Shown piece after piece: positions 1 to 47,589 of a DNA stretch of 47,589 nucleotides. Below the pieces are notes generated by a model, which saw only the letters and a list, made by a program, of their open reading frames with translations, was not told the DNA's origin and made no database searches. Origin of the DNA: Clostridiales bacterium (GTDB lineage: Bacteria; Bacillota; Clostridia; Peptostreptococcales; Anaerovoracaceae); the NCBI GenBank assembly GCA_012841165.1, contig DUVF01000051.1, forward strand, positions 1-47,589, read 5' to 3'. The translations under genes and the position numbers were made by a program. Numbering within the stretch: the first letter of the stretch is position 1; every line of letters starts with the position of its first letter.

Positions 1-1646
1 AGATCCAATTCTGCGGCGCCGCGCAAACCGTGACCGGTTCCTGTCATCTAATAAGTACCGACAAATATAAATTCCTGCTTGACTGCGGGCAGTTTCAGGG
101 CAGCGACACGGAAGACCAGTGGAACTATAGCTTTGACTTTAATCCGGCGGAGATCGATTTTGTGTTGCTTAGCCATGCGCATATAGACCACAGCGGCAGG
201 TTGCCGCTGCTGGTCAAAAAAGGGTTTAAAGGAAAAATTTACTGCACCGCGGCGACCGCCGACCTGCTTCAGATCATGCTTTTGGACAGCGGTTATATCC
301 ATGAAAAGGAAGCCGAGTGGGACAATAAGAAAAATGAACGCTTAGGTCGTCCGCTGCGGGAGCCGCTCTACACGGTTGCCGATGCGCAGGCCTCGTTGAC
401 ACATGTTGTCCCGGTCTTGTATGACCAGTTGCTGGAAGTGAACGATCAAGTCAAGGCGGTTTTTAATGATGCCGGTCACATCTTAGGCTCCGCCATCATT
501 GAGGTGTTCACCAATGTCGATGGCGACGAATCAAAGCTGGTTTTCTCCGGCGATTTAGGTGTGAAGAATAAGCCCATCCTGAGGGATCCGACCATCATCA
601 AGAAAGCAGATTTTTTAATTTTGGAAACGACCTATGGCGACCGGGTGCATACACAAAGTGAAGCCAGCGTAGAAACCCTTATCGATATAATTCTGAGGAC
701 TGCCAGAAGAGGCGGAAATACAATCATTCCTTCTTTTGCCGTAGGTCGGACGCAGGAATTGATTTATGAGCTGAATCGTTTCTATGAAGCGCATTCAGAG
801 TTGCGCGAGGAACTAAACCGTATCATGGTCTACGTCGACAGTCCGCTGGCGATTTCGGCCACCGAGGTTTTCCAAAGGAACGCCAGTGTCTTTGATGATG
901 AGACCCGTGAATACATCCTGAAAGGAGACAACCCGCTCGACTTCAAGAACCTGCGCTTTACGCGCAAGAGCAACGAGTCTCGGGCATTAAACGATGATCC
1001 CAGTCCGAAGGTCATTATTGCGGCCAGCGGTATGTGTGAAGCCGGCCGGATCAAACATCACCTGAAACATAACTTATGGAATGCCAAGGCGAGCATCGTC
1101 TTTGTCGGTTATCAGGCAGTCGGCACTTTAGGTCGCTCCATCTTAGATGGCTGCGAAGATGTTTCGATTTTCGGCGAGCGGATACATGTATCGGCAGAAA
1201 TCCATAATCTGTCAGGTTTCTCCGGACATGCCGACCGCGAAGGCCTGTTAAATTGGCTGGGCGGCTTCCAAAAAGAACCTTACCAGATATTCCTGGTTCA
1301 TGGCGAACTTGAGGCGAAAAATGCCTTTGCCGAGTCGGTCAAAAACTGCTTTGGCTACGATTGTATAGTCGTACAGGGCGTCAGTGAATACGAATTGATC
1401 AAGGATCTGGCCGCCAGCCATGAACCCGTCAGTCAGCGAATGGCGGATAGGGAGGCGATCAATCGATTAAAGGAGAATATCAGCGCCATCCGGATCGATT
1501 TGGAGGATCTGCTGTACAAAGCCAATCTGGCGGTCGATGCGGAATTGACGCCTGAGCAGATGGAGCAGATCAACCGCGTTGTGCTAAGTATGGAAAAGAA
1601 CACGGTGGATCTCGGTATGGCCCTGACCCACCAGTATCAAAAATGA
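1..1646 (+). CDS. MBL-fold beta-CASP RNA nuclease (5' end cut by window edge)
   Basis: Metallo-beta-lactamase fold nuclease of the beta-CASP group, expected to cleave or trim RNA in the cytoplasm. The zinc motif HAHIDH is at about residues 49-54 counting from the GTG at 30, followed by a GHILGS segment, SGDLG, and the beta-CASP motifs around DSPLA, AASGMCEAGRIKHHL and SGFSGHAD, then FLVHGE near the C-terminus. The frame stays open leftward from position 30 to base 3 and encodes FCGAAQTVTGSCH, which matches the usual start region of this family (LGAAxxVTGS). The true start is therefore just outside the window and the GTG at 30 is not the start. About 538 residues are visible, the family's normal size. 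The C-terminal 70 residues are a helical extension. A hairpin terminator follows directly. The family call is firm; the RNA target cannot be inferred. Confidence 0.93.
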   Translation, partial: IQFCGAAQTVTGSCHLISTDKYKFLLDCGQFQGSDTEDQWNYSFDFNPAEIDFVLLSHAHIDHSGRLPLLVKKGFKGKIYCTAATADLLQIMLLDSGYIHEKEAEWDNKKNERLGRPLREPLYTVADAQASLTHVVPVLYDQLLEVNDQVKAVFNDAGHILGSAIIEVFTNVDGDESKLVFSGDLGVKNKPILRDPTIIKKADFLILETTYGDRVHTQSEASVETLIDIILRTARRGGNTIIPSFAVGRTQELIYELNRFYEAHSELREELNRIMVYVDSPLAISATEVFQRNASVFDDETREYILKGDNPLDFKNLRFTRKSNESRALNDDPSPKVIIAASGMCEAGRIKHHLKHNLWNAKASIVFVGYQAVGTLGRSILDGCEDVSIFGERIHVSAEIHNLSGFSGHADREGLLNWLGGFQKEPYQIFLVHGELEAKNAFAESVKNCFGYDCIVVQGVSEYELIKDLAASHEPVSQRMADREAINRLKENISAIRIDLEDLLYKANLAVDAELTPEQMEQINRVVLSMEKNTVDLGMALTHQYQK

Positions 1647-1662
1647 GAATTTTATAAAAAAG

Positions 1663-1710
1663 ATCACTCTGTGACTGAGCATGAAAAATGGTCAGGCAGA
1701 GTGATTTTTT
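1663..1710. terminator. bidirectional Rho-independent terminator
   Basis: A perfect 9-bp stem (1663-1671 with 1697-1705) is followed by a T run on the plus strand and preceded by an A run at 1656-1660. It can therefore end transcription of both the nuclease gene and the convergent proA gene. Confidence 0.85.
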
Positions 1711-1733
1711 ATTGAATATTGTGGCGGGTGGCT

Positions 1734-3026
1734 TTAGTCGGACGGCAGATCCTTAAAGTGGAACTGTCGGCGGCCGGTCGCATAATCGTCGACCTTATGG
1801 CCATCGCCGGTCAGGCGGTATTTATATGTCACCAGACCTTCTAAGCCGACCGGTCCGCGGGCGTGCAGCTTGCTGGTACTGATGCCGACTTCAGCGCCGA
1901 AGCCATAGCGGAAGCCGTCGGCGAAGCGGGTGGAGCAATTATGGTAAACCCCTGCGCTGTCGACCCGGAGCATAAACCTGGCGGCAGCCTGGGAATCTTC
2001 GGTTACGATGCTGTCGGTGTGATGTGAACCATAGCGGTTGATGTGATCGATTGCTTCGTCCAGATCATCGACCAACCGGATGGCGAGCACATAATCCAGA
2101 TGCTCGGTAGACCAGTTGGCAGGTTCTTTCAGAGTTTCGCCCAGCAGACTGGAAACTTCGGCGTCGCCCAGCAGACGGGTTTGCGAGGCCGCCAGGGCGC
2201 GGGCGATGAGCGGCAGTATTTCGGCGGCCCGGCTGCGATGGACGAGCAGCGTTTCCAGCGTATTGCAAGCGGCCACATACTGAGTTTTGGCGTCGGTGAC
2301 AATTGCCGCCGCCTTAGTTGGATCAGCCGCTGCATCGATATAGATATGACAGACGCCATCGGCATGTCCCATCACCGGGATGCGGGTATTATCCATAATG
2401 TACTTCACGAATTCGTTAGATCCCCGGGGTATTAACAGGTCGATCGCCGAATCCAACTCCAAAATCTTCAGAGTATCTTCGCGTGATTCGATGAGTGTTA
2501 AAAAACCTTCCGGCAGTCCGGCAGACAGACCGGCGGCATAGATGAGGTCGAACAATACTCTGTTGGTTTGTCTGGCTTCGCTGCCGCCCTTAAGCAGGGC
2601 GCAGTTTCCACTTTTCAGACAGAGAGTCGAAATCTGTACCAGGGCATCCGGCCTTGACTCAAAGATGACTCCAATCACTCCGATCGGGCAGGTGATTCGC
2701 TCCAGCAACAGATCTTTGTCAAGCTGCCGCTTTAAAACTGTCTTGAACAGGGGATCCGGCAAGCCGATGAGATCGCGGATTCCGGCTACGCTGTCCTGCA
2801 ATTTTGTCTCATCAAATTTCAAACGTTTGACGATAGGCTCCGGCAAGCCGGCTTCGATTGACGCGGCGAGGTCGGCCTGGTTGGCTTTTAAAATTGCGTC
2901 TTGTTCCCGGATCAAGGCTTCTGTAATCGCGTATAAAGCCTGGTTGCGGGTCTCCAGGGGGAGCGCCGCCAGCTGGGGAGCGGCTGCTTTGGCGCGCTTG
3001 GCAGCTGCTTGGATATCAAAGTCCAT
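1734..3026 (-). CDS. proA: glutamate-5-semialdehyde dehydrogenase (gamma-glutamyl phosphate reductase)
   Basis: Second enzyme of proline synthesis: it reduces gamma-glutamyl phosphate to glutamate-5-semialdehyde with NADPH in the cytoplasm. The 430-residue length is typical. The aldehyde-dehydrogenase-fold segment PIGVIGVIFESRPDALVQ is at about residue 114, the catalytic cysteine at about residue 254 (AACNTLETLL), and the C-terminus contains GPVGLEGLVTYKY. The start is supported by a GGAGGT ribosome site a few bases upstream on the minus strand. The gene lies 51 bp downstream of the metallophosphoesterase in the same direction and may be co-transcribed with it. It is separated from proB and proC (6347-8015), which run the other way, so the pathway is split over two transcription units. 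Confidence 0.97.
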   Translation of the reverse strand: MDFDIQAAAKRAKAAAPQLAALPLETRNQALYAITEALIREQDAILKANQADLAASIEAGLPEPIVKRLKFDETKLQDSVAGIRDLIGLPDPLFKTVLKRQLDKDLLLERITCPIGVIGVIFESRPDALVQISTLCLKSGNCALLKGGSEARQTNRVLFDLIYAAGLSAGLPEGFLTLIESREDTLKILELDSAIDLLIPRGSNEFVKYIMDNTRIPVMGHADGVCHIYIDAAADPTKAAAIVTDAKTQYVAACNTLETLLVHRSRAAEILPLIARALAASQTRLLGDAEVSSLLGETLKEPANWSTEHLDYVLAIRLVDDLDEAIDHINRYGSHHTDSIVTEDSQAAARFMLRVDSAGVYHNCSTRFADGFRYGFGAEVGISTSKLHARGPVGLEGLVTYKYRLTGDGHKVDDYATGRRQFHFKDLPSD

Positions 3027-3077
3027 TTGTTACCTCCATGTTTGGTTTCGTGTTTCGATATCGGATGGGTCGTTGCT

Positions 3078-4058
3078 TCACTCATCCTCCATTAAAGCGG
3101 CATTTCGCCGGCCGGGAGTAGAAAAGTGAGCTCTGTTTTTATTATTTGTCAGATGATCGGCATCGGCGCGCCGGTCAAAATTGCTGATCGGTTCCGGCCC
3201 CTGCAGAACGGTGCGCTTAACATATAGTGTCCCGTCGCGGCGGGTATGGGTGCGCCAGGAGACCAGCGAAATTTCTCCATAGATCAACTCCAAACAGGTA
3301 ATACCGCGAGGATGGATACAGCAGCCGGTGTTGAAATAGGAGGGTTCGTTGTTTTTGGGGAATTTTGCCCGATGCGTGTGGCCGCAGATGAGCATGATGT
3401 TTTCGTAGGAATTCCAGCGATTATAATTCCTTTCCACTTTGTGCCGGCGGTTGCGGTTTTTCGACGGGTTGGCGGCGTATTTGATGCCTACGATGTGCAT
3501 AAATCGCCAGACATAGCGGATCAGAAAAAAGGACAACCACCATAATTGATCGTTGATCAGATCGCCCTGGTGGCCGTGGACAACGAAGATCTCCTGGCCG
3601 GTCACCCGGTGTTTTAGGATGATCGCTTCATGGGCAACCAGACCGGGAAAGAGATCGCCCACGCTTTCGTCGAATTCATCGTCGATGTAATAGAAATTTT
3701 TCTTTAGATATTCGGGGTTGCTCATCTGCAAATTATGGTTGCCGAACAATATGATTAAGCGGTCATCCAGGAAGAATTTGCGCAGCATTTCAAAAGTCGT
3801 GACATGGGCGGCATAAATATGGTCAAACTTAGGCTGTTCGATCAACTCATCGCCATCGCCGACTTCGACATAGGTACAGCCGGTTTCGTAGTAATAATTG
3901 AGAGCGTGTACATAGATATGCCGGTTCCGTCCAAATTCATCCGACAGACTGTCGTCGCCGCGGTGGACGTCGCCGAAAAAAACAAACTTGGATGTATCAT
4001 CAAAAGGTATCGGAAAGGCGTTGCGAAATACCTCGTCGAGCCGTTCTCGTGTGCGCAT
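3078..4058 (-). CDS. calcineurin-like metallophosphoesterase
   Basis: Two-metal phosphoesterase of 326 residues. The five metal-binding blocks occur in order: FFGDVHRGD (about residue 27), GDGDEL (about 68), GNHN (about 106), VHGHQGD (about 160) and CGHTHRAKF (about 226). The third block has GNHN where most relatives have GNHD or GNHE. The insert between blocks three and four, with basic and aromatic residues (LSFFLIRYVWRFMHIV), could associate with the membrane. The substrate is not determinable; relatives include UDP-2,3-diacylglucosamine hydrolase-like and phosphodiesterase proteins. A repeat element carrying an extended -10 promoter lies just upstream. Co-transcription with proA is likely from the 51-bp gap. 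Confidence 0.85.
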   Translation of the reverse strand: MRTRERLDEVFRNAFPIPFDDTSKFVFFGDVHRGDDSLSDEFGRNRHIYVHALNYYYETGCTYVEVGDGDELIEQPKFDHIYAAHVTTFEMLRKFFLDDRLIILFGNHNLQMSNPEYLKKNFYYIDDEFDESVGDLFPGLVAHEAIILKHRVTGQEIFVVHGHQGDLINDQLWWLSFFLIRYVWRFMHIVGIKYAANPSKNRNRRHKVERNYNRWNSYENIMLICGHTHRAKFPKNNEPSYFNTGCCIHPRGITCLELIYGEISLVSWRTHTRRDGTLYVKRTVLQGPEPISNFDRRADADHLTNNKNRAHFSTPGRRNAALMEDE

Positions 4059-4095
4059 TATAAAACCTCATTAAAACTGAAAAACAATCTCGATC

Positions 4096-4211
4096 ATTAT
4101 ATCATAGGCACAAACCTCACTATGATACAATGTTTCCTACCTTGCGGCAACGCCGTAATCCAGCAATTGTAAAGAGTAAGGCTGGATAATTTGTTAGGAA
4201 ACATTATATCA
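4096..4211 (-). repeat. 116-bp promoter-bearing inverted-end repeat, copy 1
   Basis: Read on the minus strand, this starts TGATATAATGTTTCCT, has two internal hairpins (arms ATCCAGC/GCTGGAT and CGGC/GCCG), ends its 89-bp palindromic part with AGGAAACATTGTATCA (4123), and continues 27 bp to TATGATATAAT (rightmost base 4106, leftmost 4096). The second copy is at 6194-6309 in the opposite orientation. By hand alignment about 94 of 116 positions match with no gaps. Exactly 64 bp separate the 89-bp part from the metallophosphoesterase start codon, as in copy 2. TATGATATAAT is a plausible extended -10 for that gene. Confidence 0.8.
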
Positions 4212-4270
4212 TATTTTAAGCTGGCTTGCTTTTGAAATGCTACAGTCTGAATCGGATGCTGCTACTCAAA

Positions 4271-5272
4271 TCAAAACTGCTCTTCAATTTGTTCCAGCAC
4301 AGATCGGCTTAGCCCCAGGATCAGACCATTTACTGCTGCATGGCGAATGCCTTTGGAATCGCGCAGAATGAGGTAACCGGATTGGTGTTCGGGCAGGCGG
4401 CTCAGTTTTGAGTAGTCTCCGGGCAGAGCGTACAGATCGCAGATCCAGTTATCCGCCACCTGTTCAAGCGGTACTTCCAGAATCAGCGAAGCATCACTTT
4501 TTTTATGGATGGCCTGGAAGGAGACTGAAAAATCGTAGTAGTCGCCGGCTAAACACCGGGTATGACCTTCAACAGTCAAGTTGTGACGGTTGAAGCGGAT
4601 GCGTCTGGGGAAGAAACGGCGGTTGGCGCAAGTTACCGTGAATCCTTCATGATAGAGCGCCTGATGCAGATCGATCAACCGCAAAATCGGCAGCAGGCCG
4701 GCCAATTGGCGGACATCATCCGCGTTGTGAAGAAGGATGGTGGATCGGGCTGTCTCGTCCTGCTGCCGGAGCCAGCGGGTATACAAGCTGATGATTTCGG
4801 AGCCGTCGATGGTATCGGTTCGCAAGTGATCCAGACCGAGGTAGCGCTCGATAGTTTTTTGACGAAGATCCGGCAGATGTTGACGCAGGCCGCTATAGTG
4901 CTCAAGCAAACGATAAAGGTCTAATTTTTGGCAGATCGGCGGCTGTATCGACAGGCCGAGCTGTTTTATACGTGCCTGCATAAAGGGAAGGTCGAAGCTG
5001 TTGCCGTTAAAGCTGACCAGAACATCGGCGGCTGTCAGTGTGTTGGAAAAACTCTCAAGCAGTTCCGCCTCATCTTCAGGTCTTTCGCAAAACAACTGGC
5101 AGATCGTTTCGTCTGCCGGCGAATAGCTTCCGGCAAGAATGACCGGGCAGGCATTGGGAGACAGGCCGGTGGTTGCGATATCGAAAAAAACCAGCCGCAG
5201 ACCGTCAAAATAGTGTTTAAAAACAGAACCGGTCTCCGGGGTGAAGGAGGTCGGCGATATGATGGTTTTCAT
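4271..5272 (-). CDS. YprB-like DEDD-fold exonuclease with substituted catalytic Glu
   Basis: Ribonuclease-H-fold protein of the DEDD 3'-5' exonuclease superfamily, 333 residues, resembling YprB-type proteins. The nuclease fold covers about residues 25-205: motif I is FFDIATTGLS (residues 29-38), motif II SFNGNSFDLPF, and motif III HNADDVRQL. Motif I normally reads DIETTG; here codon 33 (plus-strand 5174-5176) is GCA, alanine, so one of the metal-binding acidic residues is missing. The C-terminal 130 residues have no recognisable domain. The start ATG has no clear ribosome site, but TATGATACAAT, an extended -10, lies about 10 bp upstream, so translation could be nearly leaderless. Activity is doubtful; a binding or structural role is possible. 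Confidence 0.75.
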   Translation of the reverse strand: MKTIISPTSFTPETGSVFKHYFDGLRLVFFDIATTGLSPNACPVILAGSYSPADETICQLFCERPEDEAELLESFSNTLTAADVLVSFNGNSFDLPFMQARIKQLGLSIQPPICQKLDLYRLLEHYSGLRQHLPDLRQKTIERYLGLDHLRTDTIDGSEIISLYTRWLRQQDETARSTILLHNADDVRQLAGLLPILRLIDLHQALYHEGFTVTCANRRFFPRRIRFNRHNLTVEGHTRCLAGDYYDFSVSFQAIHKKSDASLILEVPLEQVADNWICDLYALPGDYSKLSRLPEHQSGYLILRDSKGIRHAAVNGLILGLSRSVLEQIEEQF

Positions 5273-5303
5273 GCGTTTATTGTATCATACACAGAAAGGC
5301 AAA

Positions 5304-5392
5304 ACAAAACAGACCGCCGGGGGAGCAGTCTGTTTTGTTCAAAGGGGTATAGGGATTAAAGATTGAGATTATCAGGGGGGATAACCTCAATC
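5304..5392 (-). other. two tandem hairpins upstream of the exonuclease gene
   Basis: Hairpin one pairs 5304-5314 with 5328-5338 (11 bp perfect). Hairpin two pairs 5361-5373 with 5380-5392 (13 bp, one non-Watson-Crick position that becomes a G-U pair only in minus-strand RNA). Both loops contain a run of five or more C on the minus strand. They lie between divergent genes, where no terminator is needed for either neighbour. They could be an RNA leader for the minus-strand gene, or operators. Function unknown. Confidence 0.5.
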
Positions 5393-5472
5393 AAATTATA
5401 CGATATGTTTGAAAAAAAGCAACAACTTATCATTAATAATTGAAAAAAAATAACAATTAGCCAAAATGCAGG

Positions 5473-5478
5473 TATAAT
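5473..5478 (+). promoter_or_regulatory. -10 element of the prepilin peptidase gene
   Basis: A consensus TATAAT lies 25 bp before the preferred GTG start at 5504. Transcription would begin near 5485. No good -35 is visible at normal spacing. Confidence 0.5.
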
Positions 5479-5503
5479 CTATGTCATGGGGAGGTGCCGG
5501 AAC

Positions 5504-6196
5504 GTGTCTCATGCTACGCCCGCTATGACCTGGATTTTATGGATAGCCTTCGCTTTGCCGGCGGGAGCTGCTTCCGCCATCCTTTGTCTGACCGTTTTTA
5601 ACCGCCTGCCGCCAGCCTGGCTGACCGATTACGGTGAACAGCCGGACGAGCAGTTGTGGCAGGTTCGTCTGGATAAGAAAAAATATCTGCCCGGGCTGGG
5701 GTTTTACTTTGCCGGGGTCTGTTTTCGTCTGCTTATGCTGCCGCCGCTGTACGCGCTGCCGGCCTGGTGCGCAATTTTTTGCCTGACCATATTGGCCCTG
5801 GCGGATATCAAATACCTGATTCTGCCCGATCAGTTTATTGTTTTTTTGCTGCTTACTGCAATCGGTTTTTTGCCCTGGCTAAAGACATTTTGGTTTTTGC
5901 CTGCCGGTATCGCTGCTGCCGGTGGAGCCTTGTTGGTAATCGGTGGAATCGGCCGTCTGATTTATCGCCGGGACATTCTGGGTTTTGGAGATATTAAGCT
6001 GGCGTGCGCGATCGGAGCGTTGGCCGGGCCAGCGGCGGGAGTCCTGATTATCTGCTTCGCTTTGCTGGGAAACGGGGCGTTGGCGGCGGTCGGCCTGATC
6101 AGCCGACGGCTGCAGCCAGGTGACGAAAGTCCACTCGGGCCATGGTTAGCCGTTGTAGCGGTCGTCTTTCTATTGTTCAGGTCATGGTTTGAGTGA
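5504..6196 (+). CDS. A24-family prepilin peptidase (type IV leader peptidase)
   Basis: Integral membrane aspartic protease that cleaves class III leader peptides of pilin-like proteins. About 230 residues and six to seven membrane segments. The two catalytic aspartates are in LADIKYLILPDQF and in GFGDIKLA (the GxGD motif). The cytoplasmic zinc-binding methylase domain of classical PilD/GspO is absent, as in short Gram-positive and archaeal forms. An ATG at 5486 is in frame, but a GGGGAGG ribosome site at 5488-5494 fits the GTG at 5504 and would be inside the gene with the earlier start. The stop codon TGA (6194-6196) is the first three bases of repeat copy 2. No pilin genes are nearby, so its substrates are elsewhere. 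Confidence 0.88.
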   Translation: MSHATPAMTWILWIAFALPAGAASAILCLTVFNRLPPAWLTDYGEQPDEQLWQVRLDKKKYLPGLGFYFAGVCFRLLMLPPLYALPAWCAIFCLTILALADIKYLILPDQFIVFLLLTAIGFLPWLKTFWFLPAGIAAAGGALLVIGGIGRLIYRRDILGFGDIKLACAIGALAGPAAGVLIICFALLGNGALAAVGLISRRLQPGDESPLGPWLAVVAVVFLLFRSWFE

Positions 6197-6309
6197 TATA
6201 ATGTTTCCTGAAAGATTATCCAGCTATATCCCTTGCGATTGCTGGGTTGCGGCGTTGCCGAGAGGTAGGAAGAATTGTATCATGGTGAAATTTGCATCTA
6301 TGATATAAT
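6194..6309 (+). repeat. 116-bp promoter-bearing inverted-end repeat, copy 2
   Basis: Same unit as at 4096-4211, opposite orientation. The first 89 bp (6194-6282) run from TGATATAATGTTTCCT to TTGTATCA and include hairpins ATCCAGC/GCTGGGT and CGGC/GCCG. The A-to-G change in the first hairpin keeps pairing as a U-G wobble. Homology to copy 1 begins exactly at TGATATAAT: sequence before it is unrelated in the two copies. The last 11 bp are TATGATATAAT. The unit overlaps the prepilin peptidase stop codon and leads into proB. Confidence 0.8.
6299..6309 (+). promoter_or_regulatory. extended -10 promoter of the proB operon
   Basis: TATGATATAAT contains an extended -10 (TG, one base, TATAAT at 6304-6309) about 37 bp before the proB start. 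No convincing -35 is present. The same 11 bases stand at the same place upstream of the metallophosphoesterase in repeat copy 1. Confidence 0.6.
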
Positions 6310-6346
6310 AACTCAAAGATATTTAGAAAGGTATTGAAGAAATATT

Positions 6347-7141
6347 ATGAAGGCTATTGAAGAGTTGATTGAAAGCAGCCGTAAAATCGTTGTTAAAATA
6401 GGCAGTCATGCGGTATCGGACGAAGCCGGCCATGTCAACCGGGAAGCTATGCGCAGCATCGTCGATCAAATGAATCAGTGGATGAAAAGAGGAAAACGTG
6501 TCATTATCGTATCTTCCGGAGCCGGCATATGCGGCATCGCGGCGATTAACAAATGGCGTCGCAAGGACGATATTCATTATAAACAAGCACTCTGCTCGAT
6601 CGGTCAGGTCGAGTTGATGATGCTGTATAAAGAGTTTTTTGCCGAGCACGGTATACATGTCGGTCAGATTTTGCTTTCGGCTGACGATTTTGAAAACCCG
6701 GTGCGCAATCTGCATATTCGCAACACCTTGTTCACTCTGGTCGATGAAGGCGTGGTGCCAATTATTAACGAGAACGACAGTGTCAGCGTGGACGAGATCA
6801 AGATCGGTGACAACGATACGCTGAGCGCGCTGACAGCCAATTTATGGGGAGCGGATCTTTTGATCCTGCTCAGCGATATAAATGGCATATACGATAAGAA
6901 TCCCAAGATCGATCCCGAGGCCAGGTTGATTCAAACCGTCATGGATATCGACCGGCTGGAGAAGCAGATAGATATGAACGGAACCAGCGCTTTTGGCACT
7001 GGCGGAGCGATTACCAAAATTGCAGCCGCCCGCAGCGTCAATCGCATGGGTATTCCCATGATCATGGCAAATGGAACCAAGATGGATATCCTAAGTCATT
7101 TGGAAAGCGGCCAGGAGACAGGCACGGTATTCTTGCCCTGA
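6347..7141 (+). CDS. proB: glutamate 5-kinase, short form without PUA domain
   Basis: First enzyme of proline synthesis, ATP-dependent phosphorylation of glutamate, cytoplasmic. It has 264 residues, the amino-acid-kinase domain only; the E. coli enzyme is about 100 residues longer because of a C-terminal PUA domain. Visible motifs are VVKIGSHAVSDE near residue 14, VSSGAGICGI near 55, VPIINENDSVSVDEIKIGDN near 135 and GTGGAITKIAAA near 225. It heads a tight operon with proC, a NUDIX gene and a recombinase-like gene. The ribosome site is weak (GAAG). Loss of PUA may alter feedback control, but that is inference. Confidence 0.95.
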   Translation: MKAIEELIESSRKIVVKIGSHAVSDEAGHVNREAMRSIVDQMNQWMKRGKRVIIVSSGAGICGIAAINKWRRKDDIHYKQALCSIGQVELMMLYKEFFAEHGIHVGQILLSADDFENPVRNLHIRNTLFTLVDEGVVPIINENDSVSVDEIKIGDNDTLSALTANLWGADLLILLSDINGIYDKNPKIDPEARLIQTVMDIDRLEKQIDMNGTSAFGTGGAITKIAAARSVNRMGIPMIMANGTKMDILSHLESGQETGTVFLP

Positions 7142-7178
7142 GCCGGCGCCCTGCGGGGCAGGAAGGAAAATAATTGAA

Positions 7179-8015
7179 ATGAAAAGCATCGGTATGATAG
7201 GCTGCGGCAACATGGGGTCAGCCATTATAAAGGGCTATCTGCAAAAGAACCCTGACGCGGCAGGCCTGATTACAGTTTATGATCTCGATCACAGCAAAGT
7301 AGCCGAATTGCGAAAGCTTTGGCCGGGAATCAAAGCGGCCGAAAGCCTGGAGGAATTGACCGAGGCGGCGGAACTGATTTTAATCGCTGTCAAACCGCAG
7401 CACTTCAAGGAAGTGATCGATGAAATAGGCGGTAGGCTTAATGCGGAGAAACATTTTATAGTTTCAATCGCCGTTGGGATGCCGATAGACAGGATAAGCG
7501 CCTGGCTGGATGCAAGCAGCCGGCAGACAGAACGATCGGCCTGGCGCATCGTCAGAGTGATGCCGAATACACCGGCTTTGATCGGGCAGGGCATGTCCGC
7601 TCTCTGCCGCAGTTCGGCTGTCAGCGATACTGATTTTCAAGAGGCGATCGGCTTGTTCAAAGCGGTGGGCAGAGCCGTGGAGATTCCGGAGCAGCTGATG
7701 CATGCTGTAGTTGGCGTTTCCGGCAGCAGCCCGGCCTATGTATACATGTTCATAGAAGCGCTGGCCGATGGAGCGGTGGCCTGGGGTCTCAGCCGGTCGG
7801 CAGCCTATGAAATGGCTGCGCAGACTGTCCTTGGCGCAGCCGCCATGGTACTGGACAGCGAGTTGCATCCCGGGCAATTGAAGGATATGGTCTGCTCACC
7901 GGGAGGAACCACCATTCAGGCGGTAGCGGCGTTGGAGGATAAAGGGCTGCGCACCGCGGTCCTGGCGGCGGTAGATGCGGCGGCCGGAAAATCGAAAGAG
8001 ATGGACGAACAATGA
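7179..8015 (+). CDS. proC: pyrroline-5-carboxylate reductase
   Basis: Last step of proline synthesis: NAD(P)H reduction of pyrroline-5-carboxylate. 278 residues, normal length. The Rossmann nucleotide-binding motif GMIGCGNMGSAI is at residues 5-16. The conserved VRVMPNTPALIGQGMSAL lies near residue 127, and GVSGSSPAYVYMF plus CSPGGTTIQAV form the substrate and dimer region at the C-terminal half. An AGGAAGGA ribosome site is about 12 bp upstream of the start. It follows proB by 37 bp, and its stop overlaps the NUDIX start (ATGA), so translation of the two is probably coupled. Confidence 0.97.
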   Translation: MKSIGMIGCGNMGSAIIKGYLQKNPDAAGLITVYDLDHSKVAELRKLWPGIKAAESLEELTEAAELILIAVKPQHFKEVIDEIGGRLNAEKHFIVSIAVGMPIDRISAWLDASSRQTERSAWRIVRVMPNTPALIGQGMSALCRSSAVSDTDFQEAIGLFKAVGRAVEIPEQLMHAVVGVSGSSPAYVYMFIEALADGAVAWGLSRSAAYEMAAQTVLGAAAMVLDSELHPGQLKDMVCSPGGTTIQAVAALEDKGLRTAVLAAVDAAAGKSKEMDEQ

Positions 8016-8545
8016 CTTTTGAAGAAACTACGATCAGCAGTCGAATGATATATGAGGGGCGAATTCTCAATTTGCGGCTGGATCAGGTAAACACCATAAA
8101 CGGTGAATCTGCCAGAGAGATTGTTGAACATAGCGGGGGAGTAACGATCGCGGCGATTACAGACGACAATAAAATGGTTATGGTAAAGCAATATCGCAAG
8201 GCGGCTGAAAAGGTCGTTTTGGAAGCGCCGGCCGGTAAGCTGGACGGAGACGAAGAGCCTCTGGCAGCTGCGCGTCGCGAACTAAAGGAAGAAACCGGCT
8301 ACGAAGCGGGCCGGATCGAAAAGCTGACTTCTTTCTACGCTTCGGTAGGCTATTCGACTGAACGTCTGCATCTTTTCCTGGCGACTGACCTGATTCAGGG
8401 CGAGCCGGCGTTCGACGAAAATGAAGCGATCGACATTCATGAGATCGACCTTGGCGAACTTAAACAGGCGGTCATGAGAGGCGAGATCGAAGACAGCAAG
8501 ACAATTGCCGCGATAATGATGGCAGCTGTTCGGCAGGGCGTCTGA
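8012..8545 (+). CDS. NUDIX hydrolase, ADP-ribose pyrophosphatase type
   Basis: Hydrolyses nucleoside diphosphate-linked substrates, probably ADP-ribose to AMP and ribose-5-phosphate. 177 residues. The NUDIX box is clear: a glycine in GKLDGDEEPL followed by AARRELKEETGY at about residues 83-98. The upstream LEAPAGK and downstream SFYASVGYSTERLHLFLA are typical of the ADP-ribose pyrophosphatase subgroup. It overlaps proC by four bases (ATGA) and is followed 24 bp later by the recombinase-like gene. This NUDIX-recombinase order is common in clostridial genomes (general knowledge). Exact substrate not proven. Confidence 0.9.
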   Translation: MTFEETTISSRMIYEGRILNLRLDQVNTINGESAREIVEHSGGVTIAAITDDNKMVMVKQYRKAAEKVVLEAPAGKLDGDEEPLAAARRELKEETGYEAGRIEKLTSFYASVGYSTERLHLFLATDLIQGEPAFDENEAIDIHEIDLGELKQAVMRGEIEDSKTIAAIMMAAVRQGV

Positions 8546-8569
8546 GTTTAAGATTTTGGGAGAAACGAG

Positions 8570-9445
8570 ATGGATCGCATCCAAGATTTTCTGGATCATT
8601 TGGAAAACACGCGCGGAATAGCAAAAAATACACGTTTGGCGTATGCTCGTGATCTCCGGCAGTTTTTGGCGTACTGTAAAAGAAAGGGCGTTGACCGGAT
8701 CGAAGATATCAGCCAGACTCAGGTGGCGGCCTATCTGCTTCAAATGAAAAGTGATAAGATAGCCAGCGCCACCATCAACCGGAGACTGGCTTCGCTCCGT
8801 CTGTTTGGCGACTATATGGTCAAGCAGGGCTTATGGCAGGAGAATTCGGTAATCGGTATAAAAGCGCCGCGGGGCGAGCGTTCACCTATAATATATCTAA
8901 CAGTAGAAGAGATCGAACAGCTTTTGCAAAAGCCGGATGCATCGATGAAGGGCAGGCGCGACCGAGCGTTGCTGGAATTGCTTTATGCGACAGGAATAAG
9001 AGTCAGCGAGGCGGTCGATCTTGATCTGACAGATTTGAATCTAACGATCGGTTATCTGATGACAGGCGGCGTCCGGCAGCGTATCATTCCGGTCGGTCGG
9101 CCGGCCCGGCAAGCGTTGACTGAATATATTGAAACGGCGCGTGACACCTTCATCAAAGAGAAGTCGGAGAACGCGCTCTTTGTTAACATGGACGGCAAGC
9201 GTCTGACCAGACAGGGCATATGGAAAATCATCCGCAATTATGGAGCGGACTTGCCCTTTGCCGACCGGTTGACGCCTCAGATCCTGCGCAACTCATTCGC
9301 GGTGCACTTGGTGCAGAACGGAGCCGATCTGAAAACGCTGAAAGAGCTGATGGGTCAGGAGGATATTTCTGCGACACAGATCTATATGATGGTCATGCGC
9401 AACAGACTGAAAGAAGTCTATGACAAGGCTTTTCCAAGAGCTTGA
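8570..9445 (+). CDS. XerD-like tyrosine recombinase with degenerate catalytic site
   Basis: 291 residues with the two-domain layout of XerC/XerD: an N-terminal SAM-like core-binding domain (about 1-90) and a catalytic domain (about 105-291). XerD cuts and rejoins DNA with a tyrosine supported by two Arg, a Lys and two His. Here the first Arg (TGIRVSE), second Arg (QILRNSF) and Tyr (TQIYMMV, codon 9383-9385) remain. HxxR has become QILR (CAG at 9278-9280), the LGH motif is MGQ (CAG at 9356-9358), the following RH is RN, and the GKGxKxR loop reads GGVRQR. The frame is intact, so this is not simple decay. It may bind DNA or work as an inactive partner. A second, active Xer elsewhere in the genome would be expected. 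Confidence 0.85.
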   Translation: MDRIQDFLDHLENTRGIAKNTRLAYARDLRQFLAYCKRKGVDRIEDISQTQVAAYLLQMKSDKIASATINRRLASLRLFGDYMVKQGLWQENSVIGIKAPRGERSPIIYLTVEEIEQLLQKPDASMKGRRDRALLELLYATGIRVSEAVDLDLTDLNLTIGYLMTGGVRQRIIPVGRPARQALTEYIETARDTFIKEKSENALFVNMDGKRLTRQGIWKIIRNYGADLPFADRLTPQILRNSFAVHLVQNGADLKTLKELMGQEDISATQIYMMVMRNRLKEVYDKAFPRA

Positions 9446-9574
9446 ACAGCCGGAAGCAGGAACGGTGATATTTGCGGTGACTGTTAAAAATATTATTAAA
9501 TAATTAAATTAAAAAACAGGCTAATGGGTATAAATATAGATATTAAAAAAGTCAAAGAGGAGGAGGAAGAAACG

Positions 9575-10844
9575 ATGAAAAAGAAAATTTTAGCCTTGGT
9601 TGTTGCATCGTTGATGATTCTGGCTATCACTGGTTGCTCGTCAAAAGATGGCGAAGCGGCCGATACTGGTGCTGCCGGCGAAGACGATGTGATAAAGATC
9701 GGTGTTCTGGAAGACCTCTCAGGTGATTTTTCATTGGTCGGGCAGCAAAAATTGCACGCGGCGGAACTGGCAGTTGAGGAAATCAATGAAGCAGGCGGCC
9801 TGTTGGGCAAAAAGGTAGTTATTGTTGCTCCCGACGCGCAATCTGACACTCAAAGGGCTCAGGCGATGGCCAAAAAGCTCATATTAGAAGATAAGGTGGC
9901 GGTCGTTCACGGCTGCTATACCAGCGCGGCGCGTGAAGCGGTCAGGCCAACCTTTGAAGAGAACAAGGCCTTGTTGTTTTACAACAATCAATATGAAGGC
10001 GGCGTAGCCAGCAAGTATGTCTTCTGTACAGGGGCGGTGCCCGAACAGCAAGTGGTTCCGCTGACCGACTATATGGTGGAAAAATTTGGAAACAGAATGT
10101 ACATCATCACGGCTGATTACAACTTCGGACAAATATGCGCTGAATGGTTCAGAGTGGCAGTTGAAAACAATGGCGGATCAATTGTCGGAACTGAATTTGT
10201 TCCACTTTCCGTTTCACAGTTCGCAAGCTCTATTCGCAAGCTCTATAAGCAAGATACAGGCTGCCAAACCCAACATTTTGATTGCTATGATGGTTGGCAA
10301 TACGCAGGCCTCGTTCTATGAGCAATGGTCGAAAATAAATAAGGGCAGCCAGCCGATGGGAAGCACGGGAAACATCGGGCAGACTTATGAACACAAAAGA
10401 TTCGCGGCCCCCTCGCTTTCAAACATGTATGTAACGACGAACTATGTGGAAGAGATTGACACCCCCGCATCGAATGATTTCAAAGATCGCTGGCGTGCCA
10501 AATTCCCCGATGAACCTTACATTGGCATGGAAGCTGAAGCGGAATATGCGGGAGTCCATCTGTGGGCAAAAGCTGTAGAGAAAGCCGGCACAACCGAAAC
10601 TGAAGCAGTAATCGCTGCTCTGGAATCGGGCGACATCAGCTTTGACGCGCCTTCCGGCAAAGTGACGATCGATCCTGCAACGCATCATGCGGTGCGCGAT
10701 ATCTACCTTATGAGGGTCAATGATAAGCACGAGCTGGAATATGTGACGAAGTGGGATGCAATTGCTCCGGACTGGTTGTCTAAAGAAAAGGGAATCGATC
10801 TGACAAAGGATTCACCGAATAAACAATTTACTCCTATCGACTAA
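9575..10844 (+). pseudogene. ABC transporter substrate-binding lipoprotein (Liv/Urt type), frameshifted
   Basis: Periplasmic-binding-fold type I lipoprotein that should deliver solute to the permeases downstream. The start is the ATG at 9575 behind a run of GAGGAGG sites. The signal peptide MKKKILALVVASLM ends in lipobox ITGC. The N-terminal half reads IKIGVLEDLSGDFSLVGQQ as in UrtA/FmdD relatives. At 10220-10245 a 13-bp sequence is tandemly duplicated, which shifts the frame; the 0 frame stops at 10321 and the rest continues in another frame to 10844. Removing one copy gives an uninterrupted 418-residue protein through SISKIQAAKPNILIAMM, normal for the family. As it stands the protein is truncated. 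An intact downstream start (10086) is unlikely to give a useful product. Assembly error and phase variation are both possible. Confidence 0.9.
10220..10245 (+). repeat. 13-bp tandem duplication breaking the binding-protein gene
   Basis: TTCGCAAGCTCTA occurs twice with no gap, 10220-10232 and 10233-10245. Deleting one copy restores the reading frame of the substrate-binding protein. Confidence 0.95.
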
Positions 10845-10868
10845 AGATTTATTAAAGGCGAGCCTGAT

Positions 10869-10917
10869 GACTCCCAAAACCTTAACTATCGTATAAATGC
10901 CCATGGTTTTGGGAGTC
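10869..10917 (+). terminator. intra-operon hairpin after the binding-protein gene
   Basis: A 13-bp perfect stem (10869-10881 with 10905-10917) lies between the binding protein and the first permease. There is no real T run, so it more likely stabilises the 3' end of the binding-protein mRNA or ends transcription partially, giving more binding protein than permease. Confidence 0.65.
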
Positions 10918-10974
10918 GTTTAGCAAGCCCTCTACAGATATTAAATATAAAGCGGGAAGAGCGGGTAATCTGCC

Positions 10975-11895
10975 ATGGATTTATATTCTAGCATATTTAA
11001 CTTTATGTATCTGTTTATCGATAGCTTTGGATTCCTGATCATCAGCGCCCTTGGTCTGGCCATCATTTTTGGTATGATGGGGATCATCAATTTGGCGCAT
11101 GGCGAATACATCATGCTGGGAGCATATATTACAACGCTTACCGCAGCCGCCGGCATGCCTTTTATCATAGCGCTCCTCTGCGGATCGCTGGGTGTTGGTT
11201 TGTTTGGCGGAATAGTTGATAGATTGATCATTCGCCATCTGTATAAAAGGCCTCTGGATTCTGTCGTCGCCAGTTGGGGCGTCAGTTTGATAATGAGCCA
11301 GGGGATGCTGGTGTTGATGGGGCCTTCCATCCCCGGCCTGTCAACTCCCATGGGTTCAATTAATGTAGGCCAGTTTGACTATAGTGTATATAGAATTTTC
11401 CTGGGCTTTTTAGCTATTTTCATAATGATCGTGCTTTATGTCCTTTTTAAGAAGACCAAATTTGGCTTACATTCAAGGGCGACCATGCAAAACGCGGTGA
11501 TTGCCCGGAATCTGGGTATTAATTCCGACCGCATGTATTGCATGACCTATATTCTTGGTTCGGTATTGGCCGGTCTGGCGGGAGCTTTGTATGCCCCGAC
11601 CCTTTCTATTGTTCCGACCATGGGATCTAACTTCATGATGTTGAGCTTTGTTACCGTAGTTGTTGGCGGGGCTGATCCGATGACGGGAACTCTTCTGTCG
11701 GGCGGACTGCTCTCTCTCTTTAACGGCGGCTTGTCGATGATTTTCGGAACGCTCATGGGAAGGCTGGGCTTGCTGGTCGTAGCCATTCTTTTCATCCGCG
11801 TTCTGCCGGAGGGTTTTTCCGGTCTGGTGGAAAGACAAACGCTGAGGGTAAACAGAAAAAAACAGGAGGCTATATCAAATGGCGAGAGCAATTAA
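10975..11895 (+). CDS. ABC transporter permease, LivH/UrtB type
   Basis: First membrane subunit of the importer, 306 residues, about eight membrane segments. The segment GMMGIINLAHGEYIMLGAY near residue 35 is the signature of LivH/UrtB permeases, and the cytoplasmic EAA-like loop lies near RATMQNAVIARNLGINSDRM. It contacts one of the two ATPases downstream. The ribosome site is poor (GCGGG), so expression may depend on read-through past the upstream hairpin. The last 17 bp overlap the next permease. Resemblance to urea/short-chain amide systems rather than branched-chain amino acid systems is suggested mainly by the formamidase-family gene downstream. Confidence 0.92.
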   Translation: MDLYSSIFNFMYLFIDSFGFLIISALGLAIIFGMMGIINLAHGEYIMLGAYITTLTAAAGMPFIIALLCGSLGVGLFGGIVDRLIIRHLYKRPLDSVVASWGVSLIMSQGMLVLMGPSIPGLSTPMGSINVGQFDYSVYRIFLGFLAIFIMIVLYVLFKKTKFGLHSRATMQNAVIARNLGINSDRMYCMTYILGSVLAGLAGALYAPTLSIVPTMGSNFMMLSFVTVVVGGADPMTGTLLSGGLLSLFNGGLSMIFGTLMGRLGLLVVAILFIRVLPEGFSGLVERQTLRVNRKKQEAISNGESN

Positions 11896-12883
11896 AGCTG
11901 AGAACATCGTAGCCGCAGGCTTCCTGGTTTTTGCGTTTACACTGCCTTTGTTCAAAGGTGCGTATTCCGTCTCGATGTTCGCACACTATTATATAGTCGC
12001 AATCCTGGCTCTGAGCATGTCGTTAGTTTGGGGTTATTGTGGGGTTTTCAGTTTCGGAGCGGCTGCTTTTTATGGAGTAGGTGCTTATGCCTATGCCATT
12101 CTTTCTCTTTCGGCCGGAGAAACTGCCTTGACGCCGCTATATATGTTAGTGGCCGTCCTCATCTCTACTCTGTTGGCAGCCGTTATCGGTTATTTCATGT
12201 TCTATGGCGGGATCAATGATGTCTTTGTAGCTCTAATCACGCTTTGTGTATCTCTGGTGTTGGAAACCTTCATGGCTCAGACGGCGGGTTCGCAGTGGTC
12301 GATCGCCGGAGTACAGCTGGGCGGGTATAATGGGATCAATGGAATACCGACCATCCATTTCGGAAATCAGGCCATTACAGGTATACCTTTTTACTATTTC
12401 GTTCTGTTCATACTGCTTGCGGTGTATATAGTTTTGCGGATGATCAAACATCGCAAAGCCGGATATACTTTGATTGCCATCAGGGAAAATCGGGCGCGTT
12501 CACTTCTGTTTGGCTACAATATAGAATTCATTCAAATGATAGTATTCGCTCTGGGAGGAACTGTCGCCGGAATGGCCGGAGTTCTGTACACTGCCTGGGG
12601 CGGTTACATTACCCCCAATTCGATGGGGCTGATACAGGCCACTATACCGGTAGTGATCGTGGCTGCCGGAGGCAGAAAGAACATGACCGCGGCCCTGGTT
12701 TTCGCAGTAATCTATGCCTGGTTTACGCAGACGCTTTCCGCTACAGGCAGCGAATACGGCAATATCATTGTTGGTGTATCGCTGATCATCGCTATTCTGT
12801 TTGTACCGAATGGCTTTATCGTGGCGGTGTTCGACTGGATCGATAAATTTATAGGCTGGGCGACAGGAAAGAAAAAAGGTTGA
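11879..12883 (+). CDS. ABC transporter permease, LivM/UrtC type
   Basis: Second membrane subunit, 334 residues, about nine membrane segments. It has the LivM-type features LSMSLVWGYCGVFSFGAAAFYGVGAYAY read in two parts near residues 42-70, the loop AIRENRARSLLFGYN near 200, and ALGGTVAGMAGVLY near 222. The start at 11879 has an AGGAGG ribosome site 9-10 bp upstream and overlaps the preceding gene by 17 bp, so the two permeases are translationally linked. It is expected to form a heterodimer with the LivH-type subunit. Nothing unusual in the sequence. Confidence 0.93.
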   Translation: MARAIKAENIVAAGFLVFAFTLPLFKGAYSVSMFAHYYIVAILALSMSLVWGYCGVFSFGAAAFYGVGAYAYAILSLSAGETALTPLYMLVAVLISTLLAAVIGYFMFYGGINDVFVALITLCVSLVLETFMAQTAGSQWSIAGVQLGGYNGINGIPTIHFGNQAITGIPFYYFVLFILLAVYIVLRMIKHRKAGYTLIAIRENRARSLLFGYNIEFIQMIVFALGGTVAGMAGVLYTAWGGYITPNSMGLIQATIPVVIVAAGGRKNMTAALVFAVIYAWFTQTLSATGSEYGNIIVGVSLIIAILFVPNGFIVAVFDWIDKFIGWATGKKKG

Positions 12884-12889
12884 GCTGAT

Positions 12890-13654
12890 ATGCGGACAAT
12901 TAAAGACACAAATGAAGAAACAGTTTTGAAATTAGAGAACGTTTCGAAAAATTTTGGCGGTATCCAGGCGGTTGACGATTTTAGTTTTGAAGTTAAAAAA
13001 GGAGAGTTGCGCTGTCTGATCGGCCCTAATGGCGCCGGAAAGACAACGGTATTCAACCTGATCACCGGCGTCTATCCGGTATCGGAGGGTAAAATAATCT
13101 ACAAGGGCGAAGATATTACAAAAATGCCCGCATATAAACGATCACGAAACGGCATCGCAATTAAAATGCAAATTCCCGGCGTTTATGAGAGTTTGACGCT
13201 GCGAGACAACTTAAAGATCGCCTGCTACAATTTCCTGACACCGCACTGTAAGCGCCGGGAGCTTGAAAAAGCGGTTGATGAGCTGATCGCTATGGTAGGT
13301 CTGGAATCTCTGGGCGATCCGATCGTGGGCAATCTTTCCCATGGGCAGCAACAATGGCTCGAAATCGCAATGACCCTGGCAGCCAAGCCGGATTTGCTGC
13401 TGTTAGATGAATTGGCAGCCGGCTTTGGACCGGAAGAGACAGCTTTTACCGCTAAACTTGTCAAAATGCTTCATGAGCAGGGGCTCACTATCCTGTTTAT
13501 AGATCATGATATGGATTTTGTGAGAGAAATCGCGCAAAAAGTAACGGTCATGCATTTTGGCAAAAAGTTTGCCGAAGGAGAAATGAGCGATATTGAGCAG
13601 AACGAAGACGTCCAAACAATTTATCTGGGAAGGAGCCAGGGGGGTGACAACTGA
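12890..13654 (+). CDS. ABC transporter ATPase, LivG/UrtD type
   Basis: First ATP-hydrolysing subunit, 254 residues, cytoplasmic face. Walker A GPNGAGKTT is near residue 46, the signature LSHGQQQWLEIA near 149, Walker B LLLLDE near 171, and the switch histidine in FIDHDMDFV near 205. The residue after the Walker B glutamate is Leu (DELAAGF) where most relatives have Pro (DEPxAGM), an unusual but probably tolerated change. It starts 6 bp after the LivM-type permease, and its TGA overlaps the ATG of the next ATPase. Confidence 0.94.
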   Translation: MRTIKDTNEETVLKLENVSKNFGGIQAVDDFSFEVKKGELRCLIGPNGAGKTTVFNLITGVYPVSEGKIIYKGEDITKMPAYKRSRNGIAIKMQIPGVYESLTLRDNLKIACYNFLTPHCKRRELEKAVDELIAMVGLESLGDPIVGNLSHGQQQWLEIAMTLAAKPDLLLLDELAAGFGPEETAFTAKLVKMLHEQGLTILFIDHDMDFVREIAQKVTVMHFGKKFAEGEMSDIEQNEDVQTIYLGRSQGGDN

Positions 13655-14358
13655 TGCTGAAAACAGTCAAACTACGTGCAGGCTATGGCAAGGTGATGAT
13701 ACTCCAGGGGGTCGACTTCCATATTGGCAAAAAAGAGATCATATCCATTATTGGGCGCAACGGCGTAGGAAAAAGTACGCTCATGAAGACTTTGATCGGA
13801 GAGGTACCCGTTTCCAGCGGCAGCATTGAGTTTGCTGGAAAAGACTGCACAAAGCTGAAAGCATATGAGAGAGCTCAACTGGGCATGGGATATATACCTC
13901 AGGGGCATGGCGTGTTTCCGCTTTTGACAGTTGAAGAGAACCTGCTGGTAGGGCAGTGCATCAACGGAAATAAGCAAACCACCAAGAAACACATGGAACT
14001 GGTGTACGATTATTTTCCGCGCTTGAAGGAGCGACGGACTCAGCGGGCAGGTACCATGAGCGGCGGAGAACGGGCAATGCTGTCCATAGCCAGAATTTTA
14101 ATTGGTGAACCCTCACTCATCTTATTTGATGAGCCGTCAGAGGGCGTTCAACCAAATATTGTCGAGTTGATCGGAGAGATCATTCTGAAGATCAACGCTG
14201 ATTTGGGAGTCACTATTTTGCTGGTTGAACAGAATATCGGACTGGTTCAGCAAGTATCCGAAAAAGCCTATGTTATCGATAAAGGATTGATCGCGCACGA
14301 GCTTGATAAAGCCATGATAAATGACAACGAGACGACTAAGAGGTTGTTGGCGGTATAG
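13654..14358 (+). CDS. ABC transporter ATPase, LivF/UrtE type
   Basis: Second ATPase of the importer, 234 residues. Walker A GRNGVGKST is near residue 35, signature MSGGERAMLSIARIL near 135, Walker B LILFDEPSEGVQP near 155, and the switch region LLVEQNIGLV near 190. DEPSEG(V/I)QP is frequent in UrtE-type subunits (family knowledge), supporting a urea/amide-like system over a branched-chain amino acid one. The ATG overlaps the stop of the preceding ATPase, a standard coupling arrangement. Six bp separate it from the formamidase-family gene. Confidence 0.94.
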   Translation: MLKTVKLRAGYGKVMILQGVDFHIGKKEIISIIGRNGVGKSTLMKTLIGEVPVSSGSIEFAGKDCTKLKAYERAQLGMGYIPQGHGVFPLLTVEENLLVGQCINGNKQTTKKHMELVYDYFPRLKERRTQRAGTMSGGERAMLSIARILIGEPSLILFDEPSEGVQPNIVELIGEIILKINADLGVTILLVEQNIGLVQQVSEKAYVIDKGLIAHELDKAMINDNETTKRLLAV

Positions 14359-14364
14359 AAGGGA

Positions 14365-15279
14365 ATGGTTAGTGTGAGGAAAATAGATCCGCAAAAGCAT
14401 TATGCGTATGCATTTGACCGGAATTTAGAGCCGGTTGCATATGTCGATCCGGGTGAAATATTACAAATAGCAACTAAAGACGCTTTTTCTGATCAGCTCA
14501 CCTGCGAAAGCCAGAAACCAAGCGATGTGAATCAGAACATCAATCCCCAGAGCGGCCCTTTCTATATAAATGGCGCTAAACCGGGCGACTGTCTAAAAAT
14601 AAAGATCATATCGATCGAACCGACCCGCGATTGGGGGGTAAGCGCTGTTTGTGTGGGCTATGGCGGGCTGGTCGGTACCAGGATGACCCGAATGATCATG
14701 CCGCCTCTGGAAGAAAAAGTTTGGATCTATAAACGCCAGGCCGATGGCAGTTACTATCACTCGGAGAAACTTCATTTTCCCTGGCAGCCTTTTGTGGGAA
14801 CAATTGCGACGGCGGATAAATTAGAGGTGGTCAGCGCTGTGTCGCCCTATCATCTGGGCGGAAACATGGATGTAAAAGATGTTTGCCCCGGAAACACCAT
14901 CTATCTTCCGGTGGAAGTTGATGGCGGGATGTTGTTCCTGGGCGACTGTCATGCCTGCCAGGGCGACGGAGAATTGAACGGTGTCGCGCTGGAAATCGCG
15001 GCTGAGGTTGTGATTCAAGTTGAAATAATCAAAGATAAAAGCATTCGCTGGCCGAGAATTGAAAGCGACAGTGAAATTATGGTGGTCGGTAGCGCAAGAC
15101 CGATGGAGGACGCTGCCAGAATTGCCTATGCCGAATTGATCGATTGGCTGTGCGAGGATTACGGCTGGGACATGATCGAGGCGTATCAACTGCTGGGACA
15201 GTGCGGCAGCCTCTATGTCGGAAATATGGTCGACACCTGGTATTCTCTGGTAGCTAAAGTCAACAAAAAATATCTCTAA
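14365..15279 (+). CDS. acetamidase/formamidase family protein
   Basis: Member of the FmdA/AmdA amidase family, which hydrolyses formamide or acetamide to ammonia and the acid; cytoplasmic. 304 residues. Family landmarks are SGPFYINGAKPGDCLKI near residue 69, GNMDVKDVCPGNTIYLPV near 168, LFLGDCHACQGDGE near 190 and the ELNGVALE region. It follows the ABC ATPase by 6 bp and precedes an M20 amidohydrolase, so it is likely to act on the imported compound. Relatives also include proteins of unknown substrate, so formamide is a guess. The ATG at 14365 is very close to its AGAAGG site; the GTG at 14374 is an equally good start. Confidence 0.9.
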   Translation: MVSVRKIDPQKHYAYAFDRNLEPVAYVDPGEILQIATKDAFSDQLTCESQKPSDVNQNINPQSGPFYINGAKPGDCLKIKIISIEPTRDWGVSAVCVGYGGLVGTRMTRMIMPPLEEKVWIYKRQADGSYYHSEKLHFPWQPFVGTIATADKLEVVSAVSPYHLGGNMDVKDVCPGNTIYLPVEVDGGMLFLGDCHACQGDGELNGVALEIAAEVVIQVEIIKDKSIRWPRIESDSEIMVVGSARPMEDAARIAYAELIDWLCEDYGWDMIEAYQLLGQCGSLYVGNMVDTWYSLVAKVNKKYL

Positions 15280-15315
15280 GAAATACTAATTAAATAACAG
15301 AAGGGATGAAAGAAA

Positions 15316-16581
15316 ATGAAAACCAAACTCGAAAAGAGCCTGGCTGCGCTTGAAAAAGAAGCTGTAAAAAAATTACAGCAATTTGTACAGATCGAGAGCA
15401 CGACAGGGATTGAACAAAAGGGCCAGGCTTTCATCGCCGAGTTGATGAAAGAAGCCGGAATGGAGATGGACATATGGTGCCCGACAGATGACGACCTGAA
15501 AGGATTAAAGGGCTATGATGGCTGTGGCGCCGATAATCTGGGCGACCGGCCAAATGTAGTCGGGATCGCGAAGGGGAGCGGCCAGGGAAGGTCATTGATA
15601 TTAAATGGCCATGTCGATACGGTTCCGGCGGGAGATCTGTCGAAATGGATATATGGTCCGTACTCGGGGCACATTAAAGATGGGGAACTTTATGGCAGAG
15701 GTGCCTGCGATATGAAGGCCGGCTTGTTGGCCGCGGTTTTTGCCTATAAAGCCGTTAAAGACGCCGGCATAAAACTAAAAGGAGATGTGCAGATTCAAAG
15801 CGTAATCGGTGAAGAGCTGGGGGGCGTCGGTACCCTGGCCTGCGTGGGCAGAGGATATCAGGCGGATGGCGCGATCATCATGGAACCGACGAGCAACGTC
15901 ATAACCACGGGAGAGGTTGGAACGATGCTCTTCCGGATCATCATTGATGGAAAACCGGCGCACGGCTCGGCCAGCTATGAAGGAGTTAACGCGATCGATA
16001 AGTTTTGCTACGTCTACAAGGAGATCAGAAATTGGGCGGATGAGTACAATCAAAACTCTGATGAAAAAAAGGATCCGCGTTTTAAAAATTATAAAGTGCC
16101 TTGCGACTTAAGTTTTGGCATCGTCAATGCCGGAACCTGGTGCGCCATGCTGCCGGAATTTCTGACAGCGGAAGGCCGCTATGGCTTCCCCATAAAAGAA
16201 TCGGTTGCCTCAGCTAGGAAGTTGTTCGAAAAGGAACTTGAGCGTATTTCGCAGCAGGATGAATGGCTGGCCGAACATCCTGTTCGGGTTGAATGGTATA
16301 ACGTGGCATGGGAGCCCTATGATCTTCCGGCGTCGCATCCTCTGGTGACTACTTTGCAGGAAGTATGTGCGGAAGCGGGAATGTCGACAGAGATAGGCGG
16401 TAATCCTTATGGCACGGACATTAAGTATATGAACGACATGAATACTCCGGCTGTCATCTTTGGCCCGGGCACAATTAAAAAAGGCCACTTCGTGAATGAA
16501 AGCGTGCCGATCAAGGAGTATCTTCAGGCAATCAACATCTTAGCCAGGATGATCGTTCGTTGGTGCGGAGCAGTTGAATAA
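15316..16581 (+). CDS. M20-family metallo-amidohydrolase (ArgE/DapE type)
   Basis: Di-zinc deacylase/peptidase, 421 residues, cytoplasmic. Metal and catalytic motifs appear in order: NGHVDTVPAGD (about residue 95), GRGACDMKAG (about 128), the general-base pair in GEELGGVGT (about 162), MEPTSN (about 187), and the last ligand His in KKGHFVNESVPI near the C-terminus. A dimerisation (lid) domain sits at about 195-320. AGAAGGG is a good ribosome site 10 bp before the ATG. Together with the formamidase-family gene and the importer it suggests a route that removes amide or acyl groups from an imported compound. The substrate is not identifiable; acetylornithine and succinyl-diaminopimelate are common in the family. 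Confidence 0.93.
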   Translation: MKTKLEKSLAALEKEAVKKLQQFVQIESTTGIEQKGQAFIAELMKEAGMEMDIWCPTDDDLKGLKGYDGCGADNLGDRPNVVGIAKGSGQGRSLILNGHVDTVPAGDLSKWIYGPYSGHIKDGELYGRGACDMKAGLLAAVFAYKAVKDAGIKLKGDVQIQSVIGEELGGVGTLACVGRGYQADGAIIMEPTSNVITTGEVGTMLFRIIIDGKPAHGSASYEGVNAIDKFCYVYKEIRNWADEYNQNSDEKKDPRFKNYKVPCDLSFGIVNAGTWCAMLPEFLTAEGRYGFPIKESVASARKLFEKELERISQQDEWLAEHPVRVEWYNVAWEPYDLPASHPLVTTLQEVCAEAGMSTEIGGNPYGTDIKYMNDMNTPAVIFGPGTIKKGHFVNESVPIKEYLQAINILARMIVRWCGAVE

Positions 16582-16651
16582 GTCGCTGTGCTATGATGCG
16601 ATCAAAAGACCGGAAGTTTGACAAAATAAGCAAAAGAGGGGAAAATTTTAT

Positions 16652-16960
16652 ATGAAAAGAAAAGTAGTGTTTATGTTTTTGAACGGTGCAATAACTGAAC
16701 CCCAGCGACAGGAGATGGATTTAGGCGCGTCAGTGATGATTTTTCAGGGTGTGGGCGGTTATGACCAAGCCTGTGAAAAAGCCCGGGGCTTTGTAGAAGA
16801 GGGAGTTTATATTATCGAATTGTGCGGTGGATTTGGAGCAAAGGGCCATGCTGCCGTCATTGACGCTGTCGAGAACAAGGTTCCGGTAGGGGTCGTGCGC
16901 TATGACAGCTTCCCCGGCTATGAGCATAAGTCCGGTGATTCCCGCTGGTTCAAGGGATAG
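16652..16960 (+). CDS. small conserved protein, DUF6506-like
   Basis: A 102-residue soluble protein with an alpha/beta pattern. The segment EEGVYIIELCGGFGAKGHA near residue 50 and VPVGVVRYDSFPGYEH near 77 resemble the uncharacterised DUF6506 family as I remember it; I cannot check this by search. AGAGGGG is a good ribosome site. It is the last gene of the importer-amidase operon, and its stop codon is directly followed by the stop of the convergent YeiH gene with no room for a terminator. No function is assigned; a small enzyme or binding partner of the amidase pathway is possible. Confidence 0.75.
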   Translation: MKRKVVFMFLNGAITEPQRQEMDLGASVMIFQGVGGYDQACEKARGFVEEGVYIIELCGGFGAKGHAAVIDAVENKVPVGVVRYDSFPGYEHKSGDSRWFKG

Positions 16961-18055
16961 TTAAAATTGTGGCAGCTGGAAAGCCAGGCTAATTAAAATT
17001 ATGCTCAGCCAGCAGCAGAAGCCCATGATTAGGGGCTTGCCATTGCGCTTGAGCATTTTCACCAAATCTGTGTTCAGACCGATGGCGGCCATTGCCATCA
17101 CGATGAAGAACTTGCTGAGACTTTTAAGCGGCGAGAAGACGGCTGGGTCAAGACCGAAGCGGCCGGCGACGGTTGTGATTAGACAGGTTAGAATAAAAAA
17201 GAGAATAAACAGCGGAAAGCTGTTGCGCAGGCTAAAGCGGTTTTTAGCCTGGAGCGCTTCGCTGGGCCTATCGTTTGTTCGTGTCTGTTGGCCGGCCTCA
17301 CCATCAATTAGGGCCGGCTGGTCGGATTCCTTTCTGGCTTGCAATATAGCCAGCCCCAGTGTCAGAGGGATGATGGCCAGTGTGCGCGTCAGTTTTACGG
17401 TGACCGCGTGATCGAGAGTCTTTGATCCGAGATGGTAAAGACTGTCCCAGGTTGCCGCCGCGGCCGTCACAGAAGAAGTATCGTTGATGGCGGTGCCGGC
17501 AAACAGGCCGAAGGCGTCGCCCGAGTCTTGTGGGAAACCAAGCCAGGCGCCCAGCGTTGGAAAGATAATCGCGGCAATTACATTAAAGAAGAATATAACG
17601 GAGATCGCCTGGGCGATCTCCTCGTCTTTGGCACGGATGACCGGAGCAGTGGCGGCGATGGCCGATCCTCCGCAGATAGCCGAACCGACGCCGACGAGAA
17701 TAGAGGTTGAGGCTGGAATACGCAGCGCTTTGTGAATCAAAAAGGCAATCAACAGCGCGACACTGATGGTGCTCAGGATGACAGGCAGGGATTGCCGGCC
17801 GGTTTCCAAAACGATAAAAAGATTCAAGCCAAAGCCTAAGAGAACTACGGCCGCCTGCAGGATTTTTTTAGTACAGAAATTGATGCCGGCCTGATATCTT
17901 TGTCGGTTCTTTAAAAGGAGAGCCAACCCGGCTCCTGCCAGAAGGGCTATGACCGGTCCGCCGATGACAGGCAGAGCTTTGCCAAGGAGCCAGGCGGGCA
18001 GGGCGATCAAGCTGCAGAGCAGTAGCCCCGGTACATATTTGTTTATATTTATCAT
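16961..18055 (-). CDS. YeiH/UPF0324-family membrane protein (putative sulfate or anion exporter)
   Basis: 364 residues with about ten hydrophobic segments. It matches the UPF0324/YeiH family, sometimes annotated as putative sulfate exporter although transport data are thin. Landmarks are [20 protein letters not shown] near residue 123, [20 protein letters not shown] near 188, and a C-terminal [13 protein letters not shown] hydrophilic loop of about 40 residues around 245-285 is a little longer than usual. It stops back to back with the DUF6506-like gene. The start codon lies inside one arm of a 13-bp inverted repeat shared with the citrate synthase promoter region. Confidence 0.88.
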
Positions 18056-18133
18056 AGCGAAATAATAACATAAAACTTTAGAGATGATCTAAAAAAATTG
18101 AAGCGAAAACATAGAAATGTTATGATAAATATA
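18044..18133. repeat. 13-bp inverted repeat in the yeiH-citrate synthase gap
   Basis: TATATTTATCATA (18044-18056) and its exact reverse complement (18121-18133) face each other. One arm covers the yeiH start codon and the other covers the citrate synthase -10. This may be a shared operator or chance in AT-rich DNA. Confidence 0.55.
18098..18126 (+). promoter_or_regulatory. citrate synthase promoter
   Basis: -35 TTGAAG (18098-18103), a 17-bp spacer, and -10 TATGAT (18121-18126), placed 24 bp before the ATG at 18150, which has a GAAGGGA ribosome site. Confidence 0.7.
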
Positions 18134-18149
18134 GAAGGGAAGTACATGT

Positions 18150-19568
18150 ATGCAGGAAAATAAAACAAACAACAATAATGGCAAAGGTTACTTCGATAAA
18201 AAAGAAAGTTTACCGGTCAGTTCGACCGTTACCGATGAGATAAGGGCTTTATCGGAATTATGTTACCAAAATGGTACTATTTGCTCTGAACTTTATGAAA
18301 AACATAAGGTAAACCGCGGCTTGCGTGATCTTGCGGGAAACGGCGTACTGACCGGTCTGACCGATATATCAGAGGTGCGTGGCTTTGAGAATAGAGAAGG
18401 ACAGAAGATTCCCGGTGATGGTCGATTGTTTTACCGGGGTTACGATATCCGCGATTTGGTCAGGGGTTTTGTAGAGGATGGTCGGTTTGGCTTTGAGGAG
18501 ACGACCTATCTGCTGATTTTCGGTCAATTGCCGACCGCCTCCGAGTTGGAGGATTTCCAAGCGCTACTCTCCAGCTACCGGACTCTGCCACCTGGCTTTG
18601 CGCGTGATATCATTATGAAGGCGCCGACCCTGGATATGATGAACACCTTGGCACGCAGTGTACTGACTCTGCATTCCTACGACCATGCGGCCAATGAAAT
18701 CGACATTCCGAATGTGTTGCGGCAATGCCTGTTTTTAACGGCGGTCTTCCCCTTACTGTCAATTTATGGATACTGGACATATAAGCATTACTACGAAGGC
18801 GAAAGTTTAATCATCCATGTTCCTAAGAAGAATCTCAGCACAGCTGAGAATATTCTCCACATGTTGCGCCCCGACAGCCGGTATTCGCCGCTGGAGGCGG
18901 CGCTGCTCGACTTGGCGTTAGTGTTGCACGCGGAACACGGCGGCGGGAACAATTCCACCTTTACCACCCGCGTCGTCTCGTCATCAGGTACGGACACTTA
19001 TTCTGCGATTGCCGCAGCGTTGGGATCCCTTAAGGGGCCAAAGCACGGCGGCGCCAATCTGAAGGTGGTGCAGATGTTTGAGGACATGAAGCAGACGGTT
19101 GACGACTGGGAAGACGAGCAGCAGATCAGCGTCTACCTGTACGATCTGCTTGAGAAGAAGGCCTTCGACCGTGAGGGGCTGATTTATGGCATGGGCCACG
19201 CGATCTATTCCTTATCCGATCCCCGGGCAGAAATTTTCAGGAGCTTTGTGGAAGATCTGGCTGAAGAGAAGGGGCGGATGAAAGAATACCGGCTCTACTC
19301 AACGGTCGAACGTCTGGCCAAACAGATCATTCAAAAGGAGAGGAAGATTTATAAGGGGGTCAGCGCCAATGTCGATTTCTACAGCGGTTTTGTCTATAGC
19401 ATGCTGAATTTGCCGCTGGAACTGTACACGCCGATTTTTGCCATTGCCCGGATTTCCGGTTGGAGCGCGCACCGGATCGAGGAGTTGATCAACGCCAGCA
19501 AAATCATTCGGCCGGCCTACATGAGCGTCGCCGCCAACCGGCCTTATGTCAGTATGGCGGAACGTTAA
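18150..19568 (+). CDS. citrate (or 2-methylcitrate) synthase
   Basis: Condenses oxaloacetate with acetyl-CoA (or propionyl-CoA), cytoplasmic. 472 residues. The active-site regions are AEHGGGNNSTFTTRVVSSS (about residue 257), KGPKHGGANLKVVQ (about 292), GMGHAIYSLSDPRAEI (about 348) and ANVDFYSGFVYSMLNLP (about 405). There is an N-terminal extension of about 80 residues before the first common citrate synthase motif (LTDISEVRGFE), as in many clostridial versions. No other TCA-cycle gene is adjacent. Citrate versus methylcitrate cannot be told apart here. A GC-rich hairpin follows. Confidence 0.94.
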   Translation: MQENKTNNNNGKGYFDKKESLPVSSTVTDEIRALSELCYQNGTICSELYEKHKVNRGLRDLAGNGVLTGLTDISEVRGFENREGQKIPGDGRLFYRGYDIRDLVRGFVEDGRFGFEETTYLLIFGQLPTASELEDFQALLSSYRTLPPGFARDIIMKAPTLDMMNTLARSVLTLHSYDHAANEIDIPNVLRQCLFLTAVFPLLSIYGYWTYKHYYEGESLIIHVPKKNLSTAENILHMLRPDSRYSPLEAALLDLALVLHAEHGGGNNSTFTTRVVSSSGTDTYSAIAAALGSLKGPKHGGANLKVVQMFEDMKQTVDDWEDEQQISVYLYDLLEKKAFDREGLIYGMGHAIYSLSDPRAEIFRSFVEDLAEEKGRMKEYRLYSTVERLAKQIIQKERKIYKGVSANVDFYSGFVYSMLNLPLELYTPIFAIARISGWSAHRIEELINASKIIRPAYMSVAANRPYVSMAER

Positions 19569-19571
19569 AAT

Positions 19572-19604
19572 GATAGCCCCATCCTCATTGAAGACGGGGC
19601 TATC
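19572..19604. terminator. terminator between citrate synthase and activase 1
   Basis: Arms 19572-19580 and 19596-19604 form a 9-bp GC-rich stem. On the minus strand it continues with a G-U pair and is followed by ATTTT. A further T7 run sits at 19623-19629. It probably serves both convergent genes. Confidence 0.7.
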
Positions 19605-19646
19605 GGCTTTATAGAACTCTCATTTTTTTAGGAGAGTATGAAAAAC

Positions 19647-20582
19647 CTAATCTGTCCCCATAACCGTTACTTTATCCATAAAACCATTTTTCTGGAAGAA
19701 ATCCTGAATTTTTTTCATGTGTTCTAAACTTGGCGGACAAACGCTATTGAGCGTATAAGGTCTTCCGAGAGCATTAAACTTACTTATGCCCAAGTTATGA
19801 TAAGGTAGAAGATCAATGTGCTTAATCTGTGCCTCATATGGCTTTAAGAAATTAACTGTCAAGTTAAGATCGTATAGTTGGTCATTTATTCCAGGAATAA
19901 TAGGAATTCGGATAACAATCGGCATAGCTGTAACAATTTTTTTAAAGTTTGAAAGAATTTCTCTATTAGATCCGCCGCAATATTTAATGTGCTTCTCTTC
20001 ATCGATCAATTTAATATCAAACAAGACATGGTCGATCCATTCTAAAACTACAGGGAGGGCAGATTCCGGGAACTGGCCACATGTTTCAACAGCCGTATTT
20101 ATCTCGTTAGCTTTTAATTGCTGGCTGAGATCAGCAATAAACTCTGGCCACATCAAAGGCTCTCCTCCAGAAAAAGTTACTCCCCCCCCTGAAGTTTCGT
20201 AAAACACTTTATCCTTTATAACTTCTTGAAAGATTTCTTCAACACTCATCAACTCTCCGGATTTTTTTCGCGCCTGAGCTGAGCACACGTCAACACATTT
20301 TAAGCATGATGTACAAAGAGATCTATCAAACAGCAATTTCTTATCACGCTCATGGATGGCACCGGTTTCGCAAACTCCAGAACACTGCAAACAACCTATA
20401 CAGTGTTCTGGATAAAACAATAAATCGGGTGAGTTGTTTTGCGATTCTGGATTAGCACACCATGCACAACGTAAGGGACAACCTTTAAGGAAAACTATGG
20501 TCCGTATTCCCGGCCCGTCATGTATGCTATATTTTTGTATGTTAAAAATCAGAGCCTTAGTTGTCATTTGTTTGTTTACCAT
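19647..20582 (-). CDS. glycyl radical enzyme activase 1 (radical SAM)
   Basis: Uses S-adenosylmethionine and a reduced 4Fe-4S cluster to place the glycyl radical on its partner, GRE1. 311 residues. The start region IFNIQKYSIHDGPGIRT is typical of GRE activases. The radical SAM CxxxCxxC is at Cys35, 39, 42. Two ferredoxin-type clusters follow, with Cys61, 64, 67, 71 and Cys90, 93, 96, 100, as in activases of dehydratase and decarboxylase GREs and unlike the short PflA. Its start overlaps the GRE1 stop by 7 bp with no separate ribosome site, so translation is coupled. A second possible start is the Met at residue 6. Confidence 0.95.
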   Translation of the reverse strand: MVNKQMTTKALIFNIQKYSIHDGPGIRTIVFLKGCPLRCAWCANPESQNNSPDLLFYPEHCIGCLQCSGVCETGAIHERDKKLLFDRSLCTSCLKCVDVCSAQARKKSGELMSVEEIFQEVIKDKVFYETSGGGVTFSGGEPLMWPEFIADLSQQLKANEINTAVETCGQFPESALPVVLEWIDHVLFDIKLIDEEKHIKYCGGSNREILSNFKKIVTAMPIVIRIPIIPGINDQLYDLNLTVNFLKPYEAQIKHIDLLPYHNLGISKFNALGRPYTLNSVCPPSLEHMKKIQDFFQKNGFMDKVTVMGTD

Positions 20583-23017
20583 GCAGAGTTCTCTGTGCGT
20601 TCAATAATCAAATTCTGGGCATCAGGACGTAATTCGACAAAATATGCGCTATATCCAGCGACCCGGACTAGTAAATCCTGGTAATCCTGTGGTTTTTCAA
20701 TGGCTTCTAGTAATGTTTCTTTTTTTACGACATTGAATTGAATATGATATCCCCCCAACTTTTCTTCTGCTCTGAGCAAAGAGATAAGATTCTTTTTATC
20801 ATTTTTAGTTGCAATTAAAGAAGGAGAAAGTTTCATGTTCAGCAGGGTTCCACAGCCATTTTGGGCGTGATCCACTGCACAGACTGATTTAATAACAGCG
20901 CTGGGACCGTTTTTATCATAGCCAGGAAAAGGAGAGATACCATCTGCTAAAGGCATTGTTGCCTTTCGTCCGGATGGCAGCGCGCCAATAACTTTTCCGT
21001 GCGGGATGTTTGCTATTACTGGAACCAATCCATTCACATATTTTGTATCGAATATAGACGTATGTTGGCCGCACATTTCGCAGGAAAGCGCGACAAACTT
21101 TTTCGCGATTTCGTCCACATAAGGTTCATCATTACCATACTTCGGCGCTTCATTAATCAGAAGTTGCCGAATGTTCTCAAAGCCCTCAAAATTATTGTCA
21201 AGAGCTTCCAGAAGTTGATCCATAGTTAATGTTTTTGTGTCGTAAACAAGTTTTTTGATGGCTGCCAGTGAATCTGCCAAATCAGCAACTCCCGTAGATT
21301 CCATGCCGGGTCCAACATTATAAGTCGCACCTTTTTGCATTACCTCTGTTCCTGTTTCCATACAACCCTCGACACAAATTGACCGCAGAGGCTTGGGCAA
21401 ACGGAGCATATGTGCTCTTTCAACGACCGAACAAGCCATGCAAGCAGCCTGAATCAAATGTCCCAGCTGTTTTTCCGTTGCTTCTTCTAGTTCGGCATAT
21501 GTTTTAAATTGTCTCGGATCACCTGTTTCCAATCCTAATCGTTCTGGACCGACCAGTTTGCTGACTCCGTTCGTTAAGGCCCATTCAACTGCAGTAGCAT
21601 AGCTGAAACGTCCGCCTTCGTCCCACATAGTCGTTTTACCAGGGATTTGTGGTTCGACACATCCTGCTACGCACCAATTCCAAAGATCTTTTTCTTCGAC
21701 ACCATTGTTTCGTAAAATTTCCCAAGCTGTTTTATCGAAAAAGATAGCTGGTTGACCCGTTCCGATTTCAACCAATTCACACACCTTCATCAGAAAGTCA
21801 TCGGAGGTTTTTTCGTTAATGCGGACATTGACAGTTGGAACATGCATGCGTGTGTCCATAGTGGCTTGTAATGCCATGAAGGATAATTCGTTTGCCGCAT
21901 CTTCACCATCTTTAGTGCACCCTCCAATAGTAAGACCGTGATAGGGTTGGTAGCCAGAAAACATCATGGCAGCGCCTTCAGAAATTACATAAATTATCTC
22001 AGCCATCTTAATCCAAAGGCAATCAATCAACTCCTGAGCTTCTTCATCTGTCAGCAAGCCGAGGTCTTTATCCTTTTTATAAAAGGGGTAGAGATATTGA
22101 TCCGGCCGATCGATACAAAATGAGGTAGTATTCTCTTCGCTGAAGAGTGCGATTTGAGTAAACCAGACCGCTTGTATTGCCTCATGGAAAGAGGTTGGGG
22201 GATTGTAGGGAACGCGCTCACAAATTTCTGATATTTTCATTAATTCATTTTTGCGGAGTGCGTCAGATTCGTTTTCTGCCGCCTGCCTTGCAGCCTCGGA
22301 ATAGCGCGATGATAAAACCTTGACGGCATCGCAGCATATCATGGCAGCTTCATAAAATTTTCGCTTGTCATGGTAGCGAATATCGTAAGGATCCAGTTTA
22401 GAAAGCTGATTTTCAGCATCTTGACGAATACCCTTGAAACCTTTTTTGAGAATAATGTTTCCATATCCTGGTGCAAATTCCCCAGCGCCAGAAGCTGACT
22501 TGTTATCTCCAAAAACCACTCCGCTTTCTATGGCGATATTCCTAAGATCTGGAGAAATATTGGCTAAAAAGTATTCCTCCATAGATTTCCCCTGCCAGTA
22601 GGGGAAGACATCTTCTCGCAGGATTGTTTTATCTTCTTCAGAAATCTGGTATGGATCTTGGGGGCGTGTTGCCATAGTATCAAGTTCATCATTTATCCAC
22701 AGCCAACAAATCTCTGGACAAATCAACACGGAACGTGGTGTCTTTCCATATGTTCCGACTATTAATTCGTCTGGGTTAATAGATATGGTTTTTTCGGTAA
22801 AATAGTTATACAGGCTTTTGGCACGCCGCATGATGGCATCTTCTGCCTCGGTTTCTTTGTAGGTTTTGGTGTAGGATAGAGCTCGCTCTATATCTACTGT
22901 TGGAGGGTGATTCCAATAATTATCCCTCAGCCTATTAATTCTTTCAGTTGCGCCTAATTTCCATTTTTCCCTGCTCTGTGTCTGCGCAGAAGCAGAGCAG
23001 GCATTATCTGTTCTCAT
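20576..23017 (-). CDS. glycyl radical enzyme GRE1, CxE type (substrate unknown)
   Basis: Large oxygen-sensitive radical enzyme, 813 residues, normal length. The catalytic thiyl motif is GCVEPQIPGKT, with Cys453 and Glu455. The C-terminal glycyl loop is RVAGYSAYF, with Gly788. The Cys-x-Glu pair occurs in dehydratases, C-N and C-S lyases and arylacetate decarboxylases, whereas pyruvate formate-lyase has two adjacent cysteines, so this is not a plain formate acetyltransferase. A second Cys lies four residues before the catalytic one (Cys449). The gene is preceded by a strong GGAAGGAGGG site. Operon order on the minus strand is permease, small protein, GRE1, activase. Glycerol, propanediol, choline, hydroxyproline and hydroxyphenylacetate enzymes are all formally possible; I cannot choose. 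Confidence 0.95.
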   Translation of the reverse strand: MRTDNACSASAQTQSREKWKLGATERINRLRDNYWNHPPTVDIERALSYTKTYKETEAEDAIMRRAKSLYNYFTEKTISINPDELIVGTYGKTPRSVLICPEICWLWINDELDTMATRPQDPYQISEEDKTILREDVFPYWQGKSMEEYFLANISPDLRNIAIESGVVFGDNKSASGAGEFAPGYGNIILKKGFKGIRQDAENQLSKLDPYDIRYHDKRKFYEAAMICCDAVKVLSSRYSEAARQAAENESDALRKNELMKISEICERVPYNPPTSFHEAIQAVWFTQIALFSEENTTSFCIDRPDQYLYPFYKKDKDLGLLTDEEAQELIDCLWIKMAEIIYVISEGAAMMFSGYQPYHGLTIGGCTKDGEDAANELSFMALQATMDTRMHVPTVNVRINEKTSDDFLMKVCELVEIGTGQPAIFFDKTAWEILRNNGVEEKDLWNWCVAGCVEPQIPGKTTMWDEGGRFSYATAVEWALTNGVSKLVGPERLGLETGDPRQFKTYAELEEATEKQLGHLIQAACMACSVVERAHMLRLPKPLRSICVEGCMETGTEVMQKGATYNVGPGMESTGVADLADSLAAIKKLVYDTKTLTMDQLLEALDNNFEGFENIRQLLINEAPKYGNDEPYVDEIAKKFVALSCEMCGQHTSIFDTKYVNGLVPVIANIPHGKVIGALPSGRKATMPLADGISPFPGYDKNGPSAVIKSVCAVDHAQNGCGTLLNMKLSPSLIATKNDKKNLISLLRAEEKLGGYHIQFNVVKKETLLEAIEKPQDYQDLLVRVAGYSAYFVELRPDAQNLIIERTENSAW

Positions 23018-23035
23018 GGTGTTGCCCTCCTTCCG

Positions 23036-23365
23036 TTAAGAACTTTTTTGGTGTTTATCGAACACGCCTAAATCAATCTGCCATTCGTCCGGCAATAGAT
23101 TAGATCTTTCTATTCCAAATGGCGTCACTTTAAAATTGGCTGTGACATTACCGTCCTCATCAAAACGTTCATTAAACATTTCTGCCATACCGGTACAAGT
23201 CATGGAATCAAGGTGAAATCGAATGTTTTTCTTTGTAAATTGTTTCTCTTTGCCAAAAACCGGCTTTAGCATCTCCATAACGGATTCCAAGGACATTTCT
23301 TCGCCTGTTTTAATCAACGCATAGAGCACGCCGTATTTTAGCGGATATTGATTGTTCAAAGCCAT
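23036..23365 (-). CDS. small winged-helix-like protein of the GRE1 operon
   Basis: 109 residues, not recognised as a named family. The pattern LKYGVLYALIKTGEEMSLESVMEMLKP, then KKNIRFHLDSMTCTGMAEM and FKVTPFGIERSNLL, read in pieces, looks like a winged helix with a final beta hairpin, similar to small DNA-binding or protein-binding modules. It has one cysteine, so it is not an iron-sulfur small subunit like that of hydroxyphenylacetate decarboxylase. GGAGAG is a good ribosome site. It lies 18 bp before GRE1 and 21 bp after the permease gene, so it is part of the same transcript. Possible roles are local regulator or GRE partner; both are inference. Confidence 0.7.
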   Translation of the reverse strand: MALNNQYPLKYGVLYALIKTGEEMSLESVMEMLKPVFGKEKQFTKKNIRFHLDSMTCTGMAEMFNERFDEDGNVTANFKVTPFGIERSNLLPDEWQIDLGVFDKHQKSS

Positions 23366-23386
23366 TTCTATCTCTCCTTTACGAAT

Positions 23387-24448
23387 TTACGAATGTGATC
23401 TGATGTTGAGCAATTCTTTCGGGTTCATTACAACCATCACAGAACCGACGAATAAAACACAAGCCCCTACGATGCAGAGAGTGGTAACTTCATAAGGGAT
23501 AAGACCTAAAGCGCTGAACAGCAGTGATACAGGGATTCCCCAGAGCGCGAAACTAGCGTTGATAGCAGTTCCTCGACTAGCCCCAATTATTGCCATAGAA
23601 TTATAGTTAACGGTCCAGGTCACAGCTCCGAATATAGCGCCTGCGACCATTAGAAGTACGTATGGCCAAACTGTTAAGGCGGTGCCAAGGAATTCCCATC
23701 CAAATAATATTCCGCCGGAAGTGAAAGCTGCAAAAATGGGAACCATTATGATGCCATTTGTAGCGGCAGATGCAAACAATTTAATCCCAACAGCGACACT
23801 GGGGTCTACCATATCCATACCATAAGTGCCAACACAGCAATCAAGCGCAAGTCCAAATGAAGATATAGCAGCTAATAAAATACCCAGCCAAAAATATGGA
23901 TAATTACTACCTTCTGGAGGGCCCCAGGATACAAGCGCGCCTCCGATTACCACTATAACGATGCCCATTACAAGTCTTGGATTTAAACGCTCTCTTAAAA
24001 TAATAGAACTGATAATAGCGCTAAAGACAGGAAAAGCGGCGCTGATGGCCATAACATAGGGAATCGGGCATAAGAAGATTGCCACACAAACTGTACTCAT
24101 TGCAACAGGCCCGCCGAGTATGCCGGCCAGAACACACCATTTCCCCGATCTGCTTTTTAACACCCTTATGTATTCTCTGCCCTTATGATGCGGGATATTC
24201 CAAACCAGCATCCAACCAGCCGCAAAAAAATCGCTTACTGTCGCAACAACAATACCGATCAATGCAATCTCTGCGAAGGTGCTTCCTATAGTTGTGTAAG
24301 GAACATTTCCCTGTGCCAAAACCCAAAATGAGTTTAAGAATGGATAAGTAAGCCCTGCCATCAATGCTAAAAAATACCCCCAAGCCCCACGCTTTAGACG
24401 GTATTTCTCCATTGCGGACTGTGCGTTTAAAGTAACATTCTGTCCCAT
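23387..24448 (-). CDS. EamA/DMT-type permease of the GRE1 operon
   Basis: 353 residues with about ten membrane segments arranged as two similar halves, the drug/metabolite transporter pattern. The first half ends in an EamA-like FPVFSAIISSIILRERLNP (about residue 140), and the second half has MAIIGASRGTAINASFALWG (about 290) before a final LxGACVLFVGSVMVV. There is an extended N-terminal cytoplasmic stretch of about 20 residues. The ribosome site is AAAGGAGA. It is the first gene of the minus-strand GRE1 operon, so it probably imports the GRE substrate or exports its product. It is not typical of the better known GRE clusters, which use other carrier types; that comparison is from memory. Confidence 0.82.
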   Translation of the reverse strand: MGQNVTLNAQSAMEKYRLKRGAWGYFLALMAGLTYPFLNSFWVLAQGNVPYTTIGSTFAEIALIGIVVATVSDFFAAGWMLVWNIPHHKGREYIRVLKSRSGKWCVLAGILGGPVAMSTVCVAIFLCPIPYVMAISAAFPVFSAIISSIILRERLNPRLVMGIVIVVIGGALVSWGPPEGSNYPYFWLGILLAAISSFGLALDCCVGTYGMDMVDPSVAVGIKLFASAATNGIIMVPIFAAFTSGGILFGWEFLGTALTVWPYVLLMVAGAIFGAVTWTVNYNSMAIIGASRGTAINASFALWGIPVSLLFSALGLIPYEVTTLCIVGACVLFVGSVMVVMNPKELLNIRSHS

Positions 24449-24513
24449 TGTTCGTGTCTCCTTTCCAAATCCATAATAATGAGTGATAGAAAACAGAGGC
24501 CATCTGTCTGAAA

Positions 24514-24542
24514 ATTATAACAATTGCCATTACGCTTTGTAA
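24514..24542 (-). promoter_or_regulatory. promoter of the permease-GRE1 operon
   Basis: On the minus strand, -35 TTACAA (24542-24537), a 17-bp spacer and -10 TATAAT (24519-24514) stand 65 bp upstream of the permease start. A 21-bp palindrome overlaps it. Confidence 0.65.
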
Positions 24543-24546
24543 TGGC
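24526..24546. promoter_or_regulatory. 21-bp palindromic operator candidate
   Basis: GCCATTAC, five bases, GTAATGGC: perfect 8-bp arms covering the -35 and part of the spacer of the GRE1 operon promoter. This position suits a repressor, or an activator binding over the -35. The neighbouring LuxR-type protein is the obvious candidate to bind it. It could also form an RNA hairpin at the end of the regulator transcript, but there is no T run. Confidence 0.6.
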
Positions 24547-24642
24547 CTTTTAAGAGAGTTTACAGAGTTAACAGGCTTGCCGTAATCAATTGAAATGGAT
24601 AAAAAGTTCTAACTTTTAATTCCAGCTGAACCAAATGATTTT

Positions 24643-25770
24643 CTAGAGGAGATTTAAAAGAGACAGTAGTTGTTTTTGAGTGCCTATTTCCATTTTTTGA
24701 TATGCTGAAGAGATGTGCTTTTTTACAGTTGATGTGCTGATAAAGAGTTCTGTGGCAATTTGCTCAGCGGACATACCTTTGCCGGTCATAAGTACAATAA
24801 CTTCATATTCACGAGGAGTTAAGTTATATTTCTTTTTTAACAAGGAAAATCTATACATAAATAGTTGAGAGCTTGAATACACGGTGGCACAGAATTTTTG
24901 ACGTGGCAGCGAGGAAGTACAATTCGCTATTTCTATAAGATAACTGTCTTTGGCAGTAGTATAATCAAATGGTCCGATTTTTTCATCGCCAGTGTTGCTA
25001 ATAAGTGAACATAATTGCTGTATTCTCTTTGTAAGTCGTCCTTCGCATATAGATTTGTTGAGGCCGTCTTCCTTTTCTATAAAACGACGAAAAGCAGAGT
25101 TGCTAAGTTGAATATTATAGGAACTATCCAGCACGCATATGCCTATTGAATCAACTATGTCCATGATCGATAGCAGTTCATGCATGGAGGATTCCTCGCT
25201 CCTTAAATAATTATTGAAGATGTTAGCTAGATGTGGTTGGTAAATTTTTATTAATTCCAACTCCTTAGTTGAAAATTCTTTCTTCCCCGGATCTCTGAAG
25301 AAACCGGCGATAATTCTGCTGTTAGGATGGTCGGGCAGGACAATGTTTGCATCGATAGAAGTTTGTATATAGGCGGGTTCAACAAATTCACGGTAGTATA
25401 GGGTCTTTTTCCGCTCTTCCGTGGAAAACAAATCATTATTTCGAAAAGCGATATGCTCTTTACGCATCAGGATAGGGATTACATCGTCCATTTCGAAATA
25501 ATTCCTCTTGTATACATCAACATCATGCTCATCCCAACCCAAAGAATAGAAAGTATTAACTTCGTAATGATTTTCAGGTGCATTATAATCAATTAATATA
25601 AAATTAGCTTTGTCGTAATAAATCTGAGAACATATCCTTTCTAAAAAAGCTTGAATAAAGACATGCAAAGGCCGGTCATATGCCATGTCGCCATACATCT
25701 CATCAATTGTACTATTTATGCCTGTAAGTTCATTGAAAGAAAAAACTAATGATTCGTTACTCATAACCAC
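24643..25770 (-). CDS. LuxR-type transcription regulator of the GRE island
   Basis: 375 residues. The last 60 form a LuxR/GerE helix-turn-helix: LTPREYEVIVLMTGKGMSAE followed by QIATELFISTSTVKKHISSAY. The first 300 residues have no clear receiver domain (no phospho-acceptor pattern); residues about 85-200 look like a GAF or PAS-type sensor fold and 200-310 like a second one, so it probably senses a small molecule. It lies on the minus strand between the permease-GRE1 operon and the divergent cupin-GRE2 unit and is the only regulator in the island. ATG at 25770 or a second ATG two codons later may be used. The DNA here is clearly more AT-rich than GRE2. Confidence 0.88.
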   Translation of the reverse strand: MVMSNESLVFSFNELTGINSTIDEMYGDMAYDRPLHVFIQAFLERICSQIYYDKANFILIDYNAPENHYEVNTFYSLGWDEHDVDVYKRNYFEMDDVIPILMRKEHIAFRNNDLFSTEERKKTLYYREFVEPAYIQTSIDANIVLPDHPNSRIIAGFFRDPGKKEFSTKELELIKIYQPHLANIFNNYLRSEESSMHELLSIMDIVDSIGICVLDSSYNIQLSNSAFRRFIEKEDGLNKSICEGRLTKRIQQLCSLISNTGDEKIGPFDYTTAKDSYLIEIANCTSSLPRQKFCATVYSSSQLFMYRFSLLKKKYNLTPREYEVIVLMTGKGMSAEQIATELFISTSTVKKHISSAYQKMEIGTQKQLLSLLNLL

Positions 25771-26082
25771 AACCCCATTAGCCGGTCTAAACGCAGTCGA
25801 TGCCTTGCAGAATTTTCAAACTAGTCTGTCTTTAATCTGTATTATATTGTGTTATTAAGTCGAGGTCAAATGGTCAAAAAGGTTAAGTTTTTAAATACTT
25901 TTTCGAAATAGTCGCAATAATCATAAAGTTCAAGCTTGTGTGTCCAAAATACCACTATTGACCAATTGTTAAACAGGGGCAAAAGATATATTTTATTGAT
26001 GATCCATTATACCAGAGGCATTACAAGTCTCATTTTCATTATTAAGTTAACAGAACACAGATCTAAAATAGGGAGGTAAACT
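25771..26082. promoter_or_regulatory. 312-bp divergent control region between luxR-type and cupin genes
   Basis: No gene is visible. The sequence is AT-rich. GGTCAAATGGTCAAA (two GGTCAAA copies in a row) lies near 25865, and an inverted partner TTGACC near 25956. For the cupin gene, TTGTTA with 17 bp to TATTTT is a weak promoter reading near 25964. A half of the 21-bp palindrome, GGCATTAC, occurs near 26017. Promoters for both directions must be here. Confidence 0.4.
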
Positions 26083-26439
26083 ATGAAGAACATACATGTG
26101 ATGAGAAAAGATGAAATCAAATTGGAGTATTTGGACACGGGGGAAGGTAATAAATTCTTTATTGACGATACGGTTGGGAAAAATCATAATTTACCGTTTA
26201 CATTTGGTATTGCTGAAGTCCATCCGTCAGTAGGAATTGATTTTGACTATGAGGGAGACGGAGCGATCTGTTTGAATCTTGAGGGAACCATAAGATTAGA
26301 AGATCCAGCAACAAACGAAACAATGTTATTTGAAAAAGGCGATGTAATTTACATCCCTCAGGCTGAAGGAAAGCATATTATCTGGAGTGCCGATGTTTAT
26401 TCGAAGTTTGCATTTGTAACATACCCTCATTGGCGATAG
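26083..26439 (+). CDS. cupin-fold small protein (EutQ-like barrel)
   Basis: 118 residues, single cupin barrel. VHPSVGIDFDYEGDGAICLN near residue 47 and LFEKGDVIYIPQAEGKHIIW near 85 match cupin motifs 1 and 2, but the usual HxH is replaced: motif 1 has GIDFDYEGDG, leaving one clear His (AEGKHIIW) and several acidic residues, so metal binding may be weak. A good GGGAGG ribosome site precedes the ATG. It is the first plus-strand gene next to the regulator and lies 340 bp before GRE2. EutQ-like cupins accompany some microcompartment and amine pathways, but no shell protein genes are present here. The role is unknown: isomerase, ligand sensor or chaperone. Confidence 0.75.
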   Translation: MKNIHVMRKDEIKLEYLDTGEGNKFFIDDTVGKNHNLPFTFGIAEVHPSVGIDFDYEGDGAICLNLEGTIRLEDPATNETMLFEKGDVIYIPQAEGKHIIWSADVYSKFAFVTYPHWR

Positions 26440-26441
26440 CC

Positions 26442-26742
26442 ATTATCAAAATCGAAGAAACGCAAAAACGTACAAATCAAGAAACGGACAAATGACAAAT
26501 AAATATAGAACTTAAATACCATATGTCCAACATATAATACATCAAATAGCGAATTGTCAGAATATTAAATGAAAGATATTATCAAATGTAAATATACAAG
26601 CAAAAGCAAGTATGTTTCTCTTTGCTTGAGATGTAATTCCATATTCCTATGATGGGCATGGGAATGCAGTGTATCAGTTGCTCTTTGCCTTGAGAAGATG
26701 AATATCAGAGAGAAGATCAGCTATTACCAAAATCGAAGAAAC
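26442..26742 (+). repeat. 20-bp direct repeat bounding the cupin-GRE2 gap
   Basis: ATTATCAAAATCGAAGAAAC (26442-26461) and ATTACCAAAATCGAAGAAAC (26723-26742) differ at one base. The DNA between them is AT-rich and non-coding, with a hairpin CAAGCAAAG/CTTTGCTTG near 26597-26627. The whole 340-bp gap (26440-26779) has no open frame worth calling. Confidence 0.6.
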
Positions 26743-26779
26743 AACTTAATCAAGACAAGTAGAAAAAGGAGGTATAAAA

Positions 26780-29203
26780 ATGTTACCGGAAAGAGACAAA
26801 GCAGTGTTGGGGGAATTTTCCTATGACGGAGGCAATCATTTCCCCAGAATAGATAAGCTGTTGGAAGAGTATTGGACCCATAAACCGATGCTTGATATCG
26901 AGAGGGCCAAGATCTATACAAGAGTCTATCGAGAAACTGAAGGAGAACGGATCAATATCAGAAGGGCGAAGGCCTTTAAAGCTTATCTGGAAGAAAGGGA
27001 AATCCGGGATCCTGGTTTACAGCTCATAATTGGCGATACCGCCCAACAGCCTCGGGCAGGTACGGTCTGCCCGGAGTTTCACAGTGGTTGGCTGGCAGAT
27101 GAGATCGATACGATCGCGACCCGGAAACAAGACCCCTATGGCACCACGCCGGAGATGGTAAAGGAGTTAAAAGAAGAGATCTTTCCTTATTGGGAGGGTA
27201 AGACCGTTGTTGACCACTGGAGAAAACAATTGCCGGAGTGGGTGGCTCAACTGGCCCTAAAAACCGGCATTGTTGATGCCGATATCAAAACGCAAAGTCC
27301 TCCGGGAGAGGTCGCCCCTTATTGGGCAATGATCCTGAAAAAAGGCTGGGGAGGATTTATCAAAGAAGCGGAGATGCATATCGCAAATCTATCAGATATC
27401 GACCCGGAAGAAGCCGAAAAAATTGACTTCTATAGAGGTTCTATAATCACCATGGAAGCTATGGGGATCTATTCCAGGCGGGTGGCTGAAGTAGCCAAAA
27501 AAGCCGCTAGAACAGAAAAGGATCCAAAGCGGAAGACCGAGCTATTGCGGATGGCAGAAAATTGTGAATGGTTAGCAACGGAACCCCCGCGCGATTTCTG
27601 GGAAGCGATTCAATTTATCTGGCTAATTCTGGTTGGGTGCATGGCAGAAGGAAATGCCCCCTCCTATTCGCCCGGGCGCGTCGACCAGCTGCTCTGGCCT
27701 TATTTCGAAAAAGATATCAATGAAGGCAAGATGACGGTTGCTTTTGCACTTGAATTGATCGAGGCGTTCTGCATCAAAACAGCCGAGAGCACCTGGTTGC
27801 TCAGCGAAAATGCCGCGATGTATTTTGCCGGCTACCAGCCTTTCCATACTCTCAATACAGGTGGGATCGATACGCGCGGCCTGGATGCCACAAACGATTT
27901 ATCCTATCTCTGGATAACTGCGAAAATGGATGTGCCACTGCATGCGCCTTCACTTTGCGTGAGAGTCCATAAAGGATCGCCCGAACACTTCCTGCAGCAT
28001 ATCGGCAAATTGGCGAGAATGGGTCTGGGCTATCCGGCTATCTATAATGACGAATCGGCCATCAAGATGATGCTGCTGTCGGGTGGAACTTTGGAAGAGG
28101 CCCGCGATTGGCAGATTGTTGGTTGCGTTGAACCCTTCATTTCAGGCAAGATGGCAAAATGGTCCGATGGCGGACATTACAACTTCGCGACAGCCATGGA
28201 GTTTGCGCTGACCAATGGACGCAGCCTGATGAATGAAGGTAAGTTGCTTGGTCTGGAAACAGGCGATCCTCGGAAGATGACCTTCGATGAAATTAAGGAC
28301 GCGGTCAAGGCGCAAATGGCCTATTTGATTGAAGCCATCAGTGTATGCGCGCACATTTGTGAACGCCTCTACTATGAAATGACGCCATTCCCGTATATGT
28401 CGACTCTGCTTGATGGAACTTATCAAAGCGGTAAGGATCTGACAGCCGGCGGTGTTAAATACACCTACGGTCCGGCCTTCATTGGAACAGGCATCGCAGA
28501 TCTTGTGAATTCCCTTTCCGCTATCAGGAAATTTGTGTATGAAGACAAGACGATCACCATGGATGAGTTGATCAAAGCCCTTGAAGCAAACTTTGAAGGC
28601 TATGAGGTAATCCATAAGATGCTCAGCAACGGAACTCCGATGTACGGGAACGACATACCGGAAGTTGATATCATGGCGGGAGAGTTTTCTGACTTTGCCT
28701 ATGAAGAGATCATCAAGCATAAATCATTCCGCGGTCCGCACTACATATCGGGCCTGTATCCCGTATCTTCCCATGTGCCGCACGGCCTGGTGGTAGGAGC
28801 GCTGCCTTATGGCAGAAAAGCCGGCACGCCTCTGGCGGATGGACTTTCTCCCAAAGGCGGGACTGACTTGCATGGTCCGACTGCGGTCTTAAAATCGGTT
28901 TCCAAGGTGAATGCCGAAATTCATACCGCAGGGACACTGCTGAACATGCGCTTGGATCCGGTCAGCGTTAAGGGGGATCTGGGACTCAAACGTATCTCTT
29001 CGCTGATTCGCACCTTGGTCGATCTCAACATCTACCATATTCAGTTCAATGTAACTAATTCCGAGATACTGTGCAAGGCACAGAAAACTCCGGACAAATA
29101 TCGCAGCCTGATCATTCGGGTTGCCGGATACAGCGCATATTTCACAGAGCTATGCAAAGAAATGCAGGATGATATCATCCAAAGGACGATCCATCAAGCG
29201 TAA
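26780..29203 (+). CDS. glycyl radical enzyme GRE2, CxE type (substrate unknown)
   Basis: 807 residues, the same superfamily as GRE1 but clearly different. The thiyl motif is GCVEPFISGKMAKW with Cys449 and Glu451, and the glycyl loop VAGYSAYF has Gly783. Around the active site GRE1 has PQIPGKTTMW and GRE2 has PFISGKMAKW, so substrates probably differ. AAAGGAGG stands at a good distance before the ATG. A strong hairpin separates it from its own activase. Its base composition is closer to the housekeeping genes than that of the GRE1 arm, so the two enzymes need not share an origin. The Cys-x-Glu motif again argues against pyruvate formate-lyase. Dehydratase, lyase and decarboxylase activities remain open. 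Confidence 0.95.
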   Translation: MLPERDKAVLGEFSYDGGNHFPRIDKLLEEYWTHKPMLDIERAKIYTRVYRETEGERINIRRAKAFKAYLEEREIRDPGLQLIIGDTAQQPRAGTVCPEFHSGWLADEIDTIATRKQDPYGTTPEMVKELKEEIFPYWEGKTVVDHWRKQLPEWVAQLALKTGIVDADIKTQSPPGEVAPYWAMILKKGWGGFIKEAEMHIANLSDIDPEEAEKIDFYRGSIITMEAMGIYSRRVAEVAKKAARTEKDPKRKTELLRMAENCEWLATEPPRDFWEAIQFIWLILVGCMAEGNAPSYSPGRVDQLLWPYFEKDINEGKMTVAFALELIEAFCIKTAESTWLLSENAAMYFAGYQPFHTLNTGGIDTRGLDATNDLSYLWITAKMDVPLHAPSLCVRVHKGSPEHFLQHIGKLARMGLGYPAIYNDESAIKMMLLSGGTLEEARDWQIVGCVEPFISGKMAKWSDGGHYNFATAMEFALTNGRSLMNEGKLLGLETGDPRKMTFDEIKDAVKAQMAYLIEAISVCAHICERLYYEMTPFPYMSTLLDGTYQSGKDLTAGGVKYTYGPAFIGTGIADLVNSLSAIRKFVYEDKTITMDELIKALEANFEGYEVIHKMLSNGTPMYGNDIPEVDIMAGEFSDFAYEEIIKHKSFRGPHYISGLYPVSSHVPHGLVVGALPYGRKAGTPLADGLSPKGGTDLHGPTAVLKSVSKVNAEIHTAGTLLNMRLDPVSVKGDLGLKRISSLIRTLVDLNIYHIQFNVTNSEILCKAQKTPDKYRSLIIRVAGYSAYFTELCKEMQDDIIQRTIHQA

Positions 29204-29218
29204 TGGAAAAACCTATGC

Positions 29219-29250
29219 ACCCTGCGCAGCTGCCAACAGCTGCGCAGGGT
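29219..29250 (+). terminator. intra-operon hairpin between GRE2 and activase 2
   Basis: Perfect 14-bp GC-rich arms (29219-29232 and 29237-29250) with a CCAA loop, followed by TGTTATT rather than a T run. It probably attenuates read-through so that the enzyme is made in excess of its activase, or protects the GRE2 mRNA end. Confidence 0.75.
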
Positions 29251-29288
29251 TGTTATTAAAAAGGACAGAAGGAAAGGATGGGCTACAG

Positions 29289-30194
29289 TTGAAAAAACAC
29301 GATGAAAACAACGGATTCATATTTAACATACAAAAGTTCTCCATTCACGACGGAGAGGGCATTAGAACGTTGGTTTTCATGAAAGGCTGCCCGCTGCGCT
29401 GCATATGGTGCTGCAACCCCGAATCCCAGTCTTTTACCGAAGACATTCTCTTTGTTCGAACTAAATGCATTGGTTGTGGCTATTGCCTGGTAAAATGTCC
29501 GCAACAGGCTGTATCTCCTGATGATTTTACGATCGACCGGGGAAAATGCACAGTTTGTGGGACCTGTACAAATTTCTGCTATGCGGAAGCTAAAAAAAAG
29601 GTCGGGCGCTGGGTTACCATAAGAGATATCTTACATGAATTAGAAAAAGACAGAATCGTTTTTGGACATTCGGGAGGGGGATTGACTGTAGGGGGCGGCG
29701 AGCCTTTGTCGCAACCTGATTTTGTCAGAACTTTAGTAAAAGATGCTCACCAACTCAGCTTTTCAACTGCCATGGAAACCTGTGGCCATGGTAAGTGGAC
29801 AGACCTGGAAGGTATTATTGAGAACCTGGACGAACTTTTTATGGACTTGAAAAACATGGATCCTGAACGCCATAAACAGCTGACCGGTGTCGATAATGCT
29901 TTGATTTTGGAAAATGCCGAGAAGAGCGCAAAAACTGGTGTGAAACTGACATTTCGCCTTCCTTTGATTCCGGGCTGCACTGATGACGAAGAGAATGTAG
30001 CCGCTACAGCAAGATTCGTGAGCAAACTGGAAGGAAATGTAAGGCTGGAAATCCTGCCTTACCACAGACTGGGCGAAGATAAATTCGAATGGATGGACAG
30101 GGAATATGATTTAAAAGGGGTTCAGGTCCATGACGAAAAAGTTAAGCGTGACATGGAAGAATTAGCCCGCAGTTGCGGCTGCCAGGTAGTTTAA
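29289..30194 (+). CDS. glycyl radical enzyme activase 2 (radical SAM)
   Basis: Activating enzyme for GRE2, about 301 residues from a TTG start at 29289, which has AGGAAAGG about 12 bp upstream; the open frame extends further upstream but would overlap the GRE2 end and the hairpin, and family alignment (GFIFNIQKFSIHDGEGIRT) supports the TTG. The radical SAM cysteines are 34, 38 and 41 (GCPLRCIWC). Two ferredoxin-type clusters follow: Cys60, 63, 66, 70 and Cys87, 90, 93, 97. SGGGLTVGGGEPL is the GGE-type SAM-binding motif. It closely parallels activase 1 but is not interchangeable by eye. A terminator follows. Confidence 0.94.
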   Translation: MKKHDENNGFIFNIQKFSIHDGEGIRTLVFMKGCPLRCIWCCNPESQSFTEDILFVRTKCIGCGYCLVKCPQQAVSPDDFTIDRGKCTVCGTCTNFCYAEAKKKVGRWVTIRDILHELEKDRIVFGHSGGGLTVGGGEPLSQPDFVRTLVKDAHQLSFSTAMETCGHGKWTDLEGIIENLDELFMDLKNMDPERHKQLTGVDNALILENAEKSAKTGVKLTFRLPLIPGCTDDEENVAATARFVSKLEGNVRLEILPYHRLGEDKFEWMDREYDLKGVQVHDEKVKRDMEELARSCGCQVV

Positions 30195-30216
30195 TGGGTC
30201 ATTTCACATAAAATTT

Positions 30217-30264
30217 AACCCTATTATTACGGCGTTACGGTTGCGTAAATAGGGTTATTTTTTT
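30217..30264 (+). terminator. Rho-independent terminator after activase 2
   Basis: Arms 30217-30225 and 30248-30256 (AACCCTATT/AATAGGGTT) enclose an inner stem, followed by a T7 run. It marks the end of the GRE2 operon. Confidence 0.88.
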
Positions 30265-30358
30265 GTGTTATTCCGGCATTGTATTTTTCGTGCTATGATG
30301 TAACAAATGAGCAAGTGTAAAAGATATTTTCGTACTGATTTAATATAAGGAAATCTTA

Positions 30359-31297
30359 ATGTCCATACTTCCCTTTGCTTGTTTGGCAATTGGCATCCTG
30401 CTAAGTATCGTTGTCAAGTCGGATCGTCTTGGACTGATAGCCGACAAGGCGACGTCAGTTATTCTGATCATTTTAATGCTGTCGATCGGTATCGGCATAG
30501 GGCTGGATAAAGCGCTTGTCAGCAACCTGGCTAAGATAGGCCTGAACTGTCTGATAATTGCCTTGTGCGCGGCTTTCTTCAGTACATTATTCACCGTTCT
30601 GGTGGAGAAAACCCTTCTGCCGCTCAAAGAGATTGACGAAAAACTGAAACATCAAATGCTTGACTCCAAAGCAACCCAAGAACCCGCAAAAGGAACGCCT
30701 TTGGTCTGGATCATGCCAAGCGGAGTGGTTCTGGGTGTGCTGATCGGCATTTTCAGCCGGGATTTTTTGACCGGCGAAATTACTGATAAAATTTTTATCG
30801 TCGTATTGGTTTTTCTGTTTATCAGCATCGGCATTTCTCTGGGAGCAAATCGGTCTGTTTTTCAATATGTAAAGACCTTGGGGCTTAAAATCATCTGGCT
30901 GCCTGTCGCCATTGTGTTAGGGAGTCTGTGCGGCGGTGTGGTTGCCGGATTGTTGCTCGACCTTCCATTTAAGATACCTTTTATTTCTGCTTCTGGAATG
31001 TGTTTTTTCAGTCTTACCGGAGCTTATATGACATCAGCGATGGGTGTGGAAGCCGGGGCATATGGTTTTTTAGTCAACCTACTGCGTGATATTATAACTT
31101 TGCTTTTGATGCCTTGGCTGATCAGAATCAGTCCGGGTAGTCTGATCGCCGGCGTCGGTACTGGGAACATGGATGTGATGCTGGCTCCGGTCACAAAATT
31201 CATCGGCGTCCGTCTATCTTTGATAGCTTTTCTGACAGGTACAATTCTGACTTTTCTGGTTCCGTTTCTATTGCCCCTGCTGGTTGCCGTGCTTTAA
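30359..31297 (+). CDS. lysO: LysO-family lysine exporter (DUF340)
   Basis: 312-residue membrane protein with about eight to nine segments, matching LysO/YbjE: an N-terminal half ILMLSIGIGIGLDKAL and a C-terminal half with VFLFISIGISLGANR, FISASGMCFFSLTGAYM and a re-entrant AGVGTGNMDVMLAP. LysO of E. coli exports L-lysine and toxic analogues. Some relatives split the two halves into two genes; here they are joined with an acidic/basic linker at about 88-112. A TAAGGAAATC ribosome site precedes the ATG. It stands alone between terminators and the FHA cluster. Substrate inferred from family only. Confidence 0.88.
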   Translation: MSILPFACLAIGILLSIVVKSDRLGLIADKATSVILIILMLSIGIGIGLDKALVSNLAKIGLNCLIIALCAAFFSTLFTVLVEKTLLPLKEIDEKLKHQMLDSKATQEPAKGTPLVWIMPSGVVLGVLIGIFSRDFLTGEITDKIFIVVLVFLFISIGISLGANRSVFQYVKTLGLKIIWLPVAIVLGSLCGGVVAGLLLDLPFKIPFISASGMCFFSLTGAYMTSAMGVEAGAYGFLVNLLRDIITLLLMPWLIRISPGSLIAGVGTGNMDVMLAPVTKFIGVRLSLIAFLTGTILTFLVPFLLPLLVAVL

Positions 31298-31463
31298 TCA
31301 CAGGGTTCGGCGCAAGCGGCAAAGCTGGCTGGTATGAGAGGCGGATATTAACTTCAGCTTTCGGATCATATGGCATTTTCCTGTTCGCTTTGGTGTGATA
31401 GAATAGGACGGGTATATTATTTACTATTACTAGGGAAAAAGCATTGACAGAAAAGGAGCGGCC

Positions 31464-31964
31464 ATGCAGAAAGCGCTTGAAACACTTGAGAAGATCTTTT
31501 TCAGCGACCTGATCGGCGGCCTTGATCTCTATACTATCGTGGCTTCTGTCTTGAAGTTTATATTTGTTATAATTGTACTCTATTTCGTGGTCACGATCGT
31601 GCGGATGATCTATCTCGATATTAGGCAGACAGTCCGTTCGACGGCTGCCGCCAACACCTACATCAAGCTGATCAACCGGCGCGACCAGTTCGATTTCCCG
31701 GTGCGTGAGATATATTATGTCGATGACGGCACGACTATCGGGCGGGGAAAGGGCAACAGCATAGTTGTCAACGATCCCAGGCTGTCCAAACAGCATGCCC
31801 GCTTCATTTTATCCGAAGGACGTTTCTATCTGGAAGATCTTAATTCGACCAACGGGACGCGACTAAATGAAATACCGGTCGATCAGCCGACCGAGATACG
31901 GAATCGCGATATCATCAGCCTCGGCCTGCTCGAATTCATGTTTATCAATCGGGGGGAACAGTGA
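31464..31964 (+). CDS. membrane-anchored FHA-domain protein
   Basis: 166 residues. One membrane segment (about 20-48, VLKFIFVIIVLYFVVTIV) is followed by a cytoplasmic FHA domain at about 80-160 with the core DGTTIGRGKGNSIVVNDPRL, SKQHARF and LNSTNGTRLN. FHA domains bind phosphothreonine peptides. The gene overlaps the RodA/FtsW gene by four bases and precedes a class B PBP, an arrangement also seen with Ser/Thr-kinase control of wall synthesis in Gram-positive bacteria. It is likely to recruit a phosphorylated division or wall regulator to RodA. No kinase gene is in the window. Confidence 0.92.
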   Translation: MQKALETLEKIFFSDLIGGLDLYTIVASVLKFIFVIIVLYFVVTIVRMIYLDIRQTVRSTAAANTYIKLINRRDQFDFPVREIYYVDDGTTIGRGKGNSIVVNDPRLSKQHARFILSEGRFYLEDLNSTNGTRLNEIPVDQPTEIRNRDIISLGLLEFMFINRGEQ

Positions 31965-33301
31965 AGCGCTTTTATTTGACCGGAGCGATTGGGCTTACGG
32001 TTTTGTTTCAAATTCTCAGTCTGACTTTGGTATTGTTGTTTCATGTGAAGGAATTGAATATTCCTTTGCTCATGTTTGCAGTGTTGCTGATCCTGTTCAC
32101 ATTTGTATCGGTTCGTCTGGTCGATCGCCTGATGAGCGGCGACAGCTATCTGATTTTGATCGTAAATATGTTATTTTCCATTGGCGTTATTATGATATAT
32201 CGGATCAAACCAGCGTTGGGCGAACGGCAACTTCTGTTTTACGCGATCGCGGTGGTAAGCTTTTTTGTGGTTTATATTTTAATCCGACAGTCTCCGGATT
32301 TCTGGAAGGATAAGACGCTGTTTTACTATTTAGCGACCCTCTTTCTCTTTGCGATTACCTTGCTGTTCGGGCTTACGCATGGCGGCGCCCGCAACTGGAT
32401 CGAGCTGTTTGGCGTCCAGATCCAGCCCTCTGAATTCGCTAAAATACCCTTTGTCTTTTTTATCGCGGCGTATTACGCCAACGCGGAACGCTATTCCCGG
32501 ACAGTTCTCTTTGGCCGGTTGCGTTTGGGAAGCGCCGTATTGATGGCCGCCACCTATGTGTTGATCGGCTTGTTTTTCATTCAGAGGGAGCTGGGCACGG
32601 CGGTCGTCTTTCTGTTCGTGCTGCTAGCCGCTCAATTTGCCTTTGAAAAGAACCGCCGCTTGCTTTATGGCAACCTGGCCTTAGCCGCTGTCGGCCTGAC
32701 CGCCGGTTACTTCTTGTTTGATCATGTCCGGACGCGCTTTGAGATATGGATCGATCCCTGGTCGGATATCGCTGATAAGGGCTATCAGATCACCCAGTCG
32801 TTGTTTGCGCTGGCGGAAGGCGGTTTTTTCGGTTCCGGCATCGGTCTGGGCTCGCCCGGCCTGATCCCGCTGGGACATTCAGATTTCATCTTTGCGGCCA
32901 TTGTCGAAGAGATGGGCGCTTTCATGGGCGTTTGCGTCATGTTGTTGTTCCTCATTCTGTTTTATCGCGGAGTGAAGATCAGCATGCGGCAAAGTTCAAA
33001 CTTCTACAGTGCGCTGGCGCTGCTGGTGTCGGTCATGTTTGCCGCCCAGGGGATTATCATGTTCGCCGGGGTGATGAAGCTGATCCCGCTGACCGGAATT
33101 ACGATCCCTTTCCTGACTTACGGCGGCAGCTCGCTGCTGTCAAGCTTCATTCTGTTGGGAGCCTTGCAGGTAGCGAGCGAAGACCTGCGGCCGGACGGTG
33201 AAGACCTGCGGACAGACGATGAAGACCTATGGGCTAATTGGGCAGATGAGGGAGATTGGGCAAAAAGGTCGGGTTCAGGAGCAGAGGAGGTCGGTCGATG
33301 A
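31961..33301 (+). CDS. SEDS peptidoglycan polymerase (RodA/FtsW family)
   Basis: 446 residues, about ten membrane segments; polymerises lipid II into glycan strands together with a class B PBP. Family landmarks are GGARNWIELFGVQIQPSEFA near residue 139, QRELGTAVVFL near 206, AEGGFFGSGIGLGSPGLIPL near 285 with the conserved HSDFIFAAIVEEMG, and LTGITIPFLTYGGSSLL near 375. The start is GTG at 31961, overlapping the FHA stop. The C-terminal 40 residues form a hydrophilic tail with a seven-residue repeat EDLRxDx, encoded by a 21-bp tandem repeat (33179-33232), and overlap the PBP start. RodA versus FtsW is not certain; pairing with an elongation-like PBP suggests RodA. Confidence 0.93.
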   Translation: MKRFYLTGAIGLTVLFQILSLTLVLLFHVKELNIPLLMFAVLLILFTFVSVRLVDRLMSGDSYLILIVNMLFSIGVIMIYRIKPALGERQLLFYAIAVVSFFVVYILIRQSPDFWKDKTLFYYLATLFLFAITLLFGLTHGGARNWIELFGVQIQPSEFAKIPFVFFIAAYYANAERYSRTVLFGRLRLGSAVLMAATYVLIGLFFIQRELGTAVVFLFVLLAAQFAFEKNRRLLYGNLALAAVGLTAGYFLFDHVRTRFEIWIDPWSDIADKGYQITQSLFALAEGGFFGSGIGLGSPGLIPLGHSDFIFAAIVEEMGAFMGVCVMLLFLILFYRGVKISMRQSSNFYSALALLVSVMFAAQGIIMFAGVMKLIPLTGITIPFLTYGGSSLLSSFILLGALQVASEDLRPDGEDLRTDDEDLWANWADEGDWAKRSGSGAEEVGR

Positions 33302-34695
33302 TACGCAGCCGTAAACGCTTAGCCTGGTTGCTATTTTTGCTGATGATAGTTTTTTTAGGCCTGATTCTCTATTTGTCGCTGTTTCAACTGGTGAGCGCGG
33401 GCGAACTCAAAGAAAACGCGTACAACAAGCGCAACTGGATGGATGAGACCAAGGTTCAGCGCGGCCGGTTTATAGACATGCAGGGAAAGGTGCTGGTGGA
33501 GTCACAGCCGCAGAGTGACGGTACTAATAAACGGGTGGCGCACTTTCCTTATCACTATGCTCAACTGATCGGCTACAATTCAAAAGTTTATGGAAAGAGC
33601 GGTCTTGAAGCAAAATATAATTCTTACTTGTTGAACATTCAGAACGATAATCTGTTTGGTAAGTTGAAGGGCAATGTGCTCAAGGCGGATATCGGAAACG
33701 ATGTTCACCTGACGCTCAACCATCGCCTGCAGGAGGTCGCTCATCAGGCGCTTAAAGGCAAAAGGGGGGCGGTGGTGGCGATCGAACCGGCCAGCGGACG
33801 TGTTTTGGCTTTGGTATCTCAACCGTCCTTCAATGCCAACCGTATTGAGGAAGAGTGGAACTCGATAGTCGAGAACAAGAACAGCCCGCTGTTGAACCGG
33901 CCGATTCAGGGTTTGTATACGCCGGGTTCGGTGATGAAGGTTTTGACGGCGACAGCGCTGTTGGAAAATAATGTAAATTTAGATTATGAAGACAAGGGTT
34001 CGGCGGTCATCGGCGGTTACAAAGTCGTAAATCTTAACGGCAAAGCCTATGGTTCGATCGGTTTACAAAAAGCGCTGGTGCATTCATCCAATGTCTATTT
34101 TGCGCAAAAGGCGGTCGATCTTGGAGCTGCCGCTATGAAAGAGAGCGCGGAACTGTTTTACATCAACAAAGATATTCCCTTCGAATTGCCGGTCACTAAA
34201 TCAAGAGTCAGTTATCAAGCCGGGATGGGTCAGACAGAACTGGCGGCCAGCGGCTATGGCCAGGGCGAGAGCCTGCTCACGCCGCTCAATCTGGGCCTGG
34301 CGATCGCAGCGGTAGCGAATGATGGGGTGATGAAACAGCCCTTCATTGTTGAAAAAGTCATGGCGCCAAGCGGAACAGTGCTTGAGCAGGCTAAGCCGAA
34401 AACCTTGTCCGTGGTCGGCAGCCCCGCAAATATGAAGATCCTTCAGGCAGCGCTGCTCGCTACGGTGAAGGAAAACCGGTCGGCGGCCAGCATCAGAGGA
34501 CATCAGGTTGCGGGCAAGACCGGCACCGCGCAAACTTCAAGCGGCAGGGCACATGCCTGGTTCATCGGCTATGCGCCATATGAAAATCCGCAGATCGCCG
34601 TCGCGGTGATCGTGGAAGAAGCAGGCGGCAGCGGCGGCAAGATAGCCGCGCCGATTGCCGGAAAAATGTTCAATTACTGGCTCAACCAGAGGTAG
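33298..34695 (+). CDS. class B penicillin-binding protein (transpeptidase)
   Basis: Cross-links peptidoglycan outside the membrane; 465 residues with one N-terminal membrane segment (about 6-28). The ATG at 33298 is chosen because GAGGAGG is 5-7 bp upstream and the reading frame overlaps the RodA stop as ATGA; an in-frame ATG at 33256 lacks a site. Catalytic motifs: SVMK (SxxK, in YTPGSVMKVL), SSN (VHSSNVYFAQ) and KTG (VAGKTGTAQTSSG). The N-terminal pedestal domain is short. It forms a SEDS-PBP pair with the preceding gene. Close to PbpA of Actinobacteria and clostridial relatives by gene order. Confidence 0.94.
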   Translation: MIRSRKRLAWLLFLLMIVFLGLILYLSLFQLVSAGELKENAYNKRNWMDETKVQRGRFIDMQGKVLVESQPQSDGTNKRVAHFPYHYAQLIGYNSKVYGKSGLEAKYNSYLLNIQNDNLFGKLKGNVLKADIGNDVHLTLNHRLQEVAHQALKGKRGAVVAIEPASGRVLALVSQPSFNANRIEEEWNSIVENKNSPLLNRPIQGLYTPGSVMKVLTATALLENNVNLDYEDKGSAVIGGYKVVNLNGKAYGSIGLQKALVHSSNVYFAQKAVDLGAAAMKESAELFYINKDIPFELPVTKSRVSYQAGMGQTELAASGYGQGESLLTPLNLGLAIAAVANDGVMKQPFIVEKVMAPSGTVLEQAKPKTLSVVGSPANMKILQAALLATVKENRSAASIRGHQVAGKTGTAQTSSGRAHAWFIGYAPYENPQIAVAVIVEEAGGSGGKIAAPIAGKMFNYWLNQR

Positions 34696-34722
34696 AAGCC
34701 AGGCGATAATTGTTATCAGGCT

Positions 34723-35250
34723 ATGAATGAGAAAAATAACACAAAGCAAAATAGCGCAGGAAGCGAGCAAAAGCCTGTGCTGGATAGCGTGGCGCAATAT
34801 GCAGGGAGGATTGATAGATTGGAAATGATATGGTCGCATGATTTTTATATAGATGCTGAGGGCGTCTGGTTTGCCGAGGGCCTGCCGGTCATCCGACCGG
34901 ATATCCTGCTGATTTTTGCCGAAAATCTGAAACGGAACGATAACGGCGACTATTATATAGACATGAAAACACATGCCTGCCCTGTGCGAGTGGAGACTGT
35001 GCCGCTGTTTGCGACGTCGGCGGCCGAAGAGGAAGGCGACATTCTGCTCCAGTTGCGTGACGGCCGGAAACTCCCGCTGCCTTTCGGAGGGATTGAGATC
35101 ATCGATCAAAAACCATATGTCTCATTGTTTAATGAGCGGGACACCCGGTTGTCCCGAACCGCGTTCCAGCTTCTGATGGAATATATGATCGAAGAGGACG
35201 GCCGCTATCTGCTGCGAACAAGCAAAGGGGAATGGCCGGTCGTGGAGTAA
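34723..35250 (+). CDS. DUF1285-like protein
   Basis: 175 residues, cytoplasmic. The core DFYIDAEGVWFAEGLPVIRP, then a Phe/Lys-rich helix and a hydrophobic beta strand set, resembles DUF1285 proteins (beta-barrel-like fold, function unknown) from memory. The first ATG (34723) has no good ribosome site. GGGAGG at 34803-34808 instead points to a TTG at 34819 or ATG at 34825, which would remove an unconserved, Asn/Lys-rich N-terminus of 32-34 residues. It follows the PBP by 27 bp and precedes a membrane protease by 17 bp, so it is probably co-transcribed with wall genes. Confidence 0.6.
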   Translation: MNEKNNTKQNSAGSEQKPVLDSVAQYAGRIDRLEMIWSHDFYIDAEGVWFAEGLPVIRPDILLIFAENLKRNDNGDYYIDMKTHACPVRVETVPLFATSAAEEEGDILLQLRDGRKLPLPFGGIEIIDQKPYVSLFNERDTRLSRTAFQLLMEYMIEEDGRYLLRTSKGEWPVVE

Positions 35251-35267
35251 GAAAGGCAGGTAGCGCG

Positions 35268-35945
35268 ATGAAGAGAATTGCTCAAAATCCGTTTGCCTGG
35301 TTTGTTTTGGGTATGCTGTGCTTCCTTATTTCGCAGCCGCTGATTCGCATACCCCTGCTTGGCGCGGCCGCGCAGACGATGCAGTTTACGATTTGGCAAA
35401 TCCGGTATCCGATTGGGCTGATAATCGTTATTGCCCTGAGCGCCGGATTGTTTGAGGAAACAGCCCGCTGGCTGTTCCGCCGTTTTCTGCTATGGCCTCG
35501 GGATAATGGTGCGGCGCAACCGCTTATCTTCGGTCTGGGTCATGGTTTCATGGAAGTGCTGTATTTCTTCGTTCCGGCCTGGACCATGATGCTGGCGTCG
35601 GGGAGCTGGTCGCTGGCCTTGACGGAGCGGGCTCTGGCCATGATCGCTCATGTGTTCTTTACCTTCCTGATTTGGGATGGTTTTCGCAGACAGAAGCCTT
35701 TTCGCTACTGGCTGATCGCCGTGCTGCTGCATGGTTTGATAGATATTCTGGCCGGCCTGAGCGGTCTTTACCGCTGGTCGGTCTGGCAAACTGAAGGTCT
35801 GTTCGCGATTTATGATATCTTTGCTATAATCTATATTGTCTGGTCGGTCCGAAATCGGAAGCGGCCGCCGGCGGAAGAGTTTGAACCAAGCTATCCTGAG
35901 GCGGGTAAGACTTCAGGCGTCGCATTTGATGAAAGAGATGAATGA
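35268..35945 (+). CDS. YhfC-family intramembrane metalloprotease
   Basis: 226 residues from the ATG at 35268 (AAAGGCAGG upstream); an in-frame ATG at 35232 would overlap the previous gene. About seven membrane segments. The CPBP/YhfC-type motifs are LFEETARW near residue 62, GLGHGFMEVLYF near 88, a His in MIAHVFFT and LLHGLIDILAG near 150. Glu-Glu and two His form the likely active site of these glutamic-type membrane proteases. The hydrophilic C-terminal tail is rich in Glu. No substrate can be proposed; position near wall genes may be incidental. Confidence 0.85.
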   Translation: MKRIAQNPFAWFVLGMLCFLISQPLIRIPLLGAAAQTMQFTIWQIRYPIGLIIVIALSAGLFEETARWLFRRFLLWPRDNGAAQPLIFGLGHGFMEVLYFFVPAWTMMLASGSWSLALTERALAMIAHVFFTFLIWDGFRRQKPFRYWLIAVLLHGLIDILAGLSGLYRWSVWQTEGLFAIYDIFAIIYIVWSVRNRKRPPAEEFEPSYPEAGKTSGVAFDERDE

Positions 35946-35976
35946 TAGAAAACGATAGAAAAGGTAGGAAAATTAA

Positions 35977-36390
35977 ATGAAGCTAAGAGGGATTATACTG
36001 ATTGCGTTGCTGCTTGGAGTGTTGATGCTCGGTGGGGCCTGCGCTTCCGATTCGGCGAAGTTAGCGGAGGGCTTTGATGCAGATAGGGTAGAAGAATCCG
36101 CCGTCAAAGTGATCGACCTGTTGAATAGACAGGACAGCGCCGCCCTGGTCGATATGTCGGATGACACCATGAAGGGAGTCATGCCGGAAGCCAAGTATCA
36201 GGAAGTATACGACATGATGAAGGAATGGGGCGCCTTCAAAGCGAACGAAAAAACCGAGGTGATGGGACAGCAGAGTAACGGCGTCGACTATGCCGTGGCG
36301 ATCGTCAAATCGAAGTACGAGAAGAAAAACGCAGTCTGGACGATATCCTTCGATAAGGAGATGCGCTTAGCCGGCTTGTTTGTGAAATAG
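35977..36390 (+). CDS. small lipoprotein with DUF3887-like domain
   Basis: 137 residues. The signal peptide KLRGIILIALLLGVLML ends at a lipobox LGGAC, so the protein is attached to the outer face of the membrane. The mature part has a helix with VIDLLNRQDSAALVDMSDD and beta strands ending in IVKSKYEKKNAVWTISFDKE, like DUF3887 domains, which may bind cell-wall or small ligands (unproven). GGTAGGA is a plausible ribosome site. Last gene of the wall-associated stretch; a terminator follows at 36432. Confidence 0.75.
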   Translation: MKLRGIILIALLLGVLMLGGACASDSAKLAEGFDADRVEESAVKVIDLLNRQDSAALVDMSDDTMKGVMPEAKYQEVYDMMKEWGAFKANEKTEVMGQQSNGVDYAVAIVKSKYEKKNAVWTISFDKEMRLAGLFVK

Positions 36391-36431
36391 ATAATAATTC
36401 ATATTAATTAAAGTTTTTATAAAATCTTTGT

Positions 36432-36460
36432 TAAAACGGCTCATTTAATGAGCCGTTTTA
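36432..36460. terminator. hairpin terminator after the lipoprotein gene
   Basis: 13-bp perfect arms (36432-36444 and 36448-36460) with A/T-rich ends that can act as a U tract in either direction. Confidence 0.8.
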
Positions 36461-36486
36461 ATATTCTTTGCCAAGAATAATCAAGC

Positions 36487-36530
36487 AACGATATTGACAA
36501 CAAAATACGATGATATTATATTAAATACTA
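36487..36530 (+). promoter_or_regulatory. duplicated 44-nt promoter, copy 1 (surface protein)
   Basis: -35 TTGACA (36494-36499), a 17-bp spacer, -10 TATATT (36517-36522). All 44 bases are identical to 39920-39963 in front of the molybdate-type transporter, and flanking bases are also similar. ACGATATT and ACGATGATATT form a direct repeat around the spacer and could be an operator. Confidence 0.85.
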
Positions 36531-36584
36531 ACGGGCTATTATCCTTATAAAAAAATAATGACGATTAATCAAGAGGAGGATAAG

Positions 36585-39374
36585 ATGAGTTTCTTAAAGG
36601 AAAATAGTAGAAGGAAACAGGGGAAACATCTGCTGGCATATTTTCTGGTAATATGCATGCTGTTTTCCTGTTTTATGTCCATGCCGTCTGCGGCCTATGC
36701 GGAAACAGATGCAAATGCCTGGCAGCAGAACGGGCTTGGGCTGAATGGATTAACCCCTGAAAATGTAGTGGTATTTGCAGGAAAGACCATGGATAAGTCC
36801 AAAATGGGCTTCCTGAAAAACTACTATTATCTAACCGAAGATGAATTAAATGATCTTCGTGTAAATGATAACGGAACACGGGCATACAGTTATTTCGGCG
36901 AAGAGGCCTGGTTATCTAATTGTTTGTATTCATCCAGCGATGATCATGGGGTACAGGAGTGGAGATACAATTGCCTGACCGGTATCGATCTGAAAAAGGC
37001 TTTTACCGGCCTGGGTGTGGAAACTTCTCCGGCAATGAGCGTCAGGGTTAAATCTACCGATGGAATGTCTTATGTGCTGTCAAATGCATTTGATGAGTCA
37101 AGATATTATTTTAATCCCAAAGGGGAAAAAAGTGCCACGCCGGTGGCACCAATATTAGCATTGAAGCGTACTACTATTTCAACCCTGATCGCACCGGCTT
37201 CGGATTCAACTCTTGAAGCTCCTACGACTGCCGCAGATACATATCAGCCACTATTTGCCTATGGTCAGCAGACTGTCAATGAGTGCAACAACTGCAGTTT
37301 TGTAAAAACCGTTAACAGCGTGGTGGCTGGAACAGAAGATGTTGCCCTGACCGTTAAACGGAACGGGAAGAGCGACATGATGATGTCGATTTCGGAAATA
37401 ATAAGGCAGGGCGTCTATAAGGCTGATTATCATTTCTATTCGAGCGGTTCAGCTGATATCAGAACCCACAAACTGACCGGTATACCGCTTACTAAACTGC
37501 TCAATGCCATGGGGGCAAGTGTGGAAAGCGGCCAGAGCGTTCAGCCGGCTACCAGCGACGGTTATCAAGTTAGCGCCATACCGGCGGCAGATGTCGGCAA
37601 ATGGTTCGTGGCCTACGATGCTAGGGAAGACGGAAGCCAGGTAAGCAATAATACGGCCTTAAGGCTATACGGCCCCGGTCAATTTGGCAATCAGATGATC
37701 GTCAAGCATCTTACCACTCTGACTGTAACCGGTGAAGCCGCGCAAACTGGCGGCAAGAAGCAAATAGGTGGAGATGCAGAGAACGCGGTTTTCTATATTG
37801 CAGTCAAAGAAAACGCTAACAGTGAGACCAAATACTACTATTACACCAGGGAAGAACTGGAAGCCATCAAAACCGATGAATCCTTTACATTCAACAACCA
37901 CGGCCGGATAATGACAGTAACGGCCAGGGGAGCATTGTTAAAGGATCTGCTTGATAATCTGGACGGAGCAACCATCACCGACAACATGATAGTCCAGTAT
38001 GCGGAAGCAGATGGCTATCATGCGAATCAAAATACTGCCATAGAAAATTCTAAATACAAAGACAAGGTCGCCTGGCTGACGCAGCCGCATTTTAACGGCA
38101 GCATCACTGTTGCGCCGGCCAAAACCATTATCAGCTACGGAATCAATGAAAAATACAAGAATCCGGATGAAAACAACGTCAACGATCCTGAGGGAGTGTT
38201 TAAGGATGCGGACAACAACAGCGGCTATCTGAGAGCATACAGGGAGACCGGCTCCGGTCAGGATGATGCTAATATCGGCGGAGCCAACGCCACCGTGATC
38301 AAGTACCTGATGGGCGTTGTGGTGAGCTATGACGGAGCTCAGTTTAGCGGAAAAGACGGTTACACCTTAAAGGCAGTTAGCGATAAAAATCCTGACCTGT
38401 CCATCATCGCCGACCAGAAAGTAACCGGACTGATGCCGGGAATGCAGTTTGCGGTCAAGGCGCCTTCTGTGGTGAATTCCGTACTGGCCGCTGGAGAACC
38501 TGCCCATCGGACGATAACGGTGGAAGAAGGGGCAACTCAGACCGTCACCTTCAAGTACACGGAGCAACCATACTTTTATGTAACTAAGGGAGGCATCACC
38601 AACTACACCTATACAGACCTGGTCAAGGTTTCGGTGCAGCTGCCCGACAAGGATGCGAACACCGCCCCCTATGGATATTCCCGGCCGATGTACTACAGAT
38701 ACAACGGGGTCTGGCTGGCCGATCTGATTGGCGCTGAAATCATGAATGACATAAGCGTGACCGGATTTAACATCATCGCCAAGGATGGCTCTAAGACAGC
38801 TATCAGCAAGGAAGATGTGACCAAGTATTTTGTAGCTTACAACAACACCCAGTCCAAGGCCAGCACCAACATTCCGGAAGGAAAGCGGGTGACTAAGACC
38901 TATCAGGACGCCAAGATCATCATTCCTGATGAAGGTGTGAACATCACCGGCTCAGCTGCTAATGACTACACCAGCGCCGGCAAGGATGTAGGCGTACTGG
39001 TGGCGGAAGCTGAAGGCATTGTGGCCGATACCGAGACTGGCGGCGATGGCAGCGGTGGTGGCGAAGTTGCCGCTCCGACCGTAAGAGGGATAGCCTTAAA
39101 GGACGCTCCGAGCAAGGTTGAATATAACCAGGGCGATGCTTTGGATCTGACCGGATTAAAAGTGACCCTGACATATGCAGACGGAAGCAAGCGGGATGTT
39201 GCCTATGCTGATTTCGCCAACTATGGTATAAGCGTGAAACCGAACAATGGCGCTATATTGGGCGCGAACGATCAAAAAATCGTGGTCACAGTAAGCGGTA
39301 AAACCATCGAGTTAGCTATTACTGTGAACCCCGTCGCAGGTGCAAAAAAACCCACAAACCGGAACAAACGGTGA
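36585..39374 (+). CDS. large secreted repeat protein with Ig-like domain (0-frame product)
   Basis: 929 residues from the ATG at 36585, which has AAGAGGAGG upstream (an earlier in-frame ATG at 36558 would place that site inside the gene). A signal peptide (LLAYFLVICMLF to AAYAE) is followed by about four related modules of 150-200 residues. Each carries a Y-rich strand with Y(Y/L)T(E/R)(D/E)EL, a GxxLxxLLxxLG-like segment (GIPLTKLLNAMG), and Y-rich ends. They loosely resemble the sulfite-oxidase/molybdopterin fold but without a convincing cofactor cysteine. A Big_3-type Ig domain (about 830-920) ends the frame at KKPTNRNKR. The S-layer anchor is in the -1 frame just behind. Located upstream of a molybdate-type transporter with the same promoter. 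Confidence 0.8.
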   Translation: MSFLKENSRRKQGKHLLAYFLVICMLFSCFMSMPSAAYAETDANAWQQNGLGLNGLTPENVVVFAGKTMDKSKMGFLKNYYYLTEDELNDLRVNDNGTRAYSYFGEEAWLSNCLYSSSDDHGVQEWRYNCLTGIDLKKAFTGLGVETSPAMSVRVKSTDGMSYVLSNAFDESRYYFNPKGEKSATPVAPILALKRTTISTLIAPASDSTLEAPTTAADTYQPLFAYGQQTVNECNNCSFVKTVNSVVAGTEDVALTVKRNGKSDMMMSISEIIRQGVYKADYHFYSSGSADIRTHKLTGIPLTKLLNAMGASVESGQSVQPATSDGYQVSAIPAADVGKWFVAYDAREDGSQVSNNTALRLYGPGQFGNQMIVKHLTTLTVTGEAAQTGGKKQIGGDAENAVFYIAVKENANSETKYYYYTREELEAIKTDESFTFNNHGRIMTVTARGALLKDLLDNLDGATITDNMIVQYAEADGYHANQNTAIENSKYKDKVAWLTQPHFNGSITVAPAKTIISYGINEKYKNPDENNVNDPEGVFKDADNNSGYLRAYRETGSGQDDANIGGANATVIKYLMGVVVSYDGAQFSGKDGYTLKAVSDKNPDLSIIADQKVTGLMPGMQFAVKAPSVVNSVLAAGEPAHRTITVEEGATQTVTFKYTEQPYFYVTKGGITNYTYTDLVKVSVQLPDKDANTAPYGYSRPMYYRYNGVWLADLIGAEIMNDISVTGFNIIAKDGSKTAISKEDVTKYFVAYNNTQSKASTNIPEGKRVTKTYQDAKIIIPDEGVNITGSAANDYTSAGKDVGVLVAEAEGIVADTETGGDGSGGGEVAAPTVRGIALKDAPSKVEYNQGDALDLTGLKVTLTYADGSKRDVAYADFANYGISVKPNNGAILGANDQKIVVTVSGKTIELAITVNPVAGAKKPTNRNKR

Positions 39375-39784
39375 CCAGAGCCGAGTTTACCGTAATGCTG
39401 GCCCGGGCTTTCGGCTTGCAGCCCGGTGAAGGCAAAACATTTGAAGATACGGCAAACCATTGGGCACAAAGCCTGATCTCTGCGGCCAGAGATGCGGGAA
39501 TCGTCAGTGGATCAAGTGATCAGCAGTTTGATCCCGATGTGCCTATCACTCGTGAACAGATGGCGGTGATGATCGTTAAGGCGATCAAGGCTGATGCCTC
39601 CGGTGGAGCATTGACCTTTAAGGATAAGGACAGCATATCCGCATGGGCGAGGCAATCCGTAGCCAGCGCTGTTGCAAATGAACTGATGTTTGGTTATCCT
39701 GATCAGACCTTCAGACCTTTGGACAATGCTTCCCGGGCAGAAGCTGTATCGGTTATCGCCAGAGCTTTGCAAAAAAAACAGTAA
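39350..39784 (+). CDS. out-of-frame S-layer homology (SLH) anchor of the surface protein
   Basis: In the -1 frame relative to the preceding gene, from the end of an A7 tract, this reads THKPEQTVTRAEF, the second half of an SLH repeat, then two complete SLH repeats (with TREQ and SRAE). SLH repeats bind cell-wall pyruvylated polymers. The anchor lacks the first half of SLH repeat 1, so either a deletion created the junction or the gene was always joined by frameshifting at A_AAA_AAA. A GTG at 39371 overlapping the TGA is another way to start it alone, but without a signal peptide that would be useless. I count this as the C-terminus of the same surface protein. Confidence 0.75.
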   Translation, partial: THKPEQTVTRAEFTVMLARAFGLQPGEGKTFEDTANHWAQSLISAARDAGIVSGSSDQQFDPDVPITREQMAVMIVKAIKADASGGALTFKDKDSISAWARQSVASAVANELMFGYPDQTFRPLDNASRAEAVSVIARALQKKQ

Positions 39785-39817
39785 TAATTGTCTCCCATTG
39801 ATTTCCCAATCTTTTTA

Positions 39818-39852
39818 ACAGCGAGGGCCGGATTCAATCCGGCCCTCGCTGT
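39818..39852. terminator. strong terminator after the SLH region
   Basis: Arms 39818-39834 and 39836-39852 are perfect 17-bp GC-rich complements, followed by GTTTGTTTT. It ends the surface-protein unit. Confidence 0.9.
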
Positions 39853-39919
39853 GTTTGTTTTCCCATTGACCTCCAATTGCCTTCTTGCGATTCGTCGTAG
39901 ATATATATAATAATCGGGT

Positions 39920-39963
39920 AACGATATTGACAACAAAATACGATGATATTATATTAAATACTA
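39920..39963 (+). promoter_or_regulatory. duplicated 44-nt promoter, copy 2 (molybdate-type transporter)
   Basis: Identical to 36487-36530. -35 at 39927-39932 and -10 at 39950-39955, about 62 bp before the binding-protein ATG. Confidence 0.85.
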
Positions 39964-40016
39964 AAGGTTATTATTCTTATAAGAAAATAATGAGGTTAGA
40001 GTTAGGAGAGACAGCA

Positions 40017-40838
40017 ATGAAACGGAAACAGATGTTGTGGAGCACTTGTTTGATGATTTTGATTTTGAGCCTGGCAGTGTCAGCTTGCGGAAAGAACGAT
40101 TTGGAAGCAGACTCTGATCAGGATAAGCCAGCGGAACAGACAGAACTGCAATATGAAGGGGAAAGCCTGCTCGTCTACAGCGGCGCTGGTTTGAGTAAAG
40201 CGATGGACGCGGTTGCCGCTGCCTTTGAAGAAAAGTATGGTGCAAACTTACAGATGAATTATGCTGGTTGTGCTCAATTGTTAGGTCAGATGGAAGTCAA
40301 CAAAACGGGAGATGTGTTTGTGGGCGGTTCGCTGAACGACGCCGATATTGCTTTGAAGAAGGGATTTACGGATGATACGGTCAATCTTGTATATCATATT
40401 CCGGCAATCGCCGTACCGAAAGGAAATCCGGCGGGCATAAAAACTCTGGCTGATATGGCAAAACCCGGCGTCAAACTGGTCTTAGGCGATGCGGAATCCA
40501 ACGCGATCGGCAAAAAGGGAGAGAAAATCTTTGAAAAGAACGGTTTGACGGAAGCGATCCATGCAAATGTGACAGCCAGAGACGCCACCGTCAACGAAAT
40601 TGTCACGCATATCGGACTGAAACAAGGCGATGCCGGCCTGGTTTGGGAAGACAACGGAGTCGGCGCCAGCGATATTGAGATCATTACTATACCTGAAGAG
40701 CAGAACGTGATCGACCAGGTGCCGGTCTGTGTGCTCAACTTCTCTGAAAAAAAGGAATTGGCTCAGCTTCTGGTTGACTTCATGTGTTCGGACGAAGGCA
40801 AAGCCATCTTCATCGAATATGGTTTTAAACCGCTTTAA
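40017..40838 (+). CDS. modA: molybdate/tungstate-type ABC substrate-binding lipoprotein
   Basis: 273 residues from the ATG at 40017 (TTAGGAGAG upstream). Signal peptide with lipobox VSAC. The mature part matches the ModA/WtpA family: LLVYSGAGLSKAMDAVAAAF, VPKGNPAGIKTLADMAKPGV and GDAESNAIGKKGEKIFEKNG, a two-lobed oxyanion-binding protein. It is the first gene of a tight operon with a permease and an ATPase. Molybdate, tungstate, and other oxyanions cannot be separated by eye; the gene symbol is by family. Promoter identical to that of the surface protein. Confidence 0.85.
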   Translation: MKRKQMLWSTCLMILILSLAVSACGKNDLEADSDQDKPAEQTELQYEGESLLVYSGAGLSKAMDAVAAAFEEKYGANLQMNYAGCAQLLGQMEVNKTGDVFVGGSLNDADIALKKGFTDDTVNLVYHIPAIAVPKGNPAGIKTLADMAKPGVKLVLGDAESNAIGKKGEKIFEKNGLTEAIHANVTARDATVNEIVTHIGLKQGDAGLVWEDNGVGASDIEIITIPEEQNVIDQVPVCVLNFSEKKELAQLLVDFMCSDEGKAIFIEYGFKPL

Positions 40839-40844
40839 TGCCCG

Positions 40845-41690
40845 ATGAGGACGAGGAGAAAAAGACGAGGGAATCGGCTGTTTCGAGGCTTGATCGGCCT
40901 TGCTCTGTTAGCTTTATTTTTGTTATACTTCACGGCTCTGGCGAACATCGTCTGGAAGGGGCTGGGAGGCTTGCTGAGCAATGTGGCGGATCCGGAGATT
41001 GTTTTTGCCATCCGATTAAGCCTGTTCACGTCGGTTACAGCGACTTTAATATGTCTGCTGTTCGCTCTGCCGGCGGCATATGGTCTCGTTCGTTTTCGGA
41101 TTCCCGGGAAAAAAGGGATCCAGATCCTGCTGAATATTCCCATAGCACTGCCGCCTTTGGTATCAGGCGTAGCCCTGCTGATGCTGTTTGCGACAACCCC
41201 ATTGGGTGAAACGCTGGCAAGGTGGGGCTTGCAGTTTGTGTTTTCTGTCAGGGGAATCATTTTAGCGCAGTTTTTCATTATAACGCCATATATGATCCGC
41301 ATATTAAAAGCGGCATTTGAGGACATTGATCCCCGGCTGGAGTTTGTCGCTCGAACATTAGGCTGTACCCAGTGGCAGGCATTCTACAAGGTAGCTCTGC
41401 CGATTGCAAAAAATGGAATTTTAGCTGCCCTGGTAATCAGCTGGTCGCGCGCGATCGGCGAGTTCGGCTGCGCGTTGATGGTGGCAGGGGCTACTCGCCT
41501 GGTCACCGAGACATTGCCGGTCGCGCTATATTTGAACATGTCGATCGGCAATTTAGATACAGCGATGGGTGCAGCCACCTGGCTGATTCTGATTTCGATC
41601 GGATCGCTGTTCATATTTGAATGGGCCGGCGGCCGGTCAGGGCCGGCTTCCCGTGCCAATATCAAAAAGGAGGTTGCCGGTCGTCTGTGA
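40845..41690 (+). CDS. modB: molybdate-type ABC permease
   Basis: 281 residues with about six membrane segments. The coupling loop LEFVARTLGCTQWQAFYKVALP (read as two overlapping pieces) is the EAA motif, and WSRAIGEFGCALMVAGATR is close to the ModB consensus (ARAIGEFGAT). Very basic N-terminus (MRTRRKRRGN). There is almost no gap to the binding-protein gene and no separate ribosome site, so it is translationally coupled. Expected to dimerise and bind two ATPase subunits. Confidence 0.9.
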   Translation: MRTRRKRRGNRLFRGLIGLALLALFLLYFTALANIVWKGLGGLLSNVADPEIVFAIRLSLFTSVTATLICLLFALPAAYGLVRFRIPGKKGIQILLNIPIALPPLVSGVALLMLFATTPLGETLARWGLQFVFSVRGIILAQFFIITPYMIRILKAAFEDIDPRLEFVARTLGCTQWQAFYKVALPIAKNGILAALVISWSRAIGEFGCALMVAGATRLVTETLPVALYLNMSIGNLDTAMGAATWLILISIGSLFIFEWAGGRSGPASRANIKKEVAGRL

Positions 41691-42829
41691 TACGTCTTGA
41701 TCGGGTTTCGAAAATACTGGGGAAGTTTCATCTGCGTGAAATTTCGCTGGAGATAGGCGAACATGAATATTTTGTGCTTCTGGGTCCGACTGGATCCGGC
41801 AAGACGGTGATTTTAGAGATGCTGTCGGGCCTCTATCCGCCGGATACGGGTGAGATTTGGATTGCCGGGCGGAATGTCACGGAAATGTCGCCGGAGGAAA
41901 GGAAACTGGGCCTTGTCTATCAGGACTATATGCTGTTTCCGCATCTTAAGGTGCGTGGGAATATTCTGTTTGCGTTAAAATTACAAAAAACTGATGCGGC
42001 GGTGGCTGAACAGCGACTGCAGGAAGTGACAGAGATGCTGGGTATCGGCGGGCTTTTGGAAAGACATCCGGCGACTCTCAGCGGCGGCGAGCAGCAAAGA
42101 GTGGCCTTGGCCAGGGCTTTGATAAACAAGCCCTCGGTCTTGCTTTTGGATGAGCCTCTCAGCGCTTTAGATCCGCGCAGTAAAGAAATTTTTCAGCAGG
42201 AGCTGAAAGCTATTCACCGGGATACCGACTGCACTATCTTGCACATTACCCATGATTTTAATGAAGCTTATCTGTTGGCAGACCGGATCGGCGTGTTGCA
42301 TAAAGGGCGACTGCTGGAAACCGGTACACCTCAGGAAATCTTTCAGATGCCGGAGTCAATGCTCACCGCGGAATTTGTCGGCATGGAGAATATTTACGAA
42401 GGAACTGTTTTCGTAGACGATAGCGGAGCCGGCATCCAAATCGGGCAGGTTAAAATCCGGACCGTGCTCCCGCGTACCATGAGAACGCAGATCGGAACAG
42501 CGGAGCCGGTGCATGATTCAAAGAATTCAGGTATAATATCAAAAGAGCCGAGCGAAAGACGCACCGATAAAGTACGGGTGGCGATTCGCTCAGAAGATGT
42601 AATCATCAGCCGGGAAGCGTTCGCAAGCAGCGCCCGTAACCGCTTGCCGGCCCGCGTCCTCTCGCTGGATAATTACGGCGCCTTCATTAAACTGACATTG
42701 GACGCCGGCCTGCCGCTGAAAGCGATCATCACAAAACAGGCGGTTGAGGAACTTGAAATTGCCGAAGGGCAGGATGTCTGGGCGACATTCAAGGCTTCGG
42801 CGGTGCATGTGTTTGAACAGGAGAAGTAG
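41687..42829 (+). CDS. modC: molybdate-type ABC ATPase with C-terminal TOBE domain
   Basis: 380 residues from the GTG at 41687, overlapping the permease stop, with AAGGAGG about 12 bp upstream; an ATG at 41621 lies inside the permease gene and is rejected. Walker A GPTGSGKT near residue 32, signature LSGGEQQRVALARAL near 128, Walker B LLLDEPLSALD near 147, switch His in HITHDFNEA near 187. The C-terminal 70 residues (ARVLSLDNYGAFIKLTL) look like a TOBE/MOP oxyanion-binding domain. A hydrophilic insertion around 260-285 is extra. Together with the two previous genes it forms a complete importer. Confidence 0.92.
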   Translation: MIRLDRVSKILGKFHLREISLEIGEHEYFVLLGPTGSGKTVILEMLSGLYPPDTGEIWIAGRNVTEMSPEERKLGLVYQDYMLFPHLKVRGNILFALKLQKTDAAVAEQRLQEVTEMLGIGGLLERHPATLSGGEQQRVALARALINKPSVLLLDEPLSALDPRSKEIFQQELKAIHRDTDCTILHITHDFNEAYLLADRIGVLHKGRLLETGTPQEIFQMPESMLTAEFVGMENIYEGTVFVDDSGAGIQIGQVKIRTVLPRTMRTQIGTAEPVHDSKNSGIISKEPSERRTDKVRVAIRSEDVIISREAFASSARNRLPARVLSLDNYGAFIKLTLDAGLPLKAIITKQAVEELEIAEGQDVWATFKASAVHVFEQEK

Positions 42830-42831
42830 GA

Positions 42832-43557
42832 ATGGATCTGATAAAAAGCGCGCAGGAAAAACTTGCAGAATTGATAGCAGAGCAAGGTTGGTTAAAAGAA
42901 CCGATTCGGGTGGTGACTGCCCGCAGCCTGACAGTGGAGGAGGCTATAGGCCGCCCGGAGCGAAACGACTATCCAATTCAGAAGGGTAAAGAAGTAATGC
43001 TGGAGGCTGAATTCAGGGGCGCCAAAGGGCAGGCTTTTACCGATCAGCCGGGAACTTTTGAGGGTGATATAGAGGAAGTAATAAGCTTGTCTTTGCATAA
43101 TAATTTCGAACGGGCTGTTTTAATTGCGACCCTGAATGCGGTGCTGCGCTCACAGGGCAAGATCACTGCGACGGTGCATTGCCGCGATGAAGAACCAGGC
43201 CGTTGCGCGCAAAAGCTGACAACGCATATTCGCGAACGCTTTGGCAATCCCCGCATTGCCTTTATTGGTTTGCAGCCGGGAATGGTTGCCGCTCTAAGTC
43301 AGGAATTTGAAATACGGGTGGTCGATCTTGACCCGGACAATATCGGGAAAATCAAAGCCGGAGTGCTCATTGAAGATGTTTCTCATACCGAAGAGATCCT
43401 GGAGTGGGGCGATATCATTCTGGCGACCGGCTCTACTTCGGTGAACGATAGTCTGGCCGGCTTGCTCGGCTCAAAGCCGATTATTTTCTATGGCGTAACT
43501 ATTGCCGGATTGTCGTATCTGCACGGATTTGAACAATATTGTCCCTGTGCTCATTAA
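42832..43557 (+). CDS. DUF364-type putative heavy-metal chelation protein
   Basis: 241 residues, cytoplasmic. An N-terminal DUF4213-like part (about 1-110) and a C-terminal DUF364 part with AFIGLQPGMVAAL, RVVDLDPDNIGKI and ILATGSTSVNDSLAGLL (the TGST motif). The family often lies next to metal and oxyanion transporters (family knowledge); the real function is unknown, with suggestions of metal or metallocofactor binding. The C-terminus has CPCAH, a possible metal site. It starts 2 bp after the ATPase stop and belongs to the operon. Confidence 0.85.
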   Translation: MDLIKSAQEKLAELIAEQGWLKEPIRVVTARSLTVEEAIGRPERNDYPIQKGKEVMLEAEFRGAKGQAFTDQPGTFEGDIEEVISLSLHNNFERAVLIATLNAVLRSQGKITATVHCRDEEPGRCAQKLTTHIRERFGNPRIAFIGLQPGMVAALSQEFEIRVVDLDPDNIGKIKAGVLIEDVSHTEEILEWGDIILATGSTSVNDSLAGLLGSKPIIFYGVTIAGLSYLHGFEQYCPCAH

Positions 43558-43571
43558 TTAATAATTAATGC

Positions 43572-43619
43572 TTGACAAGGGAAGATGGATTGAGGTATAT
43601 TAAGTTAGCCGAGGTAAAC
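43572..43619 (+). promoter_or_regulatory. promoter and DtxR-type operator of the repressor gene
   Basis: -35 TTGACA (43572-43577), 18-bp spacer, -10 TATATT (43596-43601). TTAGCCGAGGTAAAC (43605-43619) is an imperfect DtxR-family palindrome covering the start site, and its GAGG (43611-43614) also serves as the ribosome site for the ATG at 43624. Binding would therefore block both transcription and the leader, an autoregulation design. Confidence 0.75.
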
Positions 43620-43623
43620 AATT

Positions 43624-44010
43624 ATGAAATACAGCGAATCAATCGAAATGTATCTGGAGACTATCCTTCTGGAGGAAGAGCGCCATGGCCATGCTCATGT
43701 AGCTGAGATTGCTGAGTTGTTAGATGTCAAGATGCCCAGCGTCACAAAAGCCATGGATCAGCTGAAGAATAACGGATTGATTGATAAGGAGACCTATGGC
43801 ACGATTACTCTGACAGAAAAAGGGCGGGCCGTAGCGCACCGGGTCTATCATTCTCATCAGATATTGATTCGCTTTTTAGAAAAAACCTTGCACTTATCTC
43901 CGGCAGAAGCGGCGGAGAATGCCTGCCGCATTGAACATGTGGCAACAGAGGAGTTACTGGCGGCTGTAGAACGATATCTGGCGGAAAGTGAAAAGAATAC
44001 TGAATCATGA
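43624..44010 (+). CDS. DtxR-family metal-dependent repressor with iron-type ligands
   Basis: 128 residues: N-terminal winged helix (about 1-65) and metal-binding/dimer domain (66-128); no SH3-like third domain, like MntR and short clostridial members. The ligand positions are Met9, Cys101, Glu104 and His105 (SIEMYLETI and NACRIEHV). DtxR/IdeR iron sensors have Met10, Cys102, Glu105, His106, while MntR has Asp8 and Glu102, so iron sensing is more likely than manganese. It sits behind a molybdate-type operon but has its own promoter and operator. Confidence 0.88.
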   Translation: MKYSESIEMYLETILLEEERHGHAHVAEIAELLDVKMPSVTKAMDQLKNNGLIDKETYGTITLTEKGRAVAHRVYHSHQILIRFLEKTLHLSPAEAAENACRIEHVATEELLAAVERYLAESEKNTES

Positions 44011-44099
44011 CGCTATGTTAACTGGCCGGAATAATTCCAGCTTAACGGACGGCAAAAGACAGAGATAAAATGAAAGAAAATTATTTTTTTGAATACAAG

Positions 44100-44136
44100 T
44101 TAGCCAAGGCAAACAAAATAAAACCAGGCAAACTAA
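44100..44136. promoter_or_regulatory. tandem DtxR-type operator with no clear target gene
   Basis: TTAGCCAAGGCAAAC (44100-44114) is close to the operator in front of the repressor gene. A second, inverted-looking half, AACCAGGCAAACTAA (44122-44136), follows. The nearest downstream gene (44490) is 350 bp away. An AT-rich T7 tract lies at 44084-44090. Confidence 0.6.
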
Positions 44137-44158
44137 CGATCTTTGGCTACCCCATTAG

Positions 44159-44320
44159 ATTGCCGTCATCCAAGCTTTTGCAATCACTCCTTATATATAC
44201 ACCTTCACTTTTACTCTCTTAAAGACCTATCTAGGTCCGCCTTTGGCTGATCAGCTGGCAGCGGTCATCGACCGCTTCCGGCTGGTTGCCGAAGCACCGT
44301 TGCGGACGATTCGAAATTAA
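44159..44320 (+). pseudogene. 53-codon open frame, possible gene remnant behind the DtxR-type operator
   Basis: The frame from 44159 to the TAA at 44318-44320 has no ATG, GTG or TTG at its beginning and no ribosome site, but the reading TLLKTYLGPPLADQ then LAAVIDRFRLVAEAPLRTIR looks protein-like. It lies directly behind the metal operator, so it may be the end of a lost metal-transport gene. I do not recognise the family. The rest of the 479-bp gap (44011-44489) shows only weak hairpins. Confidence 0.3.
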
Positions 44321-44489
44321 CACCAGGCTGAATTAATGTTGAATTACACCTTCTATGTTTTGCGGCGCAAAAATACCTGTCATTGCGCTGCTTGCTAGTG
44401 TATTCTTTAAGGAGGCAGTCTGGCCAGGGGTTCATGCAGTACCCCGGAAGAGATACGAGAGGGGGCTGATTTAAATTCAGAAGATAACA

Positions 44490-45692
44490 GTGAGCAAACG
44501 CAAGAAAGAGATAAAGGATCTCAGGCTGCGCGGCGGCGTGTTATTGTTTGCGTTGGTGTTTACTATATTAGGTGCCCGTCTGTGCGCCTATACGCCTAAT
44601 GAGACGGATTCTATGGAATTTTTTAGCGTCAAGATAACAGCCATCGGGGAAAGTCAAATGGAAGAGGGGCCGATCGGACCGTCCGGTGAAGTGGTCAGCA
44701 ACCAGGCAACAATTTTCCGGGCGGCGTTCACCAGCGGAGCGGAAAAGGGTCAGGAAATCACAGCGGTTCAGTTTATCGATGATTTGACGCCGATTCAGCC
44801 CCGGTCGCTCAAAGTCGGCGATACAGTTTTGGTGGCACAGAACGCCGGAGCCGTTGAGGGCGCCGATGAATGGATGTATATCGATCACAAACGCAGCCAC
44901 TATCTTATATGGTTGGTCGCACTGTTTCTGTTTTTGGTTGTACTGATTGGAAGAAAAAAAGGTCTATCCACGATCTTTGCGCTGTTATCGACTGCTGCGG
45001 CCATATTTATGATTTATATTCCTTCCATTTTGAGAGGTTTTGACATCTATCTGATGACTTCGTTGATCAGCATTTACATCATTGTGGTCAGCCTGCTTTT
45101 AATCAACGCTTACGACAGCAAGACACTCAGCGCTATTTTGGGGAACATCGGAGGCGTAGCAGCTGCAGGGGGGCTGGCGCTATTGATGAATCGCTTGCTG
45201 CATGTGACGGGCTTTGTAGATGAAGATTATATGCTACTGCTGCATTTGAACAAAGAAACGCCGCTTGATCTCCAGGCGGTGGTCTGGGGTGCGATCGTTA
45301 TCGGCGCCTTGGGTGCTATCATGGACATCGCGATGACGATCGCTTCGGCCATGTATGAAGTAGCGGAGCACATGCCGCAGCGGTCGTTTAAAAAATTATT
45401 CCGGTCGGGCATGAATGTTGGCGTGGACAGCATCGGAACGATGACCAATACATTGATTTTAGCTTATGTCGGCAGTTCATTGACGATGGTATTGCTGATG
45501 GCGGCCTACCATAAAGACATGCTCTTTCTGTTCAACATGGAGATGATAGTCGTGGAAGTGACGACGGCAATCGTCGGCAGTCTGGGAATTTTATTCGCAG
45601 TTCCGGCGACGGCCTTTATCTCTGCTTATCTATACACGCGACCGAGCGAATGGCGGGGGATTTTGCGTTCAGACCAAGAAAACCCGCAATAA
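44490..45692 (+). CDS. YibE/F-family membrane protein
   Basis: 400 residues. One N-terminal membrane segment (about 13-33) is followed by an extracytoplasmic domain (about 35-130, FFSVKITAIGESQMEEGPIG) and then about seven membrane segments, the YibE/F layout. The conserved stretch GALGAIMDIAMTIASAMYEV near residue 274 and the final NMEMIVVEVTTAIVGSLGIL are family hallmarks. Function is unknown. The GTG start at 44490 has only a weak site (AGAAG); AAGGAGG at 44409-44415 is too far away to serve it and may belong to a lost short gene. Upstream is a DtxR-type operator, so metal regulation is conceivable. Confidence 0.85.
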   Translation: MSKRKKEIKDLRLRGGVLLFALVFTILGARLCAYTPNETDSMEFFSVKITAIGESQMEEGPIGPSGEVVSNQATIFRAAFTSGAEKGQEITAVQFIDDLTPIQPRSLKVGDTVLVAQNAGAVEGADEWMYIDHKRSHYLIWLVALFLFLVVLIGRKKGLSTIFALLSTAAAIFMIYIPSILRGFDIYLMTSLISIYIIVVSLLLINAYDSKTLSAILGNIGGVAAAGGLALLMNRLLHVTGFVDEDYMLLLHLNKETPLDLQAVVWGAIVIGALGAIMDIAMTIASAMYEVAEHMPQRSFKKLFRSGMNVGVDSIGTMTNTLILAYVGSSLTMVLLMAAYHKDMLFLFNMEMIVVEVTTAIVGSLGILFAVPATAFISAYLYTRPSEWRGILRSDQENPQ

Positions 45693-45737
45693 TGCAAGTA
45701 AAAACATCAGTTAATGACACATTGTTGTTTTTTTAAC

Positions 45738-45766
45738 TTGTGAAAAAAGCGTATAGATAATATAAT
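45738..45766 (+). promoter_or_regulatory. promoter of the CoA-transferase gene
   Basis: -35 TTGTGA (45738-45743), 17-bp spacer, -10 TATAAT (45761-45766): the best match to consensus in this part of the window. Confidence 0.75.
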
Positions 45767-45772
45767 TATTAT

Positions 45773-45999
45773 AATTGGCTATTTCGGCGCGACAACTATC
45801 GCTGCAAGGCCATTACGCTCCTGAAATTACCGGACAGACACTTTTGATAGCATCCCGGTGGAGCGTGTTCGAAAGCCCATGGTTGCTCTAATCCATGAAC
45901 CGTGGTATGCTTTTGCTTCATTATAAATGTCATAACCATTTTGACCACTTTATGTTCGTTATCACAAGTCGTTATTAAAAAGCAAGGAGATCTTAAAAG
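45773..45999 (+). other. long 5' leader of the CoA-transferase gene
   Basis: If transcription begins about 45773, the leader is about 227 nt. It holds hairpin candidates, among them CCATGGTT with AACCGTGG (one G-U pair) around 45878-45906 and ACCGG with CCGGT around 45830-45860. No match to a known riboswitch is recognised. The gap 45693-45999 has no gene. Confidence 0.4.
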
Positions 46000-47331
46000 A
46001 TGTTGATGAAAGAGTACCAAAGCAAACTGGTGTCGGCCGACAAAGCTGTGCAAGTGATCAAAAGCGGCGATTGGGTGGAATACGCCTGGGGTTCTAGTTC
46101 CCCCGTTTTGTTCACCGAAGCCATCGCCAAGCGGGCGGAGGAACTGACGGACGTCAATTTCCGCGGCGGCGTCATTATGAGACCGTTGACCTTTATCGAA
46201 AATGATCCCGAACAAAAGCACTTTACCTGGAACAGCATGCACATGAGCGGCTATGAGAGAAAGCTGGCCGACAAGGGCATGGCCTACTATCTGCCGATCA
46301 AATACTCTGAAGTACCGCGTTTCATCCGGGAAAATCTCCGGACAGACGTTGTGGCCATTCAGGTAGCGCCGATGGACGCGCACGGTTATTTTAATTTTGG
46401 CACCACTATTTCGCACTACGCGGCGGCGATCGACGGCGCGCGCAACGTCATCGTTGAAGTAAACGAAGATATGCCTCGCGCTCACGGCGGCTATGATCAC
46501 GCGGTACACATTTCTAAAGTTGACTATATCGTCGAAGGCGGTCACCTGGGGCTTCCTGAACTCCCGGCGGCAGCACCCAGCGAAATTGACAAGCAGATCG
46601 CTGCTCATGTACTTGAAGAGATTCCCGACGGCGCCTGCATCCAGCTGGGTATCGGTGGTATGCCGAACGCCCTGGGCAAGATGATCGCGGATTCGGATCT
46701 GAAAAATCTTGGCGCGCACACGGAAATGATGGTCGACGGCTTTGTCGAAATGGTCGAGAAAGGCCTGTTGAACGGAATGGAAAAAAACATTGACCGCGGT
46801 CGTATCGCCTACTCTTTCGCCGCCGGTTCGCAATCGTTGTACGATTTAATTAATGAAAATCCAATGGTGGCCGGTTACCCCGTCGATTATACCAATCATC
46901 CTTTCAACTGTGCCAAAATCGATAAACTGATGTCCATTAACAGCGCTATCGAGATCGACCTGACCGGTCAGGTCTGCTCGGAATCGATCGGTCCGCGCAT
47001 CATCAGCGGTGCCGGCGGCCAGCTTGACTTTGTTGAAGGCGCATACAACTCCAAGGGCGGCAAGACCTTTATCTGTCTGCCCTCCACTCTTACCGACAAA
47101 GCGGGCAAGCTAAAATCGAAGATTGTTCCCATGCTCACACCGGGTGCCGTCGTCACCGATACCAGGCCGGTCGTGCAGTACATCGTCACCGAGTACGGCA
47201 AGGTCAATCTCAAGGGCTTGTCTTCCTGGCAGCGGGCTGAAGCGCTCATCTCGATCGCGCATCCCGATTTCCGCGACGAGCTGATTGCGGCGGCTAAAGA
47301 GCTGAAAATCTGGAGACGAAAAGACATATAG
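46000..47331 (+). CDS. acetyl-CoA:acyl-CoA transferase (4-hydroxybutyrate/butyrate type)
   Basis: 443 residues, cytoplasmic. Transfers CoA between acetate and a short-chain acid such as butyrate or 4-hydroxybutyrate, a terminal step in many anaerobes. The catalytic glutamate is in LGAHTEMMVDGFVEM near residue 245; other landmarks are QVAPMDAHGYFNFGTTIS near 126, GACIQLGIGGMPNALGKM near 212 and GAGGQLDFVEGA near 335. The ATG at 46000 is 9 bp after AAGGAGA; a second ATG six bases later is less well spaced. Acetyl-CoA hydrolase activity is the main alternative. The next gene begins 250 bp downstream. Confidence 0.92.
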   Translation: MLMKEYQSKLVSADKAVQVIKSGDWVEYAWGSSSPVLFTEAIAKRAEELTDVNFRGGVIMRPLTFIENDPEQKHFTWNSMHMSGYERKLADKGMAYYLPIKYSEVPRFIRENLRTDVVAIQVAPMDAHGYFNFGTTISHYAAAIDGARNVIVEVNEDMPRAHGGYDHAVHISKVDYIVEGGHLGLPELPAAAPSEIDKQIAAHVLEEIPDGACIQLGIGGMPNALGKMIADSDLKNLGAHTEMMVDGFVEMVEKGLLNGMEKNIDRGRIAYSFAAGSQSLYDLINENPMVAGYPVDYTNHPFNCAKIDKLMSINSAIEIDLTGQVCSESIGPRIISGAGGQLDFVEGAYNSKGGKTFICLPSTLTDKAGKLKSKIVPMLTPGAVVTDTRPVVQYIVTEYGKVNLKGLSSWQRAEALISIAHPDFRDELIAAAKELKIWRRKDI

Positions 47332-47345
47332 GCAAGCGCCTGCGA

Positions 47346-47416
47346 CCATACAGTTGTATGGAGAACCGGACAGTTTAGGCACGACAGGCTTGAACGGACT
47401 GTCAAAATGTTCCGGC
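47346..47416 (+). other. hairpins in the 250-bp gap after the CoA-transferase
   Basis: CCATAC with GTATGG is a perfect 6-bp stem with a 4-base loop (47346-47361). A larger imperfect structure uses ACAGT and ACTGT with CCG and CGG (about 47365-47416). No T run follows, so a terminator is not clear. The remaining bases to 47581 hold no gene. Confidence 0.35.
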
Positions 47417-47581
47417 AAAGTATTGATTAAGCGCTGAATGTAGTGATCCTTTTCGTGCGTCCGATAATGGCACGATTCATGCAATAAATAAAGGATGCAT
47501 AAAGCAAAGTTAACAATGTTAAAAGAGCGCGTCTATCCTGCGTTCCGAAAACGATCAATGTAAACCAAGGAGGTATTAAAA

Positions 47582-47589
47582 ATGGCAGA
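47582..47589 (+). CDS. start of next gene (cut by window edge)
   Basis: An ATG at 47582 stands after a strong AAGGAGG ribosome site (47568-47574). Only ATG GCA GA is visible, so nothing can be said of the product. Confidence 0.6.

Follow-up and report, generated by a model that had tools for sequence, protein, structure and literature searches.

A surface protein gene of a Clostridiales bacterium with its SLH anchor in the -1 frame, most likely an ordinary mutation and not a regulated switch

The DNA analysed here, called the window, is a stretch of 47,589 nucleotides from a Clostridiales bacterium. It encodes an exported surface protein in what is referred to as the 0 frame, and this is followed in the -1 frame by the remainder of an SLH trimer (repeats SLH1 to SLH3). 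The features of the locus are as follows:

36476–36561, + strand: promoter block with TTGACA-17-TATATT at 36494–36522, about 91% identical to the block upstream of modA
36574–36579, + strand: Shine-Dalgarno sequence AGGAGG, 5 nt upstream of the ATG, read from the sequence
36585–39374, + strand: 0-frame coding sequence of the exported surface protein, 929 aa, ATG at 36585 and TGA at 39372–39374
36585–36701, + strand: signal peptide with a basic N-terminus, a hydrophobic core and an AYA cleavage-like site, recognised by eye from the translation
37317–37754, + strand: sulfite-oxidase-fold/PruR-like domain, aa 245–390 (Pfam, AlphaFold, Foldseek)
39108–39326, + strand: Big_3 Ig-like domain, aa 842–914 (Pfam, 22.3 bits, cut-off 21.2)
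39302–39371, + strand: overlap of about 23 codons in which the 0 and -1 frames are both open and where any frame change must fall
39344–39350, + strand: A7 tract in A_AAA_AAA phase, which joins the linker after Big_3 to the remnant of SLH1
39353–39436, + strand: SLH1 remnant in the -1 frame (HKPEQTVTRAEF...), first ~28 residues missing (alignment, family survey)
39437–39565, + strand: complete SLH2 in the -1 frame (Pfam)
39614–39745, + strand: complete SLH3 in the -1 frame (Pfam), with the stop at 39782–39784
39818–39852, + strand: intrinsic terminator-like hairpin, 3' of the SLH frame

The exported core contains a sulfite-oxidase/PruR-like domain, at aa 245–390. Here, Pfam gives a match to Oxidored_molyb (E = 1e-4, 22.2 bits, under the 24-bit cut-off) that spans only the second part of the Pfam model. 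An AlphaFold model built with orthologues (pLDDT 79.5) matched SUOX-family enzymes and the pterin-binding protein PruR in Foldseek; the PruR match, which covers the whole domain length with a TM of about 0.57–0.64 both ways, is the closest in size. The promoter block of 85 bp has a second copy at 39909–39993, before modA, and no further copies elsewhere in the genome. Its presence at both places suggests, on sequence grounds, that the gene is co-regulated with molybdate uptake. Taken together, the SUOX/PruR fold and the block in common with modABC point to a putative molybdate-linked, cofactor- or pterin-binding surface protein. At 40017–44010, modA, modB and modC are followed in a row by a DUF364 gene, with a putative role in heavy-metal chelation, and by a metal regulator of the DtxR type, which is a candidate for acting on the shared promoter.

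The 0 frame ends in ...NPVAGAKKPTNRNKR*, shortly past the Big_3 domain, as the original prediction had placed it: the TGA follows 929 codons. The -1 frame, bounded by stops at 39299 and 39782–39784, opens at 39302, and its translation (KKTHKPEQTVTRAEF...) is recognised by Pfam as SLH (E = 2e-27), comprising two complete repeats and the tail of a first. The codon usage score per codon is +0.27 for the SLH frame versus -0.70 and -0.75 for the other frames, and usage favours the 0 frame upstream of the A7 tract and the -1 frame downstream. The SLH coding in the -1 frame is thus beyond doubt, and the earlier statements that this frame runs on into SLH repeats and that gcA_AAA_AAA lies in the correct phase are both borne out, the heptamer falling where the two frames overlap. 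No terminator-like hairpin was found between the 0-frame and -1-frame stops; the only one follows the SLH frame, which places the SLH part in the same transcription unit. The signal peptide and the Big_3 and SUOX-fold domains are in keeping with an SLH-anchored surface protein. Three complete in-frame SLH repeats, which would complete this picture, are lacking, as the trimer is out of frame and its first repeat is short.

A GTG at 39371 overlaps the TGA (GTGA), and stop-start coupling at this point could in principle yield a separate SLH protein of 137 aa. While the overlap exists, no good Shine-Dalgarno sequence accompanies it, and the product would begin inside SLH1 and carry no signal peptide, so that it could not reach the wall. 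This explanation is scarcely credible.

Of the roughly 44–55 residues of SLH1, the first ~28, comprising the F.DV..HWA helix and the loop, are missing. The earlier suggestion that a deletion took half of the repeat is therefore right as to the loss and slightly low as to the share, which is somewhat over half. The gap was placed by aligning the trimer with others from this genome and from relatives, and the remnant starts with T/F-KPEQ-[VI]TRAEF, immediately at the A tract. The eight SLH trimers of the same genome that entered the alignment are all complete. Trimers were also surveyed in 60 genomes of the family, where the best-scoring matches were listed and broken trimers are under-counted; among the ~150 family trimers so listed, the window locus alone starts at profile position 28, the others starting at positions 1–7. 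With the start of SLH1 missing, even a perfect -1 shift would produce a damaged anchor.

How much function such an anchor might retain can be judged from SpaA, where the primary groove, G2, involves the Arg of the TRAE motif of SLH1, a Gly of SLH2 and a Trp of SLH3 (PMC6081394). Reading of the sequence shows the equivalent residues to be all kept in the -1 frame (VTRAEF, GIVSG and ISAWA), and partial binding of the wall polymer by the truncated trimer is conceivable. Folding is made doubtful by the absent SLH1 helix, and a single-sequence structure model of the truncated SLH part is poor (pLDDT 51).

Relatives of the protein were identified by an alignment-based scan of named genomes, which yielded seven loci; an earlier contig scan with the whole protein as query had zero matches. 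The closest orthologue, designated L125, is a protein of 1307 aa encoded by Syntrophomonas wolfei subsp. methylbutyratica JCM 14075, a cultured organism outside the family first searched. L125 is 76% identical to the window protein in the core, over the best segment. The two proteins have the same exported core and related SLH trimers, that of L125 being 61% identical to the window -1 frame. They differ in that L125 has all three SLH repeats complete and in frame, has a ZU5-like region in the place of Big_3 (recognised by eye; Pfam gave no match), contains two FIVAR domains and lacks the 85-bp block. Three complete in-frame SLH repeats are also found in L126 and L127, from a Pelotomaculum and a Bacillota draft genome, and in L130, whereas L128, L129 and L131 have no SLH. 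At the junction point, none of the seven loci changes frame or has an A tract. The orthologue comparison, which had been proposed as a check on the switch, thus speaks against it, as the anchors of L125, L126, L127 and L130 are complete and in frame. Such intact in-frame copies in relatives are a feature that the locus has in common with frameshifted, pseudogenised surface genes.

The heptamer itself was compared with its background. It is the gene's sole run of exactly seven As, in the context gcA_AAA_AAA_ccc. Across the window, 28 A7/T7 runs were observed versus 27.8 expected. In a sample of 272 long genes from 354 kb of the same genome, the 87 exact A7 runs are distributed over the three phases as 33, 30 and 24, with 24 in the A_AAA_AAA phase, which is neither clearly avoided nor favoured in the sampled genes. 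The chance of an in-phase exact A7 falling within the 23-codon overlap is ~0.5%, and that of any A run of at least seven ~2%, both figures being post hoc. By itself, the heptamer is weak evidence, and the association of run and overlap would be equally expected had the A run been a mutation hot spot.

One use of the heptamer would be a programmed -1 ribosomal frameshift at A_AAA_AAA, giving a secreted form of 929 aa and an anchored form of 1066 aa in a set ratio. The locus resembles dnaX and the IS-element frameshifts (A_AAA_AAN) in having a canonical heptamer of the same class, in phase, and a longer -1 product; furthermore, both frames are coding-like and the terminator lies 3' of the SLH frame. 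It differs from those systems in that there is no stimulator and no conservation, and in that the second frame starts in a truncated domain. Downstream folds are ordinary (z = -0.25 and -0.62, for structures other than pseudoknots), the sole upstream SD-like sequence, AGGTG, ends near the tract, off the usual ~10 nt spacing, and Rfam has no match in the window. Without a stimulator, heptamers in E. coli give frameshifting just 2–10 fold over ~0.055% (PMC4066793), so that the unaided shift here, if E. coli rates are assumed for the window organism, would be at most about half a percent. As in-phase heptamers are common in the same genome and no relative has the arrangement, we regard programmed frameshifting, one of the outcomes originally listed, as very improbable.

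Alternatively, the slippage could take place during replication, the tract changing between A7 and A8 and the protein alternating between release and partial anchoring. Surface proteins are typical products of phase-variable genes and A runs are mutable (PMC3711429); like the genes of this poly-A class, the window gene encodes a surface protein and has its A run at the frame change, inside the overlap. Unlike them, it has a tract of background length and frequency, seven As being short, that is absent from this place in the relatives. In addition, the on-form would be without most of SLH1. Phase variation, which had also been put forward, is accordingly improbable, and the title of "switch" given to the locus has no positive support, even though the sequence facts behind it are sound.

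The main rival to an ordinary mutation, though on the whole unlikely, is that the break is a consensus or assembly error and that the organism has a normal in-frame trimer, a stretch or a single base being missing from the draft at the junction. Consistent with this, the genome is a draft of 74 contigs that is 94% complete, and the SLH frame is well preserved. However, a plain homopolymer error leaves the ~28 missing residues of SLH1 unexplained. When A/T runs of at least 7 were subjected to a frame-break test (both strands, 354 kb), 3 of 348 passed, and the other two of these sit at the ends of adjacent genes, which argues that there is no systematic homopolymer error in the genome. A chimeric join through a repeat was considered as well and rejected, as a search of the genome with the junction region found no second match at the DNA level.

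The age of the break can be estimated from the comparison with S. wolfei. Differences in the -1 frame SLH part fall on codon positions 1, 2 and 3 as 44, 31 and 77, with a dN of 0.32 and a dS of 1.81, the values for the protein core being 0.15 and 1.88. From these substitutions, the SLH part appears to have been under protein constraint during most of the divergence. Since coding constraint is still visible in the -1 frame, the break is not old, and the third-position bias rules out an old pseudogene. The dN/dS would fit a recent break and would be equally compatible with continued low-level translation.

From the two frames, the gap in SLH1 and the intact in-frame anchors of the relatives, we infer that a single, recent deletion left the SLH anchor out of frame and that the protein is exported unanchored, an explanation we hold to be probable, if modestly so. 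The gap and the frame change lie at one point, so one event accounts for both, and a deletion removing part of SLH1, the third of the outcomes originally listed, fits best. DNA would have been lost between the linker after Big_3 and the middle of SLH1, putting the rest of the trimer one frame out, and the A7 tract would be the junction or a bystander and no device. Transcription would still pass through the SLH part up to the terminator, whereas nearly all translation would stop at 39374. The protein would then leave the cell without a wall anchor and the SLH remnant would be a young dead tail, although A_AAA_AAA may slip at a low level without stimulation and give traces of a protein with partial anchoring. 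The case is built on a single draft genome assembly. The ancestral junction and its age cannot be read from an intact copy of the same species, as none was found, and because L125 has a different domain where Big_3 stands, the ends of the deletion cannot be placed.

A similar event is known from Paenibacillus larvae genotype ERIC I, in which splA, an S-layer gene with SLH, carries a one-base frameshift that is fixed (PMC3355101). Both cases involve an SLH surface gene, a small frame-changing mutation and intact close relatives. They differ in that the splA break lies within the S-layer protein gene and abolishes the protein (PMC3355101), whereas the break in the window parts an otherwise complete exported protein from its C-terminal anchor, with part of SLH1 gone. 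A further frame change, in an SLH relative at L124 (G192:C24:26000-34000; 48% identical over the SLH part), occurs just before ITRAEF of SLH1. It was examined as a possible conserved break and rejected, the protein being unrelated, the run a short C run and SLH1 complete; this change is probably an independent mutation or an error.

An ordinary mutation, and not a regulated switch, is the most likely reading of the window locus. A device specific to this lineage, with slippage at A7 (of DNA or ribosome) that would release or partly anchor a molybdate-coregulated pterin- or cofactor-binding protein by means of a trimmed SLH trimer with one groove, is unlikely; were a switch real, it would represent frame-controlled release of an SLH-anchored protein. 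The locus thus carries a caution, that in a genome rich in A runs an in-phase heptamer beside an out-of-frame domain is insufficient to claim a switch, and it is the orthologues that settle cases of this kind. The more useful lead is the exported sulfite-oxidase/PruR-fold protein, which occurs patchily in syntrophic anaerobes and has its promoter block in common with the molybdate transporter operon. The gene is present in 1 of 54 genomes of the S. wolfei family, a distribution that suggests horizontal transfer. In the genome of L131 (G132, L123:9506-13972), homologues of the surface protein adjoin genes for a Crp-type regulator and for XdhC, which acts in molybdenum-enzyme maturation, and this neighbourhood is a second link to molybdenum. 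In the record that contains L130 (G173, L066:1991-6540), the two halves of the window protein are encoded by a pair of neighbouring genes that both have a complete SLH trimer of their own, and this arrangement is a gene fusion or fission.
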